Assembly (NCBI GenBank): GCA_903918755.1
Contig: CAIXFN010000099.1
Location: 1 to 64,000 of the forward strand
Direction: 5' to 3'
DNA length: 64,000 nt
From: an uncultured Pedosphaera sp.
GTDB taxonomy: Bacteria; Verrucomicrobiota; Verrucomicrobiia; Limisphaerales; Pedosphaeraceae
The stretch's first letter is position 1. Every line of letters begins with the position of its first letter. Shown here in pieces: positions 1-64,000 of this stretch. The translations under genes and the position numbers were made by a program. The notes under the pieces were generated by a model. That model saw only the letters and a program-made list of their open reading frames with translations. It ran no database searches and had not been told where the DNA came from.

Positions 1-84
1 AAGCGCGCCCCCTGCTCGTTCTATCTCGCCGTCAAAATCCATTGCACCGCCCAGCCGAAATGATATGAATAACCCCGCCTCAGA

Positions 85-130
85 CTGGCTGGTTCTGATT
101 CGACCTTTGCTGGCTGGTTTTGATTCGACC
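85..130. repeat. Two-copy 25-bp tandem repeat
   Basis: The stretch CTGGCTGGTTCTGATTCGAC occurs at 85 and again, with one T for C change, at 110, giving a period of 25 bp. It lies just past the remnant of an acyltransferase gene, in DNA with no credible gene. No function can be assigned; it may be a slippage product in decaying sequence. Confidence 0.7.
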
Positions 131-155
131 CCTGACACAAATCCTACCAATTCGA

Positions 156-325
156 TTACGGCTGCCACCCAACGGATTCGATTGGCACATCAAAGGGCCG
201 TATCTGCTGCGCAAACCGAGGCCGCAAGTGGACAGCCCGGTCAATGGGGCCCGGTGAGCAACTCTGGAAAAAGCGCCCGAAACAGCAGAAACGCGCCCAA
301 AATATCACACACCTTGATCTTGCGG
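156..325 (-). pseudogene. Remnant of a second MBOAT acyltransferase gene
   Basis: Read on the minus strand from 325 downward, this stretch encodes RKIKV, FLLFRALFPELLTGP, then after a one-base frame change IDRAVHLRPRFAQQI and IES. These match the intact MBOAT protein encoded at 1857-3281 (RNIKVCHS, FLLFQAFFPQLLAGP, INRAALLLPQFAQRM, IES). DNA similarity is also clear between about 224-325 and 2760-2856. The remnant is frameshifted, lacks both ends of the gene and meets a stop at 156-158. It overlaps the last codons of the O-antigen-ligase-like gene, whose C-terminus therefore reads into it in another frame. A deletion or recombination of a duplicated acyltransferase gene is the simplest explanation. 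Confidence 0.75.
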
Positions 326-1684
326 CCAGAGCGGTGCAGCCGATTCCAAGCCTTCCTCAGCCGTTTGGCTCGCCGAGCTAAATGGCCCATAGACAACAAT
401 TAGCAGGATAATCAGCCCAAACACATTTGACTTGCCGAAAGCGATTTCAGTGTAATTAAACAACAGGCAACTCCAAAACAGGCTGAGAAACACGCAACCC
501 AGGCGCGAACCGCCCTTATAATGGCTGAACGCATTCCGGCCCGCTACATACAACATCACGACGAACAACAGGACACCAAGCAAACCAGTATCCAAATAGG
601 CGTCCAAATAGCCGTTATGCGCATAAATGACGTGAAATTCGTCGGTTACGTTGTCGCCCTTGCTGGTCAGCCAGAAACTTTCAAAACCTTCGCCAATGAT
701 GGGATTGCTGCCCGATTTCAAAAGCATGTCCCAAATGAGGGTCCGATCGGTGAGGGTGGCATTGCGCCCGACCATTCCGGCAATGATCCCGCGAAAATCA
801 CTGCTAACCGTGAACATTAGCATAAACCCACCAAACAGCAATAGACACCATCCCAAACTGCGCAAGTTGGCCTTGAACATAGTCAGCCGGCCACCAAAGA
901 AAATGGCGGCACCCACGGCAAGACACACCGTTGAAGTGCTGGATTTGGACAGGTAAAGGAGCCAAAGACACATCCCCAAAACCACGAGGTCAGGCCCATG
1001 CCGGAGCAACAGCGGTTTGGCATCTCGCTTCGGGCGCATGTCCACCATGTGCCAGAGCAGGAAGAGACCTCCCAGCATGGCAAGCAGTCCCAGGCTGTTC
1101 TTGTTCAGCGCAAGTCCACAATAATGTGTCTCCCACTCCCATTTGCCATAATAACGGCCAATCTCCTTATAGTATTTAATCGAAACTACGGAGAGCGGAA
1201 CGATCAGATAATAGCACCGGAGAAAAACAGCCCGGAGTGCCTCGACCGGATCCGCTTCGGTCAAAAGAATCAAGATCATGATTATGTCGCCAACAGCCTT
1301 GATCCAGCGCTTAAAAGCCACAAAAATGTCCTCTGACCAGACTGTGCTGATCAGGTAATAGCCAAAAAGGATTATCAACCAATGACAGTTATGGATGATC
1401 GGCCGCCAATTGATCGGCCGGCGGAAAAGCGCCAAGATCCCGCATACCATAAGCAATACGTAGGTATAGCGATCGTAAAAACTCCCTCCGGAAACGTCGT
1501 CCGAGAAGGCAGCCGCATCCGTCCCGCTGGACAGCCATCGAGCGAGAGGCCGGGTGGCGTTAATGGTAACCCAAATGAACGGTATCCACAAACTCCACGG
1601 CATGGGTCCCCCCTCCTTGGAGAGCCGGCGGAAGAGGTAGAAAATAAACGCGCCGTAAATTATGGCTGCGATCGGGGGTGTCAT
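305..1684 (-). CDS. O-antigen ligase / Wzy-like polysaccharide membrane protein
   Basis: This encodes a predicted 459-aa polytopic inner-membrane protein with roughly ten or more hydrophobic segments and a central periplasmic-type loop holding AHNGYLDAYLDTGLLG. That pattern is typical of the O-antigen ligase/polymerase superfamily (Wzy_C), which joins or polymerises lipid-linked polysaccharide. The start at 1684 (MTPPIAAIIYG) leads straight into the first membrane segment; the longer frame back to 1762 would add 26 hydrophilic residues translated from repeat-like DNA. An acyltransferase and an SGNH-like gene follow upstream on the same strand, which fits an exopolysaccharide locus. The last codons (from about 325) run into a degraded MBOAT fragment, so the natural C-terminus may have been altered. 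Polymerase and ligase cannot be told apart here. Confidence 0.8.
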   Translation of the reverse strand: MTPPIAAIIYGAFIFYLFRRLSKEGGPMPWSLWIPFIWVTINATRPLARWLSSGTDAAAFSDDVSGGSFYDRYTYVLLMVCGILALFRRPINWRPIIHNCHWLIILFGYYLISTVWSEDIFVAFKRWIKAVGDIIMILILLTEADPVEALRAVFLRCYYLIVPLSVVSIKYYKEIGRYYGKWEWETHYCGLALNKNSLGLLAMLGGLFLLWHMVDMRPKRDAKPLLLRHGPDLVVLGMCLWLLYLSKSSTSTVCLAVGAAIFFGGRLTMFKANLRSLGWCLLLFGGFMLMFTVSSDFRGIIAGMVGRNATLTDRTLIWDMLLKSGSNPIIGEGFESFWLTSKGDNVTDEFHVIYAHNGYLDAYLDTGLLGVLLFVVMLYVAGRNAFSHYKGGSRLGCVFLSLFWSCLLFNYTEIAFGKSNVFGLIILLIVVYGPFSSASQTAEEGLESAAPLWPQDQGV

Positions 1685-1736
1685 GCTGGCTTTAAATGGC
1701 GGTAAGGGAAAGCACGTTCCTGAGAGGAATTTGCTG

Positions 1737-1771
1737 TTCGCGCCCCCGCTCGTATTGAGCACTGCGCGGGT
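1737..1771. repeat. 35-bp dispersed repeat, copy 1
   Basis: Thirty-five bases beginning TTCGCGCCCCCGCTCGTA and ending CTGCGCGGGT recur at 4331-4365 with two mismatches. This copy sits about 50 bp upstream of the ligase start, and the other about 30 bp upstream of the SGNH-like start, in the same orientation to the downstream gene. A phrase like ATTTGCGGTTCGC also recurs nearby, at about 1778 and 1840. It may be a leader or regulatory element or a small dispersed repeat. Confidence 0.65.
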
Positions 1772-1856
1772 GATCCGAATTTGCGGTTCGCGTCCCCGCG
1801 GTTGACGTTCTTTGATTTAACAAAGCGATTCACATTCAGAAATTTGCGGTTCGCCC

Positions 1857-3281
1857 TTAAAACTGGAAATAAATAAATGGGGTTGCGTCAGTGGCGCCAA
1901 AGCAGACGATCAGAAAGATCAAAGCGGCGTAAGCCATCGCCCGCACGACAACCGAGCGCTTCAATAATTCGCTGAACCAATTGCAATCCTTGGGGACCAA
2001 TAGATGAGCCAGGAAAACAACCAGCAACGACGCCAGAATATAAGGCGAAATAAAGCGAATGCCGTCGTGATGGAAGCCAACCATGCGGCCCAAGTAATCA
2101 CCGGCGGAGGACCATGAATGAGCGCGAAAGAAAATCCATCCCACCAGCACCAAGCCCAAGGTCAGCGCACGTGCAATCAGGTTCCACCCAAAAAGAAATA
2201 AGCGGCTTTCCTTGAACCCAGCAAGCGGATCCGCCTGAGTCCAGATGCGGTGAATCGCCAGGGCGATTCCGTTGAGCCCCCCCCAAAACACAAAATTCCA
2301 ACTCGATCCATGCCAGAGGCCGCAGAGCAGCATGGTTACCAACAGATTGACATAAGTCCTACCGGTTCCCTTGCGGCTGCCACCCAACGGAATATACAGA
2401 TAGTCACGGAACCAGCTGGAGAGGGAGATGTGCCAGCGACGCCAAAACTCGGTAATGGAAAGCGAACTGTAGGGCATTTGAAAATTCTCATTGAAGTGGA
2501 ATCCCATCATTCTGGCACAGCCAATTGCCATGTCCGAGTAACCGGAAAAATCGCAATAAATCTGAATGGAATAACCAATGGCACCCAGCAGCAAAGTGAG
2601 GGAGTCATAGGTGCCGGGGTTGGCAAAAATCATGTCCACATGCGGGAAAATCTGATCGGAAATCACCATTTTTTTTACCGCGCCCATGCCAAATTGCGCC
2701 AAACCTGATTCGATTTGCACATAAGAGGCCCGCATGCGCTGCGCAAACTGAGGCAGCAAGAGGGCAGCCCGGTTAATGGGCCCGGCGAGCAACTGTGGAA
2801 AAAACGCCTGGAACAGCAGGAAGTCGCGCAAACTATGACACACCTTGATATTGCGGCGGTAAGTCTCGATCGTGTACGTCATGCTTTGAAACGTGAAGAA
2901 CGAGATGCCAGCTGGCAAAATGATGGCGAAATGCCACCGAGGCACATGCAGGCCGAAGAAATTCAAGGTGGCAGATGCGTTGCCGAGAAAAAAATCAAAG
3001 TATTTAAAGTACGCAAGAACGCCCAAATTTGCCACAATACTGACCGTCAAAAGCGATTTTCGCTTTCGCTCGTCTTCAATTCGCTCCAAACCAACGCCAA
3101 CGAAGTAGTCTACGAGCGAGGTCCCCAAGATCAGAAATCCGCAGGGGATGCTCCAGCTCATGTAAAATGCATAGCTGGCAACCAACAAAAACCACTTGTC
3201 AGAGTTAAAACTGCGAAGGCAACTCCGCACACCCATCACCACGCAAAAAAACAAAACAAACTCAAAGGAAGTGAAAATCAT
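1857..3281 (-). CDS. MBOAT family O-acyltransferase (AlgI-like)
   Basis: This 474-aa polytopic membrane protein belongs to the membrane-bound O-acyltransferase family, which moves acyl groups such as acetyl across the inner membrane onto exported polysaccharides or other acceptors. Family hallmarks are visible: the N-terminal MIFTSFEFVLFF segment, PAGISFFTFQSMTYTIE, FFPQLLAGPI, the CDFSGYSDMAIG stretch, EFWRRWHISLSSWFRDYLYIPLGG, and the catalytic histidine in LLCGLWHGSSWNFVFWG. The start overlaps the stop of the upstream SGNH-like gene by four bases (ATGA at 3278-3281), so the two are probably translationally coupled. By analogy with alginate and cellulose acetylation systems, the MBOAT protein would supply acyl groups and the SGNH-like protein would complete the transfer. 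The polysaccharide is unknown. Confidence 0.92.
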   Translation of the reverse strand: MIFTSFEFVLFFCVVMGVRSCLRSFNSDKWFLLVASYAFYMSWSIPCGFLILGTSLVDYFVGVGLERIEDERKRKSLLTVSIVANLGVLAYFKYFDFFLGNASATLNFFGLHVPRWHFAIILPAGISFFTFQSMTYTIETYRRNIKVCHSLRDFLLFQAFFPQLLAGPINRAALLLPQFAQRMRASYVQIESGLAQFGMGAVKKMVISDQIFPHVDMIFANPGTYDSLTLLLGAIGYSIQIYCDFSGYSDMAIGCARMMGFHFNENFQMPYSSLSITEFWRRWHISLSSWFRDYLYIPLGGSRKGTGRTYVNLLVTMLLCGLWHGSSWNFVFWGGLNGIALAIHRIWTQADPLAGFKESRLFLFGWNLIARALTLGLVLVGWIFFRAHSWSSAGDYLGRMVGFHHDGIRFISPYILASLLVVFLAHLLVPKDCNWFSELLKRSVVVRAMAYAALIFLIVCFGATDATPFIYFQF

Positions 3282-4300
3282 GGCGACGGGGGAAGATGCT
3301 CAAGCCATGTTTGAAACCTGGCGGTAACCAATTCCTTCCCGTGAACATTCATGTGGACCAAGTCACAAAAATTATCGTTGGAAGCCAGTTCGGGAATATC
3401 ATACAGAGACAGCCACAGTGATTCGGGGTTGCGCTGCCGTATTTCGGCCAACTCATTGTTAAATCGTTGCGTCAGGTCAGCCGACATGATCTGGCTGGTA
3501 TAGGCGGCCGAGACCGGCAACACCACGATGATGGTTTTCCCCGACCGCATTCCTTGTTGGACCATTCTTTCAAAGGCGGACCGTTTGAGCCAATTAAAAC
3601 CATGCGGAAATTGGTTTCCCGCCTTCATGGCAGCCACTTTGCCCGCCATCTGGGATTCAGACCAATCACTGATCTTCCCCTTTCTAAAAGCGGCTTCCAC
3701 TGCATTCTTTCCCAAATCAAGGGTCGGTCCCGCTTCGGTTTCTTCATTCCGGCCGGAATGCCCGCGCAAGCGCCCGAGATTGTCCTTCAACTTGCCGAGG
3801 ACGCCTCGTGATCTTCCCAAGGTGGGAAACAGTGTCCTTAACCAGGTCATCGGGTACTGGCTGACGGCGGTTTTAATGTCTTTCCAATCCGTGCGCGTTT
3901 GCCACAGCGTTCTGACAGTTTCCGAAAATGGCACAATATCAGCGCGAAAATCACAGATCATTCCTTCGTCCAGATCATAAGCTGACACAACCAGGAATGT
4001 CATCTTCGCGTCAGGCACTTCCTTTTGGAAATGTTCAAATTCATAGGGCGATCCGCCAGCCACACCCCAAGCCCGGATTTTTAAGTGCAATTGGTCTGCA
4101 ATTGATGGCCAGGAAATACCATAATCTGACAACGATGACCCGGAACGAAAGGCCGGCGATGTGCCATTTGCCGAACCAAAGGTAAAAGTTTCACTCGCTG
4201 CGGTTCGCAATTTAACCCATCGGGCCAGACAGTGACTGCCGGCAGAGGCGAGGGCAACAGCCGCAACAATCGCCGAAATCAATTGTGTGCCGGGGCGCAT
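3278..4300 (-). CDS. SGNH-hydrolase-like exported protein, MBOAT partner
   Basis: This 340-aa protein begins MRPGTQLISAIVAAVALASAG, a signal anchor or signal peptide. It carries GSANGTSPAF near the N-terminus (a GDS-type block I with serine) and DLVHMNVHGKELV near the C-terminus (the DxxH block V). These match the catalytic edges of SGNH/GDSL-fold proteins such as AlgJ/AlgX, which act with MBOAT proteins to acylate polysaccharide. The start at 4300 was chosen over 4375 because it begins at the hydrophobic segment; the longer form would be translated from repeat DNA. Sequence similarity to characterised enzymes cannot be judged by eye, so the function rests on motifs and the ATGA overlap with the MBOAT gene. 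Confidence 0.75.
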   Translation of the reverse strand: MRPGTQLISAIVAAVALASAGSHCLARWVKLRTAASETFTFGSANGTSPAFRSGSSLSDYGISWPSIADQLHLKIRAWGVAGGSPYEFEHFQKEVPDAKMTFLVVSAYDLDEGMICDFRADIVPFSETVRTLWQTRTDWKDIKTAVSQYPMTWLRTLFPTLGRSRGVLGKLKDNLGRLRGHSGRNEETEAGPTLDLGKNAVEAAFRKGKISDWSESQMAGKVAAMKAGNQFPHGFNWLKRSAFERMVQQGMRSGKTIIVVLPVSAAYTSQIMSADLTQRFNNELAEIRQRNPESLWLSLYDIPELASNDNFCDLVHMNVHGKELVTARFQTWLEHLPPSP

Positions 4301-4330
4301 TATGACTGAACAACCGCTCGAAACTTGCCT

Positions 4331-4365
4331 TTCGCGCCCCCGCTCGTACTGAGCGCTGCGCGGGT
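4331..4365. repeat. 35-bp dispersed repeat, copy 2
   Basis: Second copy of the element at 1737-1771, differing at two positions (TACTGAGCG here, TATTGAGCA there). It lies just upstream of the SGNH-like gene start, on the leader side. Confidence 0.65.
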
Positions 4366-4375
4366 CAGGGAGCAT

Positions 4376-5536
4376 TGGCTTTCGGACTCATCAAGCATAC
4401 CGCGAACCTAGCAAAGGCTGAATTCGGCGTCAACTGGCATGTTTTTCCCATGGTCAGAGGGACGCGGGCGGGGGAACGGCCTGGCTGAGCCGGCGGGCGA
4501 CGGCGGCGACCCCGCCCTGACCGCGAGCCGTTCCGCTTGGTATCGGCGGCGTGGGTGCGGGCACCTCGCGCAGGAAAAGTCCGCCTGACACTAGTGCGTG
4601 GACTTGGGGGTGGATTTCGGAAATTGATTAGCCGCGACAATGGGCAAAAATCGCCAGAAGGCACCAAGCGATCGGAGATCGACGGATATTCCGGCTCATC
4701 CAGAATCGGCAAGGTACAATTCGTCCAAAATCGATACGAAACTGGATTAAGTGTCCGGAACCTGGACTGGCTGGGATCCGAAGAGCAGGGAGTCGATTGC
4801 CGCGGTGGGTGATGATCAGGGTGAGGAAGCAAGATTATTGATAACGGCATTTCCTCAATGATTGGGAGGGTGACAAAGCGGTCGCTCGGTGGCGTTGGGC
4901 CGCGTGCCGGTTTGGGGCGGCACGCGGCGATGATCACCGAGGGGCGATTGCCCGTACTAATCCGCCTGGTAAACGCACGCACTAAAATGTCAAAGAGCAG
5001 GCCGGGCGGAACCTTGGTTCCGGTGGGCCAAAATTCAGGCGTTGCCGGGGGGCGAGACGCCGGTGGCCGAAATTGGAGCGGCGCCCATCCATTTTTAGCA
5101 CGAGTTGGAGCGTCGCGAATTGCTACGGGAGGAATTTAGCGGCATTTCGTTGGCAATATCGTGCCGGTGGCCCCGGTCACGAAGAATCTCGAGAGCGTGC
5201 GGCGATGCCGACAAAATGTCGGGATTGAAGAGTTTCACACTCAGGGATCTGGAATGTGACACGTTCTGGATCTTCGATTTATAAGCTGCGTAATTAGGCA
5301 GGCTGGAAGGGTTGATCGCGCATTAGCAAGGACCCGGACACCCGTCCGTGAGCAGCGAACCGTTCGAGCAGCCGCCCCAGGCTGACTTCAATGACCGCGC
5401 GGGGGATTGTGATGCCCATTCTGCCGGACAACAACGTTCGGAAATAATGAATATCAAGAAGTGAGCCGGTCACGGCAAGCGCGTCGTCCGCAGGGCTGCG
5501 ATTTCGTTTTCAACAATAGAATTTGAAATATCATAC
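4376..5536. other. Gene-poor stretch, no recognisable product
   Basis: No frame here gives a protein that looks real. The longest open frames (4365-4982 minus, 4858-5139 plus) are rich in Pro, Arg and Ser and show no domain, membrane pattern or ribosome-binding site. The stretch may be decayed coding or mobile DNA between the polysaccharide locus and the peptidase gene. Confidence 0.5.
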
Positions 5537-5674
5537 ATGGATTGCCGGCGATGACGATGACCCTATTTCGCCTGGATTGGCTGATAGCCGGGACTGACCC
5601 CTTTGATGGATTGCGGACGATGACGGTTACCATATCTCGCTTGGATTGGCGGATAACCGGGACTGACCCCTGTA
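5537..5674. repeat. 69-bp tandem repeat, two copies
   Basis: Two consecutive units of 69 bp start at 5537 and 5606 (each ATGGATTGC...) and share the blocks CGATGACG, GGATTGGC and CCGGGACTGACCCC, with scattered differences. On the minus strand they give a repeated peptide (KGSVPAI.QS.R), but no gene context supports translation. Confidence 0.75.
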
Positions 5675-5753
5675 TAGGGGGCCGGGTTATTTGCGTCCGT
5701 TTTTGGTGCAGTTTCAGGACTCCTGATCCCGCGCCTGGGGTTTGCGGAAAGGG

Positions 5754-5851
5754 CGATGTCAGCTTCCTCACCCTTCGCCGCCAATAGGCTTCCGTCTCCG
5801 CCAAGGCTTCGCCGGACAGGATGCAGGGCAGGCATTGCATCGGCTGCTACA
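5754..5851. repeat. Dispersed intergenic repeat, copy A
   Basis: This begins GATGTCAGCTTCCTCACCCT and runs through CCAAGGCTTCGCCGGACAGG, a GCAGGGCAGGC core and CTGCTACAA. The same blocks recur at 8184-8420, 12134-12400 and partly at 16150-16270, always between genes. It is a shortened member lacking the hairpin half present in the two longer copies. Confidence 0.75.
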
Positions 5852-6021
5852 AGTAAATGGTTCATTTCGCAATTCCAAATCTTCGCGGACTTCGCGGACT
5901 TCTGTTAAGAACTCCGTGTGTTTTCTCCGGCTCCCATCCCCCCATTCGCACTTGTTCCACACCCGAACCCCTTGCTATTTTATCGCCGACGGAACGATCC
6001 GCCCTGAGCCTGAAGCCCACC

Positions 6022-8025
6022 ATGAGCCCGAAAACCCTCACCCCCATCGTCGGAACTCTTCTTCTGCTGTTGTCCGCCTGGTCCCCGCCCATGCAGGCGC
6101 AACCCGCAACCACAACCGCACTCGCATCCGATCAACCCGCTGCCGTTCGCCCCGGGGACAATCTGATCCTCGACGGGATTCCCGCCATCCCGGGCACCAT
6201 CGCCGAGCGCGCCAATCGCTATACCGAATCGCGCGGGGCGCAGGTGTTCGCCTGGCATCCCCAACGCCGGGAATTGCTCATCGGCACCCGGTTTGCTGAC
6301 ACCGTCCAGTTGCACGAAGTGACTCAGCCCGGCGGCGCCCGCACCCAGTTGACGTTCTTTCCCGATCGCGTTTCTGGAGCGCACTATCACCCACATGCGG
6401 GGGATTATGTGGTTTTCAGCAAGGATATCGGCGGCGGCGAATGGTACCAGCTATTCCGCTACGACTGCGCCACCGGGGACACCGAATTGCTCACGGACGG
6501 CCATTCGCGCAACCTGGGCGCGGTCTGGTCCAATCACGGCGACCGCCTTGCCTACGCCTCCACGCGTCGTAACCGCGCGGACCTGGATTTTTACGTCATG
6601 GACCCGTCCGCCAAGGCGAGTGATCACCTCGTCGCCACCAACTCCGGCGGGGGCTGGGCGGTGGCCGATTGGTCACCCGATGACCACACGCTCCTTGCCA
6701 TGGAGGAAGTCTCGGTGAATGAGAGCTATCTCTGGCTGGTGAACGCGGACGACGGCCAGAAGCGCGCGCTCACGCCCAAAGGCGCGGAAAAGGTGGCCTA
6801 CACCCCAGTCGGTTTCAGCGCGGATGGCCAATCCATTTACGTTCTGAGCGACCGCGACAACGATTTCAAGCGGCTCGCCCGGATCGAGCTGGCTACCGGT
6901 CGGCCGGAATATCTTACCCGGGAACCCTGGGACGTGGAGCGCGCGGTCCTTTCGCCGGACCGGCATTTGTTGGCCTATTTAGTGAACGAAAACGGCATCA
7001 GCCGGTTGCATCTGCTGGATTTGAAGACGGCCCGGTCGCTGCCGTTGCCCGCCACCCCTGCCGGGGTGATCACCGGTCTCGTCTGGCATGAGAACAATCG
7101 GGAACTGGCGTTTTCGCTGGATTCCGCGCGCTCGCCCCTGGACGCCTGGTCGGTGGATGTGATGGCGGGCAAGTTGGAGCGCTGGACCCGCAGCGAGACC
7201 GGCGGACTAAAGCCTGAGACGTTCGTCGAACCGGAACTGATCAAATGGCCTTCCTTTGACGGTCGCGAGATCTCGGCCTGGCTCTACCGGCCGAACGCGA
7301 AGAAGTTTGCCGGTCCGCGTCCGGTGATTGTGACCATCCACGGCGGTCCCGAAGGCCAGGCGCGTCCGATCTTCCTGGCCCGGAACAATTACTACCTCAA
7401 CGAATTGGGCATCGCCCTGATCTATCCCAACATTCGCGGCTCCACGGGCTACGGCAAAACCTACGTGGCCCTCGACAACGGCTTCCAGCGCGAGGACTCC
7501 TACCGCGACATCGAGACGCTCCTGCAGTGGGTGAAGCAGCAGCCCGCATTGGACGGCGGGCACATCATGGTGACCGGCGGCAGTTACGGCGGTCACATGA
7601 CCCTGGCCACCGCCACCCGTTACAACGACCTGATCAGTTGCTCCGTCGAGATCGTGGGCATGTCGAGTCTCGTGACCTTTCTGGAGCACACCGAGCCCTA
7701 CCGGCGCGATCTGCGCCGCGTGGAATATGGCGATGAGCGGGATCCCAAAATGCGCGAGTTCCTCGAACGCATCGCGCCCATCAACCACGTGAAGGAATTG
7801 AAAAAGCCGATCATGATTGTGGCTGGCGCCAACGATCCCCGGGTCCCCAAGAGCGAGGCCGACCAAATGGCCGCCGCGCTGCGCGGCCAGGGCACCCCCT
7901 ACTGGTACCTGGCCGCCAAGGATGAGGGACATGGTTTCGCCAAAAAGAAGAACGCCGATTTTCAATTTTATACCACGATCCTTTTTGCGCAGAAATATCT
8001 GTTGCCTTCGGTTAACCCGTTGTGA
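6022..8025 (+). CDS. S9 family prolyl-oligopeptidase-like peptidase
   Basis: The predicted 667-aa secreted peptidase has a signal peptide (MSPKTLTPIVGTLLLLLSAW, cleaved near MQAQP), a seven-bladed WD/PD40-type propeller over about residues 70-400, and a C-terminal alpha/beta-hydrolase domain. The hydrolase domain shows GGPEGQARP, the nucleophile Ser521 in GGSYGG, Asp605 in GANDPRVP and His637 in DEGHGF, the complete triad of S9 peptidases (dipeptidyl/acylaminoacyl peptidase group). It likely cleaves short peptides in the periplasm or outside the cell. The start at 6022 is preferred to 5857 because it begins the signal peptide; the upstream extension is translated repeat DNA. The gene stands alone, with repeat elements on both sides. 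Confidence 0.93.
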   Translation: MSPKTLTPIVGTLLLLLSAWSPPMQAQPATTTALASDQPAAVRPGDNLILDGIPAIPGTIAERANRYTESRGAQVFAWHPQRRELLIGTRFADTVQLHEVTQPGGARTQLTFFPDRVSGAHYHPHAGDYVVFSKDIGGGEWYQLFRYDCATGDTELLTDGHSRNLGAVWSNHGDRLAYASTRRNRADLDFYVMDPSAKASDHLVATNSGGGWAVADWSPDDHTLLAMEEVSVNESYLWLVNADDGQKRALTPKGAEKVAYTPVGFSADGQSIYVLSDRDNDFKRLARIELATGRPEYLTREPWDVERAVLSPDRHLLAYLVNENGISRLHLLDLKTARSLPLPATPAGVITGLVWHENNRELAFSLDSARSPLDAWSVDVMAGKLERWTRSETGGLKPETFVEPELIKWPSFDGREISAWLYRPNAKKFAGPRPVIVTIHGGPEGQARPIFLARNNYYLNELGIALIYPNIRGSTGYGKTYVALDNGFQREDSYRDIETLLQWVKQQPALDGGHIMVTGGSYGGHMTLATATRYNDLISCSVEIVGMSSLVTFLEHTEPYRRDLRRVEYGDERDPKMREFLERIAPINHVKELKKPIMIVAGANDPRVPKSEADQMAAALRGQGTPYWYLAAKDEGHGFAKKKNADFQFYTTILFAQKYLLPSVNPL

Positions 8026-8183
8026 GGAGGCGCGGGAATCGGGATACCGCGCCGGGGATTTTGGCGGGCGGGAATGTGGTTGGCACGATGAGGTTGAACA
8101 GGAGCAAACAGAGATAACGGAGGAGTCGTTCTGTGTTTCTCTGTTCTCTCTGTTACCTCCTGTTCAGAAGGCTTTTGGGCGTT

Positions 8184-8420
8184 GTCAGCTTCCTCACCCT
8201 AATTCGCGTAAAGCTTCCGTCCTCTCTGGCAGCCGGACAGGTCGCAGGGCAGGCTGTCAACTGCTACAGGGGGGAGCGTAGGAAAGGCGATGTCAGAGCC
8301 TGTGGTATCGCGCCGCTTTCAGGGCGCCGGAGGGAAAATGCGGCAAAACCCAGCCTGTTTAGGCTGGGCTTAAGAATCACGGCCTTTCAGGCCGTTTCGA
8401 GCATCAGGACACCTGGGCCC
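8184..8420. repeat. Dispersed hairpin-bearing repeat, copy B
   Basis: This shares about 180 bp with 12175-12352, from GCAGGGCAGGCTGTC to the CTGGGCC region. It contains three inverted repeats: GCGCC/GGGCGC near 8311-8327, CCCAGCCT/AGGCTGGG (loop GTTT) near 8350-8369, and CGGCCT/AGGCCG near 8380-8394. The left part matches copy A. It follows the S9 peptidase gene, so the hairpins could also help end transcription. It is likely a structured, repeat-type element. Confidence 0.85.
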
Positions 8421-8471
8421 GCACAGGATTCCGCATTGATGCGGGGTGGGGGGGGTGGCAAGCTGGGGGTC

Positions 8472-9446
8472 ATGAGTTATTTGGCCCGGGCGCGGGAAGT
8501 TTTTGATGTGGAACTCGCGGCGCTGAAAAGCGTCCGCGGCTTGCTGGATGAATCGTTCGACCGGGCGGTCGAGATGATCGTGGCGACCATGGCGCAGCGC
8601 GGGAAAATCATTGTGGTGGGGATCGGCAAGTCGGGAAATGTCGGGGGCAAGATTGCCGCGACGCTGACAAGCACGGGTTCCACGAGCGTGGTGCTCAACA
8701 GCGTGGACGCCCTGCATGGGGACTTGGGGATCGTCAATGACGGGGATGTCGTTCTGGCCCTGAGCTATTCCGGCGAATCGGAGGAACTGGTTTCCCTGGC
8801 TCCCGCCTTGAAACGCTTTGCGGTGAAAATCATTGCCATCACCGGCGGAATAAAATCCTCGCTGGCGGGCTACAGCGATGTGGTGTTGAACGTGAAAGTG
8901 CCCCGCGAGGCCTGTCCCTTCAACCTCGCCCCCACCTCCAGCACGACAGCCATGCTCGTGATGGGAGATGCGCTGGCGATGGCGGTGCTGGAAGCGCGGG
9001 GGTTCAAGGAGGCGGATTTCGCGCGGCGACATCCCGCGGGCGCGATCGGCCGGGCAATGTTGTTGAAAGTGGGCGACATCATGCGGACCGGCGAACGCAA
9101 TGCGATCGCCCGCGAGGATTTGACCGTGGAACAAGCCTTGCTCGTGATGACCAAGGCAAAATCGGGGAGCCTCAGCATTGTGAATGCGCGCGGCAAATTG
9201 ACCGGGGTTTTCACCGACGGCGATTTGCGGCGGCTCATGGCAGCGGATCGCGCGGGTTGTTTTGACAAGCCGCTGGCGGCCGTGATGACCCGGAATCCGA
9301 TCGCGATTCGCGAGGATGCGCTGGCAGCCGCGGCCTTGAAGATTTTTGACGAACGAAACATCGACGACCTGATTGTGGTCAACGCCCGGAAGGAACCGGT
9401 GGGGTTGATTGATTCCCAGGATTTGCCCAAGTTGAAGATCATGTAA
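8472..9446 (+). CDS. kdsD: Arabinose-5-phosphate isomerase (KdsD/KpsF/GutQ)
   Basis: This 324-aa protein would interconvert ribulose 5-phosphate and arabinose 5-phosphate, the first step towards Kdo for lipopolysaccharide. It has an N-terminal SIS sugar-isomerase domain (about residues 35-170: GIGKSGNVGGKIAATLTSTG, HGDLGIV, LALSYSGESEELV, HPAGAIGR) followed by two CBS domains (about 205-320: GDIMRTGERN and AAVMTRNPIAI). This is the standard layout and length. The start at 8472 (MSYLARAREVF) matches the family N-terminus; the longer frame reads through repeat DNA. It implies an LPS-bearing outer membrane. No kds neighbours are present. Confidence 0.93.
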   Translation: MSYLARAREVFDVELAALKSVRGLLDESFDRAVEMIVATMAQRGKIIVVGIGKSGNVGGKIAATLTSTGSTSVVLNSVDALHGDLGIVNDGDVVLALSYSGESEELVSLAPALKRFAVKIIAITGGIKSSLAGYSDVVLNVKVPREACPFNLAPTSSTTAMLVMGDALAMAVLEARGFKEADFARRHPAGAIGRAMLLKVGDIMRTGERNAIAREDLTVEQALLVMTKAKSGSLSIVNARGKLTGVFTDGDLRRLMAADRAGCFDKPLAAVMTRNPIAIREDALAAAALKIFDERNIDDLIVVNARKEPVGLIDSQDLPKLKIM

Positions 9447-9483
9447 TTGCCCGCCGAAAGTCGGGTTTATCCCAAAATTTACT

Positions 9484-10275
9484 ATGCTGAAGCGCACCCT
9501 TCTTTCCATTCTGCTTGCCAGTGCGGCCGTTTCCGGTTTAACCGGTTGCAGTACGATGCCGGAAACACAATCCATGACCGCACCCACATTGCTCGAGGCG
9601 CAAACGTTTCAGCGGACCCTCCCGCCCGGTGGCCGCACGGATTATCTGCTCCATCTGCCCAAGGATTACCGCGCCGGGACCGCCCAGCGCTGGCCGCTGA
9701 TCCTGTTTCTGCATGGCTCCGGAGAGCGGGGCACGGATGTAAACAAGGTGCGGACGCACGGCCCGACGAAATACCTTGTCCAGCATCCGGAATCGCCATT
9801 CATCGTGGTCTCGCCCCAATGCCCGCCGGGCGAACATTGGTCCAGTGAAACCCTGCTGGCGCTGCTGGATGACGTGAGCCACCGGTATGCCGTGGACACC
9901 ACCCGGGTCTATTTGACCGGCTTGAGCATGGGCGGCTACGGGAGTTGGGAACTGGGAACGTCCCATCCGGAGCGCTTCGCGGCCATCGTGCCCATCTGCG
10001 GCGGCGGGGAATTCCTCAGCGTGCTGCTGGCCGGTTTTGATGGGCGCGGGCCGGCTTTGAAGTCCCTGCCGATCTGGGCTTTCCACGGCGGCAAGGATAC
10101 GACCGTCCCGTTGGCGGAATCGCAACGCATGGTGAAGTTCGTGCGGGATGCCGGGTGTCAGGAGGTGGAGTTGACGGTGTATCCGAACGCGGGCCACGAT
10201 TCCTGGACGGAGACCTACAATAATCCGCGGTTGTACGAGTGGTTATTGCGGCATCAGCGGACGCCGGCAAAGTAA
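9484..10275 (+). CDS. Lipoprotein alpha/beta hydrolase (phospholipase/carboxylesterase-like)
   Basis: This 263-aa protein has a lipoprotein signal peptide with the lipobox LTGC, so it should be anchored to a membrane facing the periplasm. The mature part is an alpha/beta hydrolase: PLILFLHGSGERG oxyanion region, nucleophile Ser148 in GLSMGGYGSWE, an acidic residue in GGKDTTVP and the histidine in NAGHDSW. The closest groups are predicted peptidases/esterases of the PHB-depolymerase or phospholipase-carboxylesterase type. The substrate is unknown. It begins 37 bp after kdsD but is not obviously linked to it in function. Confidence 0.88.
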   Translation: MLKRTLLSILLASAAVSGLTGCSTMPETQSMTAPTLLEAQTFQRTLPPGGRTDYLLHLPKDYRAGTAQRWPLILFLHGSGERGTDVNKVRTHGPTKYLVQHPESPFIVVSPQCPPGEHWSSETLLALLDDVSHRYAVDTTRVYLTGLSMGGYGSWELGTSHPERFAAIVPICGGGEFLSVLLAGFDGRGPALKSLPIWAFHGGKDTTVPLAESQRMVKFVRDAGCQEVELTVYPNAGHDSWTETYNNPRLYEWLLRHQRTPAK

Positions 10276-10375
10276 GGGGCAATTCGGCGGAATCGGGGAA
10301 CGGGTTGACAAAACAAATCCGGATTGGGCAGATTATGGCCCGTCAGGTGCCCTGATCACGTAAACAAATCCGCTT

Positions 10376-12067
10376 ATGAAGAAACCATTCGCCAAATTGC
10401 TGCCCGGAATACTGTTGGTCGTTGCGCTGATTGGAACGGCCGGGGCGGAGGACAAAAAGGACAAGTCGGACAGCAGCGGCAAAGCCGGGGCGAAGGGTGA
10501 AGGCGGTGACGGTGGCAGCGACGCCAAGGTTTTCGAGGAGCCGGCGTTGTCGGTGACCACGCACACCATCAAGGTCAACGGCCAAACCTTGAAGTATCAT
10601 GCCACGGCGGGGTACATCCTGCTCAAGGAGGAGGAAGGCAAACCCCTGGTGAAGGGTGGTGGTGGCGGCAAAGGCTCGTCCGACAGCAAATCCGACAACG
10701 AACCGAGCAAGACCAAGGACGGGCTCAAGCCCAAGGCGAAGGTTTTTTTCGTGGCTTATACCTTGGATGGCGAACGGGATCTCTCCGGCCGGCCGGTGAC
10801 CTTTGCCTTCAACGGCGGACCTGGGTCTTCCTCGGTTTGGCTGCACATGGCGTCCGTGGCCCCACGGCGGGCGCTTTTGTCGGACGAGGGCGAAGCGCCG
10901 CCCCCGCCTTACCAATTGACCGACAACGAATCCACCTGGCTCGACAAAACGGACCTGGTGTTCATCGATCCGGTTTCGACGGGTTACAGCCGACCGGTGG
11001 GCAAGGAAGATGCCAGCCAGTTTCACGGGCTGAAGGAGGACATCGCGAGCGTGGGCGATTTCATCCGCTTGTATATCTCGCGCAATAGCCGCTGGCTATC
11101 CCCGAAATTGTTGCTGGGCGAGAGTTACGGCACGACGCGCGCTGCGGGGCTGTCCGATTACCTGCAGAACCGGTACGGGCTGTATCTGAACGGCATTATC
11201 CTGGTTTCGACCGCGCTTAATTTTCAATCCATCGTGTTTGCGCCCCAGAATCTGGAGCCTTATGTCCAGTTTCTGCCCACCTATGCGGCGAGCGCCTGGT
11301 ATCACAAGAAATTGCCCGACGACATGCAGGCCAAGAGTTTGCTCGAAGTGGTGACGGCGGCGCGGACGTTGGCCGGGGGCGAATACGCCACCGCGCTGCG
11401 CCGGGGCGACCAGCTTCCCAGCGCCGACAAAGTCCGGCTGGCGGGCGAATTAAGTCGCTATACCGGTTTGCCCGCAGCGGACATTTTGCGCTGGAAATTG
11501 CGGATCCGCGACAGCCTGTTCTTCACCCATTTGCTGCATACGGAAGGCAAGGTGGTGGGACGGTTTGACGCGCGCTTCTCCGGCCTGCGCTACGAACCGG
11601 GCACGGATGGCGGCGACCAGGATCAGGAATACGATCCCAGCGACGAAGCGGTGACCGGACCGCTCGGCGCCACGTTTAATGACTACATCCGCCGGGAACT
11701 GCAATTTGAGAGCGACATCCCCTACGAACTCGTGGCGGACGTGCAGCCGTGGAATTTCGGCGAAGGGGGCGTGGGCTATCCCAACACCTCGGAGGATTTG
11801 CGCAAGGCGATGACGCGCAATCCCTATCTCAAGGTTTGGGTGACGTGCAGCTATTACGACCTAGCGACGCCGTTTTTCGGCGCGGAATCCGTGGTGGCGA
11901 CGATGAATCTGGAACCGGCCATCCGGGCCAACCTGCAGTTTTCGTATTATGAGTCCGGGCACATGCTGTACATCCACAAGCCGTCCCGGGTGAAGTTCAA
12001 GGCGGACTTTGAAGCGTTTCTGAATGATGCGCTGCATCAACAGACCGTGCATTCGGCCGCGCGGTGA
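10376..12067 (+). CDS. S10 family serine carboxypeptidase-like protein
   Basis: The predicted 563-aa exported protein has a signal peptide (MKKPFAKLLPGILLVVALIG) and a low-complexity Lys/Gly/Asp segment over about residues 22-45, with a second one near 95-120. The peptidase domain carries the S10 signatures: FNGGPGSSSVWLH, the nucleophile Ser250 in LLGESYGTTR, an aspartate region around CSYYDLATPFFG, and the histidine His529 in YESGHMLY. S10 enzymes remove C-terminal residues at acid pH; bacterial members are usually periplasmic and uncharacterised. With the S9 peptidase and the lipoprotein esterase it forms a run of exported hydrolases on the same strand. Confidence 0.92.
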   Translation: MKKPFAKLLPGILLVVALIGTAGAEDKKDKSDSSGKAGAKGEGGDGGSDAKVFEEPALSVTTHTIKVNGQTLKYHATAGYILLKEEEGKPLVKGGGGGKGSSDSKSDNEPSKTKDGLKPKAKVFFVAYTLDGERDLSGRPVTFAFNGGPGSSSVWLHMASVAPRRALLSDEGEAPPPPYQLTDNESTWLDKTDLVFIDPVSTGYSRPVGKEDASQFHGLKEDIASVGDFIRLYISRNSRWLSPKLLLGESYGTTRAAGLSDYLQNRYGLYLNGIILVSTALNFQSIVFAPQNLEPYVQFLPTYAASAWYHKKLPDDMQAKSLLEVVTAARTLAGGEYATALRRGDQLPSADKVRLAGELSRYTGLPAADILRWKLRIRDSLFFTHLLHTEGKVVGRFDARFSGLRYEPGTDGGDQDQEYDPSDEAVTGPLGATFNDYIRRELQFESDIPYELVADVQPWNFGEGGVGYPNTSEDLRKAMTRNPYLKVWVTCSYYDLATPFFGAESVVATMNLEPAIRANLQFSYYESGHMLYIHKPSRVKFKADFEAFLNDALHQQTVHSAAR

Positions 12068-12133
12068 GGGCAGGCGGACGGGAAGGGTTGGACTGAGGAC
12101 GCCTGAGCCCGGACGTGGGAATTGCGGAAAGCG

Positions 12134-12400
12134 CGATGTCAGGGCCTTCTGACCCTTCGTCGCCAATAGGCTATGCAGGGCAGGCTGTCGGCTCCTACAA
12201 GGGGGAGATGGTCGGAAAGGTAATGTCAGATTCTGGGGTATCGCGCCGCTTTCAGGGCGCGGGAAGGAAAATGCCATAGAACCCAGCCTGTTTAGGCTGG
12301 GCTTAAGGATTACGGCCTTTCAGGCCGTTCCGAGCGTCGGGAAGCCTGATCTCGCACTTGGGATTTGCGGAAAGGGCGATGTCTGATTCTCCATACCGGC
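12134..12400. repeat. Dispersed hairpin-bearing repeat, copy C
   Basis: Second long copy of the element at 8184-8420, with the same order of blocks and the same hairpins: GCGCC/GGGCGC, CCCAGCCT/AGGCTGGG with loop GTTT at about 12283-12302, and CGGCCT/AGGCCG at about 12313-12327. The phrase TTGCGGAAAG.GCGATGTC occurs at both ends (about 12123 and 12365), as if two elements were nested or joined. It fills the gap between the S10 gene and the small membrane protein. Confidence 0.85.
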
Positions 12401-12459
12401 TGCTACAAAAATGCGGTTTGGCGGGCGGGGAAGATGGATGATCACCTCCGCGAAGAAAA

Positions 12460-12807
12460 ATGAAGGCTTTCATGAAATCCGCCGGCCGATCTGTTGCCTC
12501 GTGGCTGCTGCGTCCCTGGGTCAAAAGGGTGATTGGGTGCACGCTGGTCGTTTATCTCGGGTTCTTCGTGCTGGAGGGGCTCATCAACCTGCTGAGCCAT
12601 TTGCCGCCGTATCCGCTGAGCTTTGATCCGGTCATCCTCGCGCTGTTCCGGGTGGAACGGGTGATCCTGGCGCCTCGCTCCGGTTTGCGCGCCTTGTGGC
12701 CCGGGGAGATGACTCCAAGTTGGCTAAACGGGTTGACCGCGGGGCTCAATTTTTTGAGCTGGGGCGCGGTGGTGGCATTGGTGCGCCGGTTTTGGAAGCG
12801 CGCCTAA
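12460..12807 (+). CDS. Small hypothetical membrane protein
   Basis: This 115-aa protein is of unknown family. It has two likely membrane segments, VIGCTLVVYLGFFVLEGLINL (about residues 25-45) and GLNFLSWGAVVALVRRFW near the C-terminus. Basic residues precede the first (WVKR) and follow the second (RRFWKRA), so both ends would face the cytoplasm. A second ATG four codons later is an alternative start. It is credible as a gene because of its membrane pattern and length, but no function can be inferred from its neighbours. Confidence 0.6.
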   Translation: MKAFMKSAGRSVASWLLRPWVKRVIGCTLVVYLGFFVLEGLINLLSHLPPYPLSFDPVILALFRVERVILAPRSGLRALWPGEMTPSWLNGLTAGLNFLSWGAVVALVRRFWKRA

Positions 12808-12995
12808 GTCCATGGAATTTGCGTGGGGAGCGAAGATGGGAAACCGGCCCACTTGGAAGCCGAGTTTGCCACAACCGTCTTCAGCGTTGGCTGAATTTGA
12901 TGATGGGAACCCAAGGTAGGCGCTCGTGCCTCGCGCCAACCATGGGCTAGCTGGCGCAACACCTTTGGTGTTGGGGATTGGGGTGGGGAAGCGAC

Positions 12996-14537
12996 CTAAT
13001 TGGCCTTTTCCTTCTCCGCAAACAAACCGATCTCCGAGATCGCCGGACACACGGGCGCCTGGGTGATGCGCAGCCGAACCTTGTCGGTGGTGACGGGTTC
13101 GCCGCGCACCAGGCGGCAGTTGCCGATACTGGTGCCGGTGGCAAATTCAACCCATTGGGCTCCCTGCCATTGATCCAGGGCGAAGGCTTCGATGCGCTGG
13201 CCGAGCGGCAGGTATTCCCGGATCCGGACGACGTTGAACGTGACCGGTTTGCCAAGGTCCAGGACGATTTCGGGAGCGGTCGCGGCGTCATCCGTGGACC
13301 AATAAGTATCGCGCTGGTTGTCCGTGACGTTGGCCGGCGCGAACCGGGCCGCGTTACCCCGGAAATTGGAAGCGGTGACTTTGGCAGCGCGGGCGAGATC
13401 GTGGGCAAAGGTGGCATCGACCAGACGGCGGAACTCGCGCAGCGATCGGGCATCGTTGTCGTGGATGAGCCCACGGCGGTCGGGCGGGAGGTTCAGCAGC
13501 AAGCCGGCTCCGCGTCCCACGGACTTATAATACAAATCCAGCAGTTCGCGCGGCGTTTTGACCCGCGTGTCTTCGGCGGCGTGATAAAACCAGCCGGGTC
13601 GGATTGAGACATCGCATTCGGCGGGTACCCAGTCGGTCCCCGGGCGGTCGCCCCGATTGAGGCGGCGGGAGTCGGCGCTGCCGGGGGCGAAATCGGCGGC
13701 ATTCAAGGTGGCCCAGCAGGTCGCTCCCGCCTGGCCGCGCTCATTGCCGACCCAACGCAGGTCGGGCCCGCCATCGCTGAACATGCACGCCAGGGGTTGC
13801 AGGTCGCGGACCAATTGGCGCGTGGCGGGCCATTGGTAATAGGTGAGGGCGTCGATCTTGCGGGTTTCGCGGGCGCCCCCATAAAATCCATCGCCCCCAT
13901 TCGCGCCATCGAACCAGACCTCGGAGATGGGCCCATATTGGGTCAGGAGTTCGCGCAATTGGTTCTGGTAATAGGTTATGTATTCCGGCCGCCCATAATC
14001 CTTGTGATTCCGATCCCAGGGAGACAAATACACGCCAAACTTCAGGCCGGCGCGGTGACAGGCCTCGGAGATATCCTTCACCATATCGCCGTGGCCATCC
14101 TGCCACGGGGAGTGTTTGATCGAGTGCTCGGTGAATTTCGACGGCCAGAGACAAAAGCCGTCATGGTGCTTGCAGGTGAGGATCAATTCCTTCATCCCGC
14201 CTTCGGCGGCGGCACGGACGATCTGGTTGGCATCGAAGGAGGTCGGGTTGAAAACCGTTTCCGCTTCGTCGCCCCCGCCCCATTCTTTGTCGGTGAAAGT
14301 ATTGACCGTGAAGTGCAGGAAACCGACAAACTCCATGGCCTGCCATTGCAACTGGCGCTCCGTGGGCACCGGACCATAGGCTGCCGGGGGTGGTGTTTCG
14401 GCCGCGGACCCGGAGGTAACGCCCGCCCAGAGCGCGAGGAAGGCGGCCAAAAATCCGGTGGCAGTGACCCGGTGGTGGAGATGGCCGCCCGTTGGCCGGG
14501 CATTGGGTTCAACGAGAAGAGGGAGAGGAAGTGACAT
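12996..14537 (-). CDS. GH29 alpha-L-fucosidase with C-terminal F5/8-type domain
   Basis: This 513-aa exported enzyme should release alpha-L-fucose from glycans. After an N-terminal signal-like segment (VTATGFLAAFLALWAGV, about residues 24-40) comes the GH29 barrel: EFVGFLHFTVNTFTDKEWG, LTCKHHDGFCLWPS, KFGVYLSPWDRN and the nucleophile Asp210 in EVWFDGANG. The C-terminal part (about 370-513: AARFAPANVTDNQRDTYW, PEIVLDLGKPVTFNVVRIRE) resembles a discoidin/F5-8 type C carbohydrate-binding domain. The start codon is the only ATG before the signal segment but leaves about 22 extra residues, so the exact N-terminus is uncertain. It points to use of fucose-containing polysaccharides. Confidence 0.92.
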   Translation of the reverse strand: MSLPLPLLVEPNARPTGGHLHHRVTATGFLAAFLALWAGVTSGSAAETPPPAAYGPVPTERQLQWQAMEFVGFLHFTVNTFTDKEWGGGDEAETVFNPTSFDANQIVRAAAEGGMKELILTCKHHDGFCLWPSKFTEHSIKHSPWQDGHGDMVKDISEACHRAGLKFGVYLSPWDRNHKDYGRPEYITYYQNQLRELLTQYGPISEVWFDGANGGDGFYGGARETRKIDALTYYQWPATRQLVRDLQPLACMFSDGGPDLRWVGNERGQAGATCWATLNAADFAPGSADSRRLNRGDRPGTDWVPAECDVSIRPGWFYHAAEDTRVKTPRELLDLYYKSVGRGAGLLLNLPPDRRGLIHDNDARSLREFRRLVDATFAHDLARAAKVTASNFRGNAARFAPANVTDNQRDTYWSTDDAATAPEIVLDLGKPVTFNVVRIREYLPLGQRIEAFALDQWQGAQWVEFATGTSIGNCRLVRGEPVTTDKVRLRITQAPVCPAISEIGLFAEKEKAN

Positions 14538-15063
14538 ATGGGTAATATTGGTCAGCGGGTTGATTGGTTCCGCGGCTGGGCCGGCGGGCGGTACGAATAC
14601 CCGGTGTTGGCCATGCTTTCACATTGGCGCGGGATTTGCCAGCGCAAGTTGGCGGGCAAAAATAGGGAGGGAGCGACGGGGAAATAGGTGGCGGGATCGG
14701 GCGGCGGGAGTCAACGGCGTAGCCTCATCGTCTTGGAGACAGGCTCAGGACTCCCGAGTCCGCGGAAAGCGCGAGGCCCGCTCGGTGGACCGACCAACCT
14801 CGGTTCCGAAGATTTGCTTCTCCATGGAACCCCATGCCGCCCCGCCGGGGCTTGGAGGTTTGTTTTGGAGCGGTTGCTATAAACATGTCGCGCCGCTGGC
14901 GCTAGGAAGCGGATGGGGTGGGGCATTCCGCCGCCGCCTGATGGCGGGCATCCTTCCAGGAGGCCCGGAGGCGTTCCTGAACCCGACCTGCCCAGCTTAG
15001 CTGCGAGCGAAGCGGGGGGGGCAAAGCCATTAGTATTCTGCACCCTCTCCCCAAGGGCGGGGT
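14538..15063. repeat. Repeat-containing gap with palindromic GC-rich blocks
   Basis: No credible gene lies in these 526 bases. They contain the palindromic blocks GCCGCCCCGCCGGGGC (about 14838) and GCCGCTGGCGCTAGGAAGCG (14892). The second recurs as CCCGCTGGCGCTGGGCAGCG at 16090. Such blocks resemble the dispersed REP-like repeats that give spurious open frames. The minus-strand frame 14711-15043 is one of these and is not called as a gene. Confidence 0.55.
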
Positions 15064-16029
15064 TTAATCCAAACCGCAGGCGAGCTTCGCGCGTTTCAAC
15101 ACCTTCTCCGCCACGGTGCGGGCGCGGGCGGCGCCATCGGCGAGGACGGCATTCACGTGGTCGAGATTGTTGGCGAGTTCGGCGCGGCGGGTCCGGGCGG
15201 GAGCGAAGTAGGTCCAGTAGTGTTCGAACAGCGCCTTCTTCAAGTCGCCATAGCCCAGGCCACCGGCGCGGAGGCGATCTTCAAAATCCGTGGCCACTTT
15301 GGCGGGAGCCACGAGTTTTAGCAACTGGATGGCCAGGTTGTCCGCGGCATCCGGCTTGGGTTCGGCCGGGGAGCGGCTGTCCATGACCAGGCCCATGATG
15401 CGTTTCCGGGTGGCCTTTTCCTCACCGAATATTTCAATGGTATTACCGTAGCTCTTGCTCATCTTCTGGCCGTCGGTGCCGGGTACGAGCGCGGTGGTTT
15501 CCCGGGTGCGCGGTTCGGGAATGATGAACGTGGGACCATAGGTTTCGTTGAACTTGATGGCCAGGTCGCGGGTGACCTCCACATGCTGCTTCTGGTCGCG
15601 GCCCACCGGGACGATGTTGGAATCGTAAAGGAGGATGTCGGCGGCCATGAGCACGGGATAGGCAAAAAGGCCGTGGTTGGGCGAGATGCCGCGGGCCACC
15701 TTGTCCTTGTAGCTCGTGCAGCGCTCCAGCAAACCCATCGGCGCGAGGGTGGTTAGCATCCAGGCGAGTTCGGTGACTTCCGGGACATCGGATTGGCGGA
15801 AGAACACCGAGAGCTTTGGGTCCAGACCGCAGGCCAGGAAATCCAGGGCCACATCGAGGGTATTGCGCCGGCGTTCCGCGGCGTCGAACAGGGAGGTCAT
15901 CGAGTGGTAATTGGCGATGAAATAGTACGCCTCACCCTGGGTCTGCAGTTCAATGGACGGGAGCATCATCCCGAAATAGTTTCCGAGATGCAGCGCGCCC
16001 GACGGTTGTATGCCTGATAAAATTCGCAT
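15064..16029 (-). CDS. trpS: Tryptophanyl-tRNA synthetase
   Basis: This 321-aa class I aminoacyl-tRNA synthetase charges tRNA-Trp. It shows the HIGH-type motif in SGIQPSGALHLGNYFG at the N-terminus, the family block MLTTLAPMGLLERCTSYKDK, GRDQKQHVEVTRDLA, and the KMSKS loop in TDGQKMSKSYGNTIEIF. Length is normal for bacterial TrpS. The start at 16029 (MRILSGIQPSG) is preferred over 16047 since it fits the conserved N-terminus. It lies downstream of dnaE on the same strand, about 250 bp away with repeat DNA between, so it probably has its own promoter. Confidence 0.96.
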   Translation of the reverse strand: MRILSGIQPSGALHLGNYFGMMLPSIELQTQGEAYYFIANYHSMTSLFDAAERRRNTLDVALDFLACGLDPKLSVFFRQSDVPEVTELAWMLTTLAPMGLLERCTSYKDKVARGISPNHGLFAYPVLMAADILLYDSNIVPVGRDQKQHVEVTRDLAIKFNETYGPTFIIPEPRTRETTALVPGTDGQKMSKSYGNTIEIFGEEKATRKRIMGLVMDSRSPAEPKPDAADNLAIQLLKLVAPAKVATDFEDRLRAGGLGYGDLKKALFEHYWTYFAPARTRRAELANNLDHVNAVLADGAARARTVAEKVLKRAKLACGLD

Positions 16030-16089
16030 TCGGGGGCAACCTAACAAGCCGGGGCGGGGGGTTCAAACGGAATGTCGGGCGCATACCGC

Positions 16090-16270
16090 CCCGCTGGCGC
16101 TGGGCAGCGGATGCTGGAGGGAAAAGCGAGGGGCGAGAGGCGGGGTTGTTGGCAGACCGATGCAGGGACCGCCTGCCCCCTTCGCTCGTTAGCTTCCGAC
16201 TTCGCCAAGGCTACGCCGGACAGGACGGAGGCCAGGAAAGGCGGAACTCCGAACCGGGGCTGCCGCGTCG
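16090..16270. repeat. Dispersed repeat cluster, partial copies
   Basis: The block CCCGCTGGCGCTGGGCAGCG at 16090 matches 14892. From about 16160 the phrase AGCTTCCGACTTCGCCAAGG and CGCCGGACAGG match the left part of the element at 5754. The two repeat families therefore abut here, between trpS and dnaE. Confidence 0.6.
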
Positions 16271-16277
16271 CGGAAAT

Positions 16278-19200
16278 TTACTCCTCGTCGCCCGGATCGG
16301 CGGCTTTGCGTTCCCAGCGGCGGGGGGCGCGTTCGGGCAGGGAGGAATCCACTTTGGCGTAGTAGGTGTTATTGCCAAAAAGTTCATCGGCGGCGCGCTC
16401 CAGTTTGAGGGAAGGCAGGACCGAATATTTCTCGTGGGTTTCAATAAAGATGGCCTCACCGGTGGGACGCATGAAGCAAAGGAATAAGGGACATTTCCCG
16501 GCGTGCGTGGTGGCGAGGTCGCGGACCGCCGGCATGTCCAGCGAAGTAAGGTGGGCGGTTTGCAGCCGGAAATGGACCTGCTTGGTGTATTTCCGGGGGG
16601 CGTCCTCCAGCAGCATCATTTCCTGCGGGAACAGCTTGGGTTTGTCCTCACCCGTGTTGATTTCGCCCACCACGAGGATGGCCTGATTGAGCACGAGCAG
16701 GTTGCGGTAGTTGTCGTAATTCTCGTTCATGACGAGGATCTGCACCGTGCCTTCGAGATCCTCCAGCGTGACCATGGCGTAGGGTTTGTTGCTCTTTTTG
16801 GAGACGCCCTGTTGGATGGCGGCAATCAGGCCGCCAATGCGGGTCAGGCTCTTGTTGGGCAGAGCCGCCAGGCCTGCGGTGTCCGTGAGCGCATATTTCT
16901 TCAACAGCGGCGCAAAGGGCGTGAGCGGGTGGCCGGTGACGTAGAAGCCGAGCAATTCCTTTTCCGCGGCCAGCAATTCGTGCTGCGGCCATTCCGGCAG
17001 TCGCGCGATGGTTTCCGCCTTCTTTTCCGCCGGTTCTTCCATCATTCCGAACATCGAGCTCTGGCCGCGCAGCCGGTCCTGGATGATCCCCGCGGCGCGG
17101 GTCAGGGTCCGGTCAATGAGGCTGAAAAGGGTGGCCCGGGTTTCTTTGAACGTATCGCAGGCGCCGGACTTGATGAGCGCTTCCAAAACCTTGCGGTTGA
17201 CCGTGCGGATATCCACGCGCTCGCACATGTCCGCGAGGGTCTTGAATTCGCCGCCCTGGCGGCGCGCCGCCAGGATGCTTTCGACAGCGATTTCCCCGAC
17301 GCCTTTGATCGCGGCGAGGCCGAAGCGGATGGCCTTCCCATCCCGGGACGGGGCGAAAACCACCTGGCTTTCGTTGACATCCGGGGGCCACACTTCCACG
17401 CCCAACACCTTGGCCTCCGCGATGAACTCGCTGAGCTTCTTGGTGTCGCTCATGTCGTTGGTCATCATCGCGCTGAGGAACTCGAGCGGGTAATTCGCCT
17501 TCAGGTAGGCGGTCTGATACGAGACGATGGCGTAGGCGGCGGCGTGCGATTTGTTGAACCCGTAACCGGCAAATTTTTCGAGCAAATCGAAGATCTTATT
17601 CGCCTTGTCGCCCGGGATGTGATGCGCCTTCGCGCAGCCCTTGACGAAGGTATCCCGCTGCTTCTGCATTTCCTCGACCTTCTTCTTGCCCATCGCGCGG
17701 CGCAACAGGTCGGCGCCGCCCAGCGTATATCCCGCCAGCGCCTGCGTCGCCTGCATGACCTGCTCCTGATAAACCATGATGCCGTAAGTCTCCCGGCAGA
17801 TCGGCTCCAGCAGGGGATGCTCGTATTCGATGCGCACCTCGCCATGCCGGCGCTTGATGAATTCCGGGATCAGCTCCATGGGGCCGGGGCGGTATAGCGC
17901 GATCAACGCCGTGATATGCTCCACCGAACTGATCTGGAATTTCCGGCACAAATCACGCATCCCGCTGGATTCCAATTGAAACACGCCCAGCGTTTGGGCG
18001 TGGTTCAACAGGTCATAGGCCTTTTTGTCGTCCAACGGCAGATTGTCGATGTCCACCTCGATCCCCCGGGTGAGTTTCACCATTTCGCAGGTGTTGCGGA
18101 TGACCGTGAGGGTCTTCAGCCCCAAGAAGTCCATCTTCAGCAGGCCCAACTCGCCCACCGGATTCATCGCGTACTGCGTGACCAGCGTGCCGTCCTCGTC
18201 CCGCTTCAAGGGCAACAAGTTTACGAGGGGTTGGTCCCCGATGACCACGCCTGCCGCATGGACGGAGGAATTGCGCGTCAAATCTTCGAGCACAAACGCG
18301 GTGTCAATCAATTCGCGGGTGACCTCTTCGGTGTCATAGGCGGTCTTGAGTTCCGCAGATTGCTTCAGCGCCTTCTCCAGGTCCATCTTGAGTTCCGCGG
18401 GCACCATCTTGGCCAGCCGGTCGCATTCCCCGTAACTCAGTCCCATGACGCGACCGACGTCCCGGACCACCGATTTGGCCCCCATCGTGCCGAAGGTGAC
18501 GATCTGCGCCACGCAGTCGTCGCCATATTTGCGGCGCACATACGCGATGACGTCCGCCCGCCGGTCATCGGCGAAGTCGATGTCGATGTCGGGCGGGTTG
18601 ACGCGCTCGGGATTGAGGAATCGTTCGAACAGCAGGCCGTAGCGGATGGGATCGACGTTGGAAATTTCGAGCAAATACGTGACGATGGAACCGGCGGCGG
18701 AACCGCGCGCCACGCAGGAAATACCCTTTTCCCGCCCATAGCGCACGAAGTCGCCCACGATGAGGAAATAGCTGATGAAGCCGGTCTTCTCGATGACCTT
18801 GAGTTCCACCTGCAAGCGGTCGATTACAACCTTCAATGCCAACGCCGCTGCCGGCTCATTCAGGTCATCGGTGGCCACCGGCGGGGTGCCGATGGCCGGC
18901 GCTTGGTAAGTGGGCAGCCGGCGGGAATCTTCGATGCGGTCCACGATGAATTCCTGGCCCTCCGCGCGGGCGTGAATGCCGTATCGCCGGTGCAGGGCCG
19001 CGGCCAGCAAATTGCGCAAATATCCTTCCCGGGTGAAATGCTCCGGCGGATTGAATACCGGATAGTGCAGCTTGCCGAATTCGATCTCGACGTTGCATTT
19101 CTCCGCGACTTCCAGCGTGTTGGTGACCGCCTCGGGGGTTTCGGTAAAGCGGGCCTTCATTTCGTCCGCGGAGCGCAGGAAGAATTGCTCCGGGGTGTAT

Positions 19201-19922
19201 TTCATCCGCTTGGTGTCCGCGAGTTGCGTCTGCGTCCCGATGCAGATCAGGCAATCGTGCGCGTGGGAGTTCCCCTTTTCCACGTAATGGACATCGTTGG
19301 ACGCCACTAATTTAAGGTCGAATTCCCTGGCCCACGGAATCAGCAGGCGGTTCACCTTGGCCTGTTCGGGAATCCCATGGTTTTGCAGTTCCAGGTAATA
19401 GTTTTCCGGCCCGAGGGTCTGCTTGTACCAATCCAGGGCGTCGCGCGCCTTGGCGGGTTGATCCTTGAGGATCAAGTCCGACACTTCGCTCGCCAGGCAA
19501 CCGGACAGGGCGATCAACCCCTCCTTGTGCGCGGCCAGCAATTCCTTGTCGATGCGCGGTTTGTAATAGTAACCCTCCAATTGGGCGAGCGTGGCGAGTT
19601 TGACAAGGTTTTTGTAGCCGACCTCATCCTTGGCCAGGAGGACCAGGTGATGGTAAACGTCCCGTCCGCCATTGGCGCTTTTCTTTTCGTGCCGGCTGCC
19701 GCGGGCCATGTACACTTCACAGCCAATGATCGGTTTGATGCCTTTATCCCGGGCCGCCTTGTAAAAATCAATCGCGCCATACATCACGCCGTGGTCCGTG
19801 ATGGCCAGCGACGGCAATTTGAGGGCATGGGCTCGCTCCATCAGCCGGTCCAGCCGGCAGGCGCCGTCGAGCAGCGAATACTCGGTGTGCAGGTGTAAAT
19901 GGACAAAGTCAGCATGCGACAT
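16278..19922 (-). CDS. dnaE: DNA polymerase III alpha subunit
   Basis: This 1214-aa replicative polymerase subunit follows the usual DnaE1 layout: N-terminal PHP domain (FVHLHLHTEYSLLDG, SLAITDHGVMYG), the palm with catalytic aspartates in NPPDIDIDFADDRR, the ARGSAAGSIVTYLL and GPMELIPEF blocks, a helix-hairpin-helix region (IRFGLAAIKGVGEIAVESI), and an OB-fold near the C-terminus (LTRIGGLIAAIQQG). The length is normal for the family. It carries out leading and lagging strand synthesis in the replisome. It is transcribed away from the glc genes, from a gap of about 140 bp at 19923-20066. Confidence 0.97.
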   Translation of the reverse strand: MSHADFVHLHLHTEYSLLDGACRLDRLMERAHALKLPSLAITDHGVMYGAIDFYKAARDKGIKPIIGCEVYMARGSRHEKKSANGGRDVYHHLVLLAKDEVGYKNLVKLATLAQLEGYYYKPRIDKELLAAHKEGLIALSGCLASEVSDLILKDQPAKARDALDWYKQTLGPENYYLELQNHGIPEQAKVNRLLIPWAREFDLKLVASNDVHYVEKGNSHAHDCLICIGTQTQLADTKRMKYTPEQFFLRSADEMKARFTETPEAVTNTLEVAEKCNVEIEFGKLHYPVFNPPEHFTREGYLRNLLAAALHRRYGIHARAEGQEFIVDRIEDSRRLPTYQAPAIGTPPVATDDLNEPAAALALKVVIDRLQVELKVIEKTGFISYFLIVGDFVRYGREKGISCVARGSAAGSIVTYLLEISNVDPIRYGLLFERFLNPERVNPPDIDIDFADDRRADVIAYVRRKYGDDCVAQIVTFGTMGAKSVVRDVGRVMGLSYGECDRLAKMVPAELKMDLEKALKQSAELKTAYDTEEVTRELIDTAFVLEDLTRNSSVHAAGVVIGDQPLVNLLPLKRDEDGTLVTQYAMNPVGELGLLKMDFLGLKTLTVIRNTCEMVKLTRGIEVDIDNLPLDDKKAYDLLNHAQTLGVFQLESSGMRDLCRKFQISSVEHITALIALYRPGPMELIPEFIKRRHGEVRIEYEHPLLEPICRETYGIMVYQEQVMQATQALAGYTLGGADLLRRAMGKKKVEEMQKQRDTFVKGCAKAHHIPGDKANKIFDLLEKFAGYGFNKSHAAAYAIVSYQTAYLKANYPLEFLSAMMTNDMSDTKKLSEFIAEAKVLGVEVWPPDVNESQVVFAPSRDGKAIRFGLAAIKGVGEIAVESILAARRQGGEFKTLADMCERVDIRTVNRKVLEALIKSGACDTFKETRATLFSLIDRTLTRAAGIIQDRLRGQSSMFGMMEEPAEKKAETIARLPEWPQHELLAAEKELLGFYVTGHPLTPFAPLLKKYALTDTAGLAALPNKSLTRIGGLIAAIQQGVSKKSNKPYAMVTLEDLEGTVQILVMNENYDNYRNLLVLNQAILVVGEINTGEDKPKLFPQEMMLLEDAPRKYTKQVHFRLQTAHLTSLDMPAVRDLATTHAGKCPLFLCFMRPTGEAIFIETHEKYSVLPSLKLERAADELFGNNTYYAKVDSSLPERAPRRWERKAADPGDEE

Positions 19923-20066
19923 AAAGCAAGTTTAACGCCCGGCGAGCAGCCCGCGCAAGCTCCGGTCCAGCCGAACTTCGGCGGCCAAACCCACCGAATT
20001 TTATTGTCTCTCGCCGCCCACTTCTCCGGCTCGACATTCCGGCACCGTCTCCGCTAATTTTTTATC

Positions 20067-21521
20067 ATGACAACCGAATCCCCGACCATTCTGAGCGCCG
20101 CCGTGCTGGACGCTTTGGGGGAGATTGTCGGGCGGGACAACCTGGTTTATGGCCCGGAGGAGCTGTTGGTTTATGAGTGCGACGCCTACACCATCGAGAA
20201 GCAGCTTCCCAATGTGGTGGTGCTCCCGCGCAATACGGCCGAAGTGGCGGCGGTGGTGCGGCTCTGCGCGGAGCATTCCCTCCCCATCATTCCCCGCGGG
20301 GCGGGCACCAGCCTGAGTGGCACTGTGCTCGCGGTGACCGGCGGGGTCATGATCGCCCTGACGCGCATGAACCGCATCCTGCAAATCGATTACCGGAACC
20401 GGCGGGCGCTGGTGGAGGCGGGTTGCGTGAATGCCTGGATCACCCAGGCGGTGAAAGCCCGCGGGCTCTTCTATGCGCCCGATCCGTCGAGCCAATCGGC
20501 CTGCACCATTGGGGGCAACGTGGCGACCAATTCCGGGGGGCCGCACACGCTCAAGTATGGGGTTACCACCAATCACGTACTGGGTTTCGAAATGGTTTTG
20601 CCGGACGGGGAAGTGTGCTGGTTGGGCACTCGTCCAGAGGGCGGCGAAGATGTGGCGGGGTTTGATTTGCGGGGCGCTTTCATCGGTTGCGAGGGCATGT
20701 TTGGGGTGGTCACGCGCGTGCTCGTGGGCCTCAGCCGCGCGCCGCAAAGTTTCAAGACGATGATGGGGGTCTTTGAAAGCGTGGACGAGGCCAGCCAGGC
20801 GGTGAGCGACATCATCGCCGCGGGCATGGTGCCGGGAGCGATGGAAATGATGGATCAGCTCATTACCCAGGCGGTGGAGGCAGCCTACCATTTTGGCTTC
20901 CCACTGGACGCCGGGGCGGTGTTGATCATTGAACTGGACGGTCTGGCCGCCGGGCTCGAGCGCCAGGCCGCCCGGGTGATCGAGATTTGCCGGGCCAACG
21001 GGGCGCGGGAAGTGCGGCTGGCAAAGACCGAGGCGGAACGGCTGGAGTTGTGGAAATGCCGCAAGCGGGCCTTTGGCGCGATTGGCCGCTTGAGTCCCAA
21101 TTTTCTCACGCAGGACGGGGTGGTGCCCCGTTCCAAGTTGCCGGAGATCATGCGCTTTATCCGCGCCTGCAGTGAGCGGCAGGGGCTGCGCATCCCGAAT
21201 GTTTTTCATGCGGGCGATGGCAATATTCATCCGCTCATCCTTTACGATGAACGGGATCCGGAGCAGGTCCGCCGCGCGCTGGCGGCGGGGCATGAGATCC
21301 TGGCGAAGTGCGTTGAGCTGGGAGGCAGTGTCAGCGGGGAACATGGGATTGGCGTGGAGAAGATCGATTTCATGGCCATCCAATTCACGGCCGCGGATCT
21401 GGCTGCCATGCAAATGCTGCGGCGGGTTTTCGATCCCGGGCAGCGTTGCAATCCGCACAAAATGTTTCCCGGATCAAAACGCTGCTCCGATTTCGCCCCC
21501 AAAAAACAAGCGGCCGCCTGA
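20067..21521 (+). CDS. glcD: Glycolate oxidase subunit GlcD, FAD-linked
   Basis: This 484-aa flavoprotein subunit of the three-part glycolate oxidase oxidises glycolate (or a similar 2-hydroxy acid) to glyoxylate, passing electrons to the quinone pool through GlcF. It has the FAD-binding PCMH domain (LPIIPRGAGTSLSG, CTIGGNVATNSGGPHTLKYG) and the C-terminal cap with HAGDGNIHPLILYD and SGEHGIGVEK, the standard GlcD blocks. It heads a tight three-gene operon, with glcE starting 14 bp after its stop. Confidence 0.95.
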   Translation: MTTESPTILSAAVLDALGEIVGRDNLVYGPEELLVYECDAYTIEKQLPNVVVLPRNTAEVAAVVRLCAEHSLPIIPRGAGTSLSGTVLAVTGGVMIALTRMNRILQIDYRNRRALVEAGCVNAWITQAVKARGLFYAPDPSSQSACTIGGNVATNSGGPHTLKYGVTTNHVLGFEMVLPDGEVCWLGTRPEGGEDVAGFDLRGAFIGCEGMFGVVTRVLVGLSRAPQSFKTMMGVFESVDEASQAVSDIIAAGMVPGAMEMMDQLITQAVEAAYHFGFPLDAGAVLIIELDGLAAGLERQAARVIEICRANGAREVRLAKTEAERLELWKCRKRAFGAIGRLSPNFLTQDGVVPRSKLPEIMRFIRACSERQGLRIPNVFHAGDGNIHPLILYDERDPEQVRRALAAGHEILAKCVELGGSVSGEHGIGVEKIDFMAIQFTAADLAAMQMLRRVFDPGQRCNPHKMFPGSKRCSDFAPKKQAAA

Positions 21522-21535
21522 GGCATTCTCCGTTG

Positions 21536-22504
21536 ATGAAACTACAACCGCAATCCCTGGCCGAACTGACCGTCGCCCTGGCCGGGGCGCACGCCCGGCG
21601 GGAGGCCGTGGCGGCCATCGACCTGGGCGCATTGGCACGCGTGCTGGAATATCATCCCGAGGATCTCACGATCACGGTGGAGGCGGGCATTACGTTGGCG
21701 GCTTTGCAAAACGAGCTGGGCCGGCACGGGCAATGGCTACCGGTGGATCCGCCCGGAGGCGATCGCCTGACTGTCCGGGACTTAATCGACCACAATCCCA
21801 GCGGTCCGCGACGGTTCGCCCACGGGACGGTACGGGATCATGTCATCGGCCTGGCGGCGGTCAGGGCGGACGGTACGCTGATTCATTCCGGCGGCAAGGT
21901 GGTCAAGAACGTGGCTGGCTACGACCTGGCCAAATTGTTGATTGGGGGTGGTGGGAGCTTGGGCGTGGTGGTGGAGGTCACTTTCAAACTCCGGCCGCTA
22001 CCGGAGCTGGAACGCTTCCTCGCGCTATCTTGCGGTTCCCCGGAGGAGGCGGAAGCCCGGCTGGACGCCATCGCCGGTTCCGAACTCTCCCTCGAATCCT
22101 TGGATTTGCATGGCCGGGCGGGAGCCGGAACTACCGAGTTAATCCTGGTGGCTGGTTTTGCCGGCGCGCGGGAAGATGTGGCCTGGCAGGTGGCCCAGGC
22201 CGGATTGCTCGGGTGGACCGAAGAGTCGTCCCTGGAGTATGAAGCTTGCTTCTGGGCCGACCCGACTCCAGGGCAATGCGTCTCCGTCCTACCCTCCCGG
22301 CTCATCAGCACGGTCCGGCAAATGCCGGGAATCCCTTTCCTCGCGCGCGCCGGCAACGGCCTGGTTTACCATCGGGGACCGGCGGTGCCGGCCGCCATCG
22401 CCCCCGGGCCATTGCGGTTGATGCAACGACTGAAGGAAACGTTCGACCCCCACCAGATCCTGCCCGCGGTGTTGCCGCCAGCGGCCCACACCCCACGTCA
22501 ATGA
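21536..22504 (+). CDS. glcE: Glycolate oxidase subunit GlcE
   Basis: This 322-aa second flavin-binding subunit of glycolate oxidase is shorter than GlcD and lacks its C-terminal cap, as expected. It shows the PCMH fold elements LTITVEAGITLAALQNELGRH, LPVDPPGGDRLTVRDLI and the family block GGKVVKNVAGYDLAKLLIGG. The start at 21536 (MKLQPQSLAELTVAL) lies 14 bp after glcD; a longer frame from 21446 would overlap glcD. Its stop overlaps the glcF start by four bases (ATGA), indicating coupled translation. Confidence 0.93.
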   Translation: MKLQPQSLAELTVALAGAHARREAVAAIDLGALARVLEYHPEDLTITVEAGITLAALQNELGRHGQWLPVDPPGGDRLTVRDLIDHNPSGPRRFAHGTVRDHVIGLAAVRADGTLIHSGGKVVKNVAGYDLAKLLIGGGGSLGVVVEVTFKLRPLPELERFLALSCGSPEEAEARLDAIAGSELSLESLDLHGRAGAGTTELILVAGFAGAREDVAWQVAQAGLLGWTEESSLEYEACFWADPTPGQCVSVLPSRLISTVRQMPGIPFLARAGNGLVYHRGPAVPAAIAPGPLRLMQRLKETFDPHQILPAVLPPAAHTPRQ

Positions 22505-23766
22505 ACACCATCACTCCACCGCCAGCTTTCCTGGATCCGGCCCGGGCTTTGGCCTGCATCCATTGCGGTTTGTGCCTGTCGTCCTGTCCCACCTACCTGG
22601 AAACGGGCAATGAAAACGATTCGCCCCGCGGGCGCATTTACCTGATGCGCGCCCTGCAGGACGGACGGGTGGCGCTGGGCGACACCGTGGCCCATCATAT
22701 TGACCAGTGTCTGGGCTGTCGCGCGTGCGAAGCGGTTTGCCCCAGCGGCGTCCAATATGGCGAATTGCTGGAGCATACGCGGGAACATCTCGAACAGCAT
22801 TTTTCACGGTCGCTTTGGCAACGTTTCCTACGGCGCTGGGTCATTGAGAAGGTGTTTCCCTTTCCGGAACGGATGGAGCTGGCTTTGCTCCCGGCCTGGC
22901 TCATCAAGGGCTGGCGGCTCGAAGGGCTGTTGCCCCAATTTGCGCGGGAGGCTTTGTCCCTGCTGCCCGCCGCGCCGGCGCCGGGGCGGCTGCCGGAATT
23001 TTGCCCGGCGGCGGAACCGGCCCGGGCGCGCGTGGGTTTTGTGAGCGGATGTGTGATGACCGTGCTCTTTGGTCCGACCAACGAGGCCAGCGTCCGCCTC
23101 CTGAATCGTGCTGGCTGCGACGTCTTCACCCCGGTGGGTCAGGGCTGCTGCGGCGCCCTTTATGCCCATAGCGGGCAGCTTGAGCAGGCGCGCGCCTGCG
23201 CCCGCCACAACATCGCGGTGTTTGAACGGTTGCAACTGGACACGATCGTCATCAATGCGGCCGGCTGCGGCTCCACCCTCAAGGAATACGGTGCCTTGTT
23301 GCGGGAGGATCCGGAGTGGGCCGACCGCGCGCGCGCGTTCAGTTCCCGGGTCCGGGATTTGACCGAGGTTTTGGTGGCCGCGGCACCGCCGTCTGCGAGC
23401 CTCCGGTCGGGAGACCCAGCCGGCGCCCGGGTGACGTATCACGATGCCTGCCATCTGGCCCACCCGCAACGCATCACCAAACCACCGCGTGATTTGGTGC
23501 GCGCCCGGGCAGGAACAAATTTTGTGGAATTGCCCGAATCGGATGTCTGCTGCGGCAGTGCCGGGAGCTACAACCTCACCGAGCCAGCCATGGCCGCCCG
23601 CCTGCAACGGCGCAAAATCGAGAATATCCTCAAAACCGGCGCCAAGGTGGTGGTGACCACCAACCCGGGATGCCTGCTGCAAATCCGGGCCGGCCTTCGC
23701 CAGGCGGGTGCCATGGATGTGGAAGCGGTGCACATCGCGGACTATCTTGACCGGGTGTCGGGGTAA
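22501..23766 (+). CDS. glcF: Glycolate oxidase iron-sulfur subunit GlcF
   Basis: This 421-aa iron-sulfur subunit carries electrons from GlcD/GlcE. Two 4Fe-4S ferredoxin motifs are at the N-terminus (CIHCGLCLSSCPTY and CLGCRACEAVCPSGVQYG), followed by two cysteine-rich CCG domains (GQGCCGALYAHSG and SDVCCGSAGSYN) typical of the heterodisulfide-reductase-like family. The start at 22501 overlaps glcE; the longer frame from 22246 lies inside glcE and was rejected. It ends the glcDEF operon. Confidence 0.95.
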   Translation: MNTITPPPAFLDPARALACIHCGLCLSSCPTYLETGNENDSPRGRIYLMRALQDGRVALGDTVAHHIDQCLGCRACEAVCPSGVQYGELLEHTREHLEQHFSRSLWQRFLRRWVIEKVFPFPERMELALLPAWLIKGWRLEGLLPQFAREALSLLPAAPAPGRLPEFCPAAEPARARVGFVSGCVMTVLFGPTNEASVRLLNRAGCDVFTPVGQGCCGALYAHSGQLEQARACARHNIAVFERLQLDTIVINAAGCGSTLKEYGALLREDPEWADRARAFSSRVRDLTEVLVAAAPPSASLRSGDPAGARVTYHDACHLAHPQRITKPPRDLVRARAGTNFVELPESDVCCGSAGSYNLTEPAMAARLQRRKIENILKTGAKVVVTTNPGCLLQIRAGLRQAGAMDVEAVHIADYLDRVSG

Positions 23767-23855
23767 GGGCTCCGGCCGGCCGTTGGCACAATTCGGCCAG
23801 ATCGGCCGTTGGCCGGCGGGCGGGGAAGGAGCTGTTTCCGCAATGCCCGCCTGGG

Positions 23856-23895
23856 CCGTCACCGAACTGTCACGGGCGCGTAACGACCTTGTCAC
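23856..23895 (+). promoter_or_regulatory. PHO-box-like array upstream of phoB
   Basis: Seven-base units CCGTCAC (23856), CTGTCAC (23867), GCGTAAC (23878) and TTGTCAC (23889) follow each other at an exact 11-bp period. PhoB binds direct repeats close to CTGTCAT with 11-bp spacing, so this array reads as two tandem PHO boxes about 30 bp ahead of the phoB start. It supports autoregulation by phosphate limitation and the naming of the two-component pair. Confidence 0.75.
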
Positions 23896-23924
23896 GGAGC
23901 CGGGCTTGTGGAATGCTTGCTGGC

Positions 23925-24623
23925 ATGGTACCGAAGGATCGCGTGATACCAAGAATTCTGGTGGTGGACGACGAACCCGATGCCGTTGAGTTGATCAAGT
24001 TCAACCTGAAGGCCGCGGGTTTCGACGTGGTGACTGCGGCGGATGGTGATGAAGCTTTGAAAAAAGCCAAGTCGCTCCTGCCTAACCTGATCATCCTGGA
24101 CCTGATGCTACCGGAGGTCGATGGCTTGGAGGTTTGCAAAATCCTCCGGCGCGACGTCAAGGCTTCGGCCATTCCCATCATCATGCTGACCGCGAAGGCG
24201 GGCGAAGTGGACCGCGTTCTGGGCCTGGAGTTGGGGGCGGATGATTATGTCACGAAGCCTTTCAGCCCGCGGGAATTGGTGCTCCGCGTGAAGCGGTTGT
24301 TGCGCGGGCCGGCGGAAAATCCCGAAGCCGACCAGATCACCCTCAAGGAATTGCGCCTGGACATTCCGCGGCATCAGGCTTTTGTGAAGGGTCGGGCCAT
24401 CGAATTGACGGCGACGGAATTCCGGCTTTTGACGGTGCTGGCGCAGCGCCGGGGCCGCGTGCAATCCCGCGAGCGCCTGCTGCACGATGTCTGGGATTAC
24501 GATAATTTGATTGATACACGCACCGTGGACACCCACGTGCGTCGCCTGCGCGAGAAACTGGGGCTGGCAGCCAAATACTTGGACACGGTCCGGGGGGTGG
24601 GATACCGCTTTGTGGAAGAATAG
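23925..24623 (+). CDS. phoB: PhoB-like response regulator
   Basis: This 232-aa OmpR/PhoB-type regulator has a receiver domain with the acidic pair in ILVVDDEPDA (about 11-20), the phospho-acceptor Asp59 in LIILDLMLPEVDG, and the conserved Thr and Lys in IIMLTAKAG and GADDYVTKPFSP. The C-terminal winged helix (about 135-232) contains ELTATEFRLLTVLAQ and DTRTVDTHVRRLREKLG. The start at 23925 is the nearest ATG; GTG at 23946 is an alternative with AAGGA just ahead of it. The PHO-box-like array upstream and the adjacent PhoR-type kinase identify it as the phosphate regulator. Confidence 0.92.
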   Translation: MVPKDRVIPRILVVDDEPDAVELIKFNLKAAGFDVVTAADGDEALKKAKSLLPNLIILDLMLPEVDGLEVCKILRRDVKASAIPIIMLTAKAGEVDRVLGLELGADDYVTKPFSPRELVLRVKRLLRGPAENPEADQITLKELRLDIPRHQAFVKGRAIELTATEFRLLTVLAQRRGRVQSRERLLHDVWDYDNLIDTRTVDTHVRRLREKLGLAAKYLDTVRGVGYRFVEE

Positions 24624-24665
24624 TCCAGTTGGCCGGTTGTTCGGCGGCCAGTGGACGAGGTGATC

Positions 24666-25844
24666 ATGCCCTATCTTCTTTCCGCCATTTTTGTCCTCGG
24701 CTGGGTCGCGCTTAGCTTCGGGTGGCGGCTGCGCTTCCGCCGTTTGGAGGAAACTTTGGCCCAGGAACGCCGGGTCCTGGCGGAATCCCACAAACAACAA
24801 GAGGAAGACGCCGCTCAGAAGCAGGCCGAACAGCAGGCCCTCTTCAACAGTATGACCGAGGGGGTGCTGGTGCTGGATCAGGCGGGCCGGGTCCTGCTCG
24901 TCAATCAGTCACTGCGGGATTGTTTTCGCCTGCAGTCCGACGTGCGCCACCAGACAATCATGGAGGCCTTGCGGCTGCAGGAACTCAACGAGCTGATCCG
25001 CCGCCTCCCGGCCGAGCGCATTGTGCAAGGCCTGGAGTTGCAATTACCCGGCGTCAACGGCCGTTGGCTCGAGGTGAACGCCGCGGCCGTGCTGGACCGG
25101 GGGGGCAACCAACGCGGGGCCATTCTGGTCTTTCACGACCTGACCCGGCTCAAGCATTTGGAGAATACGCGGCAGGAATTCGTAGCCAACGTCAGTCATG
25201 AACTGCGCACCCCGCTTTCGCTGATCAAAGGTTTCGCCGAGACCCTGCTCGACGGCGCCAAGAATGATCCCGAGGTGTTGGATCGGTTTCTGCGTACCAT
25301 TGAAAAACACACCGATCGCCTGACTTATTTGATCGAGGATCTTTTGACCATTTCCCAATTGGAAGGCGATCAGATCGCCATGTGCCTGCAAAAAGTCGAT
25401 TTGCACGAGGAGGCCACGCGGGTTATTGAGGACCTCCAGGCGCGCGCGCAGGAAAAGTCCGTCACCCTCCGGAACGAAATACCAGCGGAGTTACCCGCCG
25501 AAGCGGATGCCGAGAGACTGCAACAGGTGCTCTTCAATCTCATCGAAAATGCCATCAAGTACGGCCGGACGGCGGGCACGGTGTCCATCGGCGGGGGGCC
25601 AGTCGCAAATGATATGATCGAAGTCTGGGTGCGGGATGATGGTCCGGGCATCCCGCCGGAAGCCCAGCAGCGCATTTTTGAACGATTCTTCCGCGTGGAT
25701 CGCGCCCGTTCGCGCGAAACCGGCGGCACCGGCTTGGGCCTCTCGATCGTTAAACACATTGTTCAGGCGCATGGCGGCGAAGTTTGTGTCAAGAGCGAGG
25801 TGGGGAAGGGGACCACCTTTTCCTTCACCTTGAAGGGGGCCTGA
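24666..25844 (+). CDS. phoR: PhoR-like sensor histidine kinase
   Basis: This 392-aa membrane histidine kinase has one N-terminal membrane segment (about 3-22), a coiled linker rich in Gln/Glu, a PAS-like domain (about 57-160, ALFNSMTEGVLVLDQAGRVL), the phospho-accepting His178 in FVANVSHELRTPLS, and an ATPase domain with NLIENAIKYG, DDGPGIP and GGTGLGLSIVKH. The absence of a periplasmic sensing domain and the presence of PAS match PhoR. ATG at 24666 has GAGG upstream and starts the membrane segment; GTG at 24651 is an alternative. It would phosphorylate the PhoB-like protein encoded 42 bp upstream. Confidence 0.92.
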   Translation: MPYLLSAIFVLGWVALSFGWRLRFRRLEETLAQERRVLAESHKQQEEDAAQKQAEQQALFNSMTEGVLVLDQAGRVLLVNQSLRDCFRLQSDVRHQTIMEALRLQELNELIRRLPAERIVQGLELQLPGVNGRWLEVNAAAVLDRGGNQRGAILVFHDLTRLKHLENTRQEFVANVSHELRTPLSLIKGFAETLLDGAKNDPEVLDRFLRTIEKHTDRLTYLIEDLLTISQLEGDQIAMCLQKVDLHEEATRVIEDLQARAQEKSVTLRNEIPAELPAEADAERLQQVLFNLIENAIKYGRTAGTVSIGGGPVANDMIEVWVRDDGPGIPPEAQQRIFERFFRVDRARSRETGGTGLGLSIVKHIVQAHGGEVCVKSEVGKGTTFSFTLKGA

Positions 25845-25864
25845 AGAACGGATCGCCCCGACCT

Positions 25865-26566
25865 TTAGTGACTGGCGCGGGAAAAGCTGATGGAATCGCG
25901 GTAGCGCTTATTGTCCGCGCGGATCCGGGCGGTCAAGGTCTTCGCGATGGCAAACAGAAACGGTGCGGCCACATCCGGTGCGGTTTCCACCAATTCTTCG
26001 AATTCTTGGGCGGAGATGCGCAAAAGCATGCTGTCGGCATTGGCCACGACATCGGCCGAACGGGGTCCCTGGTCGAAAAGCGAAATCTCGCCGAAGAACT
26101 CCCCCACTCCCAAGGTGGTCAGGATGGTCTCCTTCTGATCGACCAATAGCCGGACCCGGAGTTCACCGCCCAAAACAAGGTACATCGCGTCCCCGTGATC
26201 GCCCTGTTTCACCAGCTGGGTCCATTGCGGGACTTGCTGGAGCTTCATCACCTGCATCAGCCGGACGAGTTGTTCATCGCTCAAGCTGCCCAGAATCTTG
26301 ATGCGGCGGAGGGCTCCCGGGGTGAGCGTTCCAGTGGGTGCGGTGGCGGCTCCCGGCAGCGGCTGCCGGGCCTTGAAAAACATCTGCAATTCCAAAACCC
26401 GGGAAGCCTTCTCCCACGAGTTGGTGCTATGCACAAAAATCCAGGTGTCCGCGATGACGCGCTCCTCTTTGACCCAGCTCACGAGCGTGGGCAATTCGAC
26501 GGGGCCGTAAGGCGCCTGGTCCAACCCCCAGATCGTATAAACATTGGCTGTATCGTCAGAAGCCAT
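25865..26566 (-). CDS. GYF-like plus cyclic-nucleotide-binding-fold protein
   Basis: This 233-aa protein lies convergent to phoR. Its first 65 residues (YTIWGLDQAPYGPVELPTLV, WIFVHSTNSWEKAS) resemble the GYF_2-type domain. Residues about 90-215 form a Crp/cNMP-binding fold: LVKQGDHGDAMYLVLGGELR, GEFFGEISLFDQGPRSADVV, and a terminal helix. There is no helix-turn-helix, so it is not a Crp-type DNA binder but probably a stand-alone cNMP sensor or adaptor. The partner is unknown. The residues that contact the nucleotide look family-like (GEISLFDQGPRSA), so cAMP/cGMP binding is possible but unproven. Confidence 0.8.
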   Translation of the reverse strand: MASDDTANVYTIWGLDQAPYGPVELPTLVSWVKEERVIADTWIFVHSTNSWEKASRVLELQMFFKARQPLPGAATAPTGTLTPGALRRIKILGSLSDEQLVRLMQVMKLQQVPQWTQLVKQGDHGDAMYLVLGGELRVRLLVDQKETILTTLGVGEFFGEISLFDQGPRSADVVANADSMLLRISAQEFEELVETAPDVAAPFLFAIAKTLTARIRADNKRYRDSISFSRASH

Positions 26567-26631
26567 GGCGCAATATAATCAACAGCATTAACGGGGAAAA
26601 GGAAAAACTCCATCCCGGCGGGCAAGCGGGT

Positions 26632-26669
26632 TATGAAAACAAAAACCCCGACCAGTTGGCTGGCCGGGG
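26632..26669 (-). terminator. Rho-independent terminator of the porin gene
   Basis: On the minus strand a ten-pair stem with one mismatch (CCCCGGCCAG ... CTGGTCGGGG) has a four-base loop and is followed by TTTTTGTTTT. It lies about 35 bp past the porin stop codon, and stem plus U-run is the standard intrinsic terminator pattern. Confidence 0.88.
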
Positions 26670-26703
26670 CGGGAAAACAAGGGAACCAATCTGGGGAACC
26701 AGA

Positions 26704-27921
26704 TTAGAACTTGTAGATGACGTTGCCGATCAACTCAAAGGAGTTCTTCTCGGTTCCGACAGCGGCGGCGCTTTCGTTGCCGAAAGGATGACCGCTGGTG
26801 GCGTGATCCCAGCGCAGTTCAACGCGGCTGATGACGTTCTTCCACAGGTCATACTGCGCGGTGAGCGTGCCTTCGATGGCTTCCTTGGGCAGGACCGTAC
26901 CGGTCGCGCCGAAAACACCGCCGTTGGCGTTGTTGTAAAGGTTCGCCAGGTAGCCAGATTGGGAGAAATATTCGCCGCGGAGATTGAGGCTGAATTTCTC
27001 GCTGACCTGGAAGGTACCATAGACGCCGGTGGCGTTCTGGTAACCGCTCTTGGCCGTGGTGTTCTTGCCGACCGCGACGTAATCATACGAGGCGCCGACT
27101 TTGAGTTCCTTGATCGGGGTGTTCAGCGAAGCGCCAGCATAGAAGCTGGTCTGGTCCGCGCCATTGCCGCCGTTGAAACCGTTGATGACGCCACCGTAGA
27201 GGGTGGAACCCGCGACGAATCCCCAATCCTTCGGAGCCGTCAGGGCGAGGGAGCCGAGATAGGTCTTGTAGGATTGCGCCTTGTTACCGGCGAGAAATGC
27301 GCGTTGGTTGATGGTCGGCCCAAAGGTTTCCGCGACACCGCCGGAGAGGCTCACAGCTTCCACGAGCTGGTAGGTGGCCAGGAGACCGGTGTGGGTCGTG
27401 GGCTCAATGGTGTAACCATAGGAGCGGGTGAAGTTCGGGTTGCTGCCCGAATCAAACACTTCGTAGCCGATGATGGTGTCAAACACACCCATCTTGAAAT
27501 CGAGCCCGTTGCCCACAGGGGCCTTCAGGTCGACATAAGCCTGCTTCAGGGCGAAGTCGCTCGAAGTGCCGGTTGATTGGGTGCCCAGGCCGCCGACCGT
27601 ATTGGCGTTGGGGCCGAACAGCGCGTCCACTTTGTAACCGGCGCCCCAGGCGTCAGCGGCGTCAGCGACCTTCTCGAGGCTCAGCTTGGCGACATTCAGA
27701 TTGAATCCGTTGGCCTTGCTGGAGGTGTTGTAGGCGTAGCCGGGGGTGTGGCTGTGACCGCCGCCGAGATTCCACTGCGCGGAGGTGTCGACATAGCCGC
27801 TCAACGTGGTGGACGACACGGCCGTCATCACCGAGCTGGGTTTTTCTTCAGCCTGCACTGCGGAAGCCAAACTGACCACTCCAACAGCGGCCAATCCAAT
27901 TGTCCATTTATTAAACTTCAT
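26704..27921 (-). CDS. Outer-membrane beta-barrel porin
   Basis: This 405-aa outer-membrane protein has a clean signal peptide (MKFNKWTIGLAAVGVVSLAS, cleaved after AVQA). The mature part has alternating polar/hydrophobic strands, high Gly, Asn, Ser and Thr, and a C-terminal phenylalanine (NVIYKF) as in barrels inserted by the BAM complex. It resembles the putative beta-barrel porin (BBP2-like) group common in Verrucomicrobia; substrate unknown. It has its own terminator. Because phoB-phoR lies about 2 kb away, phosphate uptake is conceivable, but no PHO-box-like array was found in its upstream region. Confidence 0.85.
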   Translation of the reverse strand: MKFNKWTIGLAAVGVVSLASAVQAEEKPSSVMTAVSSTTLSGYVDTSAQWNLGGGHSHTPGYAYNTSSKANGFNLNVAKLSLEKVADAADAWGAGYKVDALFGPNANTVGGLGTQSTGTSSDFALKQAYVDLKAPVGNGLDFKMGVFDTIIGYEVFDSGSNPNFTRSYGYTIEPTTHTGLLATYQLVEAVSLSGGVAETFGPTINQRAFLAGNKAQSYKTYLGSLALTAPKDWGFVAGSTLYGGVINGFNGGNGADQTSFYAGASLNTPIKELKVGASYDYVAVGKNTTAKSGYQNATGVYGTFQVSEKFSLNLRGEYFSQSGYLANLYNNANGGVFGATGTVLPKEAIEGTLTAQYDLWKNVISRVELRWDHATSGHPFGNESAAAVGTEKNSFELIGNVIYKF

Positions 27922-28396
27922 CTTCTTAGTTCCTCTGGTTTGTTAGCTTTTACATGCGTACTGAGTTAACATCCGCAACCCGCGCACTATCAGGAAAACG
28001 GATGGTGCCGTTATGCATTCACGACACACGCTGGGGCGCATCTTGCCGTCCATCGCCACCCAGCACAACGAAAAAATGACGATTAATCATCCGGGCTTAT
28101 TCACTCTACCATTGGCGCGGGAACGTAACAATACGATGTAAAACATTGATGGGGAACATGTTGCGACTGATTTGGAAAGCCATTTGCGGGCCTGACAAAC
28201 CGTCAATTGGGGCTTGAAAATTGCCAATCTGGCTCTTTTTTGCTGGTTGGTTGGGCCGATTATCCCCGCCCGCCTACCGGTTCAAGACATCAGACGTGGT
28301 AATGCGGCTCGCTCCAAGCCGGCAGCCGACGGGGAAAAATTTGCGTTTGCCACCCGCCAGCGCGGCGGGCAGAATACCGCCGATTCCAGACCCTTT
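27922..28396. promoter_or_regulatory. Divergent intergenic region, porin and kinase
   Basis: These 475 bases separate two divergently transcribed genes and should hold both promoters. AGAGGAA lies about 12 bp before the porin start on the minus strand and probably serves as its ribosome-binding site. No clear promoter pair, operator or small gene could be identified. An upstream in-frame extension of the kinase gene (from 28214) is judged untranslated. Confidence 0.45.
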
Positions 28397-29506
28397 ATGG
28401 CAATTTATCAGGAAAGACAGTTGCAAGAAGTATCCCGGCAGTTCCAAATCTACGGCCAGATCCTGCATGCCGAAACTTGCAAAATCGGGCATATCAACGA
28501 AACCTACTCCGCCACCTATAATCAGGGCGGTACCCGGGTGCGCTACATCCATCAGAAGCTTAACACGGGAGTTTTCAAGGATCCTGCCTCCGTCATGGAC
28601 AACGTGATGCGGGTAACGACCCATGTGCGCGAGAAACTGGAGGCGCGCGGATCCTCGGACATCACCCGGCGGGCCTTGATCGTCGTTCCGACCCGCAATG
28701 GCCATCCGTACTACCAAAGCAGCGCCGGCGAAATCTGGCGCACCTTCGTTTTCCTGGAAGGGGTGCAGAGTTTTGAATCGGTGCAAACCCCCGAGCAGGC
28801 CTTTGAGGCCGGTCGGGCCTTCGGTGATTTCCAAAATCTTTTGGTCGATCTTCCGGCGGGCAGCCTGACCGAGACCATTCCGGATTTCCATAATACGCGG
28901 AAACGCTTTGCGGCCTTTCAGCAAGCCGTGGCGGCCGACCGTTTTGACCGCGTCCGCCAGGCCCGCGGGGAAATCTCCCGGGCCATGGCACGGGAAGGCA
29001 TTGTGGATATCGTGCTCAAGGAAATGGCGGCGGGCACGATCCCGACCCGGATCACCCATAATGATACCAAGTTCAACAACGTGATGCTGGATGGGGAAAC
29101 GGGCGAGGCGATGTGCGTGGTTGATTTGGATACCGTCATGCCGGGGAGTGCTTTATACGATTTCGGGGACATGGTGCGCACCACCACCAGCCCGACGCTT
29201 GAGGATGAGACCGATTTGACCAAGGTGGAGATGCGGATGCCTATGTTCCGCAAATTGACCGAAGGTTACTGCTCTACCGCGGGGGAGTTCCTGACCCAGA
29301 CCGAGCGTTCTCTCCTTCCCTTTGCCGGGAAATTGATCACTTTTGAGTTGGGACTGCGCTTCCTCACGGATTTTCTGAGCGGGGACACCTATTTCCGGGT
29401 TCACCGCCCCGGCCACAACCTGGACCGGGCCCGCACCCAATTCAAATTGGTGGAGTCCATCGAGCAACAGGAATCGGAAATGCAGAAATTTGTGGATCAA
29501 CTCTGA
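28397..29506 (+). CDS. Aminoglycoside-phosphotransferase-fold sugar kinase (NahK-like)
   Basis: This 369-aa cytosolic kinase is of the APH/choline-kinase fold. The phosphate-transfer loop ITHNDTKFNNVMLD and the metal-binding CVVDLDTVMPGSALYDFGD are clear. The overall pattern, including the N-terminal INETYSATY and the YIHQKLNTGVFKDP segment, resembles N-acetylhexosamine 1-kinases, which feed GlcNAc/GalNAc into sugar-1-phosphate pools. The start at 28397 (MAIYQERQLQ) was chosen because the 61 residues before it have no family character. With the fucosidase elsewhere in the window it could belong to host-glycan or polysaccharide salvage, but the sugar is a guess. Confidence 0.8.
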   Translation: MAIYQERQLQEVSRQFQIYGQILHAETCKIGHINETYSATYNQGGTRVRYIHQKLNTGVFKDPASVMDNVMRVTTHVREKLEARGSSDITRRALIVVPTRNGHPYYQSSAGEIWRTFVFLEGVQSFESVQTPEQAFEAGRAFGDFQNLLVDLPAGSLTETIPDFHNTRKRFAAFQQAVAADRFDRVRQARGEISRAMAREGIVDIVLKEMAAGTIPTRITHNDTKFNNVMLDGETGEAMCVVDLDTVMPGSALYDFGDMVRTTTSPTLEDETDLTKVEMRMPMFRKLTEGYCSTAGEFLTQTERSLLPFAGKLITFELGLRFLTDFLSGDTYFRVHRPGHNLDRARTQFKLVESIEQQESEMQKFVDQL

Positions 29507-29539
29507 TAATCCGGCCTCGCCTGCGTCGCTGTTGCCGGA

Positions 29540-30910
29540 TCAAGGCTGGGGCGGCAACCGCAAGTCTTCCGCGAGCGGCGTGAGATCGGCCAGATTACTA
29601 CCGGTGGTACCGGCTCCCAAGCGGGCCACCTTTTCCCCCGCCGGGCGGACCATCCGGTCATAACTCCCCACGGAGTCATTGTACGCCTGGTTGGCCTTCT
29701 GCAAACCATCGCGCAGTCTTTCGAGATGCCCGGTGAATTTGGCCACGCGATTGAACAATTCCTGGGCGGCGGTCGCGATCGCGCGGGCATTTTCGGATTG
29801 GGCGTGCTGTTGCCAGCTCACGCTCACGGAACGGAGCAGGGCGATGAGGGAAGCGGGGGTCGCCAGCATGATCTGTTTCCGGGCGGCCCAGAGGATCAGG
29901 TCGTGGTCTCCCTCCAGGGCGGCGCTGAACAGGGATTCGGCCGGCAGGAAAAGGACCACATAATCCAGCGCGTTGGGAAATTCCCGGGGGTACTCGCGGG
30001 CCCCCAGGGCCCGGATGGTGTCCTTCAATTTTGCCGCGTGGGCGGCCAGGGAAGCCGCCCGCTGGCCGGGGTCGGCGAGATCCAGGGCACTCAGGAAATC
30101 CAGATCGGGCACCTTGGCATCCACAATGATCAGCCGGTTTCCGGGCAGCCGGACCAGCAGGTCGGGTTTGCTGTCGCCCGATTGAGTCTGTTCGCTAAAA
30201 TCGCAATGCGCGCTGAGCCCGGCGGCCTCCACCACCCGGCGTAGCGTTTCCTCGCCCCAGCGCCCCCGCGCCTGGTTGGAACTCAGCACGCGGCGCAATT
30301 GCAGTGTCTCAGTGGAGAGCGACTGGCTTTGCAGGGCGAGGGATTCGAGTTGTCGCCGCACTTCGCCCAGGGTGGCGGATTGATTGGTTTCACTCTGTTG
30401 CAGGCGCTTTTGATAGGTCTCCAACTGCAACTTCAAGGGCTCCACCAGGGTGGCGATGGCCTGTTGACGCTGGGCGAGATCACCCTTGGCGGTTTCCTGG
30501 AAGCGGCCGAGGGTTTCGGTGGCCAGGCGGAGGAATTCCGGCTGGGTTTGCTGCAAGGCTTGCGCGCTCAAGGCTTGAAAAGCCTCCCGCAAATCCGTGA
30601 GCGCGCGGGCTTGATCCTGGCGGGCTTGCGCCAGCGCCCGCTCATGGGTGGTGCGCTGGTCGGTCAGGAGTTGCTCCGCCGCCGCCTTCTGGGCGCTGGC
30701 CGCCGCCAGGGCGGCAGTGGTGGTGTTGAGTTTTTCGCGCTCGCCGGCCAAATCAGATTCGCGCCCTGCCAATTGCCGGCGCAACTCCTGCTCCAGCTGT
30801 TGATTCAGCGCGGCGGCTCCGGCTTTTCGTCCAGCCAGAAGCCAGCCCAACAGTCCTCCCACCAGGATGCCCAATGTCGCCCCAAGCAAAACGCCAGTGA
30901 GCGGCGACAT
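29540..30910 (-). CDS. rmuC: RmuC-type DNA recombination protein
   Basis: This 456-aa protein has an N-terminal membrane anchor (about residues 3-27, LLGATLGILVGGLLGWLLAG), a long coiled coil (about 35-190) rich in Gln, Ala and Glu, and a C-terminal RmuC domain with a nuclease-like fold (RGRWGEETLRRVVEAAGLS, LPGNRLIIVDAKVPDLDFL). RmuC limits inversions at short inverted repeats in E. coli. The start at 30910 (MSPLTGVLLG) lies 10 bp after the ridA stop; the longer frame would overlap ridA. lysA, ridA and rmuC are read in the same direction with short gaps. Confidence 0.92.
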   Translation of the reverse strand: MSPLTGVLLGATLGILVGGLLGWLLAGRKAGAAALNQQLEQELRRQLAGRESDLAGEREKLNTTTAALAAASAQKAAAEQLLTDQRTTHERALAQARQDQARALTDLREAFQALSAQALQQTQPEFLRLATETLGRFQETAKGDLAQRQQAIATLVEPLKLQLETYQKRLQQSETNQSATLGEVRRQLESLALQSQSLSTETLQLRRVLSSNQARGRWGEETLRRVVEAAGLSAHCDFSEQTQSGDSKPDLLVRLPGNRLIIVDAKVPDLDFLSALDLADPGQRAASLAAHAAKLKDTIRALGAREYPREFPNALDYVVLFLPAESLFSAALEGDHDLILWAARKQIMLATPASLIALLRSVSVSWQQHAQSENARAIATAAQELFNRVAKFTGHLERLRDGLQKANQAYNDSVGSYDRMVRPAGEKVARLGAGTTGSNLADLTPLAEDLRLPPQP

Positions 30911-30920
30911 GGCGGGCTTT

Positions 30921-31304
30921 TTAGAAGTGGGCGATGACTTCAATTTCCACGCTGGCTCCCCGCGGCAGGGCCGCGACCTGGATGGTGGAGCGGGCCGGGA
31001 AATCGGCGGTGAAATACTTGGCGTAGAGCTCGTTCATTCCGGCGAAATCGGCAAGGTTGGTCAGGAAGACCGTGCTTTTGACCACGTTCGCAAAGCTGAG
31101 GTGCTGGTCTTCCAAGATGGCTTTGATGTTTTCCAGCACGCGCTCGGTTTGGGCTTTGATGTCGCCGGCCACGAGATTGCCGGTGGCGGGGTCCAGGGGG
31201 ATTTGCCCGGCGCAAAAGAGCAGATCGCCGATGCGGACGGCGTGGTTGTAAGGTCCGACGGCCGGAGCCGACTTGGCGGGTTTGATGATTTGTTTGGTGG
31301 CCAT
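30921..31304 (-). CDS. ridA: RidA family enamine/imine deaminase
   Basis: This 127-aa member of the RidA/YjgF/Rid family hydrolyses reactive enamines and imines made by PLP enzymes. It shows AVGPYNHAVRIGDLLFCAGQ, STVFLTNLADFAGMNELYAKYF and the catalytic arginine in PARSTIQVAALPRGASVEIE. Size and pattern are standard. It lies between lysA, itself a PLP enzyme, and rmuC, with a 63-bp gap to lysA. Confidence 0.95.
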   Translation of the reverse strand: MATKQIIKPAKSAPAVGPYNHAVRIGDLLFCAGQIPLDPATGNLVAGDIKAQTERVLENIKAILEDQHLSFANVVKSTVFLTNLADFAGMNELYAKYFTADFPARSTIQVAALPRGASVEIEVIAHF

Positions 31305-31367
31305 GAAATTATCCGTTTGTTGGAGTTGGTCTTAACAAGAACGCCGGGGCGGGTCAAGTTGGGCGGC

Positions 31368-32666
31368 CTACTTTTGCCAGGGAGCGATTGTCTCACCCGC
31401 CCAGATTTCCTCGACCGGTTGCCGGGCGCGAACCAGCGCGGACTTCTTTCCGTTCACCAGGACTTCGGCGGCGAGGGAGCGGGTGTTGTAATTGGAAGCC
31501 ATCGCAAACCCATAGGCGCCGGCGCTGAGCAGAGCGAGGTAGTCGCCCTCGCCCACCTTCGGGAGCGGGCGGTCCTTGGCAAAGAAATCGCCGGATTCGC
31601 AAATCGGTCCCACCACGTCGGAACTGATCCGCCGGCCGGCTTGCTTCCGTACCGGAATTATTTCATGAAACGCATCATAGAACGCGGGGCGGATCAGGTC
31701 GTTCATGGCGGCATCCACGATGAGGAAGTTCTTCCTGCCGGTCTGTTTCACGTATTCGATCCGGGTGACCAGAATACCGGCATTGCCCGAGATGAACCGG
31801 CCGGGTTCCAGCAGGATCCGGAGGCCCAGCGGTTGGAGCAGGGGCAGCAGTCGGGTGGCATAAATCGCCGGGGTGAGGATTTGTTTGCCGGCCGTGGATT
31901 TCCAAAACGCGGGGCTGCTGCTTTGCAGCGCCGGATCATACACAATCCCCAGTCCGCCACCGATGCTGAAAAATTCCAGGGCATGGCGCGCTTTCAAGCG
32001 CTGCACCAGCGGGATCACCTTGGTCACGGCCTCTTCGAAGGGGGCGACCGAGGTCAATTGCGACCCGATATGCATTTGCAAACCGCGGAGTCGGATGTGC
32101 TTGAGTTTGGCCCCCCGCGCATACACCCCTTCGATCTCCTCAAACGCGATGCCAAACTTGTTGGCGTAAGTTCCCGTGGTGATTTTGGCATGGGTATGGG
32201 CATCCACATTGGGGTTTACCCGCACGGCCACGGGGGCGATCTTTTTCAAGCGACCCGCCACCTTGTTGATTCGTTGCAGTTCCGGTTCGCTTTCCACGTT
32301 AAACGAATAAACGCCCTGCTCGAGGGCGAAGGCAATTTCCGCCTCCGTCTTGCCCACGCCGGCAAAAACGCATTTGCCGGGATCGGCCCCGGCGGCGATC
32401 GCGCGACGAAGTTCACCTTCACTCACGATATCAAACCCGCCCCCCAATGCTCCCAGGGTCCGCAGCACGGCCTGGTTGGAGTTGGACTTCATCGCAAAGC
32501 AAATCAGGTGGTCCAGCGAACCCAGCGCCCGATCCAATTTTTCGAAATGCTCGGTCAGGGTCCGCTGGGAATAAATATAAAGCGGCGTGCCGTACTTTTT
32601 CACCAATGCGGCGACCGGGACTTCCTCGCAGCAAAGCTCTTTCCCCAAGTAACGAAAATAATGCAT
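31368..32666 (-). CDS. lysA: Diaminopimelate decarboxylase
   Basis: This 432-aa PLP-dependent, alanine-racemase-fold decarboxylase makes lysine from meso-diaminopimelate, the last step of lysine synthesis. Visible marks are the PLP lysine in ICFAMKSNSNQAVLRTLG, FSIGGGLGIVYD, LLEPGRFISGNAGIL and the active-site cysteine in GPICESGDFFAKDR. The start at 32666 (MHYFRYLGKELCC) fits the family; the longer frame reads into the downstream terminator of the neighbouring gene. It is the first of a likely lysA-ridA-rmuC unit. Confidence 0.95.
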   Translation of the reverse strand: MHYFRYLGKELCCEEVPVAALVKKYGTPLYIYSQRTLTEHFEKLDRALGSLDHLICFAMKSNSNQAVLRTLGALGGGFDIVSEGELRRAIAAGADPGKCVFAGVGKTEAEIAFALEQGVYSFNVESEPELQRINKVAGRLKKIAPVAVRVNPNVDAHTHAKITTGTYANKFGIAFEEIEGVYARGAKLKHIRLRGLQMHIGSQLTSVAPFEEAVTKVIPLVQRLKARHALEFFSIGGGLGIVYDPALQSSSPAFWKSTAGKQILTPAIYATRLLPLLQPLGLRILLEPGRFISGNAGILVTRIEYVKQTGRKNFLIVDAAMNDLIRPAFYDAFHEIIPVRKQAGRRISSDVVGPICESGDFFAKDRPLPKVGEGDYLALLSAGAYGFAMASNYNTRSLAAEVLVNGKKSALVRARQPVEEIWAGETIAPWQK

Positions 32667-32729
32667 TGAATGTTTATGCCAAACTGGTGGTGGCCGATAA
32701 AGGTCAATCTTCCGGGAATTGCCGGATAC

Positions 32730-32758
32730 AAAAAAACCGCTGGGCGATGGCCCGGCGG
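32730..32758 (-). terminator. Rho-independent terminator of the Ala/Lys-rich gene
   Basis: On the minus strand a nine-pair stem (CCGCCGGGC ... GCCCAGCGG, one G-U type pair) with loop CATC is followed by TTTTTTT. It lies about 30 bp after the stop of the Ala/Lys-rich gene and before lysA, so it separates the two transcription units. Confidence 0.88.
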
Positions 32759-32789
32759 TTGGAGAAATCAGCAAAGCGCCGCCCGCGGA

Positions 32790-33869
32790 TCAAGGCTCCG
32801 CAACAATCTTGGCCCGTTGACTGTGATATTCTTCGGGCGAAATCTTGTCGGCTTTGTAGAGCATCAGCAAATCGGCCAGCCGCTGCTCTTTGGAACCGGG
32901 CACCATCCCCGGAGTAGGAGTCGCGGGTTTGGCGCTGGCCACGCTGGGAGTTCCCTTGTTCGCCTGGGCGGCGGCCTTCGCTGCCGCGGCTTGTTTCGCC
33001 TTGGCTTCCTCCTTGGCTTTGGCATCCGCAGCGGCCTTCGCCGCGGCTTCTTCTTTGGCTTTGGCGGCGGCGATATCTTTGGCCTTGGCGGCTTCGTTGG
33101 CTTTGGCATCCGCCAGGGCTTTGGCCTTGGCATCCGCGGCGGCCTTCACGGCCGCTTCCGCTTTGGCTTTGGCCGCAGCGAGTTCCTTGGCTTTGGCTTC
33201 CTCAGCGGCCTTGACCGCGGCTTCCCTGGCTTTGGCATCCGCCAGAGCTTTGGCCTTGGCTTCCTCCGCGGCCTTGGCAGCGGCTTCCCTGGCTTTGGCA
33301 TCCGCGAGGGCTTTGGCCTTGGCTTCCGCGGCGGCTTTCACCGCAGCTTCTTCTTTGGCTTTGGCGGCGGCAATCTCTTTGGCTTTGGCTTCGGCCGCCT
33401 GCTTGGCTTCGGCCGCCGCTGCGGCATCCGCGGCCATTTTGGCCTTGGCGGCGGCAATTTCCTTGGCCTTGGCTTCGGCTTGCGCGTCCGCCTTGGCTTT
33501 ATCTCCCGGAACGATCAGGACAGGAGCGGATGGCGGCGTCGCAACGACGGCAGCCTTCGGCTGGCGCAGTTGTTTCATCTTCTCGTCGAGAATTGCGGCC
33601 GCCTTGGCTTGTTGTTCCGGCGTCAGGGTGTAAAGGGGCGCGGGGACCGGCGCATTGGGATCGGCCTTGGGGGTAGGCACGCTGGATACCGGGAGCGCCA
33701 TTTTCTGGCGCAAGATCGCCTCCGCTTGCGCCTGCTGTTCGGGTGTCAGGGTGTAAAGCGGGGGGGGGACGGCGGCCGAGGCCGGATTTGAATTCGCCTG
33801 CTGTGCCGGGAGTGAAGCGGCGCCAAGAACCACTACAGAAACAAACAATATAGCCTTCGGTATCTGCAT
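32790..33869 (-). CDS. Exported Ala/Lys/Glu-rich repeat protein
   Basis: This 359-aa protein of no recognised family has a signal peptide (MQIPKAILFVSVVVLGAAS, cleaved near LPAQQ). Two near-identical units with PLYTLTPEQQAQAEAIL and PLYTLTPEQQAKAAAIL follow (about 37-90). About 180 residues are then built from AKAKE, AAAKAK, KALADAKA and AAVKAA blocks, predicted as a long helix or coiled coil. A small C-terminal unit (LADLLMLYKADKISPEEYHS) resembles SHOCT-like short domains. The extreme DNA repetition (GGCTTTGGC-type units) makes copy-number change likely. It may be a structural spacer or envelope-linked protein; function unknown. It starts 53 bp after the squalene/phytoene synthase gene. Confidence 0.75.
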   Translation of the reverse strand: MQIPKAILFVSVVVLGAASLPAQQANSNPASAAVPPPLYTLTPEQQAQAEAILRQKMALPVSSVPTPKADPNAPVPAPLYTLTPEQQAKAAAILDEKMKQLRQPKAAVVATPPSAPVLIVPGDKAKADAQAEAKAKEIAAAKAKMAADAAAAAEAKQAAEAKAKEIAAAKAKEEAAVKAAAEAKAKALADAKAREAAAKAAEEAKAKALADAKAREAAVKAAEEAKAKELAAAKAKAEAAVKAAADAKAKALADAKANEAAKAKDIAAAKAKEEAAAKAAADAKAKEEAKAKQAAAAKAAAQANKGTPSVASAKPATPTPGMVPGSKEQRLADLLMLYKADKISPEEYHSQRAKIVAEP

Positions 33870-33922
33870 GATTTCGATTATTACCGGAAATGTCGGACTG
33901 ACGCAACAGGATTCCCGCAGCG

Positions 33923-34921
33923 TTACGGAAACAATTTTCGCCAGGCGGATGGCCAGCCGTAAACGGCCAGGGAGCGCAGGATCATTCCCTTTACTTCGCC
34001 CCGGCTGACCTTGATACGTTGGGCCGGGTCCAGCACGTTGCCCTTCCGCAATTTGTCCAGGGTTTGCCTGCCCAGTAGGATCGGCCAGGCGCACGGCAGC
34101 CGCACCCGCGCCTGACGCCAGGGCAGGCTGTTGGTATAGGTCCATCCGGCGGCCAGATGTCCCTGCGCCCGGGCGAGCCAATGATCATAGACCGGTTGCA
34201 GCCGGGGCATGACGGCCGGGTCCAGTAAATCAGCCGGAGTAAGTCCGGCCTGGCGGAGCGCCGGCAACGGCAGGTAGCAACGGCCTTGCCGCAAGTCGGC
34301 GGGAATATCCCGCAAGACATTGACCAGTTGCAGACCCTGACCGAACCGGATGCCGTTGCGGCGGAGCGCGGCATCGTCCAGTTTCGCGCGCGGAAAGACA
34401 TGGGCCCGGCAAAGGGTGGTCCAAAACTCGCCCACACAGCCGGCCACCCGGTAAGTATAATCGTCCAACTCCTCGTCGCTGCCGAGGGCGGCGATATTCT
34501 GCCCGCTGGCTCCGGCAAATCGTTGCAGGTCCAGTTCCTGGCCGCTGGTAATAGTCCCGATCACCTCCCGGATGGCCGCCTGATCAAAGGGGGAAAGTCG
34601 GTCCAATTCCCCGATGGCTTCTTCGCAGCGTTCCAGCAGCGTCCGCTCGGCGGGGGTGCCCTGGCGGCCTGCCAATTTCCCCAAATCCAAGGGTGCGGTG
34701 CGCGTACCCAGGATGCGCGCCCGCAGTTCTTGCAAGGCCTTCAACCGCTCCGCCACCGGCAGGATTTCCGTGTCCGCCACCGTGTCCGTCGCCCGGGCCA
34801 GCAGGTAGGCCAGGCCGATCTGGGAGCGCACGGAACCCGGTAACCAGCGCAGCGTCAGGTAGAAGGAACGCGAGACGTCCCGCAACAGGTCGCCAAGAAT
34901 GGGCGGTGCCGGAGGCATCAC
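33923..34921 (-). CDS. Squalene/phytoene synthase family protein
   Basis: This 332-aa isoprenoid synthase would join two prenyl diphosphates head to head. The aspartate-rich motifs are intact: RATDTVADTEI (first DxxxD-type site) and GLQLVNVLRDIPADLRQG (second). SRSFYLTLRWLP at the N-terminus is the usual phosphate-binding region. Similarity in the motifs is greatest to squalene synthases (farnesyl diphosphate farnesyltransferase), but phytoene synthases look alike and no partner genes (hpn, crt, shc) are nearby. The two leading ATGs are equivalent starts. It follows argH by about 30 bp on the same strand. Confidence 0.88.
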   Translation of the reverse strand: MMPPAPPILGDLLRDVSRSFYLTLRWLPGSVRSQIGLAYLLARATDTVADTEILPVAERLKALQELRARILGTRTAPLDLGKLAGRQGTPAERTLLERCEEAIGELDRLSPFDQAAIREVIGTITSGQELDLQRFAGASGQNIAALGSDEELDDYTYRVAGCVGEFWTTLCRAHVFPRAKLDDAALRRNGIRFGQGLQLVNVLRDIPADLRQGRCYLPLPALRQAGLTPADLLDPAVMPRLQPVYDHWLARAQGHLAAGWTYTNSLPWRQARVRLPCAWPILLGRQTLDKLRKGNVLDPAQRIKVSRGEVKGMILRSLAVYGWPSAWRKLFP

Positions 34922-34952
34922 GGGGCGGAGAATGGGCGGTGCATGGGCTGAC

Positions 34953-36377
34953 TCAAGAACGGGGGGCGGCGGTTTTGCCGCCGATGGCCTTCTGCCAGCG
35001 AGCGAGTTGGCGCGCCACCTCTTTGGTCCCGGGAGCGCCCGTGATATTGCGCTTGGCCATCGCCGCCGTCAGGTTGAACGTGGCCGGCGCGTCGTCGCCA
35101 AAGGCGGGATTCACCGCCCGCAATTCCGCGAGGGTGAGCTGGTTCAGGGGCCGACCCAATTCCTCCGCCCGGGCCACCACCGCGCCCACCGCATGATGGG
35201 CCTGCCGGAACGGCATCCCCTGGCGCACCAGGTAATCCGCCAGATCCGTGGCCAGCAACGCCGGATCACCGGCCGCGGCCTGACAGGCCGGGGCATTGAC
35301 GGTGGTATGCCGCAGCATGGCCGCCATCAGCCGCACGCACGCCCGCACCGTATCCGCGGTGTCGAATAAGCGCTCCTTGTCCTCCTGCAAATCGCGATTG
35401 TACGCCATGGGCAAACCTTTGAGCAGGGTCAGCAGGGCGATGAGGTTGCCATACACCCGGCCGGTTTTGCCGCGGGTCAGTTCCGCGATATCCGGGTTCT
35501 TCTTTTGGGGCATCAGCGAGGAGCCCGTGGTGTAGGCGTCGGCGATCCGGATAAAATTGAATTCCGTGCCCGCCCAGAGAATCAGATCCTCGGCCAGGCG
35601 CGACAAATGCATGGCGATCAAGGCGCCCGCGGCGCAGAATTCAATCGCAAAATCCCGGTCGCTGACGGCGTCCATGGAATTTTGGGTAAGGCAGGGCCGG
35701 CCCTTGGCATCCACGAATCCCAGTTGCACGGCCACGAAGGCGCGGTCGAGCGGCAGGGTGGTGCCGCCCAGCGCGCCACTGCCCAAGGGGCATATATTTA
35801 CCCGTTGGAAGCAATCCGTCAGGCGGCCATGATCCCGTTCCAGCATTTCCACATAGGCCAGCAGGTGGTGGGCGAAATAAACCGGTTGAGCCCGCTGCAG
35901 GTGGGTATAGCCGGGAATGATCACGGCGTGATTTTCCGCGCCGAGCCCCACCAAAGCCTGTTGGAGGCCCCGAAGCTCATCGCCCAGTTCCACGATTTCA
36001 TCGCGCAACCAAAGGCGCATGTCCAGCGCCACCTGGTCATTGCGGGAACGCGCCGTATGCAGCTTGGCCCCGGCGGGAACGCGGCGGGTCAATTCGGCTT
36101 CGACGTTCATGTGCACGTCTTCCAATTCCGGTTTCCACGCAAATTTGCCGGCGGCAATCTCCTCACCGATGGCCGTTAACCCCGTGGTGATGGCCTGGAG
36201 TTCGGCGCGCGTGAGGATGCCGATTTTCTGCAGCATCGCGGCGTGGGCCAGGGAACCGGCAATGTCATGCCGCCACAGCCGGTGGTCAAAGGAGATGGAC
36301 TCGGTGAACTGCGCCACGTCGGCGCCGGGTCCATTGGTAAAGCGACCGCTGCGGGAGACTGGAGAACTTTTCTTCAT
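34953..36377 (-). CDS. argH: Argininosuccinate lyase
   Basis: This 474-aa fumarase-superfamily enzyme splits argininosuccinate into arginine and fumarate, the last step of arginine synthesis. It shows RFTNGPGADVAQFTESI at the N-terminus, HTARSRNDQVALDMRLW, GYTHLQRAQPVYFAHHL and the family signature in GSSLMPQKKNPDIAEL. Length is normal. The start at 36377 (MKKSSPVSRSGRF) is chosen over 36422. No other arg gene is nearby. Confidence 0.96.
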   Translation of the reverse strand: MKKSSPVSRSGRFTNGPGADVAQFTESISFDHRLWRHDIAGSLAHAAMLQKIGILTRAELQAITTGLTAIGEEIAAGKFAWKPELEDVHMNVEAELTRRVPAGAKLHTARSRNDQVALDMRLWLRDEIVELGDELRGLQQALVGLGAENHAVIIPGYTHLQRAQPVYFAHHLLAYVEMLERDHGRLTDCFQRVNICPLGSGALGGTTLPLDRAFVAVQLGFVDAKGRPCLTQNSMDAVSDRDFAIEFCAAGALIAMHLSRLAEDLILWAGTEFNFIRIADAYTTGSSLMPQKKNPDIAELTRGKTGRVYGNLIALLTLLKGLPMAYNRDLQEDKERLFDTADTVRACVRLMAAMLRHTTVNAPACQAAAGDPALLATDLADYLVRQGMPFRQAHHAVGAVVARAEELGRPLNQLTLAELRAVNPAFGDDAPATFNLTAAMAKRNITGAPGTKEVARQLARWQKAIGGKTAAPRS

Positions 36378-36489
36378 GCAATTTTGGGGGTTGAATATGG
36401 GGGCGGATGGCCCGCATGTCACGTTTCTTCCCGATCGGTAAGGCCCGGCGGGCCGACGACCCGCCGCGCCGCGCGGCGATCCCTGGGGC

Positions 36490-36966
36490 CTAAATCCCGC
36501 GTTTCTTCTTGCAGGCGCCCAGCTTCTTCAATTCTTCGCAGGAACCGGTGATTTGCAACCGCTGGGTCTGGAGGGAAAAACCCAGCCGCCGCGTGATCTC
36601 ACTCTCCAACTGCTCGATCTTGTCACTTTCAAACTCCACGATCTTTTCGCAATCATTGCAAATGATGTGATTGTGATTCGGATGCTCGGCGTAATTGGGA
36701 TCGTAGAATTTGTAGTCCTTGCCAAAATCCATCTCCCGGACGAGCCCGCTTTCGGTGAGCAGCGGGAGGGTGCGATAGACGGTGGCCCGGGAAACCGAGC
36801 GGTCCCGCGCCCGGGACCAGGCCAGCAATTGCTCGGCCGTAAAATGCTGGTTGGTGCTGAAGACCGTGTCGACAATGGCCTGGCGTTGCGCGGTGACGCG
36901 CAGATGCTTCCGCGCCAGGAAGGTCATGAACTTTTCTCTGGCGCCATTTTTGACAGCCCCGGACAT
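36490..36966 (-). CDS. Fur family metal-dependent regulator
   Basis: This 158-aa Fur/PerR/Zur-type repressor has an N-terminal winged helix (RVTAQRQAIVDTVF, SRATVYRTLPLLTESGLV) and a metal-binding dimer domain with EHPNHNHIICNDCEKIVEFE. The first CxxC is present, but the usual second CxxC near the C-terminus is replaced by cysteines nine apart (SCEELKKLGACKKK), so a structural Zn site may be altered. ATG at 36966 lies only six bases past a consensus -10, so the message would be leaderless; ATG at 36927 (MTFLARKHLRVTAQR) is an alternative. It diverges from a GreA/B-like gene and a metal-efflux ATPase. Confidence 0.9.
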   Translation of the reverse strand: MSGAVKNGAREKFMTFLARKHLRVTAQRQAIVDTVFSTNQHFTAEQLLAWSRARDRSVSRATVYRTLPLLTESGLVREMDFGKDYKFYDPNYAEHPNHNHIICNDCEKIVEFESDKIEQLESEITRRLGFSLQTQRLQITGSCEELKKLGACKKKRGI

Positions 36967-36972
36967 TTGGCC

Positions 36973-37001
36973 ACTATAATTCAGCCGGGCGATCAGTTCA
37001 A
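36973..37001 (-). promoter_or_regulatory. Sigma-70-type promoter of the fur gene
   Basis: Minus strand: TTGAAC (36996-37001), a 17-bp spacer and TATAGT (36973-36978), close to the housekeeping consensus. The expected transcription start falls at or next to the ATG at 36966. Confidence 0.7.
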
Positions 37002-37056
37002 AGTGGAATATTGCATTTCCCCCCGCCCGGCGAAGCGTCTAGGCTGGTGGCGGTTC

Positions 37057-37554
37057 ATGAAAGCATTGCGCCCCATCAAAAAGAGTTTACTGCTCCGGCA
37101 AATCGTTGCCGGGCTGACCGCGCGGCTGGACTTGCTGGAAAAGGCGGCCCAGGCCTCCCATGCCGAGGCCACGCACGAAAGCAGCAAACCGGAGAACAAA
37201 TACGACACCCGCGGGTTGGAAGCGGCCTACCTGGCCGGCGGTCAGGCCCGGCAGGCCCGCGAGTTGCTGGAGGCGGTCAAAGTCTATTCCGCGCTGGGGG
37301 CGCGCAATTTTGGTCCGGACGACCCGATCGAGCTGGCCGCGGTGGTGACCTTGCTCTCAGACGGGACAGAATCCACCTACTTCCTGGGCCCCCGGAACGG
37401 CGGGTTGGAAATCCAGCATCAGGGGCGGGAGATCATGGTCATTACGCCGGCGTCCCCGCTGGGGCAAAACCTGATGGGTCGCAAAGTGGGGCATGCTTGG
37501 ACCGTAAAGACCGGCCCCCAAGTCGTGCGCTTTGAAATTACCGGCGTGGCATAG
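37057..37554 (+). CDS. GreA/GreB-like protein
   Basis: This 165-aa protein contains a C-terminal FKBP-like GreA/B domain: PDDPIELAAVVTLLSDG, and the family-ending block TPASPLGQNLMGRKVGHAW. The N-terminal third (RQIVAGLTARLDLLEKAAQA and ENKYDTRGLEAAYLAGG) could form the coiled coil that enters the RNA polymerase channel, though it is less regular than in true GreA. It may rescue stalled polymerase or, like Rnk-type relatives, only bind polymerase. The start at 37057 follows a region with no family character. It is divergent from fur and upstream of the metal ATPase. Confidence 0.75.
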   Translation: MKALRPIKKSLLLRQIVAGLTARLDLLEKAAQASHAEATHESSKPENKYDTRGLEAAYLAGGQARQARELLEAVKVYSALGARNFGPDDPIELAAVVTLLSDGTESTYFLGPRNGGLEIQHQGREIMVITPASPLGQNLMGRKVGHAWTVKTGPQVVRFEITGVA

Positions 37555-37805
37555 GCTCGTCCGGCGCCGGAGAATTGCAAATTGACACCCGGCGGCATCG
37601 GGAGGACAATTTCTGCATTGCCTGCGCGGCACTCCCGGTTGCGTCGGCGGTTGATGCGCGAACTTTATTATTCCTGGTGCCGGAAGCGGCCGGGTACTTC
37701 CCGGCGGAGTGCCGCCGCCGGTGCCCCCGTCCCGGCCCGGCGACTGGTCGGGCCGCCGGCCATGGAGCCGACCTGCTTAATCCTGCCAACGGAAAGGCTT
37801 CGCCG

Positions 37806-40148
37806 GTGAATCCTCCCCTTCCAAATAGCGGGAATCCTGCGGACGGCAGCGAAGCCGCCGAAGGCCGGTGCGTGACTCGATCGGTGGCGGATGTGCTGGC
37901 CCGGGAGCCTGCCTTGGAGGCGGTCACCGTGGACCGGGGACGCCAGCTTATTTCCCTGGCCACCCTGGGTCAGGCGGATGTGCCCCGCCTGAAGGAAAAG
38001 GTGGCCACCAGCATTCAGCTAGCCCAAAATCTTGGCGGCAAGCATCCCTGCGCGTTGCTTTCCGGCACTGGCGATTGTGGGAACTGTGAAAATCCCCTGA
38101 CGCCGCAGGAGCGTCTGCGGGTCCTGATCCGGCAGGAGGGGCAGGCCACCACCATCGCGCGCGTGACGTGCCCGACCGCACCGCGCTTCTGGCGCTGGCT
38201 GGACATACCCTGGCCCCGGGTGGTGCAGCGAGACGTGGAGTTTTTGGAGCACGCCGACCATGCGGATGAATGGAAATGGCAGTTGGTCGCCGCCGGCCTT
38301 TGCGGGGTCTTGGGACTGGCGGGTTTCCTCCTGCCGGCCGGGACGGGGGCGACCGCGTGCTTTGTGCTCGCCTATCTGGCCGGCGGGTGGTTCGCCACGG
38401 AGGAGGTCTGGGAGCGCTGGCAGCAGCGGGCCATCGACGTGCATTTTCTCATGTTGGCGGTGGCCGTCGGCAGCGCGTCGATCGGCGCCTGGGTGGAAGG
38501 CACCACGCTCCTCTTCCTTTTCTCCCTTTCCGGGGCCTTGGAACATTTTGCCCTGGGGCGCACCCAGCGGGAAATCCGCTCCCTGTTCAAGGAAGCTCCC
38601 AAAGTTGCCACCGTGCTGGAGGATGCGGGAACCGAAAGGGAAGTGGCCGTGGAACTGCTGCGGCCGGGGATGCGCCTGTTGATCAAACCGGGGGCGCAGT
38701 TTCCGGTGGACGGGGAAGTTGCCAGGGGGAAGACGTCCGCGGATGAGTCCAACCTGACGGGGGAGGCCCAGCCCGTGGATAAGCAGGTGGGGGATTCGGT
38801 GATGGCGGGCACCCTCAATCTCTGGGGCGCAGTGGAGGTGGCCGTTTTGCGCCCGGCGGGCGAGAGCGCGCTGCACAAGATCATCCAACTCATCCGCGAA
38901 GCCCAGCAGCAAAAGGCGCCTTCCCAATTGTTTACGGACAAGTTTGGCACCGTGTACACCTACAGCGTGCTGGGTCTTTCGCTCGGAATGTTTTTTGTGT
39001 GGTGGCTGGGAGTGGGGCTGTCGCCTTTCACCAGCCTTCCCGGGGGCAAACCCAGCGCCTTTTACCACACCATGACCCTGCTGGTGGTGGCCTCACCATG
39101 TGCCCTCGTTTTGTCCATCCCTTCCGCGGTGCTGGCCGCCATCGCCTGGGGAGCCCGGCATGGCATCCTCTTCCGGGGCGGGGCGGCGGTGGAAAAATTG
39201 GCTGGCGTCACGCTGGTGGCGCTGGACAAAACCGGCACCCTGACGACCGGAGAACTACGCGTTGAAAAGGTGGAAAGTTTCCCGGCCGGCCGGGAGGAGG
39301 AAGTGGCCACAGTTGCCTATTCGCTGGAGCGGCTTTCCAATCATCCCCTGGCGCGGGCGATCACGCGGTACGGCAAGCACGAGGGACTTAGAGTCCAGGA
39401 ATTTGGGCATTTCGAATCGGTCACGGGCCTGGGCCTGGAGGCGCATTCCGGCCCCAGTATCTACCGATTGGGCCGTAGAGAATGGCTGGAACAGGGGGAG
39501 GCGGCCCAATTGATGCGGGGGGTCCCGCCCACGGAGGCGGGCTTTTCGGAAGTCTGGCTCACGGCGGGAGAACTGGTCGGGCGCGTGGTTTTGCGCGATG
39601 ACGTGCGTCCGGAGGCGCGCGGCCTGCTGACGGCCTTGCGGCAGGCCGGACTGCGGACGGTGGTTTTAACGGGCGATCGCCGGGCTACGGCGGATCACCT
39701 ACAACAGGAATTGGGCCTGGAGGATGTGCGCGCGGAATTGAAACCGGAACAGAAGGTCGCGGAAATTCGGGCCCTGACCCAGGGTGGTGCGCGCGTGGCG
39801 ATGGTGGGCGACGGAGTGAACGACGCGCCGAGCCTGGCGGCGGCTTATGTGGGGGTGGCGATGGGCGCCCGCGGCGCGGATGCCGCCTTGGAGCAGGCCG
39901 AAGTTGTGCTGATGCATGATCGGCTGGAAAACTTCCTGGCGGCGCACCAGTTGAGCCGGCGGGCCCGATCTGTCATCCGGCAGAATCTGGTCATTTCCCT
40001 GGGGACGGTGGTTGTGCTGGTGGGATTTGCCCTGTTGGGCCGGATCCCCCTGACGCTCGGGGTGGTGGGCCATGAAGGCAGCACCGTGATCGTGGTGATG
40101 AACAGCTTGCGACTGCTCTTCGGGGGCGGGGGCCGGAAGCCCGTCTAG
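37806..40148 (+). CDS. P1B-4-type heavy-metal-exporting ATPase
   Basis: This 780-aa metal-transporting P-type ATPase has the phosphorylation site Asp474 in DKTGT, the ATP-hinge block MVGDGVNDAP (Gly668), a TGE-type actuator in ESNLTGEAQPVDKQ, and the transport-site motif Ser430-Pro-Cys in VVASPCALVLSIPSA. SPC, together with HEGST (His756) in the last membrane segment, marks subgroup P1B-4, whose members export Co, Fe(II) or related ions. The N-terminus lacks a normal GMTCxxC domain but has a cysteine cluster at 82, 91 and 94 (DCGNC). GTG at 37806 with GGAAAGG upstream is the likely start; the open frame back to 37575 looks non-coding. A Fur-family gene lies nearby, so iron or cobalt control is plausible. 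Confidence 0.9.
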   Translation: MNPPLPNSGNPADGSEAAEGRCVTRSVADVLAREPALEAVTVDRGRQLISLATLGQADVPRLKEKVATSIQLAQNLGGKHPCALLSGTGDCGNCENPLTPQERLRVLIRQEGQATTIARVTCPTAPRFWRWLDIPWPRVVQRDVEFLEHADHADEWKWQLVAAGLCGVLGLAGFLLPAGTGATACFVLAYLAGGWFATEEVWERWQQRAIDVHFLMLAVAVGSASIGAWVEGTTLLFLFSLSGALEHFALGRTQREIRSLFKEAPKVATVLEDAGTEREVAVELLRPGMRLLIKPGAQFPVDGEVARGKTSADESNLTGEAQPVDKQVGDSVMAGTLNLWGAVEVAVLRPAGESALHKIIQLIREAQQQKAPSQLFTDKFGTVYTYSVLGLSLGMFFVWWLGVGLSPFTSLPGGKPSAFYHTMTLLVVASPCALVLSIPSAVLAAIAWGARHGILFRGGAAVEKLAGVTLVALDKTGTLTTGELRVEKVESFPAGREEEVATVAYSLERLSNHPLARAITRYGKHEGLRVQEFGHFESVTGLGLEAHSGPSIYRLGRREWLEQGEAAQLMRGVPPTEAGFSEVWLTAGELVGRVVLRDDVRPEARGLLTALRQAGLRTVVLTGDRRATADHLQQELGLEDVRAELKPEQKVAEIRALTQGGARVAMVGDGVNDAPSLAAAYVGVAMGARGADAALEQAEVVLMHDRLENFLAAHQLSRRARSVIRQNLVISLGTVVVLVGFALLGRIPLTLGVVGHEGSTVIVVMNSLRLLFGGGGRKPV

Positions 40149-40483
40149 CGCCAGGCGAACTCGCTCAAGTCCAGAAACCAGTCCCGGTTGTCCGTGACGC
40201 GGACGGATTTTTTCTCCTGCTTGTAAACAATCTCCTCCAGGTTTACTTCCGCCGGGATGAGATTCACCAGCACGTCACCCGAGGCCAGCGCGATGATGCG
40301 CGTCCGTTTCTCCGGGCGGCGAAAGAACAGAAACTTGGTGGGATCCACCGTGAAGACATGGCCGGTCGCCCGCGCCAGGCCGTTTTCATAGGCATCCACC
40401 AGGCCGATGAAATGACGGTGGGGATCCTTGTCCAGGTGCCGCCGGTGGATGACGTGGATCTTTTCGCCCTGCTGCAAAATCAT
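40145..40483 (-). CDS. Conserved-looking small hypothetical protein
   Basis: This 112-aa cytosolic protein is of unknown family, rich in beta-type patterns (MILQQGEKIHVIHRRHLD, RHFIGLVDAYENGLARATGH, VLVNLIPAEVNLEEIVYK). Its small, beta-rich, Sm-like appearance might suggest RNA or ligand binding, but this is only an impression. It is convergent with the metal ATPase, and the two stop codons share the bases CTAG at 40145-40148. That leaves no room for an intergenic terminator. Confidence 0.65.
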   Translation of the reverse strand: MILQQGEKIHVIHRRHLDKDPHRHFIGLVDAYENGLARATGHVFTVDPTKFLFFRRPEKRTRIIALASGDVLVNLIPAEVNLEEIVYKQEKKSVRVTDNRDWFLDLSEFAWR

Positions 40484-40548
40484 TGGTTGAGCTTACCCTG
40501 AAGGACTGGAAGCGCCAGCTTTAGTTGCCGGAAAACGCGCCGGAACAC

Positions 40549-41007
40549 CTACCACTGCCGCCGCAACCGCCCCAGCCGCCACAGCAGAAACAGGCCCAAC
40601 ACCGCGCCGGAACTGTCGATGAAGACATCCCGCAGGCAGCCCTCCCGGGTGGGCACAAACGTCTGGTGGAGTTCATCGGTCGCGGCATACAGCACCGCGA
40701 GCCACAGGGATTCGGAGGCCGTGGCCCAACTCCAGCCAACCGGAACCGGCGAACCGGTCAGGCGGCGCGCCCGCCAGATCAGCAGGCAGAGTAAGCCGTA
40801 TTCGCTGACATGGGCACCCTTGCGGACGCCTAGGACCACCTGGTCGATGGCCGCCGGGCTCATCCCGGGGAAAAGAAAATGCAGGATCGGCCCAATCAGG
40901 CGGGACGAATGGCTGGACGAACCCAGATCGGTCGAGGCACCAAAGATCAGCGTCATCAGGACCAAAACGGGCAACCAGGCCCAGAGCAACCGGCGAAAAT
41001 TATGCAC
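40549..41007 (-). CDS. VanZ-like family membrane protein
   Basis: This 152-aa integral membrane protein has about four hydrophobic segments. It carries the VanZ-like pattern: an N-terminal LPVLVLMTLIFGASTDLG, VRKGAHVSEYGLLCLLIWRA and ATDELHQTFVPTREGCLRDVFIDSSGAVLG. The last block, with the paired acidic residues and DxxxDSxG, is the family hallmark. VanZ confers low-level teicoplanin resistance in enterococci, but most family members have unknown roles in the envelope. It stands alone here. Confidence 0.88.
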   Translation of the reverse strand: MHNFRRLLWAWLPVLVLMTLIFGASTDLGSSSHSSRLIGPILHFLFPGMSPAAIDQVVLGVRKGAHVSEYGLLCLLIWRARRLTGSPVPVGWSWATASESLWLAVLYAATDELHQTFVPTREGCLRDVFIDSSGAVLGLFLLWRLGRLRRQW

Positions 41008-41098
41008 AACTCATGAAACCAACCTTTGACGGAGGAGGGCAATTTAATTCATTTCAAATTGCCATGGGCGTGATTTTCTGGCAGTAGAACGGACTCTT

Positions 41099-42721
41099 AT
41101 GCGCGCAAAAATGGTAACGTGGCTGGTGGGGGGATGGCTGGGGCTCACGACGCTGGCGGGGGTCGCCGGGGCGGAAGGATCGCCACCCGGGCTCGCCGCG
41201 CGCTGGCATTTTGGCGGGTTGGACCGCCTGCCGGCATTGGGCACCAATGCCAGCCGTTTGAGCGAATTGGTGGCCCTGCCGGTGACCCGGGATTTGGAGC
41301 AACAGATCGTGACCAACCTGGCCATGGCCCCCTTCCGGTTCCTCCGGCATAAGGTGGGACCGCAGGCGATCGATCATCCGGAATTACTCGGCCCGCTGGT
41401 GACCGACCTGTTGCATGGGGAGTCGTACCTGGAACTTTGGGGGCCGACGAATGCCGTGCCCGGTTTGCTTTTGGCGGTAAGAGTGAAACCCAATCAGGCG
41501 GCCCTTTGGTCCACCAACCTGGCCAGTGTGATCAGCGGCTGGACCGGTATCCCGGTGGTTCCGGTCCGGCTCGCCGGCGCTTCCGGTTGGGAGTTGAAAA
41601 AGCACCACAACCCGAATGTCATCCGGCTCCTCCGGGCGGGTGATTGGGTGGTTTTTGGCTGGGGCCAGGATGCGGTTACCGGCGAGACCGCGATGTTGCA
41701 ACGAATCCAATCCCAAGGTGGGCCTGGCCGCCTGGAGGCAGACCAGTTGTTCGAGGGTTGGGTGGCGGGGAAACTGCTCAGCACCCGGGCCGTTCCCTGG
41801 CTGCCCGTGAAGCTCCCCACGGCCGCCCCTTCCGTGCAATTGACCATGGGAATCAAGGCCGATTATGTGCGGACCAAAGCTGTTTTGCAGTTTGAGGAAC
41901 CTCTGCAGATTTCGCTGCCGCCGTGGAAGCCCGCCACGAATTCCATGGACGCTCCGTTGGTCGCGTTTACCGCGGTGCGCGGCATCTCTCCCCTGCTGCG
42001 GCGGCTGCCGGTTTTTGCGGCTGCATCCGGCGACACGGTTCCCGAGCAACTCTCCGCCTGGGCGGCGTTCGGTGCGGTGTTCAACACCTCGTTTGCCTTT
42101 CCCAGTCGGAATCCCACCAACTCGGTCAAACAGATCGGTGACCAATTGGTGGGTCAGGTCAATATGCGCATGACCAATGGCCGGATGGGCCAGTTCCGTT
42201 GGAATGCCAACCAAACGGTGGTGGAATGGGCCAGCCTGCCGCCGATGATCGGACCCTTCCTGCGGGCCGAGGCGAAGACCAATGGTGACTTTGTGCTGGG
42301 CGGAATGTTTGCCCTGCCCACGCGGCGCCAGGCGCCGCCGCCGGAGCTGCTGGAGCAGCTGGCCGCGGATCCCAAACTCGTCTATTACGATTGGGAAATT
42401 ACCGGCGAACGGATCAAGTTTTGGCGCAACTGTTTCATCCTTTATAGCATTGTTGGCTTGGGCAACCCCGTGCCCGAGCGGGCCTTCCATAAGTTCCTGG
42501 GCACCATTGCCCCCAAACTGGATAACACCGTAACGGAAGTGGCGATGAGCGGTCCGGCGCAACTGACGTTGACCCGGAAATCCCCGCTCGGCTTCTCCGC
42601 TCCGGAATTGCTGTTTTTCGCCCGGTGGTTGGATTCGACCGGCTTTCCGTTGGCGTTCGCTCCGCCACCCCCGCCTCCCCTGGCCTCGCCCACCCCCAAA
42701 AGTCCGGCTGGCCATCCTTAA
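41099..42721 (+). CDS. Exported hypothetical protein upstream of pdxJ
   Basis: This 540-aa protein has a signal peptide ([20 protein letters not shown]) and no membrane segments beyond it. The body repeats a weak pattern of Trp/Leu-rich strands and ends in a proline tail ([16 protein letters not shown]). I do not recognise the family; similar long periplasmic proteins of unknown role occur in Verrucomicrobia. Its stop lies 11 bp before pdxJ, so the two are probably co-transcribed, although no functional link is obvious. Confidence 0.7.
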
Positions 42722-42732
42722 TAGGGGCAAAT

Positions 42733-43473
42733 ATGCTGAAACTGGGAGTCAATATTGATCACGTCGCGACCTTGCGGGAAGCGCGTTACCGCGGCGTTGC
42801 GGGGGGGGAACCGGATCCCGTGGCGGCGGCGCTGCTGTGTGAGGCCGCCGGCGCCCAAGGCATCACCGCCCACTTGCGGGAAGATCGCCGGCATATTCAG
42901 GACCGGGATGTGCGCGAACTGCGAAAATCCATCCGCACCCGGCTCAATCTGGAGATGGCCCTTGCTCCGGAAATCGTCGCCCTGGCGTTGGAAATAAGAC
43001 CCGCCATTGTTTGCCTCGTTCCCGAGCGGCGCCTGGAGGTCACCACCGAGGGGGGATTGGAAGTCGCCGGCAATCTGGCGACGGTGACCGAAACGCGCCA
43101 AAAGATGAACGACGCGGGAATTGACGTGAGCCTGTTTATCACGCCGGACCCGGTTCAAATTACTGCGGCGGCCCGGTCCGGGGCGCAATTCATTGAATTG
43201 CACACCGGAGCCTACGCCGAGCATTTTGACCAGAAGGACGCGCGCAACCGCGAATTAAACCGCCTGGTCGAAGGCGCCAAACAGGCGCACGACTTGGGCT
43301 TGCGGGTGAATGCGGGCCACGGGCTGAATTATGTGAATTTGCCGGTCCTGCATGTAGTTCCCCACCTGGAAGAATTGAACATCGGCCACAGCCTGATCAG
43401 CCGGTCCATGGTGACCGGACTCGGCACCGCGGTGCGCGAGATGCTGGCGTTGCTGGCCGGCTACCCGGGTTGA
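42733..43473 (+). CDS. pdxJ: Pyridoxine 5'-phosphate synthase
   Basis: This 246-aa TIM-barrel enzyme condenses 1-deoxyxylulose 5-phosphate with 3-amino-2-oxopropyl phosphate to form pyridoxine 5'-phosphate (DXP-dependent vitamin B6 route). It starts [19 protein letters not shown], the conserved PdxJ N-terminus, and contains [40 protein letters not shown] and [17 protein letters not shown]. The start at 42733 is preferred over 42625, which would overlap the upstream gene. The last 134 codons are present again at 55831-56235 with about 91% protein identity by eye. Confidence 0.96.
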
Positions 43474-43595
43474 TTGGCCGGGTGGTGCGGTTCGATTCTG
43501 ACCATGGCCTCACGTAAGTAATTCATAATCAACGACTGGCGTTGAATGGCAAGGGCTGAAAGCCGATCCTCGCCCCAGGCGGAGAAAAGCCCGAA

Positions 43596-43625
43596 ACGAG
43601 GGTTCGATTCCCTTCACCCGCTCCA
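43596..43625 (+). other. 3' fragment of a tRNA-Gly gene (candidate att site)
   Basis: These 30 bases (ACGAGGGTTCGATTCCCTTC followed by ACCCGCTCCA) fit the T-arm, 3' acceptor strand, discriminator T and encoded CCA of a bacterial tRNA-Gly with acceptor GCGGGTG. The 5' partner strand and the D and anticodon arms are not present upstream, so it is only a 3' piece. Such pieces are the usual leftovers of integrase-driven insertion at a tRNA gene. The fragment ends exactly where the AraC gene's stop codon begins, at the left edge of the accessory block. Confidence 0.7.
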
Positions 43626-44462
43626 TTATTTCGGCGCAAATTGCCCGAAGTAGCGTTGTCGGTAGGCGCGCGGAGGGATGCCGATGACCTCGCGAAATTG
43701 GTTGGTGAAGGCGCTCTGATGCGTGAATCCAAACTTGGCTGCAATCTCCGCCATGGTTTGGTCCGTGTTAACCAGTACCTGGATCGCGGCGTGGACGCGC
43801 GATTGAATTATAAATTGCTGCATGGTGATGGCGAACATGCGGAGGAATTGCCGTTGCAACTGGCGTTCCGAAAGCCCTGCTTGGCGGGCAATTTCGGACA
43901 AGTTTAGGTGCTCCCCCAGCCGAGCCTGGATGTAGTCAATGGCTTTGCCGATGGGACCCAATTGCGCCCAAAGGTTTTGGCGCGCGGCAAAGGTCTGCAC
44001 GGTGCCAATCAGACCGACCACCTTGCCCGCGGCATTGCGCAGCGGATATTTGTCGGTAATTAGCCAGTCGCACACGCCGCGCTCGTTGTAATAGACTTCC
44101 ACGATGTTCCGCATCGGTTTCCCCGAACGCACCACCAGGCTGTCATCATGCCGAAACTTGGCGGCCAGCGCCGGCGGCAGGTATTCCTCGGGCAGGCGGC
44201 CGATGATCTCTTCCTCAGATTGAAAGCCCATGCGGGTCACCACGCCGGGACTCAGCGCCATGGTGCGGCTCTCGGAGTCTTTCACGAAATACAGGGCGTC
44301 CGGAAAGCGGTTGAACGGTTCAAGGAACTGTTTGCCGTTAATCTCGGTCTCGAAAAACCGGTCCCGGCGTTGAAAGCGCTCCGCCACCGCAGCGCGTAAT
44401 GAAACCAGCGGTCCGCCGGAGGAGAGGGCCGGTTTCGCATCCAGATTGCGCTTTGACTTCAT
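43626..44462 (-). CDS. AraC-family regulator with PAS-like sensor domain
   Basis: This 278-aa transcription factor has a PAS-like sensor over about residues 45-160 (FPDALYFVKDSESRTMALSP, VCDWLITDKYPLRNAAGKVV) and a C-terminal AraC DNA-binding domain with two helix-turn-helix units (LNLSEIARQAGLSERQLQRQ and MAEIAAKFGFTHQSAFTNQF, then REVIGIPPRAYRQRYF). It is transcribed away from the first DUF1592 operon. The shared 21-nt element lies in the gap between them, so this protein is the natural candidate to control the cluster; that link is inferred. Its stop codon abuts the tRNA-Gly fragment. Confidence 0.9.
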   Translation of the reverse strand: MKSKRNLDAKPALSSGGPLVSLRAAVAERFQRRDRFFETEINGKQFLEPFNRFPDALYFVKDSESRTMALSPGVVTRMGFQSEEEIIGRLPEEYLPPALAAKFRHDDSLVVRSGKPMRNIVEVYYNERGVCDWLITDKYPLRNAAGKVVGLIGTVQTFAARQNLWAQLGPIGKAIDYIQARLGEHLNLSEIARQAGLSERQLQRQFLRMFAITMQQFIIQSRVHAAIQVLVNTDQTMAEIAAKFGFTHQSAFTNQFREVIGIPPRAYRQRYFGQFAPK

Positions 44463-44527
44463 TCAGGAGCAGTCGTGTTCGGGTTCCATGGTTGGATGGA
44501 AGCGCGGCGTGGTTGTTCAATTAAATC

Positions 44528-44548
44528 TTTGTCGCGTAATTGCAAGAC
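44528..44548 (+). promoter_or_regulatory. Shared upstream element, copy 1
   Basis: TTGTCGCGTAATTGCAAGAC (from 44529) matches the consensus TTGTCGCCRGAGTGCAAGAC found before three other units in this block. ATTAAA precedes it by a few bases, as at copies 3 and 4. About 16 bp after GCAAGAC comes GTTATTG, which could act as a -10. It lies 177 bp before the first DUF1592 gene and 66 bp from the AraC start. Confidence 0.65.
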
Positions 44549-44725
44549 ACGTTTTGGGGGTCAGGTTATTGTTCCTTCATGTTTCCACAATTCTTTTTTG
44601 GACTTTGATTCCATGCGGTTCCAATTTGCCATGGCATGTCGGCGTTGCTGGCACTCAGCTATGAATAAAGCAACGCCGGTTCCCGTGTTGACGCCCTTTT
44701 CATTCGTCTTGCCGACCAGTCAACC

Positions 44726-47194
44726 ATGAGAAAAAGCCACACGCTGGGCACACGCCTAAATGCCTTTCAGTCTTTGGGCCGCAAGGTAGTCCCCCTGCTG
44801 GCTGCCGCGCTCGCGCTGGCATCCCACGGGCTGTCCGCATCGGCGGCTGAGGCGCGCGCGATCATGCAATATCGCCAGGGCATCCAACCCATCCTCGAAA
44901 GGTATTGTTACGACTGCCACGGGGACGGCGAAACGAAGGGGAAAATCGCGTTTGATGAATTGAAGTCGGACCAGGCGCTCCTGGATCATGATCTTTGGCT
45001 CAAAGTGCTGAAGAATACCCGCGCTGGGCTCATGCCGCCCCCGAAGAAGCATGCGCGCCTGCCCGCCGCCGAGCAGCAAAAGCTCGACCAGTGGATTCTG
45101 TTCTCCGCGTTCGGCGTGGATCCAAAAAGCCTCGATCCCGGTCGCGTCACTATCCGGCGCCTCAACAAAACCGAATACCGGAACACGATCCGCGATCTAA
45201 TGGGCGTGGATTACGATACGGAGGTCGCTTTCCCGGCCGATGATGTTGGCTATGGATTCGACACGATTGGGGAGGTGCAATCCCTTTCGCCGATGCGCCT
45301 GGAGAAATTTCTGGAAGCCGCGCAATACATCGTCAACAAGGCCGTCCCCACCACACCTCGCGCGCTCTCGCTGCAATTCGCCGTGGGCAAAGAATTCCTC
45401 ACCACGGATGGCTCCAAGAGCGGCGATCCGATGACGTTTTACGAGAAACGCGAAGTGACCCGTCGGTTTCACGCCCCGGTGGCGGGTGATTATAAATTCA
45501 GCCTTTACGCGATGGTGGACGGCACGACGCGGCCGGACCCGCAGCGCTGTAGCCTTGCCATCAAGACCGAGGGCAAGGAATTCTTCGAGCACGAGTACGT
45601 TTGGTTCGATTGCGAATTCTACAACGACGAGCGTCTGCTTCACTGGGAGAAGGGCGACCATGACATCACCTTCACGCTCACTCCGTTGGTGCCGGACCTG
45701 AAGCAGACCACCAAAATGGATTACAAGATTCTCACCGTGTCCGTGCAAGGGCCACTCGCGGAGAAGGACTGGGTAAATCCTCCCGGTTACCGCAGTTTCT
45801 TCTCCCGTGACCTGCCACCGGAAACGGCCGCTGAACGACGGCTTTACGCGCGCGAAACGCTCTCCCGCTTTGCCGCCAAAGCGTATCGCCGCCCGGCCGG
45901 AAGCAACGCCGTTGAGCGACTGGTGGATATCGCCGAAAAGACCTACACCGTCCCGGGCAATTCCTTTGAAACGGGGGTCTCCCGCGCGATGGTTGCGGTC
46001 CTGGCCTCGCCGCGTTTCCTGTTCCGGGCCGAAACCACGGAACCGCCGGTCCGCGGCCAGACGTTCGCCAACGTGGATGAGCATGCCCTGGCCTCACGGC
46101 TTTCCTATTTCCTCTGGTCCACCATGCCCGACGACGAGTTGTTCAAACTCGCGAGCGAGAAAAAGCTCCGTAAAAACCTGGATGCCCAGGTGAAACGGAT
46201 GTTTGCCGATCCGCGCGCCCGGGCGCTCATGGAAAACTTTACCGGTCAATGGCTCCAGACGCGGGAAGTGCTTAAGGCTTCGATCAACCGTCCGGAAATC
46301 ATGAAACGGGAGGGTATCGCGACGCGCGAACAGTTGACCTCCAACCAGCGCGAGGCGATGAAACAGGAGGCGGAGGCTTATTTCGATTACGTCGCGCGGG
46401 GCAACCGCAGCGTTCTGGAGTTGGTTTCCAGCGATTACACCTTTCTCAACGAAACCCTGGCCAGGTATTATGGAATGGCCGACATCACCGGTCCGCAGAT
46501 GCGCCAAGTCGCCCTGCCATCCGAGAATCCGCGCGGCGGGGTTTTGACGATGGCCAGTGTGCTCGCAGTGACTTCCGACCCGACCCGCACTTCGCCCGTC
46601 AAGCGCGGCAAATGGATTCTGGAAAACGTTCTCGGCTCCCCCGCGCCGCCGCCGCCGCCCGACGTGCCCGCCCTCGACGAGACGTTAAAAAAATTTCCCG
46701 ACCGCACGCCCACTCAGCGGGAAGCGCTGGCGCGGCATCGCGAAGCGCCGCTCTGCGCTTCATGCCACAACCGCATGGACCCGCTCGGTCTCGCCCTGGA
46801 AAATTTCAACGCCCTCGGTTTATGGCGCACCAATGAACTGGGCCAGGCGGTGGATGCCACCGGTCAATTGCTGTCGGGTGAATCTTTCCAGGATATCCGC
46901 GAATTGAAGCGCGTGCTCGCGACCGGCCATCGCACTGAGTTTTATCGCACGCTCACGGAGAAATTCCTGACTTACGCCATTGGCAGAGGGCTGGAATACT
47001 ACGATGCGCCGACGGTGGACCAAATCGTCGCGCGGCTCGAACGCGAGGAAGGCCGTTTCTCCGCCCTTTTGTTCGGCGTCATTGAATCGGCTCCGTTTCA
47101 GCAGCGGCGAATGAGCGCAACTTCCGCCCACCCCGCAGCCAAAATCGCCCTGGCTCCCATATCCGCCAAAAATCATGAATCCAAATCCAATTAG
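44726..47194 (+). CDS. DUF1592-type multidomain cytochrome protein, copy A
   Basis: This 822-aa exported protein is typical of Planctomycetes and Verrucomicrobia. In order it has a signal region (about 20-42), a cytochrome-c-type heme motif CYDCH (61-65), a DUF1587 block (RVTIRRLNKTEYRNTIRDLM), a carbohydrate-binding-like middle part, DUF1595 (FAAKAYRRPAG), DUF1592 (ASRLSYFLWSTMPDDELF), DUF1588 with a second heme motif CASCH (677-681), and DUF1585 (ESFQDIRELK, FLTYAIGRGLEYYDAPTVDQ). The biochemical role of the family is unknown; the heme sites imply electron transfer, perhaps linked to oxidative breakdown of sugars. Its end overlaps the DUF1552 gene by 20 bp. Confidence 0.93.
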   Translation: MRKSHTLGTRLNAFQSLGRKVVPLLAAALALASHGLSASAAEARAIMQYRQGIQPILERYCYDCHGDGETKGKIAFDELKSDQALLDHDLWLKVLKNTRAGLMPPPKKHARLPAAEQQKLDQWILFSAFGVDPKSLDPGRVTIRRLNKTEYRNTIRDLMGVDYDTEVAFPADDVGYGFDTIGEVQSLSPMRLEKFLEAAQYIVNKAVPTTPRALSLQFAVGKEFLTTDGSKSGDPMTFYEKREVTRRFHAPVAGDYKFSLYAMVDGTTRPDPQRCSLAIKTEGKEFFEHEYVWFDCEFYNDERLLHWEKGDHDITFTLTPLVPDLKQTTKMDYKILTVSVQGPLAEKDWVNPPGYRSFFSRDLPPETAAERRLYARETLSRFAAKAYRRPAGSNAVERLVDIAEKTYTVPGNSFETGVSRAMVAVLASPRFLFRAETTEPPVRGQTFANVDEHALASRLSYFLWSTMPDDELFKLASEKKLRKNLDAQVKRMFADPRARALMENFTGQWLQTREVLKASINRPEIMKREGIATREQLTSNQREAMKQEAEAYFDYVARGNRSVLELVSSDYTFLNETLARYYGMADITGPQMRQVALPSENPRGGVLTMASVLAVTSDPTRTSPVKRGKWILENVLGSPAPPPPPDVPALDETLKKFPDRTPTQREALARHREAPLCASCHNRMDPLGLALENFNALGLWRTNELGQAVDATGQLLSGESFQDIRELKRVLATGHRTEFYRTLTEKFLTYAIGRGLEYYDAPTVDQIVARLEREEGRFSALLFGVIESAPFQQRRMSATSAHPAAKIALAPISAKNHESKSN

Positions 47195-48572
47195 CACCGC
47201 TGCGCGCGCCGGAAGTTTGAACCGCCGCCGCTTTCTGCGCGGCCTGGGCGTCTGCCTCGCGCTGCCCGCAATGGAATCATTTCTGCCGCGCCGCCTCACT
47301 GCCGCAGAGACGGGCGAGGCCTTGCGCGCCACCACGGCGACGGGCGCGCCGTTGCGCACGGCTTTCGTCTATTTCCCCAATGGCGCAATCCCCGGCAGTT
47401 GGACCCCCACCGGACAGGGCAGGGATTATCTCCTGAACAAGACGATGGAGCCGCTCGCCGCCCTCAAGGAAAAAATTCAGGTCCTTGGCGGTTTGAGTGA
47501 TCTCTCCGCCACCACCGGCAACGATGGCGGTGGCGACCACGCCCGCGCCAACGGAACTTTCCTTACCGGCGTGCGCATCAAGAAAACTGGTGGCAACGAT
47601 TTCCACGCCGGCGTCTCCGCTGACCAGGTCATGGCCCAACAGATTGGTTTGATCACACCCTTCCGCTCCCTGGAACTTTCCTGCGACATCGTGCAGAATT
47701 TCGGCGCGTGCGACACGGGCTATTCGTGCGTCTATCAGCACAACCTCGCGTGGAGTTCGCCCACGACCCCGCTGACGCCCGAGGTCAATCCCCGGCAGCT
47801 CTTCGAACGCCTCTTCGGAGCCGGTCCCCGCCGCGAACGCAAACAGAACCTGCTGTTGCGCCAGCAACAGCAGCGCTCGATTTTGGATTACGTTCAGAGT
47901 GACGCGCGCGATTTGGTGAAGGAGCTTACCGGCCGCGATCGCGACAAACTGGACGAATACACCACCAGTGTCCGCGAGATCGAGCAACGCATTCAACACG
48001 CCGAGAAATCCCGCGCCGGCGCGCCCGAGCCGGATGCGGATACCCCCGCCGGTGTGCCGGCGAGTTTCACTGATTATGTGAGGCTGATGTACGACATGCT
48101 ATACGTGGCGTTTCAGACCGACAGCACCCGTGTGGCCACGTTCATGATTTCCGGCGACGGCAGCAACCGCGATTTTGCGGAAATCGGCATCACGGATGGC
48201 CATCACTCACTCTCCCACCACCGCAATAATCCCGAATGGATCAAAAAAGTCGCGGCGATTGATCTCTTTTACGCCAAACAATTCGCGTATTTCCTGAAAA
48301 AAATGGATAACACCAAAGACGTGGATGGGAAATCAATCCTGCATAACTCGATGATCGTCTATGGCAGCGGGAATTCCGACGGCAACCGTCACACGCACGA
48401 CAACCTCCCGATCATCCTCGCGGGCAGCGGTGGCGGAACTCTGAACCCCGGACGTTTCATCAAACATTCCGATGCCCCGATCACCAATCTGTATCTGAGC
48501 CTGATGGATCGCATCGGTGCCAGGAACATCGAGCGCTTCGGCGATTCCACCGGGCGCCTCAACAATGTTTAA
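47175..48572 (+). CDS. DUF1552 (HXXSHH) Tat-exported protein, copy A
   Basis: This 465-aa protein has a twin-arginine signal (NRRRFLRGLGVCLALPAM, arginines at 17-19), so it is folded in the cytoplasm and exported by Tat, which often indicates a bound cofactor. It carries the family's histidine motif HSLSHH at 344-349 and GGDHARANGTFLTG. The enzymatic role is unknown; the alkaline-phosphatase-like or sulfatase-like layout of this group suggests a hydrolase or metal enzyme. The start lies inside the end of the DUF1592 gene (20-bp overlap), so the pair is translationally linked, as is usual for these two families. Confidence 0.93.
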   Translation: MNPNPISTAARAGSLNRRRFLRGLGVCLALPAMESFLPRRLTAAETGEALRATTATGAPLRTAFVYFPNGAIPGSWTPTGQGRDYLLNKTMEPLAALKEKIQVLGGLSDLSATTGNDGGGDHARANGTFLTGVRIKKTGGNDFHAGVSADQVMAQQIGLITPFRSLELSCDIVQNFGACDTGYSCVYQHNLAWSSPTTPLTPEVNPRQLFERLFGAGPRRERKQNLLLRQQQQRSILDYVQSDARDLVKELTGRDRDKLDEYTTSVREIEQRIQHAEKSRAGAPEPDADTPAGVPASFTDYVRLMYDMLYVAFQTDSTRVATFMISGDGSNRDFAEIGITDGHHSLSHHRNNPEWIKKVAAIDLFYAKQFAYFLKKMDNTKDVDGKSILHNSMIVYGSGNSDGNRHTHDNLPIILAGSGGGTLNPGRFIKHSDAPITNLYLSLMDRIGARNIERFGDSTGRLNNV

Positions 48573-48591
48573 GCGAAGCGCCGGTTCAAAT

Positions 48592-48612
48592 AATGTCGTC
48601 GGAGCGCAAGAC
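48592..48612 (+). promoter_or_regulatory. Shared upstream element, copy 2
   Basis: ATGTCGTCGGAGCGCAAGAC (from 48593) differs from the consensus at about three positions. It begins 20 bp after the DUF1552 stop and ends about 70 bp before the hydrolase start. It is the weakest of the four copies. Confidence 0.6.
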
Positions 48613-48680
48613 GTGGACCATTGCCACGATCCGGTTTACGCGTTGCAATCAACCAAACTCAGCCTCTCAGTTGTTCCGCC

Positions 48681-49556
48681 ATGAAAAACTCGCTCAAAGC
48701 AATCCTCCTCCTCCTGTCGTCATTGTTCGCAGCCGTCCTCCCCGCCGCGGAGCCAACCACCATTCTGCTTTGGTCCAACGGTGCTCCTGGTTCCGAGGGG
48801 CGGACTGCCCCGGAAAAAGTTGAGCCGCCGAAGCGGGGTCAGGAATACATCAAAGTATCGAGCATCCATAATCCATCCATCACGGCGTACTTGCCAACCA
48901 AAGACAAAGCCACGGGCGCGGCCGTGATCATTTGTCCCGGTGGTGGCCATTCGTTTTTGGCGATGGACATTGAAGGAGATAATGTGGGGAAGTGGCTGTC
49001 CGAACACGGCATCGCCGGTTTCGCGCTTAAGTACCGTCTCGCCCGGGAAGCGAATTCAACTTACAAAGTTGAAGTTCACGCGCTCCAGGATACGCAGCGG
49101 GCGATCCGGTTGGTGCGCAGTCGCGCGCCGGAGTGGGGTCTGAGCCCAAACCACATTGGCGTGATGGGCTTTTCCGCGGGCGGACAATTAGCCGCGTTGG
49201 CCGCCGCCCGCTACGACGCCGGCCTCACCAACGCCGCGGATGCAATCGATGCCGTCAGTTCCAAACCGGACTTTCAAGCGTTGCTGTACCCGGCCATCCC
49301 ACGCGATCTGGTCTTCACCAAAGAAGCAACGCCTCCTGCGTTCCTCGTCTGTGGCTTTAATGACCGGCAAAACATTTCGGAGGGGCTGCCCAATTTGTAT
49401 CTCCAACTCAAAAAGGCCAACGTACAGACCGAACTTCATGTCTACTCCGACACCGGCCACGGTTTTGGCTTCCGTCCCGCGAGCCAGGCGCCAGTCGCCG
49501 GCTGGCCCGCGCGATTTGCCGAATGGTTGGATCACAGCGGCTTTTTGAAGAATTAG
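48681..49556 (+). CDS. Exported alpha/beta hydrolase (esterase-like)
   Basis: This 291-aa protein has a signal peptide (MKNSLKAILLLLSSLFAAVL, cleaved near PAAE) and an alpha/beta-hydrolase domain: oxyanion region AAVIICPGGGHSFLAMDIEG, nucleophile serine in GVMGFSAGGQLA, acidic region around FLVCGFNDRQ, and the histidine in SDTGHGFGFR. Closest groups are the BD-FAE/xylan-esterase-like hydrolases, which remove acetyl or feruloyl groups from plant polysaccharides. The start at 48681 opens the signal peptide; the in-frame extension upstream was rejected. It follows a copy of the shared regulatory element. Confidence 0.88.
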   Translation: MKNSLKAILLLLSSLFAAVLPAAEPTTILLWSNGAPGSEGRTAPEKVEPPKRGQEYIKVSSIHNPSITAYLPTKDKATGAAVIICPGGGHSFLAMDIEGDNVGKWLSEHGIAGFALKYRLAREANSTYKVEVHALQDTQRAIRLVRSRAPEWGLSPNHIGVMGFSAGGQLAALAAARYDAGLTNAADAIDAVSSKPDFQALLYPAIPRDLVFTKEATPPAFLVCGFNDRQNISEGLPNLYLQLKKANVQTELHVYSDTGHGFGFRPASQAPVAGWPARFAEWLDHSGFLKN

Positions 49557-49670
49557 AAGGCGTTTGCAATGCTAAGTGAAGATTCCTTCGGGAAAGCGGC
49601 GGAAGCACTTCGAGGTAGTGCCAATGCCATTCGGGAACCAATACTTCTTCAATTCGATGCTCATTAAAAA

Positions 49671-49691
49671 ATTGTCGCCGGAGTGCAAGAC
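49671..49691 (+). promoter_or_regulatory. Shared upstream element, copy 3
   Basis: TTGTCGCCGGAGTGCAAGAC (from 49672) is a perfect consensus copy. ATTAAA precedes it, and TGCTAGACT, a possible extended -10, follows GCAAGAC by about 16 bp. It lies about 55 bp before the esterase start. Confidence 0.72.
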
Positions 49692-49745
49692 AAGTTAGGC
49701 CCTGCCTTGCTAGACTTTGATTTCGTACCACAAAACCAAAATCCC

Positions 49746-50843
49746 ATGTCCCCGAAATCAAACATCACCCTCACAGCACTCTGCTTGCTCACGTTCGCAG
49801 GTATGGCGTTTGGTGCTGACGATCCGCCCGCCGCACCCGGTGCTGCCGCTACCCCGACGCCTCCGGCAGCGGGCGCTCCTGCTGGCCGCCGCGGCGGTCC
49901 GCCCGCCGCGCCGATCACGCCTGAGGAACAGGCCCAAATCGCCAAGCTCGCGGACCTCCCGGCCTGGAAAGTCGGTGATGGTGACGGAAATTATTCCGTC
50001 GGGCCCATGTACGCCCCCGCGCCCGAGCAGACCGCCCGCGAAGGAGTGCCCCATGGCAAGGTAATCCAATTCTCGATGGAATCGGCCGGGAGCAAGTTTT
50101 ATCCCGGCACCGGCGATGGGTTCAAACGCGCGGTGTACGTCTATGTTCCCGCGCAATACGTTCCCGGCACTCCGACGCCGTGCATTGTCTCCTGCGACGC
50201 TTACCGCGTGCAGAACAACCAACTCCCCAACATTCTCGACAATCTGATCGCCGACAAGCGCCTCCCCGTAATGATTGCGGTGATGGTCATGCCCGGCGGT
50301 CCCGAACGCAGTGTGGAATACGACACGGTCTCCGGGAAATATGCTGAGTTTGTCGAAGCGGAGGTTTTGCCCCGCGCGGAAAAAGAGGCCGGTGTGACCA
50401 TCACCAAAGATCCCGATGGCCGCATGACGCTGGGCGGCAGTTCGGGTGGGGTGGCCGCCTTCACGATGGCTTGGTTTCACCCGGAGCTTTACCACCGGGT
50501 GCTGTCGTACTCGGGCACGTTCGTCAATTTGCAGCGCAATGCAGAAGTGCCGCACGGCGCGTGGGAATATCATGAGAACTTAATCCCCAAGACTCCGGCC
50601 AAGCCCTTGCGGGTCTGGCTGCACGTTTCTGAGCGGGACAACGGAGCGGCGACCGCTGGCTCAGCGTACCGCAACTGGGTCATTGCCAACCAGCAGATGG
50701 CGATCGTCCTGAAGGACAAGGGCTATCACTATGAGTTCGTTTATGCCAAGGCTGCGGGCCATACGGATGGCAAGGTCATCGCGCAAACCCTTCCCCAGGC
50801 TCTCGCGTGGGTGTGGCAGGGCTACCACTCGGTCACGAAGTAA
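49746..50843 (+). CDS. Exported esterase of the enterochelin-esterase-like group
   Basis: This 365-aa protein has a signal peptide (MSPKSNITLTALCLLTFAGM, cleaved near AFGAD) and a Pro/Ala/Gly-rich linker to about residue 60. The esterase domain shows RAVYVYVPAQYVPGTPTPCI, nucleophile serine in LGGSSGGVAAFTMAW, HPELYHRVLSYSGTFVNL and the histidine in AKAAGHTDG. This fold includes IroE/Fes and feruloyl or acetylxylan esterases; the exported form and the neighbours make polysaccharide de-esterification the best guess. A broken paralogue lies immediately downstream. Confidence 0.88.
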   Translation: MSPKSNITLTALCLLTFAGMAFGADDPPAAPGAAATPTPPAAGAPAGRRGGPPAAPITPEEQAQIAKLADLPAWKVGDGDGNYSVGPMYAPAPEQTAREGVPHGKVIQFSMESAGSKFYPGTGDGFKRAVYVYVPAQYVPGTPTPCIVSCDAYRVQNNQLPNILDNLIADKRLPVMIAVMVMPGGPERSVEYDTVSGKYAEFVEAEVLPRAEKEAGVTITKDPDGRMTLGGSSGGVAAFTMAWFHPELYHRVLSYSGTFVNLQRNAEVPHGAWEYHENLIPKTPAKPLRVWLHVSERDNGAATAGSAYRNWVIANQQMAIVLKDKGYHYEFVYAKAAGHTDGKVIAQTLPQALAWVWQGYHSVTK

Positions 50844-50918
50844 CCCACAATACTTTTGCCCACGGCCCGTGATTTGCTTTTGGGCAGAGGAAATCCAACC
50901 CATTTCTATCGCTGGGAA

Positions 50919-51343
50919 ATGCCAGTGACCATCGCGGCCTTCAGCAATCTCGGACAACCCACCAACCAGCCTGATTTCAGCGCCTCCAATTGGGATGCCA
51001 ACCGCAACCGCCCGGAAGAATATAACACTCTTGATGACCGCCACACTCACGTCATTCCGGACGAATTGCTTCCCGAATTGAAAGAGAGTTACCGCATCGC
51101 CGATGACCCCGATGGCCAGGCCCTGGCCGAGGCCAGGCCCTGGCCGGGGCCAGTTCCGGGGCTATCGCCGCGTTTACGGTCGCGTGGCATCGGCCCGATT
51201 ATTTTCCCAAAGTCATCAGCACCATCGGCGGCTTCACCAACCTGCGGCGCAACGATCCCAGGAACGGTTCGGATTACCCGAACATCATCTCGAAAAGCAA
51301 ACGCAAGCCAATCCGCAGCTTTCTTGAGGACGGCACCAAAATA
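50919..51343 (+). pseudogene. Broken esterase paralogue
   Basis: Frame 1 from 50919 reads MPVTIAAFSNLGQPTNQPDF, RPEEYNTLDDRHTHVIPDEL and [13 protein letters not shown], the middle of an enterochelin-esterase-like protein. It then goes out of frame at a perfect tandem duplication (GGCCAGGCCCTGGCCG repeated at 51114 and 51131, period 17). Removing one copy restores [20 protein letters not shown], the nucleophile region, followed by [15 protein letters not shown] and [11 protein letters not shown]. The N-terminal half and the C-terminal end are missing. It is therefore a decayed relative of the esterase gene upstream, about 75 bp before its first recognisable residue. Confidence 0.88.
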
Positions 51344-51428
51344 GGAGGCGTGACAGGGGTGAGCACAGGGTGGGGGCGAGATCCGGTGTAGGGAGATCGT
51401 CCAGTGCGTGTTGGAAATTGATTAAATT

Positions 51429-51449
51429 TTTGTCGCCAGAGTGCAAGAC
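51429..51449 (+). promoter_or_regulatory. Shared upstream element, copy 4
   Basis: TTGTCGCCAGAGTGCAAGAC (from 51430) is a consensus copy, with ATTAAA just upstream at 51421. TTTAACT follows GCAAGAC by about 16 bp as a possible -10. It lies 39 bp before the first possible start of the second DUF1592 gene. Confidence 0.72.
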
Positions 51450-51488
51450 ATCCTCCTGCCCGTCGTTTAACTTGCTCGCTGACACCTT

Positions 51489-54206
51489 ATGATTGAGCCT
51501 ACCTATCCACGCGCAGAGCGGCAAAACTCCAGCCGCACGAGAGGGCATTGGACCATGTCATTCTTGGCCGCTGGGATCGTCCTTTCGGCGCCAGGTTTTT
51601 CGGCATGCGGCGCGGAAACTTCCGCGACCGCCCAGTTCCGCAAAGAAATTCAGCCCCTGCTCACACAGTATTGTTACGACTGCCACGGCGAAGGTGAAAA
51701 GAAGGGCAAAGTCGCCTTTGATGAGTTGCAGTCCGACGACGCGATTCTCGATCATGATTTGTGGCTCAAGGTCGTTAAGAATGTTCGCGCGGGCCTGATG
51801 CCCCCGAACAAAAAGCCCCGCCCGACGGACACCGAACGGGCGCAGCTCGAACAATGGGTCAAGACCGGTGTCTTCGGCATTGACCCGAAGAATCCCGATC
51901 CCGGCCGCGTTACCGTCCGGCGCTTGAATCGTGTCGAGTACCGCAACACCATCCGTGATTTGCTGGGCATTGATTACGACACGCAGAGCGAGTTTCCGCC
52001 GGACGACACTGGTTACGGTTTCGACGACATCGGCGATGTGCTCTCCGTCTCTCCCATGTTGTTGGAGAAGTATTTGATCGCCGCCAAACAAGTGGTTTCG
52101 GAGGCCGTGCCCGTGGTATCGCGCGCGATGCCGGAAAAAATTATTCCGGGAATTCGTTTCACCGGTTCCGGCACAGGTGGCGGCCGCGGCGCTCGGGGCG
52201 GCGGCAACCCCAACGGCGTCGGTGGGCGCGGAAACCAAATCGTTCCCCTGTCCCTCTCCTTCTATCAGCCAGCGGCGGTTTCCAACGTCTTCAACGTGGA
52301 CATCGCGGGGAGCTACAAGCTCGGGCTTGACCTCGCGGTGAAGGGCGCCTTCGAATTCGATCCTGGCAAATCTCGCGTGGTCATTACCCTGGATGGCAAG
52401 GAATTGCTGAACGAAGAATACGGCTGGCACAACGACAAGGCTTTCCCCAAGGAATATCCGCTAAAATTTGCAACCGGCAGCCACCAGGTCAACGTCACTT
52501 TGGAACCTTTGGTTCCGGTCGAAAACAAAATCAACAGCCTGGATTTCCGCATCGTCTCGCTGGCCGTGCGCGGCCCGTTGGAGGAGAAGCTGTGGACCAA
52601 GCCGAAGAACTACGACAAGTTCTTCACCAAGGACAAACCGCCCAAAGCGGCTTCCGAACGGCGAAAATATGCCCAGGAACTTTTGAGCACGTTTGCGTCG
52701 AATGCCTTTCGTCGGCCCGCCGATTCCCAGACCGTGGATCGCCTCGCGGCGCTGGCGGAGCGGGTTTACGCCCAGCCGGGCGAGACCTTTGAGGCGGGCA
52801 TCGCGCACGCCATGATCGCCGTGCTGGCTTCGCCCCGGTTTATATTTCGGATGGAAGACAATTTGAAAAATTCCGGCTCCGCCGCCTGGGCCTTGGTGGA
52901 TGAATACACGCTCGCCTCCCGGCTCTCCTATTTCCTCTGGTCCAGCATGCCTGACCCGGAGCTGTTGGACCTGGCGGCGAAGGACCAGTTGCGCAAAAAT
53001 CTCCCGGCCCAGGTGAAACGGATGCTTTCTGATTCCCGTTCCGAGTCGCTCGCCCAGAATTTCACCGGCCAATGGCTCGAAGCGCGGGATGTGGAAGCAC
53101 TCGCAATTGACGCGCGCGCGGTGTTCGCCCGCGAGGCTGACCCGCGCGCGCCCGCTGGCGGCCGCAACAGCTCCCCGACCCTGGCCGCGCAAATCAACCC
53201 GATCGCCGGCATTGCTCCGACGAACCAGGGCGGCTTCAACTTCACCAACGCCCTCGCCGCGGCCGGCGGGCGAACGAACCGCGTTAACCAGGGCAACGTC
53301 AACGGGCGCGGCGCTCCGCCCCGAGTGCAATTGGATCAGAACCTCAAGCGCTCGATGCGCGGCGAAACCGAAATGTATTTCTCCAATCTCGTTCACGAGG
53401 ATCGCAACGTCATCGAGTTGATCGAGAGCGATTACACCTTCGTGAACTCCAATCTCGCGAAAGTGTATGGGCTGACGAATCTGGACGTCCGCGGCCCCGA
53501 ACTGCGCAAAGTCTCGCTCCCACCGGACAGTCCCCGGGGCGGAATCCTGACGGAAGGTACCTTGCTCACCGTCACCTCGAATCCCGACCGCACCTCGCCG
53601 GTGAAGCGCGGCCTCTTCATCCTGAACAACATCCTCGGTACGCCGGTCCCGGCGCCGCCGCCCAACGTGCCCGCGCTGGAAGCCACCGAAAAGGATTTCT
53701 TCAAAGATCACCAGCCCACTTTGCGCGAAGCTCTCACGGTGCATCGTGAAAGCCCGTTGTGTTCATCCTGCCACTCCCGCATGGACCCCATCGGCCTGGG
53801 TTTGGAGAACTTCAACGCCCTCGGCGTGTGGCGCGACAAAGAGCGCGGCCAAACCATCGAGACGGCGGGCAAACTCGTCACCGGGGAAACGTTTAACAGC
53901 ATCCAGGAGTTGAAACACATTCTCGCTACCAACCATAAATCCGATTTCTACCGCTGCCTCACGGAGAAGCTGCTCACCTACGCCCTAGGCCGTGGCACGG
54001 AGTATTACGACATCGAAACCGTGGACCAGATCGTCCAGAGGTTGGATCAGGAAAATGGCCGGTTTGGCGCGCTCCTGATGGGTGTCATCGAGTCGTCCCC
54101 GTTCCAAGAGCAGCGAAATCGCGCCAATACCGCCTTTACGGACAGCCGCGAACCATCGGGTTCCGACAAAGCCGCTCAAGTCAGCAAAAACAAGCCCACG
54201 CGATGA
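51489..54206 (+). CDS. DUF1592-type multidomain cytochrome protein, copy B
   Basis: This 905-aa paralogue of copy A has the same order of domains: heme motif CYDCH (62-66), DUF1587 (RVTVRRLNRVEYRNTIRDLL), middle beta domain, DUF1595, DUF1592 (ASRLSYFLWSSMPDPELL), DUF1588 with the second heme motif CSSCH (758-762), and DUF1585 (LLTYALGRGTEYYDIETVDQ). It is longer because of two insertions absent from copy A: a Gly/Arg-rich stretch near 225-255 and an Asn/Gly/Ala-rich stretch near 550-620. ATG at 51489 or 51555 (MSFLAAGIVLSAPGF) may be the true start; the latter opens the signal segment. Its stop overlaps the DUF1552 start by four bases. Confidence 0.93.
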   Translation: MIEPTYPRAERQNSSRTRGHWTMSFLAAGIVLSAPGFSACGAETSATAQFRKEIQPLLTQYCYDCHGEGEKKGKVAFDELQSDDAILDHDLWLKVVKNVRAGLMPPNKKPRPTDTERAQLEQWVKTGVFGIDPKNPDPGRVTVRRLNRVEYRNTIRDLLGIDYDTQSEFPPDDTGYGFDDIGDVLSVSPMLLEKYLIAAKQVVSEAVPVVSRAMPEKIIPGIRFTGSGTGGGRGARGGGNPNGVGGRGNQIVPLSLSFYQPAAVSNVFNVDIAGSYKLGLDLAVKGAFEFDPGKSRVVITLDGKELLNEEYGWHNDKAFPKEYPLKFATGSHQVNVTLEPLVPVENKINSLDFRIVSLAVRGPLEEKLWTKPKNYDKFFTKDKPPKAASERRKYAQELLSTFASNAFRRPADSQTVDRLAALAERVYAQPGETFEAGIAHAMIAVLASPRFIFRMEDNLKNSGSAAWALVDEYTLASRLSYFLWSSMPDPELLDLAAKDQLRKNLPAQVKRMLSDSRSESLAQNFTGQWLEARDVEALAIDARAVFAREADPRAPAGGRNSSPTLAAQINPIAGIAPTNQGGFNFTNALAAAGGRTNRVNQGNVNGRGAPPRVQLDQNLKRSMRGETEMYFSNLVHEDRNVIELIESDYTFVNSNLAKVYGLTNLDVRGPELRKVSLPPDSPRGGILTEGTLLTVTSNPDRTSPVKRGLFILNNILGTPVPAPPPNVPALEATEKDFFKDHQPTLREALTVHRESPLCSSCHSRMDPIGLGLENFNALGVWRDKERGQTIETAGKLVTGETFNSIQELKHILATNHKSDFYRCLTEKLLTYALGRGTEYYDIETVDQIVQRLDQENGRFGALLMGVIESSPFQEQRNRANTAFTDSREPSGSDKAAQVSKNKPTR

Positions 54207-55615
54207 ACACCAACCAAGACCGCAGCTTGAATCCCCATCTCGCCGCTGAACGTCAGGCCGCCGAACGCCGTGCCAGCCTGAGCCGCCGCCGTTTCCTGCG
54301 CGGCCTCGGAGCCTGCATGGCTTTGCCGGCATTTGAATCCTTCCGCCCGCTCCAGCTTTTGGGCGCGCCCGCCGGGGTCGCGTCCGCCAAGGCCGCACCG
54401 GTGCGCATGGCTTTCCTCCAGGTACCCAATGGCATCATCCCCGGCAGTTGGTGGCCGGAAGGCGAGGGCGGCGCCAATTTCATCCTGCCGCCCACGCTGA
54501 AGCCGTTTGCAAAAATCCGCCATGAAATGCAGGTCATCTCCGGCCTGGACGATTTGAGCGCGAACGCTGGCGCCGATGGCGGCGGCGACCACGCCCGCGC
54601 GGGGGCCACGTTCCTCACCGGCGTGCGCATCAAGAAAACTTCCGGGGCGGACATTTACGGCGGTATTTCCATTGACCAGGTCGTCGCCCAAAAGATCGGT
54701 CACCTGACCCGCTTCCCCTCGCTGGAACTCACTTGTGACTCCGTCCGCAAGGCCGGTGATTGCGATTCCGGTTATTCCTGCGCCTACGAATACAACATGG
54801 CCTGGCGTTCCCCGACGCAGCCGGTCACCCCGGAGCCGAATCCCCGCCTCGTTTTCGAGCGGCTGTTCGGGGCGGGCGCGCCTGCGGAACGGGCCGCGAA
54901 CCTCAAGCGGCGCCAGATCGAGCAGCATTCCATCCTTGATTTCGTGATGGAAGATACCAAGGCCGTCGGATCCAAGATGAACGGGCGCGACCGCCAGAAA
55001 CTGGACCAATACCTGACCAGCGTCCGCGAAATCGAGAATCGCATCGAGCGCGCCGAGAAAATGCCCGTGGCCAATCCCGAAATGGATACCCCGCCGGGCA
55101 TCCCCGCCAACTTCGGCGAGCATATCCAGTTGATGTTCGACATGCTGCTGCTGGCTTTCCAGACCGATTCCACCCGCATCGCCACCCTGCTCATGGCCGG
55201 TGAAGGCAGCAACCGCACCTTCGTCGAAGCCGGCATTTCTGAAGGCCACCACAACCTCAGCCATCACCGGAACAACACCGAAACCATCGCCAAGGTCGCC
55301 AGGATTGACCTGTGGTACACGCAGCAATTGGCAAAGTTCCTCGAAAAAATGGAGGCCACCAAGGACGTGGATGGCAACTCGCTCCTCCACAATTCCATGA
55401 TCCTTTACGGCTCCGGCAATGCCGACGGCAACCGCCACACCCATTACAACCTGCCCATCATGGTCGCGGGTTCCGGGCGCGGCGGCCTCAAAACCGGTCG
55501 TTACGTCAAAGTAGATGCGGTACCGCTCACCAACCTCTTCTTGACTATGTCCGACGTTATGGGTGCCCAAGGAGTAGAACGGCATGGGGATTCCACTGGA
55601 CGCTTCACGGGGTGA
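54203..55615 (+). CDS. DUF1552 (HXXSHH) Tat-exported protein, copy B
   Basis: This 470-aa paralogue of copy A has a twin-arginine signal (SRRRFLRGLGACMALPAF, arginines at 28-30), GGDHARAGATFLTGVRIKK and the histidine motif HNLSHH at 350-355. The ATGA overlap with the DUF1592 gene indicates coupled translation. A and B differ mainly in the N-terminus and scattered positions, so the two operons probably arose by an old duplication rather than a recent one. Confidence 0.93.
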   Translation: MNTNQDRSLNPHLAAERQAAERRASLSRRRFLRGLGACMALPAFESFRPLQLLGAPAGVASAKAAPVRMAFLQVPNGIIPGSWWPEGEGGANFILPPTLKPFAKIRHEMQVISGLDDLSANAGADGGGDHARAGATFLTGVRIKKTSGADIYGGISIDQVVAQKIGHLTRFPSLELTCDSVRKAGDCDSGYSCAYEYNMAWRSPTQPVTPEPNPRLVFERLFGAGAPAERAANLKRRQIEQHSILDFVMEDTKAVGSKMNGRDRQKLDQYLTSVREIENRIERAEKMPVANPEMDTPPGIPANFGEHIQLMFDMLLLAFQTDSTRIATLLMAGEGSNRTFVEAGISEGHHNLSHHRNNTETIAKVARIDLWYTQQLAKFLEKMEATKDVDGNSLLHNSMILYGSGNADGNRHTHYNLPIMVAGSGRGGLKTGRYVKVDAVPLTNLFLTMSDVMGAQGVERHGDSTGRFTG

Positions 55616-55639
55616 GGATCCCACGTGGAAGGAAACCCG

Positions 55640-55830
55640 CGACACCCCGAGAAAAGCCTTCGGGCGGTCGGAGATTCATCCGGACACGCTCCACCCGGAA
55701 TTCTCGAAGAGGAAGTGACCGGGGCATCCCGGAAGACTCATCCATCGAGGCGACGCGCGTCCTGCGAGTAAGTCCTTTCGCCGCGTCCCGCCCTTGCAGA
55801 CCCACACAAAGGGCGGGTTGGGCGGGTGGC
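55640..55830. repeat. ~190-bp direct repeat, left copy
   Basis: This runs from CGACACCCCGAGAAAAGCC through GGTCGGAGATTCATC, ACGCTCCACCCGGAAT, GTGACCGGGGCATCC and GCGACGCGCGTC to GGGCGGGTGGCGG. The same blocks in the same order and orientation lie at 58243-58440. It starts 25 bp after the DUF1552 stop and ends exactly where the pdxJ duplicate begins. Confidence 0.88.
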
Positions 55831-56235
55831 GGCAATTTGGTGGCGGTCACGGAAACGCGGAAGAAGATGAATGACGCCGGGATTGACGTGAGCCTGTTTA
55901 TCACGCCGGACCCGGCCCAAATCGCCGCCGCCGCCCAGGTGGGGGCGCAATTCATTGAATTGCACACCGGCGCCTACGCCGAGCATTTTGACCGGAAGGA
56001 CGAACGCAACCGCGAATTAAACCGCCTGGTGGAAGGCGCCAAACAGGCCCACGATCTGGGCTTGCGGGTGAATGCGGGCCACGGGCTGAATTATGTCAAT
56101 TTGCCGGTCCTGCATGTGGTTCCCCACCTGGAAGAACTGAACATCGGTCACAGCCTGATCAGCCGGGCCATGGTGACCGGACTTGGCACCGCGGTGCGCG
56201 AAATGCTGGAGTTGCTGGTCGGTTACCCGGGTTGA
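55831..56235 (+). pseudogene. Duplicate of the 3' half of pdxJ
   Basis: These 405 bases encode residues 113-246 of PdxJ (GNLVAVTETRKKMNDAGI through the C-terminal LVGYPG and stop) with about 12 amino-acid changes relative to the complete gene at 42733. Similarity continues about 25 bp past the stop codon. No frameshift is present, but the 5' half, including the start and the N-terminal active-site residues, is missing and replaced by repeat DNA, so no functional enzyme can be made. It could be a displaced original 3' end or a recombination product. Confidence 0.9.
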
Positions 56236-56566
56236 TTGGCTGGGTGGTATGGTTCGATTTCGCCCCTCGCCTCCAAGTTTAGATGCTTGTGCATCACGGA
56301 GTTACGCCGGGCGGAATGGCCACTGTCAGTGAGACTGTCAGTAAACCGGCGACGCAAATCAGAATTCGCCACAAACTGCGCAGAACTCCGCTGAAACTCG
56401 CCGAAGCTCGCGTTCACAAACGCGCATGAAACCGGAGTGGTTTCTCGATTCAGAGAAATCAGCCATGAAACCGAGATTCATCCTGTTCAAGCGGGCGGGC
56501 GCTTTTGACACACCCCGAGGTTTGGCTCCGCTGACCTTGGTCGCTCTTTGGTTGATACATGTAATA
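56236..56566. other. Gap with no recognised feature
   Basis: After about 25 bp that still resemble the DNA downstream of pdxJ, these bases show only short direct and inverted repeats (for example CGCGTTTGTGAACGCG read on the minus strand, near 56412-56427) and no credible gene. Confidence 0.4.
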
Positions 56567-56586
56567 GGCACTTGCGCAGAAGTGCC
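56567..56586. promoter_or_regulatory. Inverted repeat before abiEi, candidate operator
   Basis: GGCACTT and AAGTGCC form a perfect seven-base inverted repeat around GCGCAG, 21 bp before the antitoxin start, next to an A/T-rich TATTGTATGTTT. Known AbiEi antitoxins repress their own operon through inverted repeats in the promoter, so this is a reasonable operator. Confidence 0.5.
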
Positions 56587-56607
56587 GACATATTGTATGT
56601 TTGCGGC

Positions 56608-57210
56608 ATGTCGACGATCATCGACTCAAAGCTCCGGCCGCTATTCCGCAAGAAATCGGTCATCCGGACCCGCGACCTGGCGCGCCTTGGCCTCCCGCGC
56701 ACGGCACTGGAGGTTCCGCTGGCCGACGGGGTGGTTTCCCGTCTCAGTCACGGGGTCTACGCCGTAACCGGCTACGACGTTTCCGAACATCACAGCTTCG
56801 CCCAAGCCGCTGTCCGAGTGCCGCATGGGGTTGTCTGTCTCCTTTCGGCGCTCGTGTTTCACGAGCTAACGACGCAGTCGCCGCACGAGGTCTGGCTGGC
56901 CATTGACCGCAAGGCCCGGCAACCGGCGAAAGGAATTCCCCCGCTGCATGTGGTCAGGTTCGGAGGAGAGGCGCGCAAGACGGGATTCGTCGTCCACCAA
57001 ATTGATGGTGTCCCGGTCAAAATCACCACCCCGGCGAAGACGGTCGCCGATTGCTTCAAATACCGAAGCAAGATTGGCACTCAGATCGCCATCGAAGCGA
57101 TGCGCGATGGCTGGATGCGAAAAAAGTTCTCGATGGATGAACTCTGGGCCATGGCCCGCGTATGTCGTGTGCATAACGTCATCAAACCCTACGTGGAGTC
57201 GCTCGCATGA
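56608..57210 (+). CDS. AbiEi-like antitoxin
   Basis: This 200-aa protein has an N-terminal winged-helix segment (SVIRTRDLARLGLPRTAL, about 17-34; then GVVSRLSHGVYAVTGYD) and a C-terminal domain with ITTPAKTVADCFKYRSKIG, both typical of AbiEi family antitoxins of type IV toxin-antitoxin and phage-defence pairs. The start at 56608 (MSTIIDSKLRPLF) is downstream of the candidate operator. Its stop overlaps the toxin start by four bases. The pair sits between two direct repeats, suggesting acquisition as a cassette. Confidence 0.85.
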   Translation: MSTIIDSKLRPLFRKKSVIRTRDLARLGLPRTALEVPLADGVVSRLSHGVYAVTGYDVSEHHSFAQAAVRVPHGVVCLLSALVFHELTTQSPHEVWLAIDRKARQPAKGIPPLHVVRFGGEARKTGFVVHQIDGVPVKITTPAKTVADCFKYRSKIGTQIAIEAMRDGWMRKKFSMDELWAMARVCRVHNVIKPYVESLA

Positions 57211-58109
57211 GTTCCCCAAACGTCGCCGCCTCGGTGCGCCAAAGGTTGCTTAATCTGGCCCAAGCGAACGGGTGGGAATTCAATCGTGTTCTCACCCGAT
57301 ATGGGGTCGAGCGGACCCTGTGTCGGCTCGCGGCCTCACCCTTCGGGGATCGGTTTGTTCTCAAAGGTGCCACCCTGTTCACCGTGTGGCACGGAGCGCC
57401 GCACCGGGCGACGAAGGATCTCGATCTTCTAGGACTCCGACGCCGGTCATTGGACGAACTGATGACAATCTTCCGGCAGATTGTCGCGACTCTGGTCGAA
57501 CCCGATGGTCTCGTTTTTGGAGAAGTTAGAGCGGAGCCCATTCGAGCCGCGATGGAAGAGGGCGGCATCCGGGTGATTCTGCGGGCAGAGCTGGCGTCGG
57601 CCCGGTTGACGGTGCAGGTCGATGTTGGTTTTGGTGACGCCACCGTGCCCCCGCCGGTGCAAGTGGAATTCCCGACGCTGTTAGACACACCCAAACCGAA
57701 ACTTCTGGCGTATCCTCCGGAAACCGTGATTGCCGAGAAGTTGGAGGCGATGGTGCGCCTCGGCCTGGGCAACAGCCGGATGAAGGACTTCTTCGACCTC
57801 TGGCACTTGTCACATAGCTACCAATTCCAAGGCGATGTCCTCGCCGATGCCATCCGCGCGACCTTTGCCGCCCGCAGTACCCCGTTGCCCACCGGTCCGG
57901 TCACGGCTTTGACAGCGGACTTCATCGAAGACCGGGGCAAACAGATGCAGTGGAATGCTTTCGTCAGACAGGCCGCCGTGGTGGAGCACACACCGGAGCT
58001 GCCTGAAGTTGGCCGGTGCCTGCGGGAGTTCCTCGAACCGGTGCTTCGAGCTTTGCAAATCAAGTCTACATCTCCTGGTCGTTGGGAACCCAGCAAAGGA
58101 TGGCAATGA
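57207..58109 (+). CDS. AbiEii-like nucleotidyltransferase toxin
   Basis: This 300-aa protein is of the AbiEii/AbiGii nucleotidyltransferase family. The fold marks are FVLKGATLFTVW (residues 50-61, where most relatives have GG in place of KG), the metal-binding RATKDLDLLG (Asp71 and Asp73), and the later PETVIAEKLEAMVRLGLGNS with RMKDFFDLW. Such toxins add nucleotides, in some cases to tRNA acceptor ends, and stop growth during phage attack. Translation is coupled to the antitoxin by ATGA. The gene is full length and shows no damage. Confidence 0.87.
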   Translation: MSSPNVAASVRQRLLNLAQANGWEFNRVLTRYGVERTLCRLAASPFGDRFVLKGATLFTVWHGAPHRATKDLDLLGLRRRSLDELMTIFRQIVATLVEPDGLVFGEVRAEPIRAAMEEGGIRVILRAELASARLTVQVDVGFGDATVPPPVQVEFPTLLDTPKPKLLAYPPETVIAEKLEAMVRLGLGNSRMKDFFDLWHLSHSYQFQGDVLADAIRATFAARSTPLPTGPVTALTADFIEDRGKQMQWNAFVRQAAVVEHTPELPEVGRCLREFLEPVLRALQIKSTSPGRWEPSKGWQ

Positions 58110-58242
58110 GCTCGACAGCTGAGAAATTATGGCTAGGCCGCCGATTTCAAGAGCGCGGTCAGTTACCCGGTTTTCTTCGAAGCTTCTGGATCTCAAGTTG
58201 TGGGCGCCGGTCCGTCTTCGTTTTCGGTATCAAGGTAACCCT

Positions 58243-58440
58243 CGACACCCTGAGACAAGCCACCCGGGGTCGGAGATTCATCATGACACGCTCCACCCGG
58301 AATGCTCGAAGATGAATTGACCGGGGCATCCTGGAAGATTCATCAATCGCGGCGACGCGCGTCGTACGAGTAAGTCCTTGCGCCGAGTCCCGCCCTTTCC
58401 GACCCACTGAAAGGGCGCGTTGGGCTGGGCGGGTGCGGCG
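58243..58440. repeat. ~190-bp direct repeat, right copy
   Basis: Second copy of the repeat at 55640-55830, same orientation, starting CGACACCCTGAGACAAGCC and ending near GGGCGGGTGCGG. A five-base insertion near the right end (CTGGG) and many substitutions separate the copies, so the duplication is not recent or the copies arrived separately. It ends about 90 bp before the ECF sigma gene. Confidence 0.85.
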
Positions 58441-58530
58441 ATGCGGCAAGGAGCGGGAATGCGGTTGACGATGGCGCCGAGGTACGGGCAAAATCCAAAC
58501 ATCCCGGTGGCCACATGCCAACCTCGTTGT

Positions 58531-59100
58531 ATGAGTCAGGTCACTCAGATTTTAACCTCCATTGAGCAGGGCGACCCCAAGGCCGCCGAAGAACTGCTGC
58601 CCCTGATTTACCAGGAGCTGCGCCGATTGGCCGCCAGCAAAATGGCTTTGCAAGCTCCCGGGCAAACCCTCCAAGCCACCGCGCTGGTGCATGAAGCGTA
58701 CTTGCGGCTGGCCGGGACCGGCCACCACTCGTGGGATAGCCGGGGCCATTTCTTCGCCGCCGCGGCCGAAGCCATGCGGCATATCCTGGTGGACCGCGCC
58801 CGGCGCAAAACGCGGGTCAAGCACGGGGGCGAGTTCCAACGCCTCGACATCGATGTGGTCGAAATCTCGGACGAAGGCAACGACGAAAAGATCCTGCTGG
58901 TGCACGAGGCCCTGGACAAGCTGGCGGCCGAAGACCCGGTCAAGGCGGAGGTGGTGAAGCTCCACTATTTCGCGGGCCTCACCCACCAAGAGACGGCGCA
59001 AGTGCTTAAGCTTTCGGAAAAGACCGTGCGCCGACATTGGAATTTCGCCCGAGTTTGGCTCTACCACAGCATCCGAGCGGCAACCGGAGAAACAGCTTGA
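58531..59100 (+). CDS. ECF-type RNA polymerase sigma factor
   Basis: This 189-aa sigma factor is of the Verrucomicrobia/Planctomycetes ECF type (TIGR02999-like). Region 2 is seen in LLPLIYQELRRLAASKM, LVHEAYLRLAG and GHFFAAAAEAMRHILVDRAR, and region 4 in VKLHYFAGLTHQETAQVLKL and SEKTVRRHWNFARVWL. The start at 58531 (MSQVTQILTSIEQGD) is preferred over the extended frame from 58420. It is followed 28 bp later by a Ser/Thr kinase; in this type of pair the kinase is known or proposed to activate the sigma factor by phosphorylation, as with EcfP and PknT of Vibrio. Confidence 0.92.
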   Translation: MSQVTQILTSIEQGDPKAAEELLPLIYQELRRLAASKMALQAPGQTLQATALVHEAYLRLAGTGHHSWDSRGHFFAAAAEAMRHILVDRARRKTRVKHGGEFQRLDIDVVEISDEGNDEKILLVHEALDKLAAEDPVKAEVVKLHYFAGLTHQETAQVLKLSEKTVRRHWNFARVWLYHSIRAATGETA

Positions 59101-59127
59101 GTAGAATGGCCGTGCCTCCGTTGCCGT

Positions 59128-62100
59128 ATGATGTCTGACTTCCAACGGGAGGAGGCCCTCTTCAACGCGGCCAGCGAGTTGGCGTCGGCGGCGGAGCGCG
59201 CCGCTTACCTGGCCCGGGAATGCGCCGGGGACGATCGCTTGCGGGAGCGGATTGAGGAGATGTTGGCGTCCGACGCCCTCGCGGCGGAGTATTTCCGGGA
59301 GCCGCCGCCCGAATTCCGGGGCCCGGCGCCCGCGCCAGAGCCGCAGTTGCCGGGTCCAAGCAGCGCGGTGGCCGGTTATGGCAGCGCGGCGATCGGTTGC
59401 TATCGGCTGCTGGAGAAACTGGGCGAGGGTGGCTTTGGGACGGTTTACCTGGCCGAACAGACCCAACCGGTCCGGCGGCGGGTGGCCCTCAAGGTCATCA
59501 AAGCGGGCATGGACACCCGGGAGGTGATCGCGCGGTTCAACACGGAACGCCAGGCGCTGGCCTTGATGGACCATCCGAACATCGCCAAGGTCCTGGACGC
59601 CGGCTCCACGAGCGCCGACCGCCCTTACTTTGTCATGGAATTGGTCCAGGGCACGCGGATCACCGAGTATTGCGACCAGGAGCGCCTGGGGATTCCGCAA
59701 CGGCTCGACCTGATCATCAGTGTCTGCCGGGCGGTCCAACACGCGCACCAGAAGGGGGTGATTCACCGGGATCTCAAGCCCTCGAACATTCTGGTGGTTG
59801 TCCAGGACGGTGTGCCCGTGCCCAAAGTGATCGACTTCGGCATCGCCAAGGCGACCGAAGGCGGCCTGACCCGCGGAATGACCCGCGGAACGGTCCAGAC
59901 GCAATTGCACCAACTCATCGGAACGCCCGCCTACATGAGTCCGGAGCAGGCGGAATTGACCGGGTTGAACGTCGATACGCGATCGGACATCTACAGCCTG
60001 GGGGTGCTGCTGTACGAACTCCTGACCGGGTTCACGCCCTTTAGCGACGAGGATCTGCTCGCCGCGGGATGGGACGGGATGCGGCGGATGATCCGGGAGC
60101 AGGATCCGGCGACACCAAGCACGCGGTTGAGCCAATCGCTCCGAACCGCGGAAGCCAAAACGGGAAGCCCGATGGCGCACTCCGCCGCCGCGCCCCGGGG
60201 GCGACCGGTCAAAGAGCAGATTGCCCAGCTCAAGGGGGACCTCGACTGGATCGTGATGAAGTGCCTCGAGAAGGACCGGAACCGCCGTTACGAGACCGCC
60301 AACGGGTTGGCCATGGATATCCAGCGGCATCTGCGGAACGAGCCGGTCATCGCCGGTCCCCCGGGCAAAATCTACATCTGCCAGAAGTTCATGGCCCGGC
60401 ACCGGTGGGCGGTGGTGGCGAACGCGATCATCGCGCTCTTAATTCTGGCCGGCTTGATCGGCACCAGTCTCGGACTGCGGCGCGCCACCGCGGCCCGCAT
60501 CCAGGCTGACCAGAATGCGGTCCGGGCCAACCAACTGGCGGACGCGGCCCGAAGGGCGGAAACGGCGGCGCGGGAGGGGCAAACCAACGCCCTGCGCCAG
60601 GCCTACTCCGCGAGCCTGCTCAGCGCGTCGGACGCGCTCGAACGCGCGCAGATCGACGCGGCCCGGCGTTACCTGGACAGCGCTCCGCTGGCCCGGCGCG
60701 GCTGGGAATGGCGGCAGCTTGCGAGCCGGCTGGATCTGAGCACCCGGGTCCACAGCTACCGGCGCGTGAATACGAAACTCCATGTGCTGCCGGATGGCCG
60801 ATCCTATTACGACGTGGCGGCCAAACCGATCGGGGGGATCCGGCGCCGGGACATGGAAACGGGCCAATTGCTGGCGACCCTCCCGACGGGGCGACCCTAC
60901 TACCAGTCCTCGCTGGTGGCGGGCGGGAAGCAGCTGATCGCGCTGGCCTACGATGACGGCCCGGGGGCAATGGAAGTGTGGGACTTGGAGCGCGGCGCGT
61001 TGCTCGCGTCTTCTCCTTCTTCCTACGTGGTTCAAGCCGCGCCGGACGGCGCACGGGTTGCCTACATGGACGGGCAGAAGCTCCATATCATGGACCCGCG
61101 CTCGGGCGTGACCCGCGTGTCCGCGGCGGTCCCGTTCCACAACACCATGTGCTTTCATCCGGACGGACGGCGGTTGGCGGTTTCCACTTCGTTTGGGAAA
61201 GTTGCCTGGGTTGACACGGAGCTGCTCCAGGTCCTGAATACGTTCGAAGCGCACCGAAATAATGTGGTCGGGTTCGGGTTCAGTCCGGATGGCCGGTGGC
61301 TCGCCACGGGGTCGATGGACAACACGATCCGCATCACAGATGTCAGTGTGAATCCTCCCGCGGCGGTGGCGACGCTGCGCGGTCAGAGCGGTTGGATCGA
61401 CCATTTGCGCTTTTCGCCGGACGGATCGCTGCTCGTTTCGGCCAGCCAGGATAAGACCTTGCGACTCTGGGAGACAAAGACCGGTGAGTCCCGAGCACTG
61501 CTCCAAATAGAGGGCACCGACCCAAGTTTTCTGCCGGACGGCCGGACGCTGATCGTCGGCGAGGCCGAGGGAGTGCGTTTCTGGGATATTGCCGCGCTCG
61601 ACGCCTGGGTCTTGCGGGGGCATCGCGGCAACGTTTACCCGGTGCTGTTATCACCGGACGGGGCCACGATTTACTCCGGCGGCTGGGACGGGTACGTCGG
61701 GCAGCCCGGCAGTGTGCGCTTCTGGGATGCCGCCACCGGGGACGAGATCGCGGCCACGGGGCCGGCGGATGCCTACGTCCGAGCCGCTGTGTTATCGGCG
61801 GATGGATCGCGTTTGGCGACTTCCGTTACGCCGCAAAACGGAGAGTCCAGCCGCATTGACATTCTCGACACCGCCACGGGGACCACGGTCGCTTCCGCGG
61901 ACGGATTGGGAGTCCTGATCGATTCCCTGGCCTTCGATCCGGCTGGGAAGAGTGTCATTTGGATCGACACAGCCCAGGGTGTGGTGAACCGAGCGGACGC
62001 CCGGACGGGCAGCGCGCAAAAATCGACAAAACTGTTTTCGGGCAGCCAGGAGCACCATTTTCTTCCGTGGATCGCGTGGAGTCCCGACGGCGCCACGATC

Positions 62101-62745
62101 GCGGTGTGCAACTGGAGCGAAGGCACGATCGACCTCTTAGACGCCCAATCGCTGGAGCCGGCCCGGCGTTGGCCGCACGGTCACGGCGCCCCGCTCCGGT
62201 CGTTGGCCTTCAGCCCCGACAGCCGGCGGCTCCTGACAACCGCGGAGGACGGGATCGCGCGGGTCTGGGACGCGACGACCGGCGCGCGGTTGCACGACCT
62301 GGTCGGCCACGCCGGTCGCGTTCTTTGCGCGGTTTACAGTCCGGACGGCAAACGCATCGCCAGCGGCGGGGACGACCACAACGCGCGCATTTGGGATGCC
62401 GAGACGTTCGACCAGGTGGCGCGGCTCGGTGGCCACGAAGACTATGTCTATTCGCTGGCCTGGCGGGCCGATAGCCAGCAGCTCATCTCCGGCTCAGGCG
62501 ACAACACAATCCGCATCTGGGAGACGCAGCCGCTCAAGGAGCGCATCCAGGCGCGGCGCGAGCGGCAAACCATCCTGGGGCAAGTCGAACCGATGGTGCA
62601 ACGGCTCTTTGCCGAGCTGGGCGATGCCCACGAGGTCGTCGAACGAGTGAAAGCGGACCCGTCTTTAGGAGCGCGCGCACGACAGATCGCGCTCCAAGTC
62701 GCCCTCCGGACCTCGCTGGCCCGGCAGCACACCGGCCAGCCGTAG
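59128..62745 (+). CDS. Membrane Ser/Thr protein kinase with WD40 repeats
   Basis: This 1205-aa eukaryotic-type kinase has a cytosolic kinase domain (about 90-410) with LGEGGFGTVYLAEQ, catalytic Lys122, HRDLKPSN (His213), DFGIAK (Asp236) and GTPAYMSPEQAE. A membrane segment (about 430-452) and a juxta-membrane coiled region follow, then about 600 residues of WD40-type repeats (FSPDGRWLATGSMDNTIRI, FSPDSRRLLTTAEDG, YSPDGKRIASGGDD) outside the membrane. All kinase residues needed for activity are present. It lies 28 bp after the ECF sigma gene and probably transmits an envelope or protein-ligand signal to it. MM at the start offers two nearby ATGs. Confidence 0.94.
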   Translation: MMSDFQREEALFNAASELASAAERAAYLARECAGDDRLRERIEEMLASDALAAEYFREPPPEFRGPAPAPEPQLPGPSSAVAGYGSAAIGCYRLLEKLGEGGFGTVYLAEQTQPVRRRVALKVIKAGMDTREVIARFNTERQALALMDHPNIAKVLDAGSTSADRPYFVMELVQGTRITEYCDQERLGIPQRLDLIISVCRAVQHAHQKGVIHRDLKPSNILVVVQDGVPVPKVIDFGIAKATEGGLTRGMTRGTVQTQLHQLIGTPAYMSPEQAELTGLNVDTRSDIYSLGVLLYELLTGFTPFSDEDLLAAGWDGMRRMIREQDPATPSTRLSQSLRTAEAKTGSPMAHSAAAPRGRPVKEQIAQLKGDLDWIVMKCLEKDRNRRYETANGLAMDIQRHLRNEPVIAGPPGKIYICQKFMARHRWAVVANAIIALLILAGLIGTSLGLRRATAARIQADQNAVRANQLADAARRAETAAREGQTNALRQAYSASLLSASDALERAQIDAARRYLDSAPLARRGWEWRQLASRLDLSTRVHSYRRVNTKLHVLPDGRSYYDVAAKPIGGIRRRDMETGQLLATLPTGRPYYQSSLVAGGKQLIALAYDDGPGAMEVWDLERGALLASSPSSYVVQAAPDGARVAYMDGQKLHIMDPRSGVTRVSAAVPFHNTMCFHPDGRRLAVSTSFGKVAWVDTELLQVLNTFEAHRNNVVGFGFSPDGRWLATGSMDNTIRITDVSVNPPAAVATLRGQSGWIDHLRFSPDGSLLVSASQDKTLRLWETKTGESRALLQIEGTDPSFLPDGRTLIVGEAEGVRFWDIAALDAWVLRGHRGNVYPVLLSPDGATIYSGGWDGYVGQPGSVRFWDAATGDEIAATGPADAYVRAAVLSADGSRLATSVTPQNGESSRIDILDTATGTTVASADGLGVLIDSLAFDPAGKSVIWIDTAQGVVNRADARTGSAQKSTKLFSGSQEHHFLPWIAWSPDGATIAVCNWSEGTIDLLDAQSLEPARRWPHGHGAPLRSLAFSPDSRRLLTTAEDGIARVWDATTGARLHDLVGHAGRVLCAVYSPDGKRIASGGDDHNARIWDAETFDQVARLGGHEDYVYSLAWRADSQQLISGSGDNTIRIWETQPLKERIQARRERQTILGQVEPMVQRLFAELGDAHEVVERVKADPSLGARARQIALQVALRTSLARQHTGQP

Positions 62746-63014
62746 CCGCCGAACTCCGAAGCCGTGCGGGGAAGATCGGGGGCGCCGGATGGTCGGCAAG
62801 TTATGGACTGAGCCACGGGCCGGTCCGGATCGGGCCTGCCGGCCCTTGAGCCCGGCGCAACGGAGCAACGCGCCCCCCCCCTCAGCAGCATTCCAAAAAA
62901 TAATCGCGATTGGATGACCGTTTAGGCGGTCGGAAAACGTAAGGAAGGGTGTGCGGCGGTTCCCGGTAGCGCGCGGCGATGATCCAGCGCGCCGGAAGCG
63001 GCCCCCATTGAAAC

Positions 63015-64000
63015 ATGAAAACCAACTCCTTGTTGACCCATCTTCGAACCCTCCTGCGGGCTGTCGTGGTTTGCGCGACGGCCTTTCTCGTTGCGTCCTC
63101 CGGGACGGTGGCGCGTGGCGACGCGCCACTTCCGCCGGGCGAAACCGGCCAACCGGCCGCCGCGCCCAAGGCGCCGGAAGTCGGCGATTTCAGTTTGCTG
63201 GATCAAAACGGACGCTTTCACCAATTGCGCCGGGTGGACGGCGCCCGCGCGGTGGTGCTGATGATCGGCGGCAATGGCTGCCCCGTGGTGCGGCAGAACG
63301 CCGCCAAGCTCAAGGCCTTGCGCGACAAATTCCCCGAGGCGCAGTTCTGGATGCTCAACGCCAACCCGCAGGACGACCGCGCGAGCATTCTCGCGGAGGC
63401 CAACGAATTCGAGTTCGGCGTGCCGGTGCTCAAAGACGAGTCCCAAATGGTCGCCAGCTCGCTGGGCGTGAAGCGGACGGCGGAGGTCGTGGCCATCAGC
63501 GCCAAAGACTGGACCGTTTTCTATCGCGGCGCGCTCGACGATCAAATGGTCCAAGGCGCGGTCAAAGCGGCCGTGCGCGAACCTTACTTGGAGAACGCGC
63601 TGCGGGCTTTTCTGGGCGGCAAACCGGTGGCGCCCGCCAGCACGGTGGCAGCGGGTTGCCTGGTCCATTACGACTTCACGAGCAGCGAGCCGGTGTCTTA
63701 CGCGCGGCAGGTGGCGCCCATTCTGGCGACGAAATGCGTGTCCTGCCATAGCGCCGGGAACATCGGCCCGTTCGCCATGTCCAGCTATGCCAAGGTGAAG
63801 GGCTTTTCGGATCAAATCCGCGAAGAGATTCTGACCCAGCGCATGCCCCCCTGGAGCGCGGACCGCCATTACGGCGTTTTCCAAGGCGACCGCTCCCTGG
63901 CGCCGGCGGAGGCGCAAACGCTGGCGCGCTGGATCGACGCGGGCGCCCCGCGCGGGGAAGGCGAGGATCCGCTGGCGGCCCTGGCCCTAACCCAGTCCAA
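63015..64000 (+). CDS. Redoxin-cytochrome c fusion protein (3' end beyond window)
   Basis: This gene is open to the window end (328 codons seen). It encodes a signal peptide (LLRAVVVCATAFLVASSG), a thioredoxin/AhpC-like redoxin domain (about 53-190: PEVGDFSLLDQNGRFHQLR, Cys89 in GGNGCPVV with no second cysteine of a CxxC pair) and a cytochrome c domain with CVSCH (241-245) and the distal methionine region in RMPPWSADRHYG. Similar fusions in this phylum often continue into a copper-type monooxygenase-like part, which would lie outside the window. It reads in the same direction as the kinase, about 270 bp later. Confidence 0.85.
   Translation, partial: MKTNSLLTHLRTLLRAVVVCATAFLVASSGTVARGDAPLPPGETGQPAAAPKAPEVGDFSLLDQNGRFHQLRRVDGARAVVLMIGGNGCPVVRQNAAKLKALRDKFPEAQFWMLNANPQDDRASILAEANEFEFGVPVLKDESQMVASSLGVKRTAEVVAISAKDWTVFYRGALDDQMVQGAVKAAVREPYLENALRAFLGGKPVAPASTVAAGCLVHYDFTSSEPVSYARQVAPILATKCVSCHSAGNIGPFAMSSYAKVKGFSDQIREEILTQRMPPWSADRHYGVFQGDRSLAPAEAQTLARWIDAGAPRGEGEDPLAALALTQS

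Follow-up and report, generated by a model that had tools for sequence, protein, structure and literature searches.

The window is a stretch of 64,000 nucleotides, positions 1-64,000 of contig C99, which is 92,872 bases long and belongs to a draft genome of 7.19 Mb in 118 contigs. At positions 43596-43625 of its plus strand lies the sequence ACGAGGGTTCGATTCCCTTCACCCGCTCCA, hereafter fragment A, which begins only 122 bp after a complete pdxJ gene. The features of the locus are as follows, the last of them located on C99 beyond the window:

42733-43473, plus strand: pdxJ copy 1, complete, the last gene in conserved order before the insertion; 72-80% identity to PdxJ of the family
43489-43511, plus strand: decayed tRNA-Cys-like 3' end after pdxJ copy 1; 20/23 in our own comparison
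43522-43541, plus strand: 20-bp motif with an 18/20 match to the sequence after the tRNA-Gly core of relative G002
43596-43625, plus strand: fragment A, 3' end of tRNA-Gly(CCC), 30/30 to C73:159024-159097; putative att-core scar
43626-44462, minus strand: AraC-family regulator with a PAS domain (Pfam HTH_18, PAS_4)
44726-55615, plus strand: accessory block of two DUF1592/DUF1552 gene pairs, a hydrolase and an esterase
55629-55826, plus strand: first copy of direct repeat D5, where pdxJ copy 2 is truncated; 86% to 58232-58428
55812-56235, plus strand: pdxJ copy 2, 5'-truncated, open frame; 88.7% identity to the 3' part of copy 1
56251-56275, plus strand: 3' end of tRNA-Cys(GCA), ending in CCA; 23/25 to the genome's own tRNA-Cys at C30
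56548-58109, plus strand: AbiEi/AbiEii toxin-antitoxin pair (Pfam PF13338, PF08843)
58232-58428, plus strand: direct repeat D5 copy 2, after the AbiE pair
C99:70086-70110, plus strand: second tRNA-Gly(CCC) 3' end; 24/25, lacking the last 5 nt

The nearest named relatives of this PdxJ come from Verrucomicrobia subdivision 3 / Pedosphaera metagenome genomes. A search of genome contigs returned no close relative of the AraC protein, whose stop codon (TTA on the plus strand) occupies 43626-43628 and abuts fragment A, just as the first-pass annotation had described. Genes of the accessory block were assigned with Pfam over 44726-51341, and the second pair (51489-55615) by its similarity to the first.

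Sequence comparison showed that fragment A matches the genome's own tRNA-Gly(CCC) at 30/30 positions, covering its final 30 nt from the T-arm to the CCA. Weaker similarity reaches upstream to 43587 (36/39 from there) and ends at that point; the 5' part of the tRNA is absent. The initial description of these bases as T-arm, acceptor strand and CCA without a 5' part was therefore accurate, and the proposed comparison with a complete tRNA-Gly gene gave an identical 3' end. That intact gene lies on the minus strand of another contig (C73:159024-159097), and the draft does not give the order of C73 and C99 along the replicon. We rejected the idea of an unrecognised complete tRNA at 43596-43625, as ARAGORN predicted no tRNA in the whole window and within 43-57 kb Rfam reported nothing for tRNA apart from an 18-nt match, below threshold, to the related tmRNA end at fragment A. 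At 43.6 kb the base composition does not change sharply. A chance resemblance to a conserved T-arm has nothing in its favour beyond the general conservation of that arm, and it is refuted by the 30/30 identity, which includes the acceptor strand and CCA and has an expectation of 0.00 in the window (26-nt pattern from fragment A, up to three mismatches).

A 30-bp exact repeat could also mislead an assembler, and in a draft of 118 contigs with an estimated contamination of 2.55% two contigs might have been wrongly joined at the tRNA sequence. Such a join is quite improbable here: on one side fragment A is missing the tRNA 5' half and on the other the flank of the tRNA gene, and an assembly error would not explain the two other, inexact tRNA fragments in the same interval.

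We then compared the locus with those of relatives. In the genome of the window, 27.66 kb of other DNA separates the end of pdxJ (43473) from the start of miaE (C99:71130), which ispD follows. The corresponding gap measures 830-2621 bp in five family genomes from three genera (G002, G004, G005, G006 and G007) and holds acpS, a cupin gene or a hypothetical gene. miaE is followed by ispD in G002, G004, G006 and G007, while the G005 contig stops within miaE. The DNA of the 27.66-kb insertion, whose absence from relatives is one of the marks used in Islander-type searches for tRNA islands, is missing from the same place in 5/5 of these genomes. The genus relative G001, read from two contigs that overlap at pdxJ, has the order pdxJ-cupin-rsmH with miaE on another contig; as this order differs, G001 cannot stand in for the site immediately before insertion. 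The search for strains without the block, proposed in the first-pass annotation, is answered at family level by the five genomes, but none of the relatives compared has the site as it was just before the insertion. For acpS, a neighbour of pdxJ in several relatives, the window's own genome yielded no match at E ≤ 0.001, and for the cupin gene it yielded only matches of 30-37%. The ancestral neighbours of pdxJ thus seem to have been lost or replaced, and cannot be used to place the old junction.

The accessory genes had been proposed to start directly at fragment A, which is doubtful, as the geometry discussed below would put AraC on the host side. In its entirety, the insertion occupies the interval between the end of pdxJ (43473) and miaE (C99:71130).

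A scan of C99 with 49 of the genome's own tRNA sequences detected three 3' ends, all on the plus strand, all inside the insertion and spanning 26.5 kb: fragment A, the tRNA-Cys(GCA) end and the second tRNA-Gly(CCC) end. The scan also gave an internal tRNA match (18/19) at 24003. Three shuffled C99 sequences yielded no tRNA 3' ends. In 372 kb of other sequence from the same genome, picked around tRNA genes rather than at random, we found one isolated 3' end with the tRNA-array contig set aside, and no tRNA 3' fragments were found in the scanned pdxJ loci of the relatives. The isolated end comprises 17 exact nucleotides of tRNA-Leu(TAG) at C81:30932-30948 (L116:5933-5949), on the same strand as the intact gene and 2.2 kb downstream of it, and looks like an ordinary displaced fragment. 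The array contig, C19 (L113, 6855 bases), carries six divergent tRNA genes and further tRNA-like stretches and is perhaps a phage or plasmid tRNA array. Elsewhere in the genome, C14:96799-97270 (L124:6800-7270) contains a tRNA-like sequence of 75 nt with a terminal CCA, repeated in tandem in five near-identical copies (period 99 bp); the Rfam tRNA model scores it at 40.9 bits and ARAGORN does not call it. To the right of the second tRNA-Gly fragment, C99:70183-70878 (L080:6183-6878) encodes a MazE/AbrB-like antitoxin followed by an apparently broken toxin frame.

The two same-strand tRNA-Gly copies (24/25 over 25 bp) lie near both ends of the insertion. This arrangement might reflect one island of about 26.5 kb, bounded by the fragments at 43596 and C99:70086, that used an orphan tRNA-Gly fragment as its attachment site on entry and received the pdxJ copy and AbiE later. 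We consider this unlikely, given that the right copy lacks its last 5 nt, that no integrase is present, and that the internal tRNA-Cys ends and the pdxJ copy require further events.

Both pdxJ copies are followed, 15 bp past the stop codon, by a tRNA-Cys-like 3' end, with 20/23 matches after copy 1 and 23/25 after copy 2. The end after copy 1 aligns with the better preserved one after copy 2, and on its own falls below the threshold of the tRNA scan. Differences between the two pdxJ copies are mostly silent, with a dN/dS of about 0.15, so the truncated pdxJ probably stayed functional during most of the time over which it diverged, perhaps in another lineage. Its truncation point falls inside copy 1 of the 198-bp repeat D5, of which no further copies occur in the own-genome sequence examined. 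Another repetitive region of the window, at 32938-33501 within a minus-strand ORF (32790-34181), is Ala/Lys-rich and has many imperfect copies of short units.

The full and the 5'-truncated pdxJ flank 43.5-55.8 kb as direct repeats. Homologous recombination at pdxJ, either by a single crossover of a circle or by transfer from a related strain, could have produced such an arrangement, with fragment A merely carried along, and the dN/dS of 0.15, which suggests that the truncated copy was long a working gene, agrees with this. It is a possible explanation, though not the one we favour: it accounts for the left 12 kb at most and not for the tRNA-Gly copy at 70086, and the coincidence of the truncation point with D5 points to another rearrangement.

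Tyrosine integrases typically target tRNA genes, and once an element has integrated, its far end carries a displaced fragment of the gene (PMC4383910; PMC9897764). Consistent with Islander-type islands, fragment A reaches the 3' end of an own-genome tRNA gene, CCA included (30/30), and lies outside any full tRNA gene and conserved coding domain, just beyond the AraC gene. No tyrosine integrase was found within the island or anywhere on C99 (PF00589 has ten matches genome-wide), and C99 has no complete tRNA-Gly either, so the search for an integrase nearby, also suggested in the first-pass annotation, came back empty.

The same sequence does occur beside integrase genes elsewhere. The 30-mer was found in at least 120 viral-contig stretches, and 70 of the 121 viral matches listed show no 5' acceptor motif such as a complete gene would have, an approximate split obtained with a simple motif test. 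In the isolated Mesorhizobium phage vB_MseS-P1 (PP232116), the 30-mer lies 80 bp from a tyrosine-integrase gene. Within the family, the tRNA-Gly core of G002 (C37) adjoins an integrase gene, whose closest counterpart in the window's genome shares only 25% identity with it. A pattern scan for viral relatives of this integrase returned none, although a 52% relative is encoded on one viral contig (L180), at 113 bp from the core. The 20-bp motif at 43522-43541 that resembles the DNA following the G002 core has its best place in C99 here (score 14, against a maximum of 13 across 15 shuffles); as a possible trace of a lost element it is suggestive only. In two further relatives, displaced tRNA-Gly 3' copies lie 1.2 kb (G004, C89, L086:2306-3592) and 2.7 kb (G007, C78, L087:9174-11934) from an intact tRNA-Gly(CCC), with no integrase seen between the intact gene and the displaced end; judged from sequence, these would be very small or decayed elements. 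The view of fragment A as the mark of an integrase insertion is thus largely right in its general idea, supported by the identical end of the complete tRNA-Gly gene, by the integrase genes next to the 30-mer elsewhere and by the absence of the insertion in relatives, but no integrase accompanies it on C99.

Taken together, we favour the reading, with a probability of about 0.7, that fragment A is an att core displaced from its tRNA-Gly(CCC) target by a mobile element, and one scar in a decayed composite insertion between pdxJ and miaE-ispD. The tyrosine integrase of the element would have recombined in the T-arm/acceptor part of tRNA-Gly(CCC), leaving the scar. In the standard geometry, an element lies to the left of its 3' fragment, which forms the element's far end; given the direction of the tRNA, the lost element would therefore have been to the left of fragment A and not on the AraC side. 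Old chromosome would lie to the right of the fragment, which puts AraC on the host side of that event, barring later rearrangement. Since only 122 bp separate pdxJ from fragment A, the element itself is presumably gone. Fragment A may have been parted from its tRNA gene by rearrangement, or may have come in with DNA in which the element was already integrated.

Two more tRNA fragments and a truncated pdxJ in the same insertion make a single simple event insufficient. The pdxJ-miaE locus is thus not a simple tRNA island and is best read, from its sequence features, as a decayed composite of several insertions, in which repeated insertion and recombination after pdxJ may have followed one another in an order that can only be proposed. 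A more specific version, in which the gap after pdxJ is a relay hotspot, with tRNA 3' fragments stranded at a distance from tRNA genes (first Cys, then Gly) themselves serving as attachment sites for elements whose usual targets are tRNA genes and letting islands accumulate at a protein-gene locus, is rather doubtful.

Even with the integrase and the target gene gone, a solitary tRNA end can reveal an old insertion locus, and searches that need both an integrase and the target tRNA gene would miss such a locus. With different tRNA ends clustered at one pdxJ-miaE locus, repeated insertion at orphan attachment cores can be put to the test on a small scale.

Features of this kind are well known; it is slightly unusual to see so many tRNA ends at a single protein-gene locus with no tRNA gene or integrase on the contig. 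As in the tDNA islands of Islander (PMC4383910), the inserted DNA ends at a fragment of a tRNA 3' end, whereas here the contig has neither an intact tRNA nor an integrase and carries several fragments from two tRNAs. Fragment A also resembles the attR tRNA gene fragments left by mobile elements (PMC9897764) in being a partial 3' tRNA sequence and no gene, although it is unpaired with its complete gene. The att region of vB_MseS-P1 (PP232116) contains exactly the 30-mer of fragment A near a tyrosine-integrase gene, in that case in an intact phage of an unrelated host. Relative G002 (C37), where the integrase is present, shares the same tRNA-Gly core, and an 18/20 match to its post-core motif lies near fragment A.
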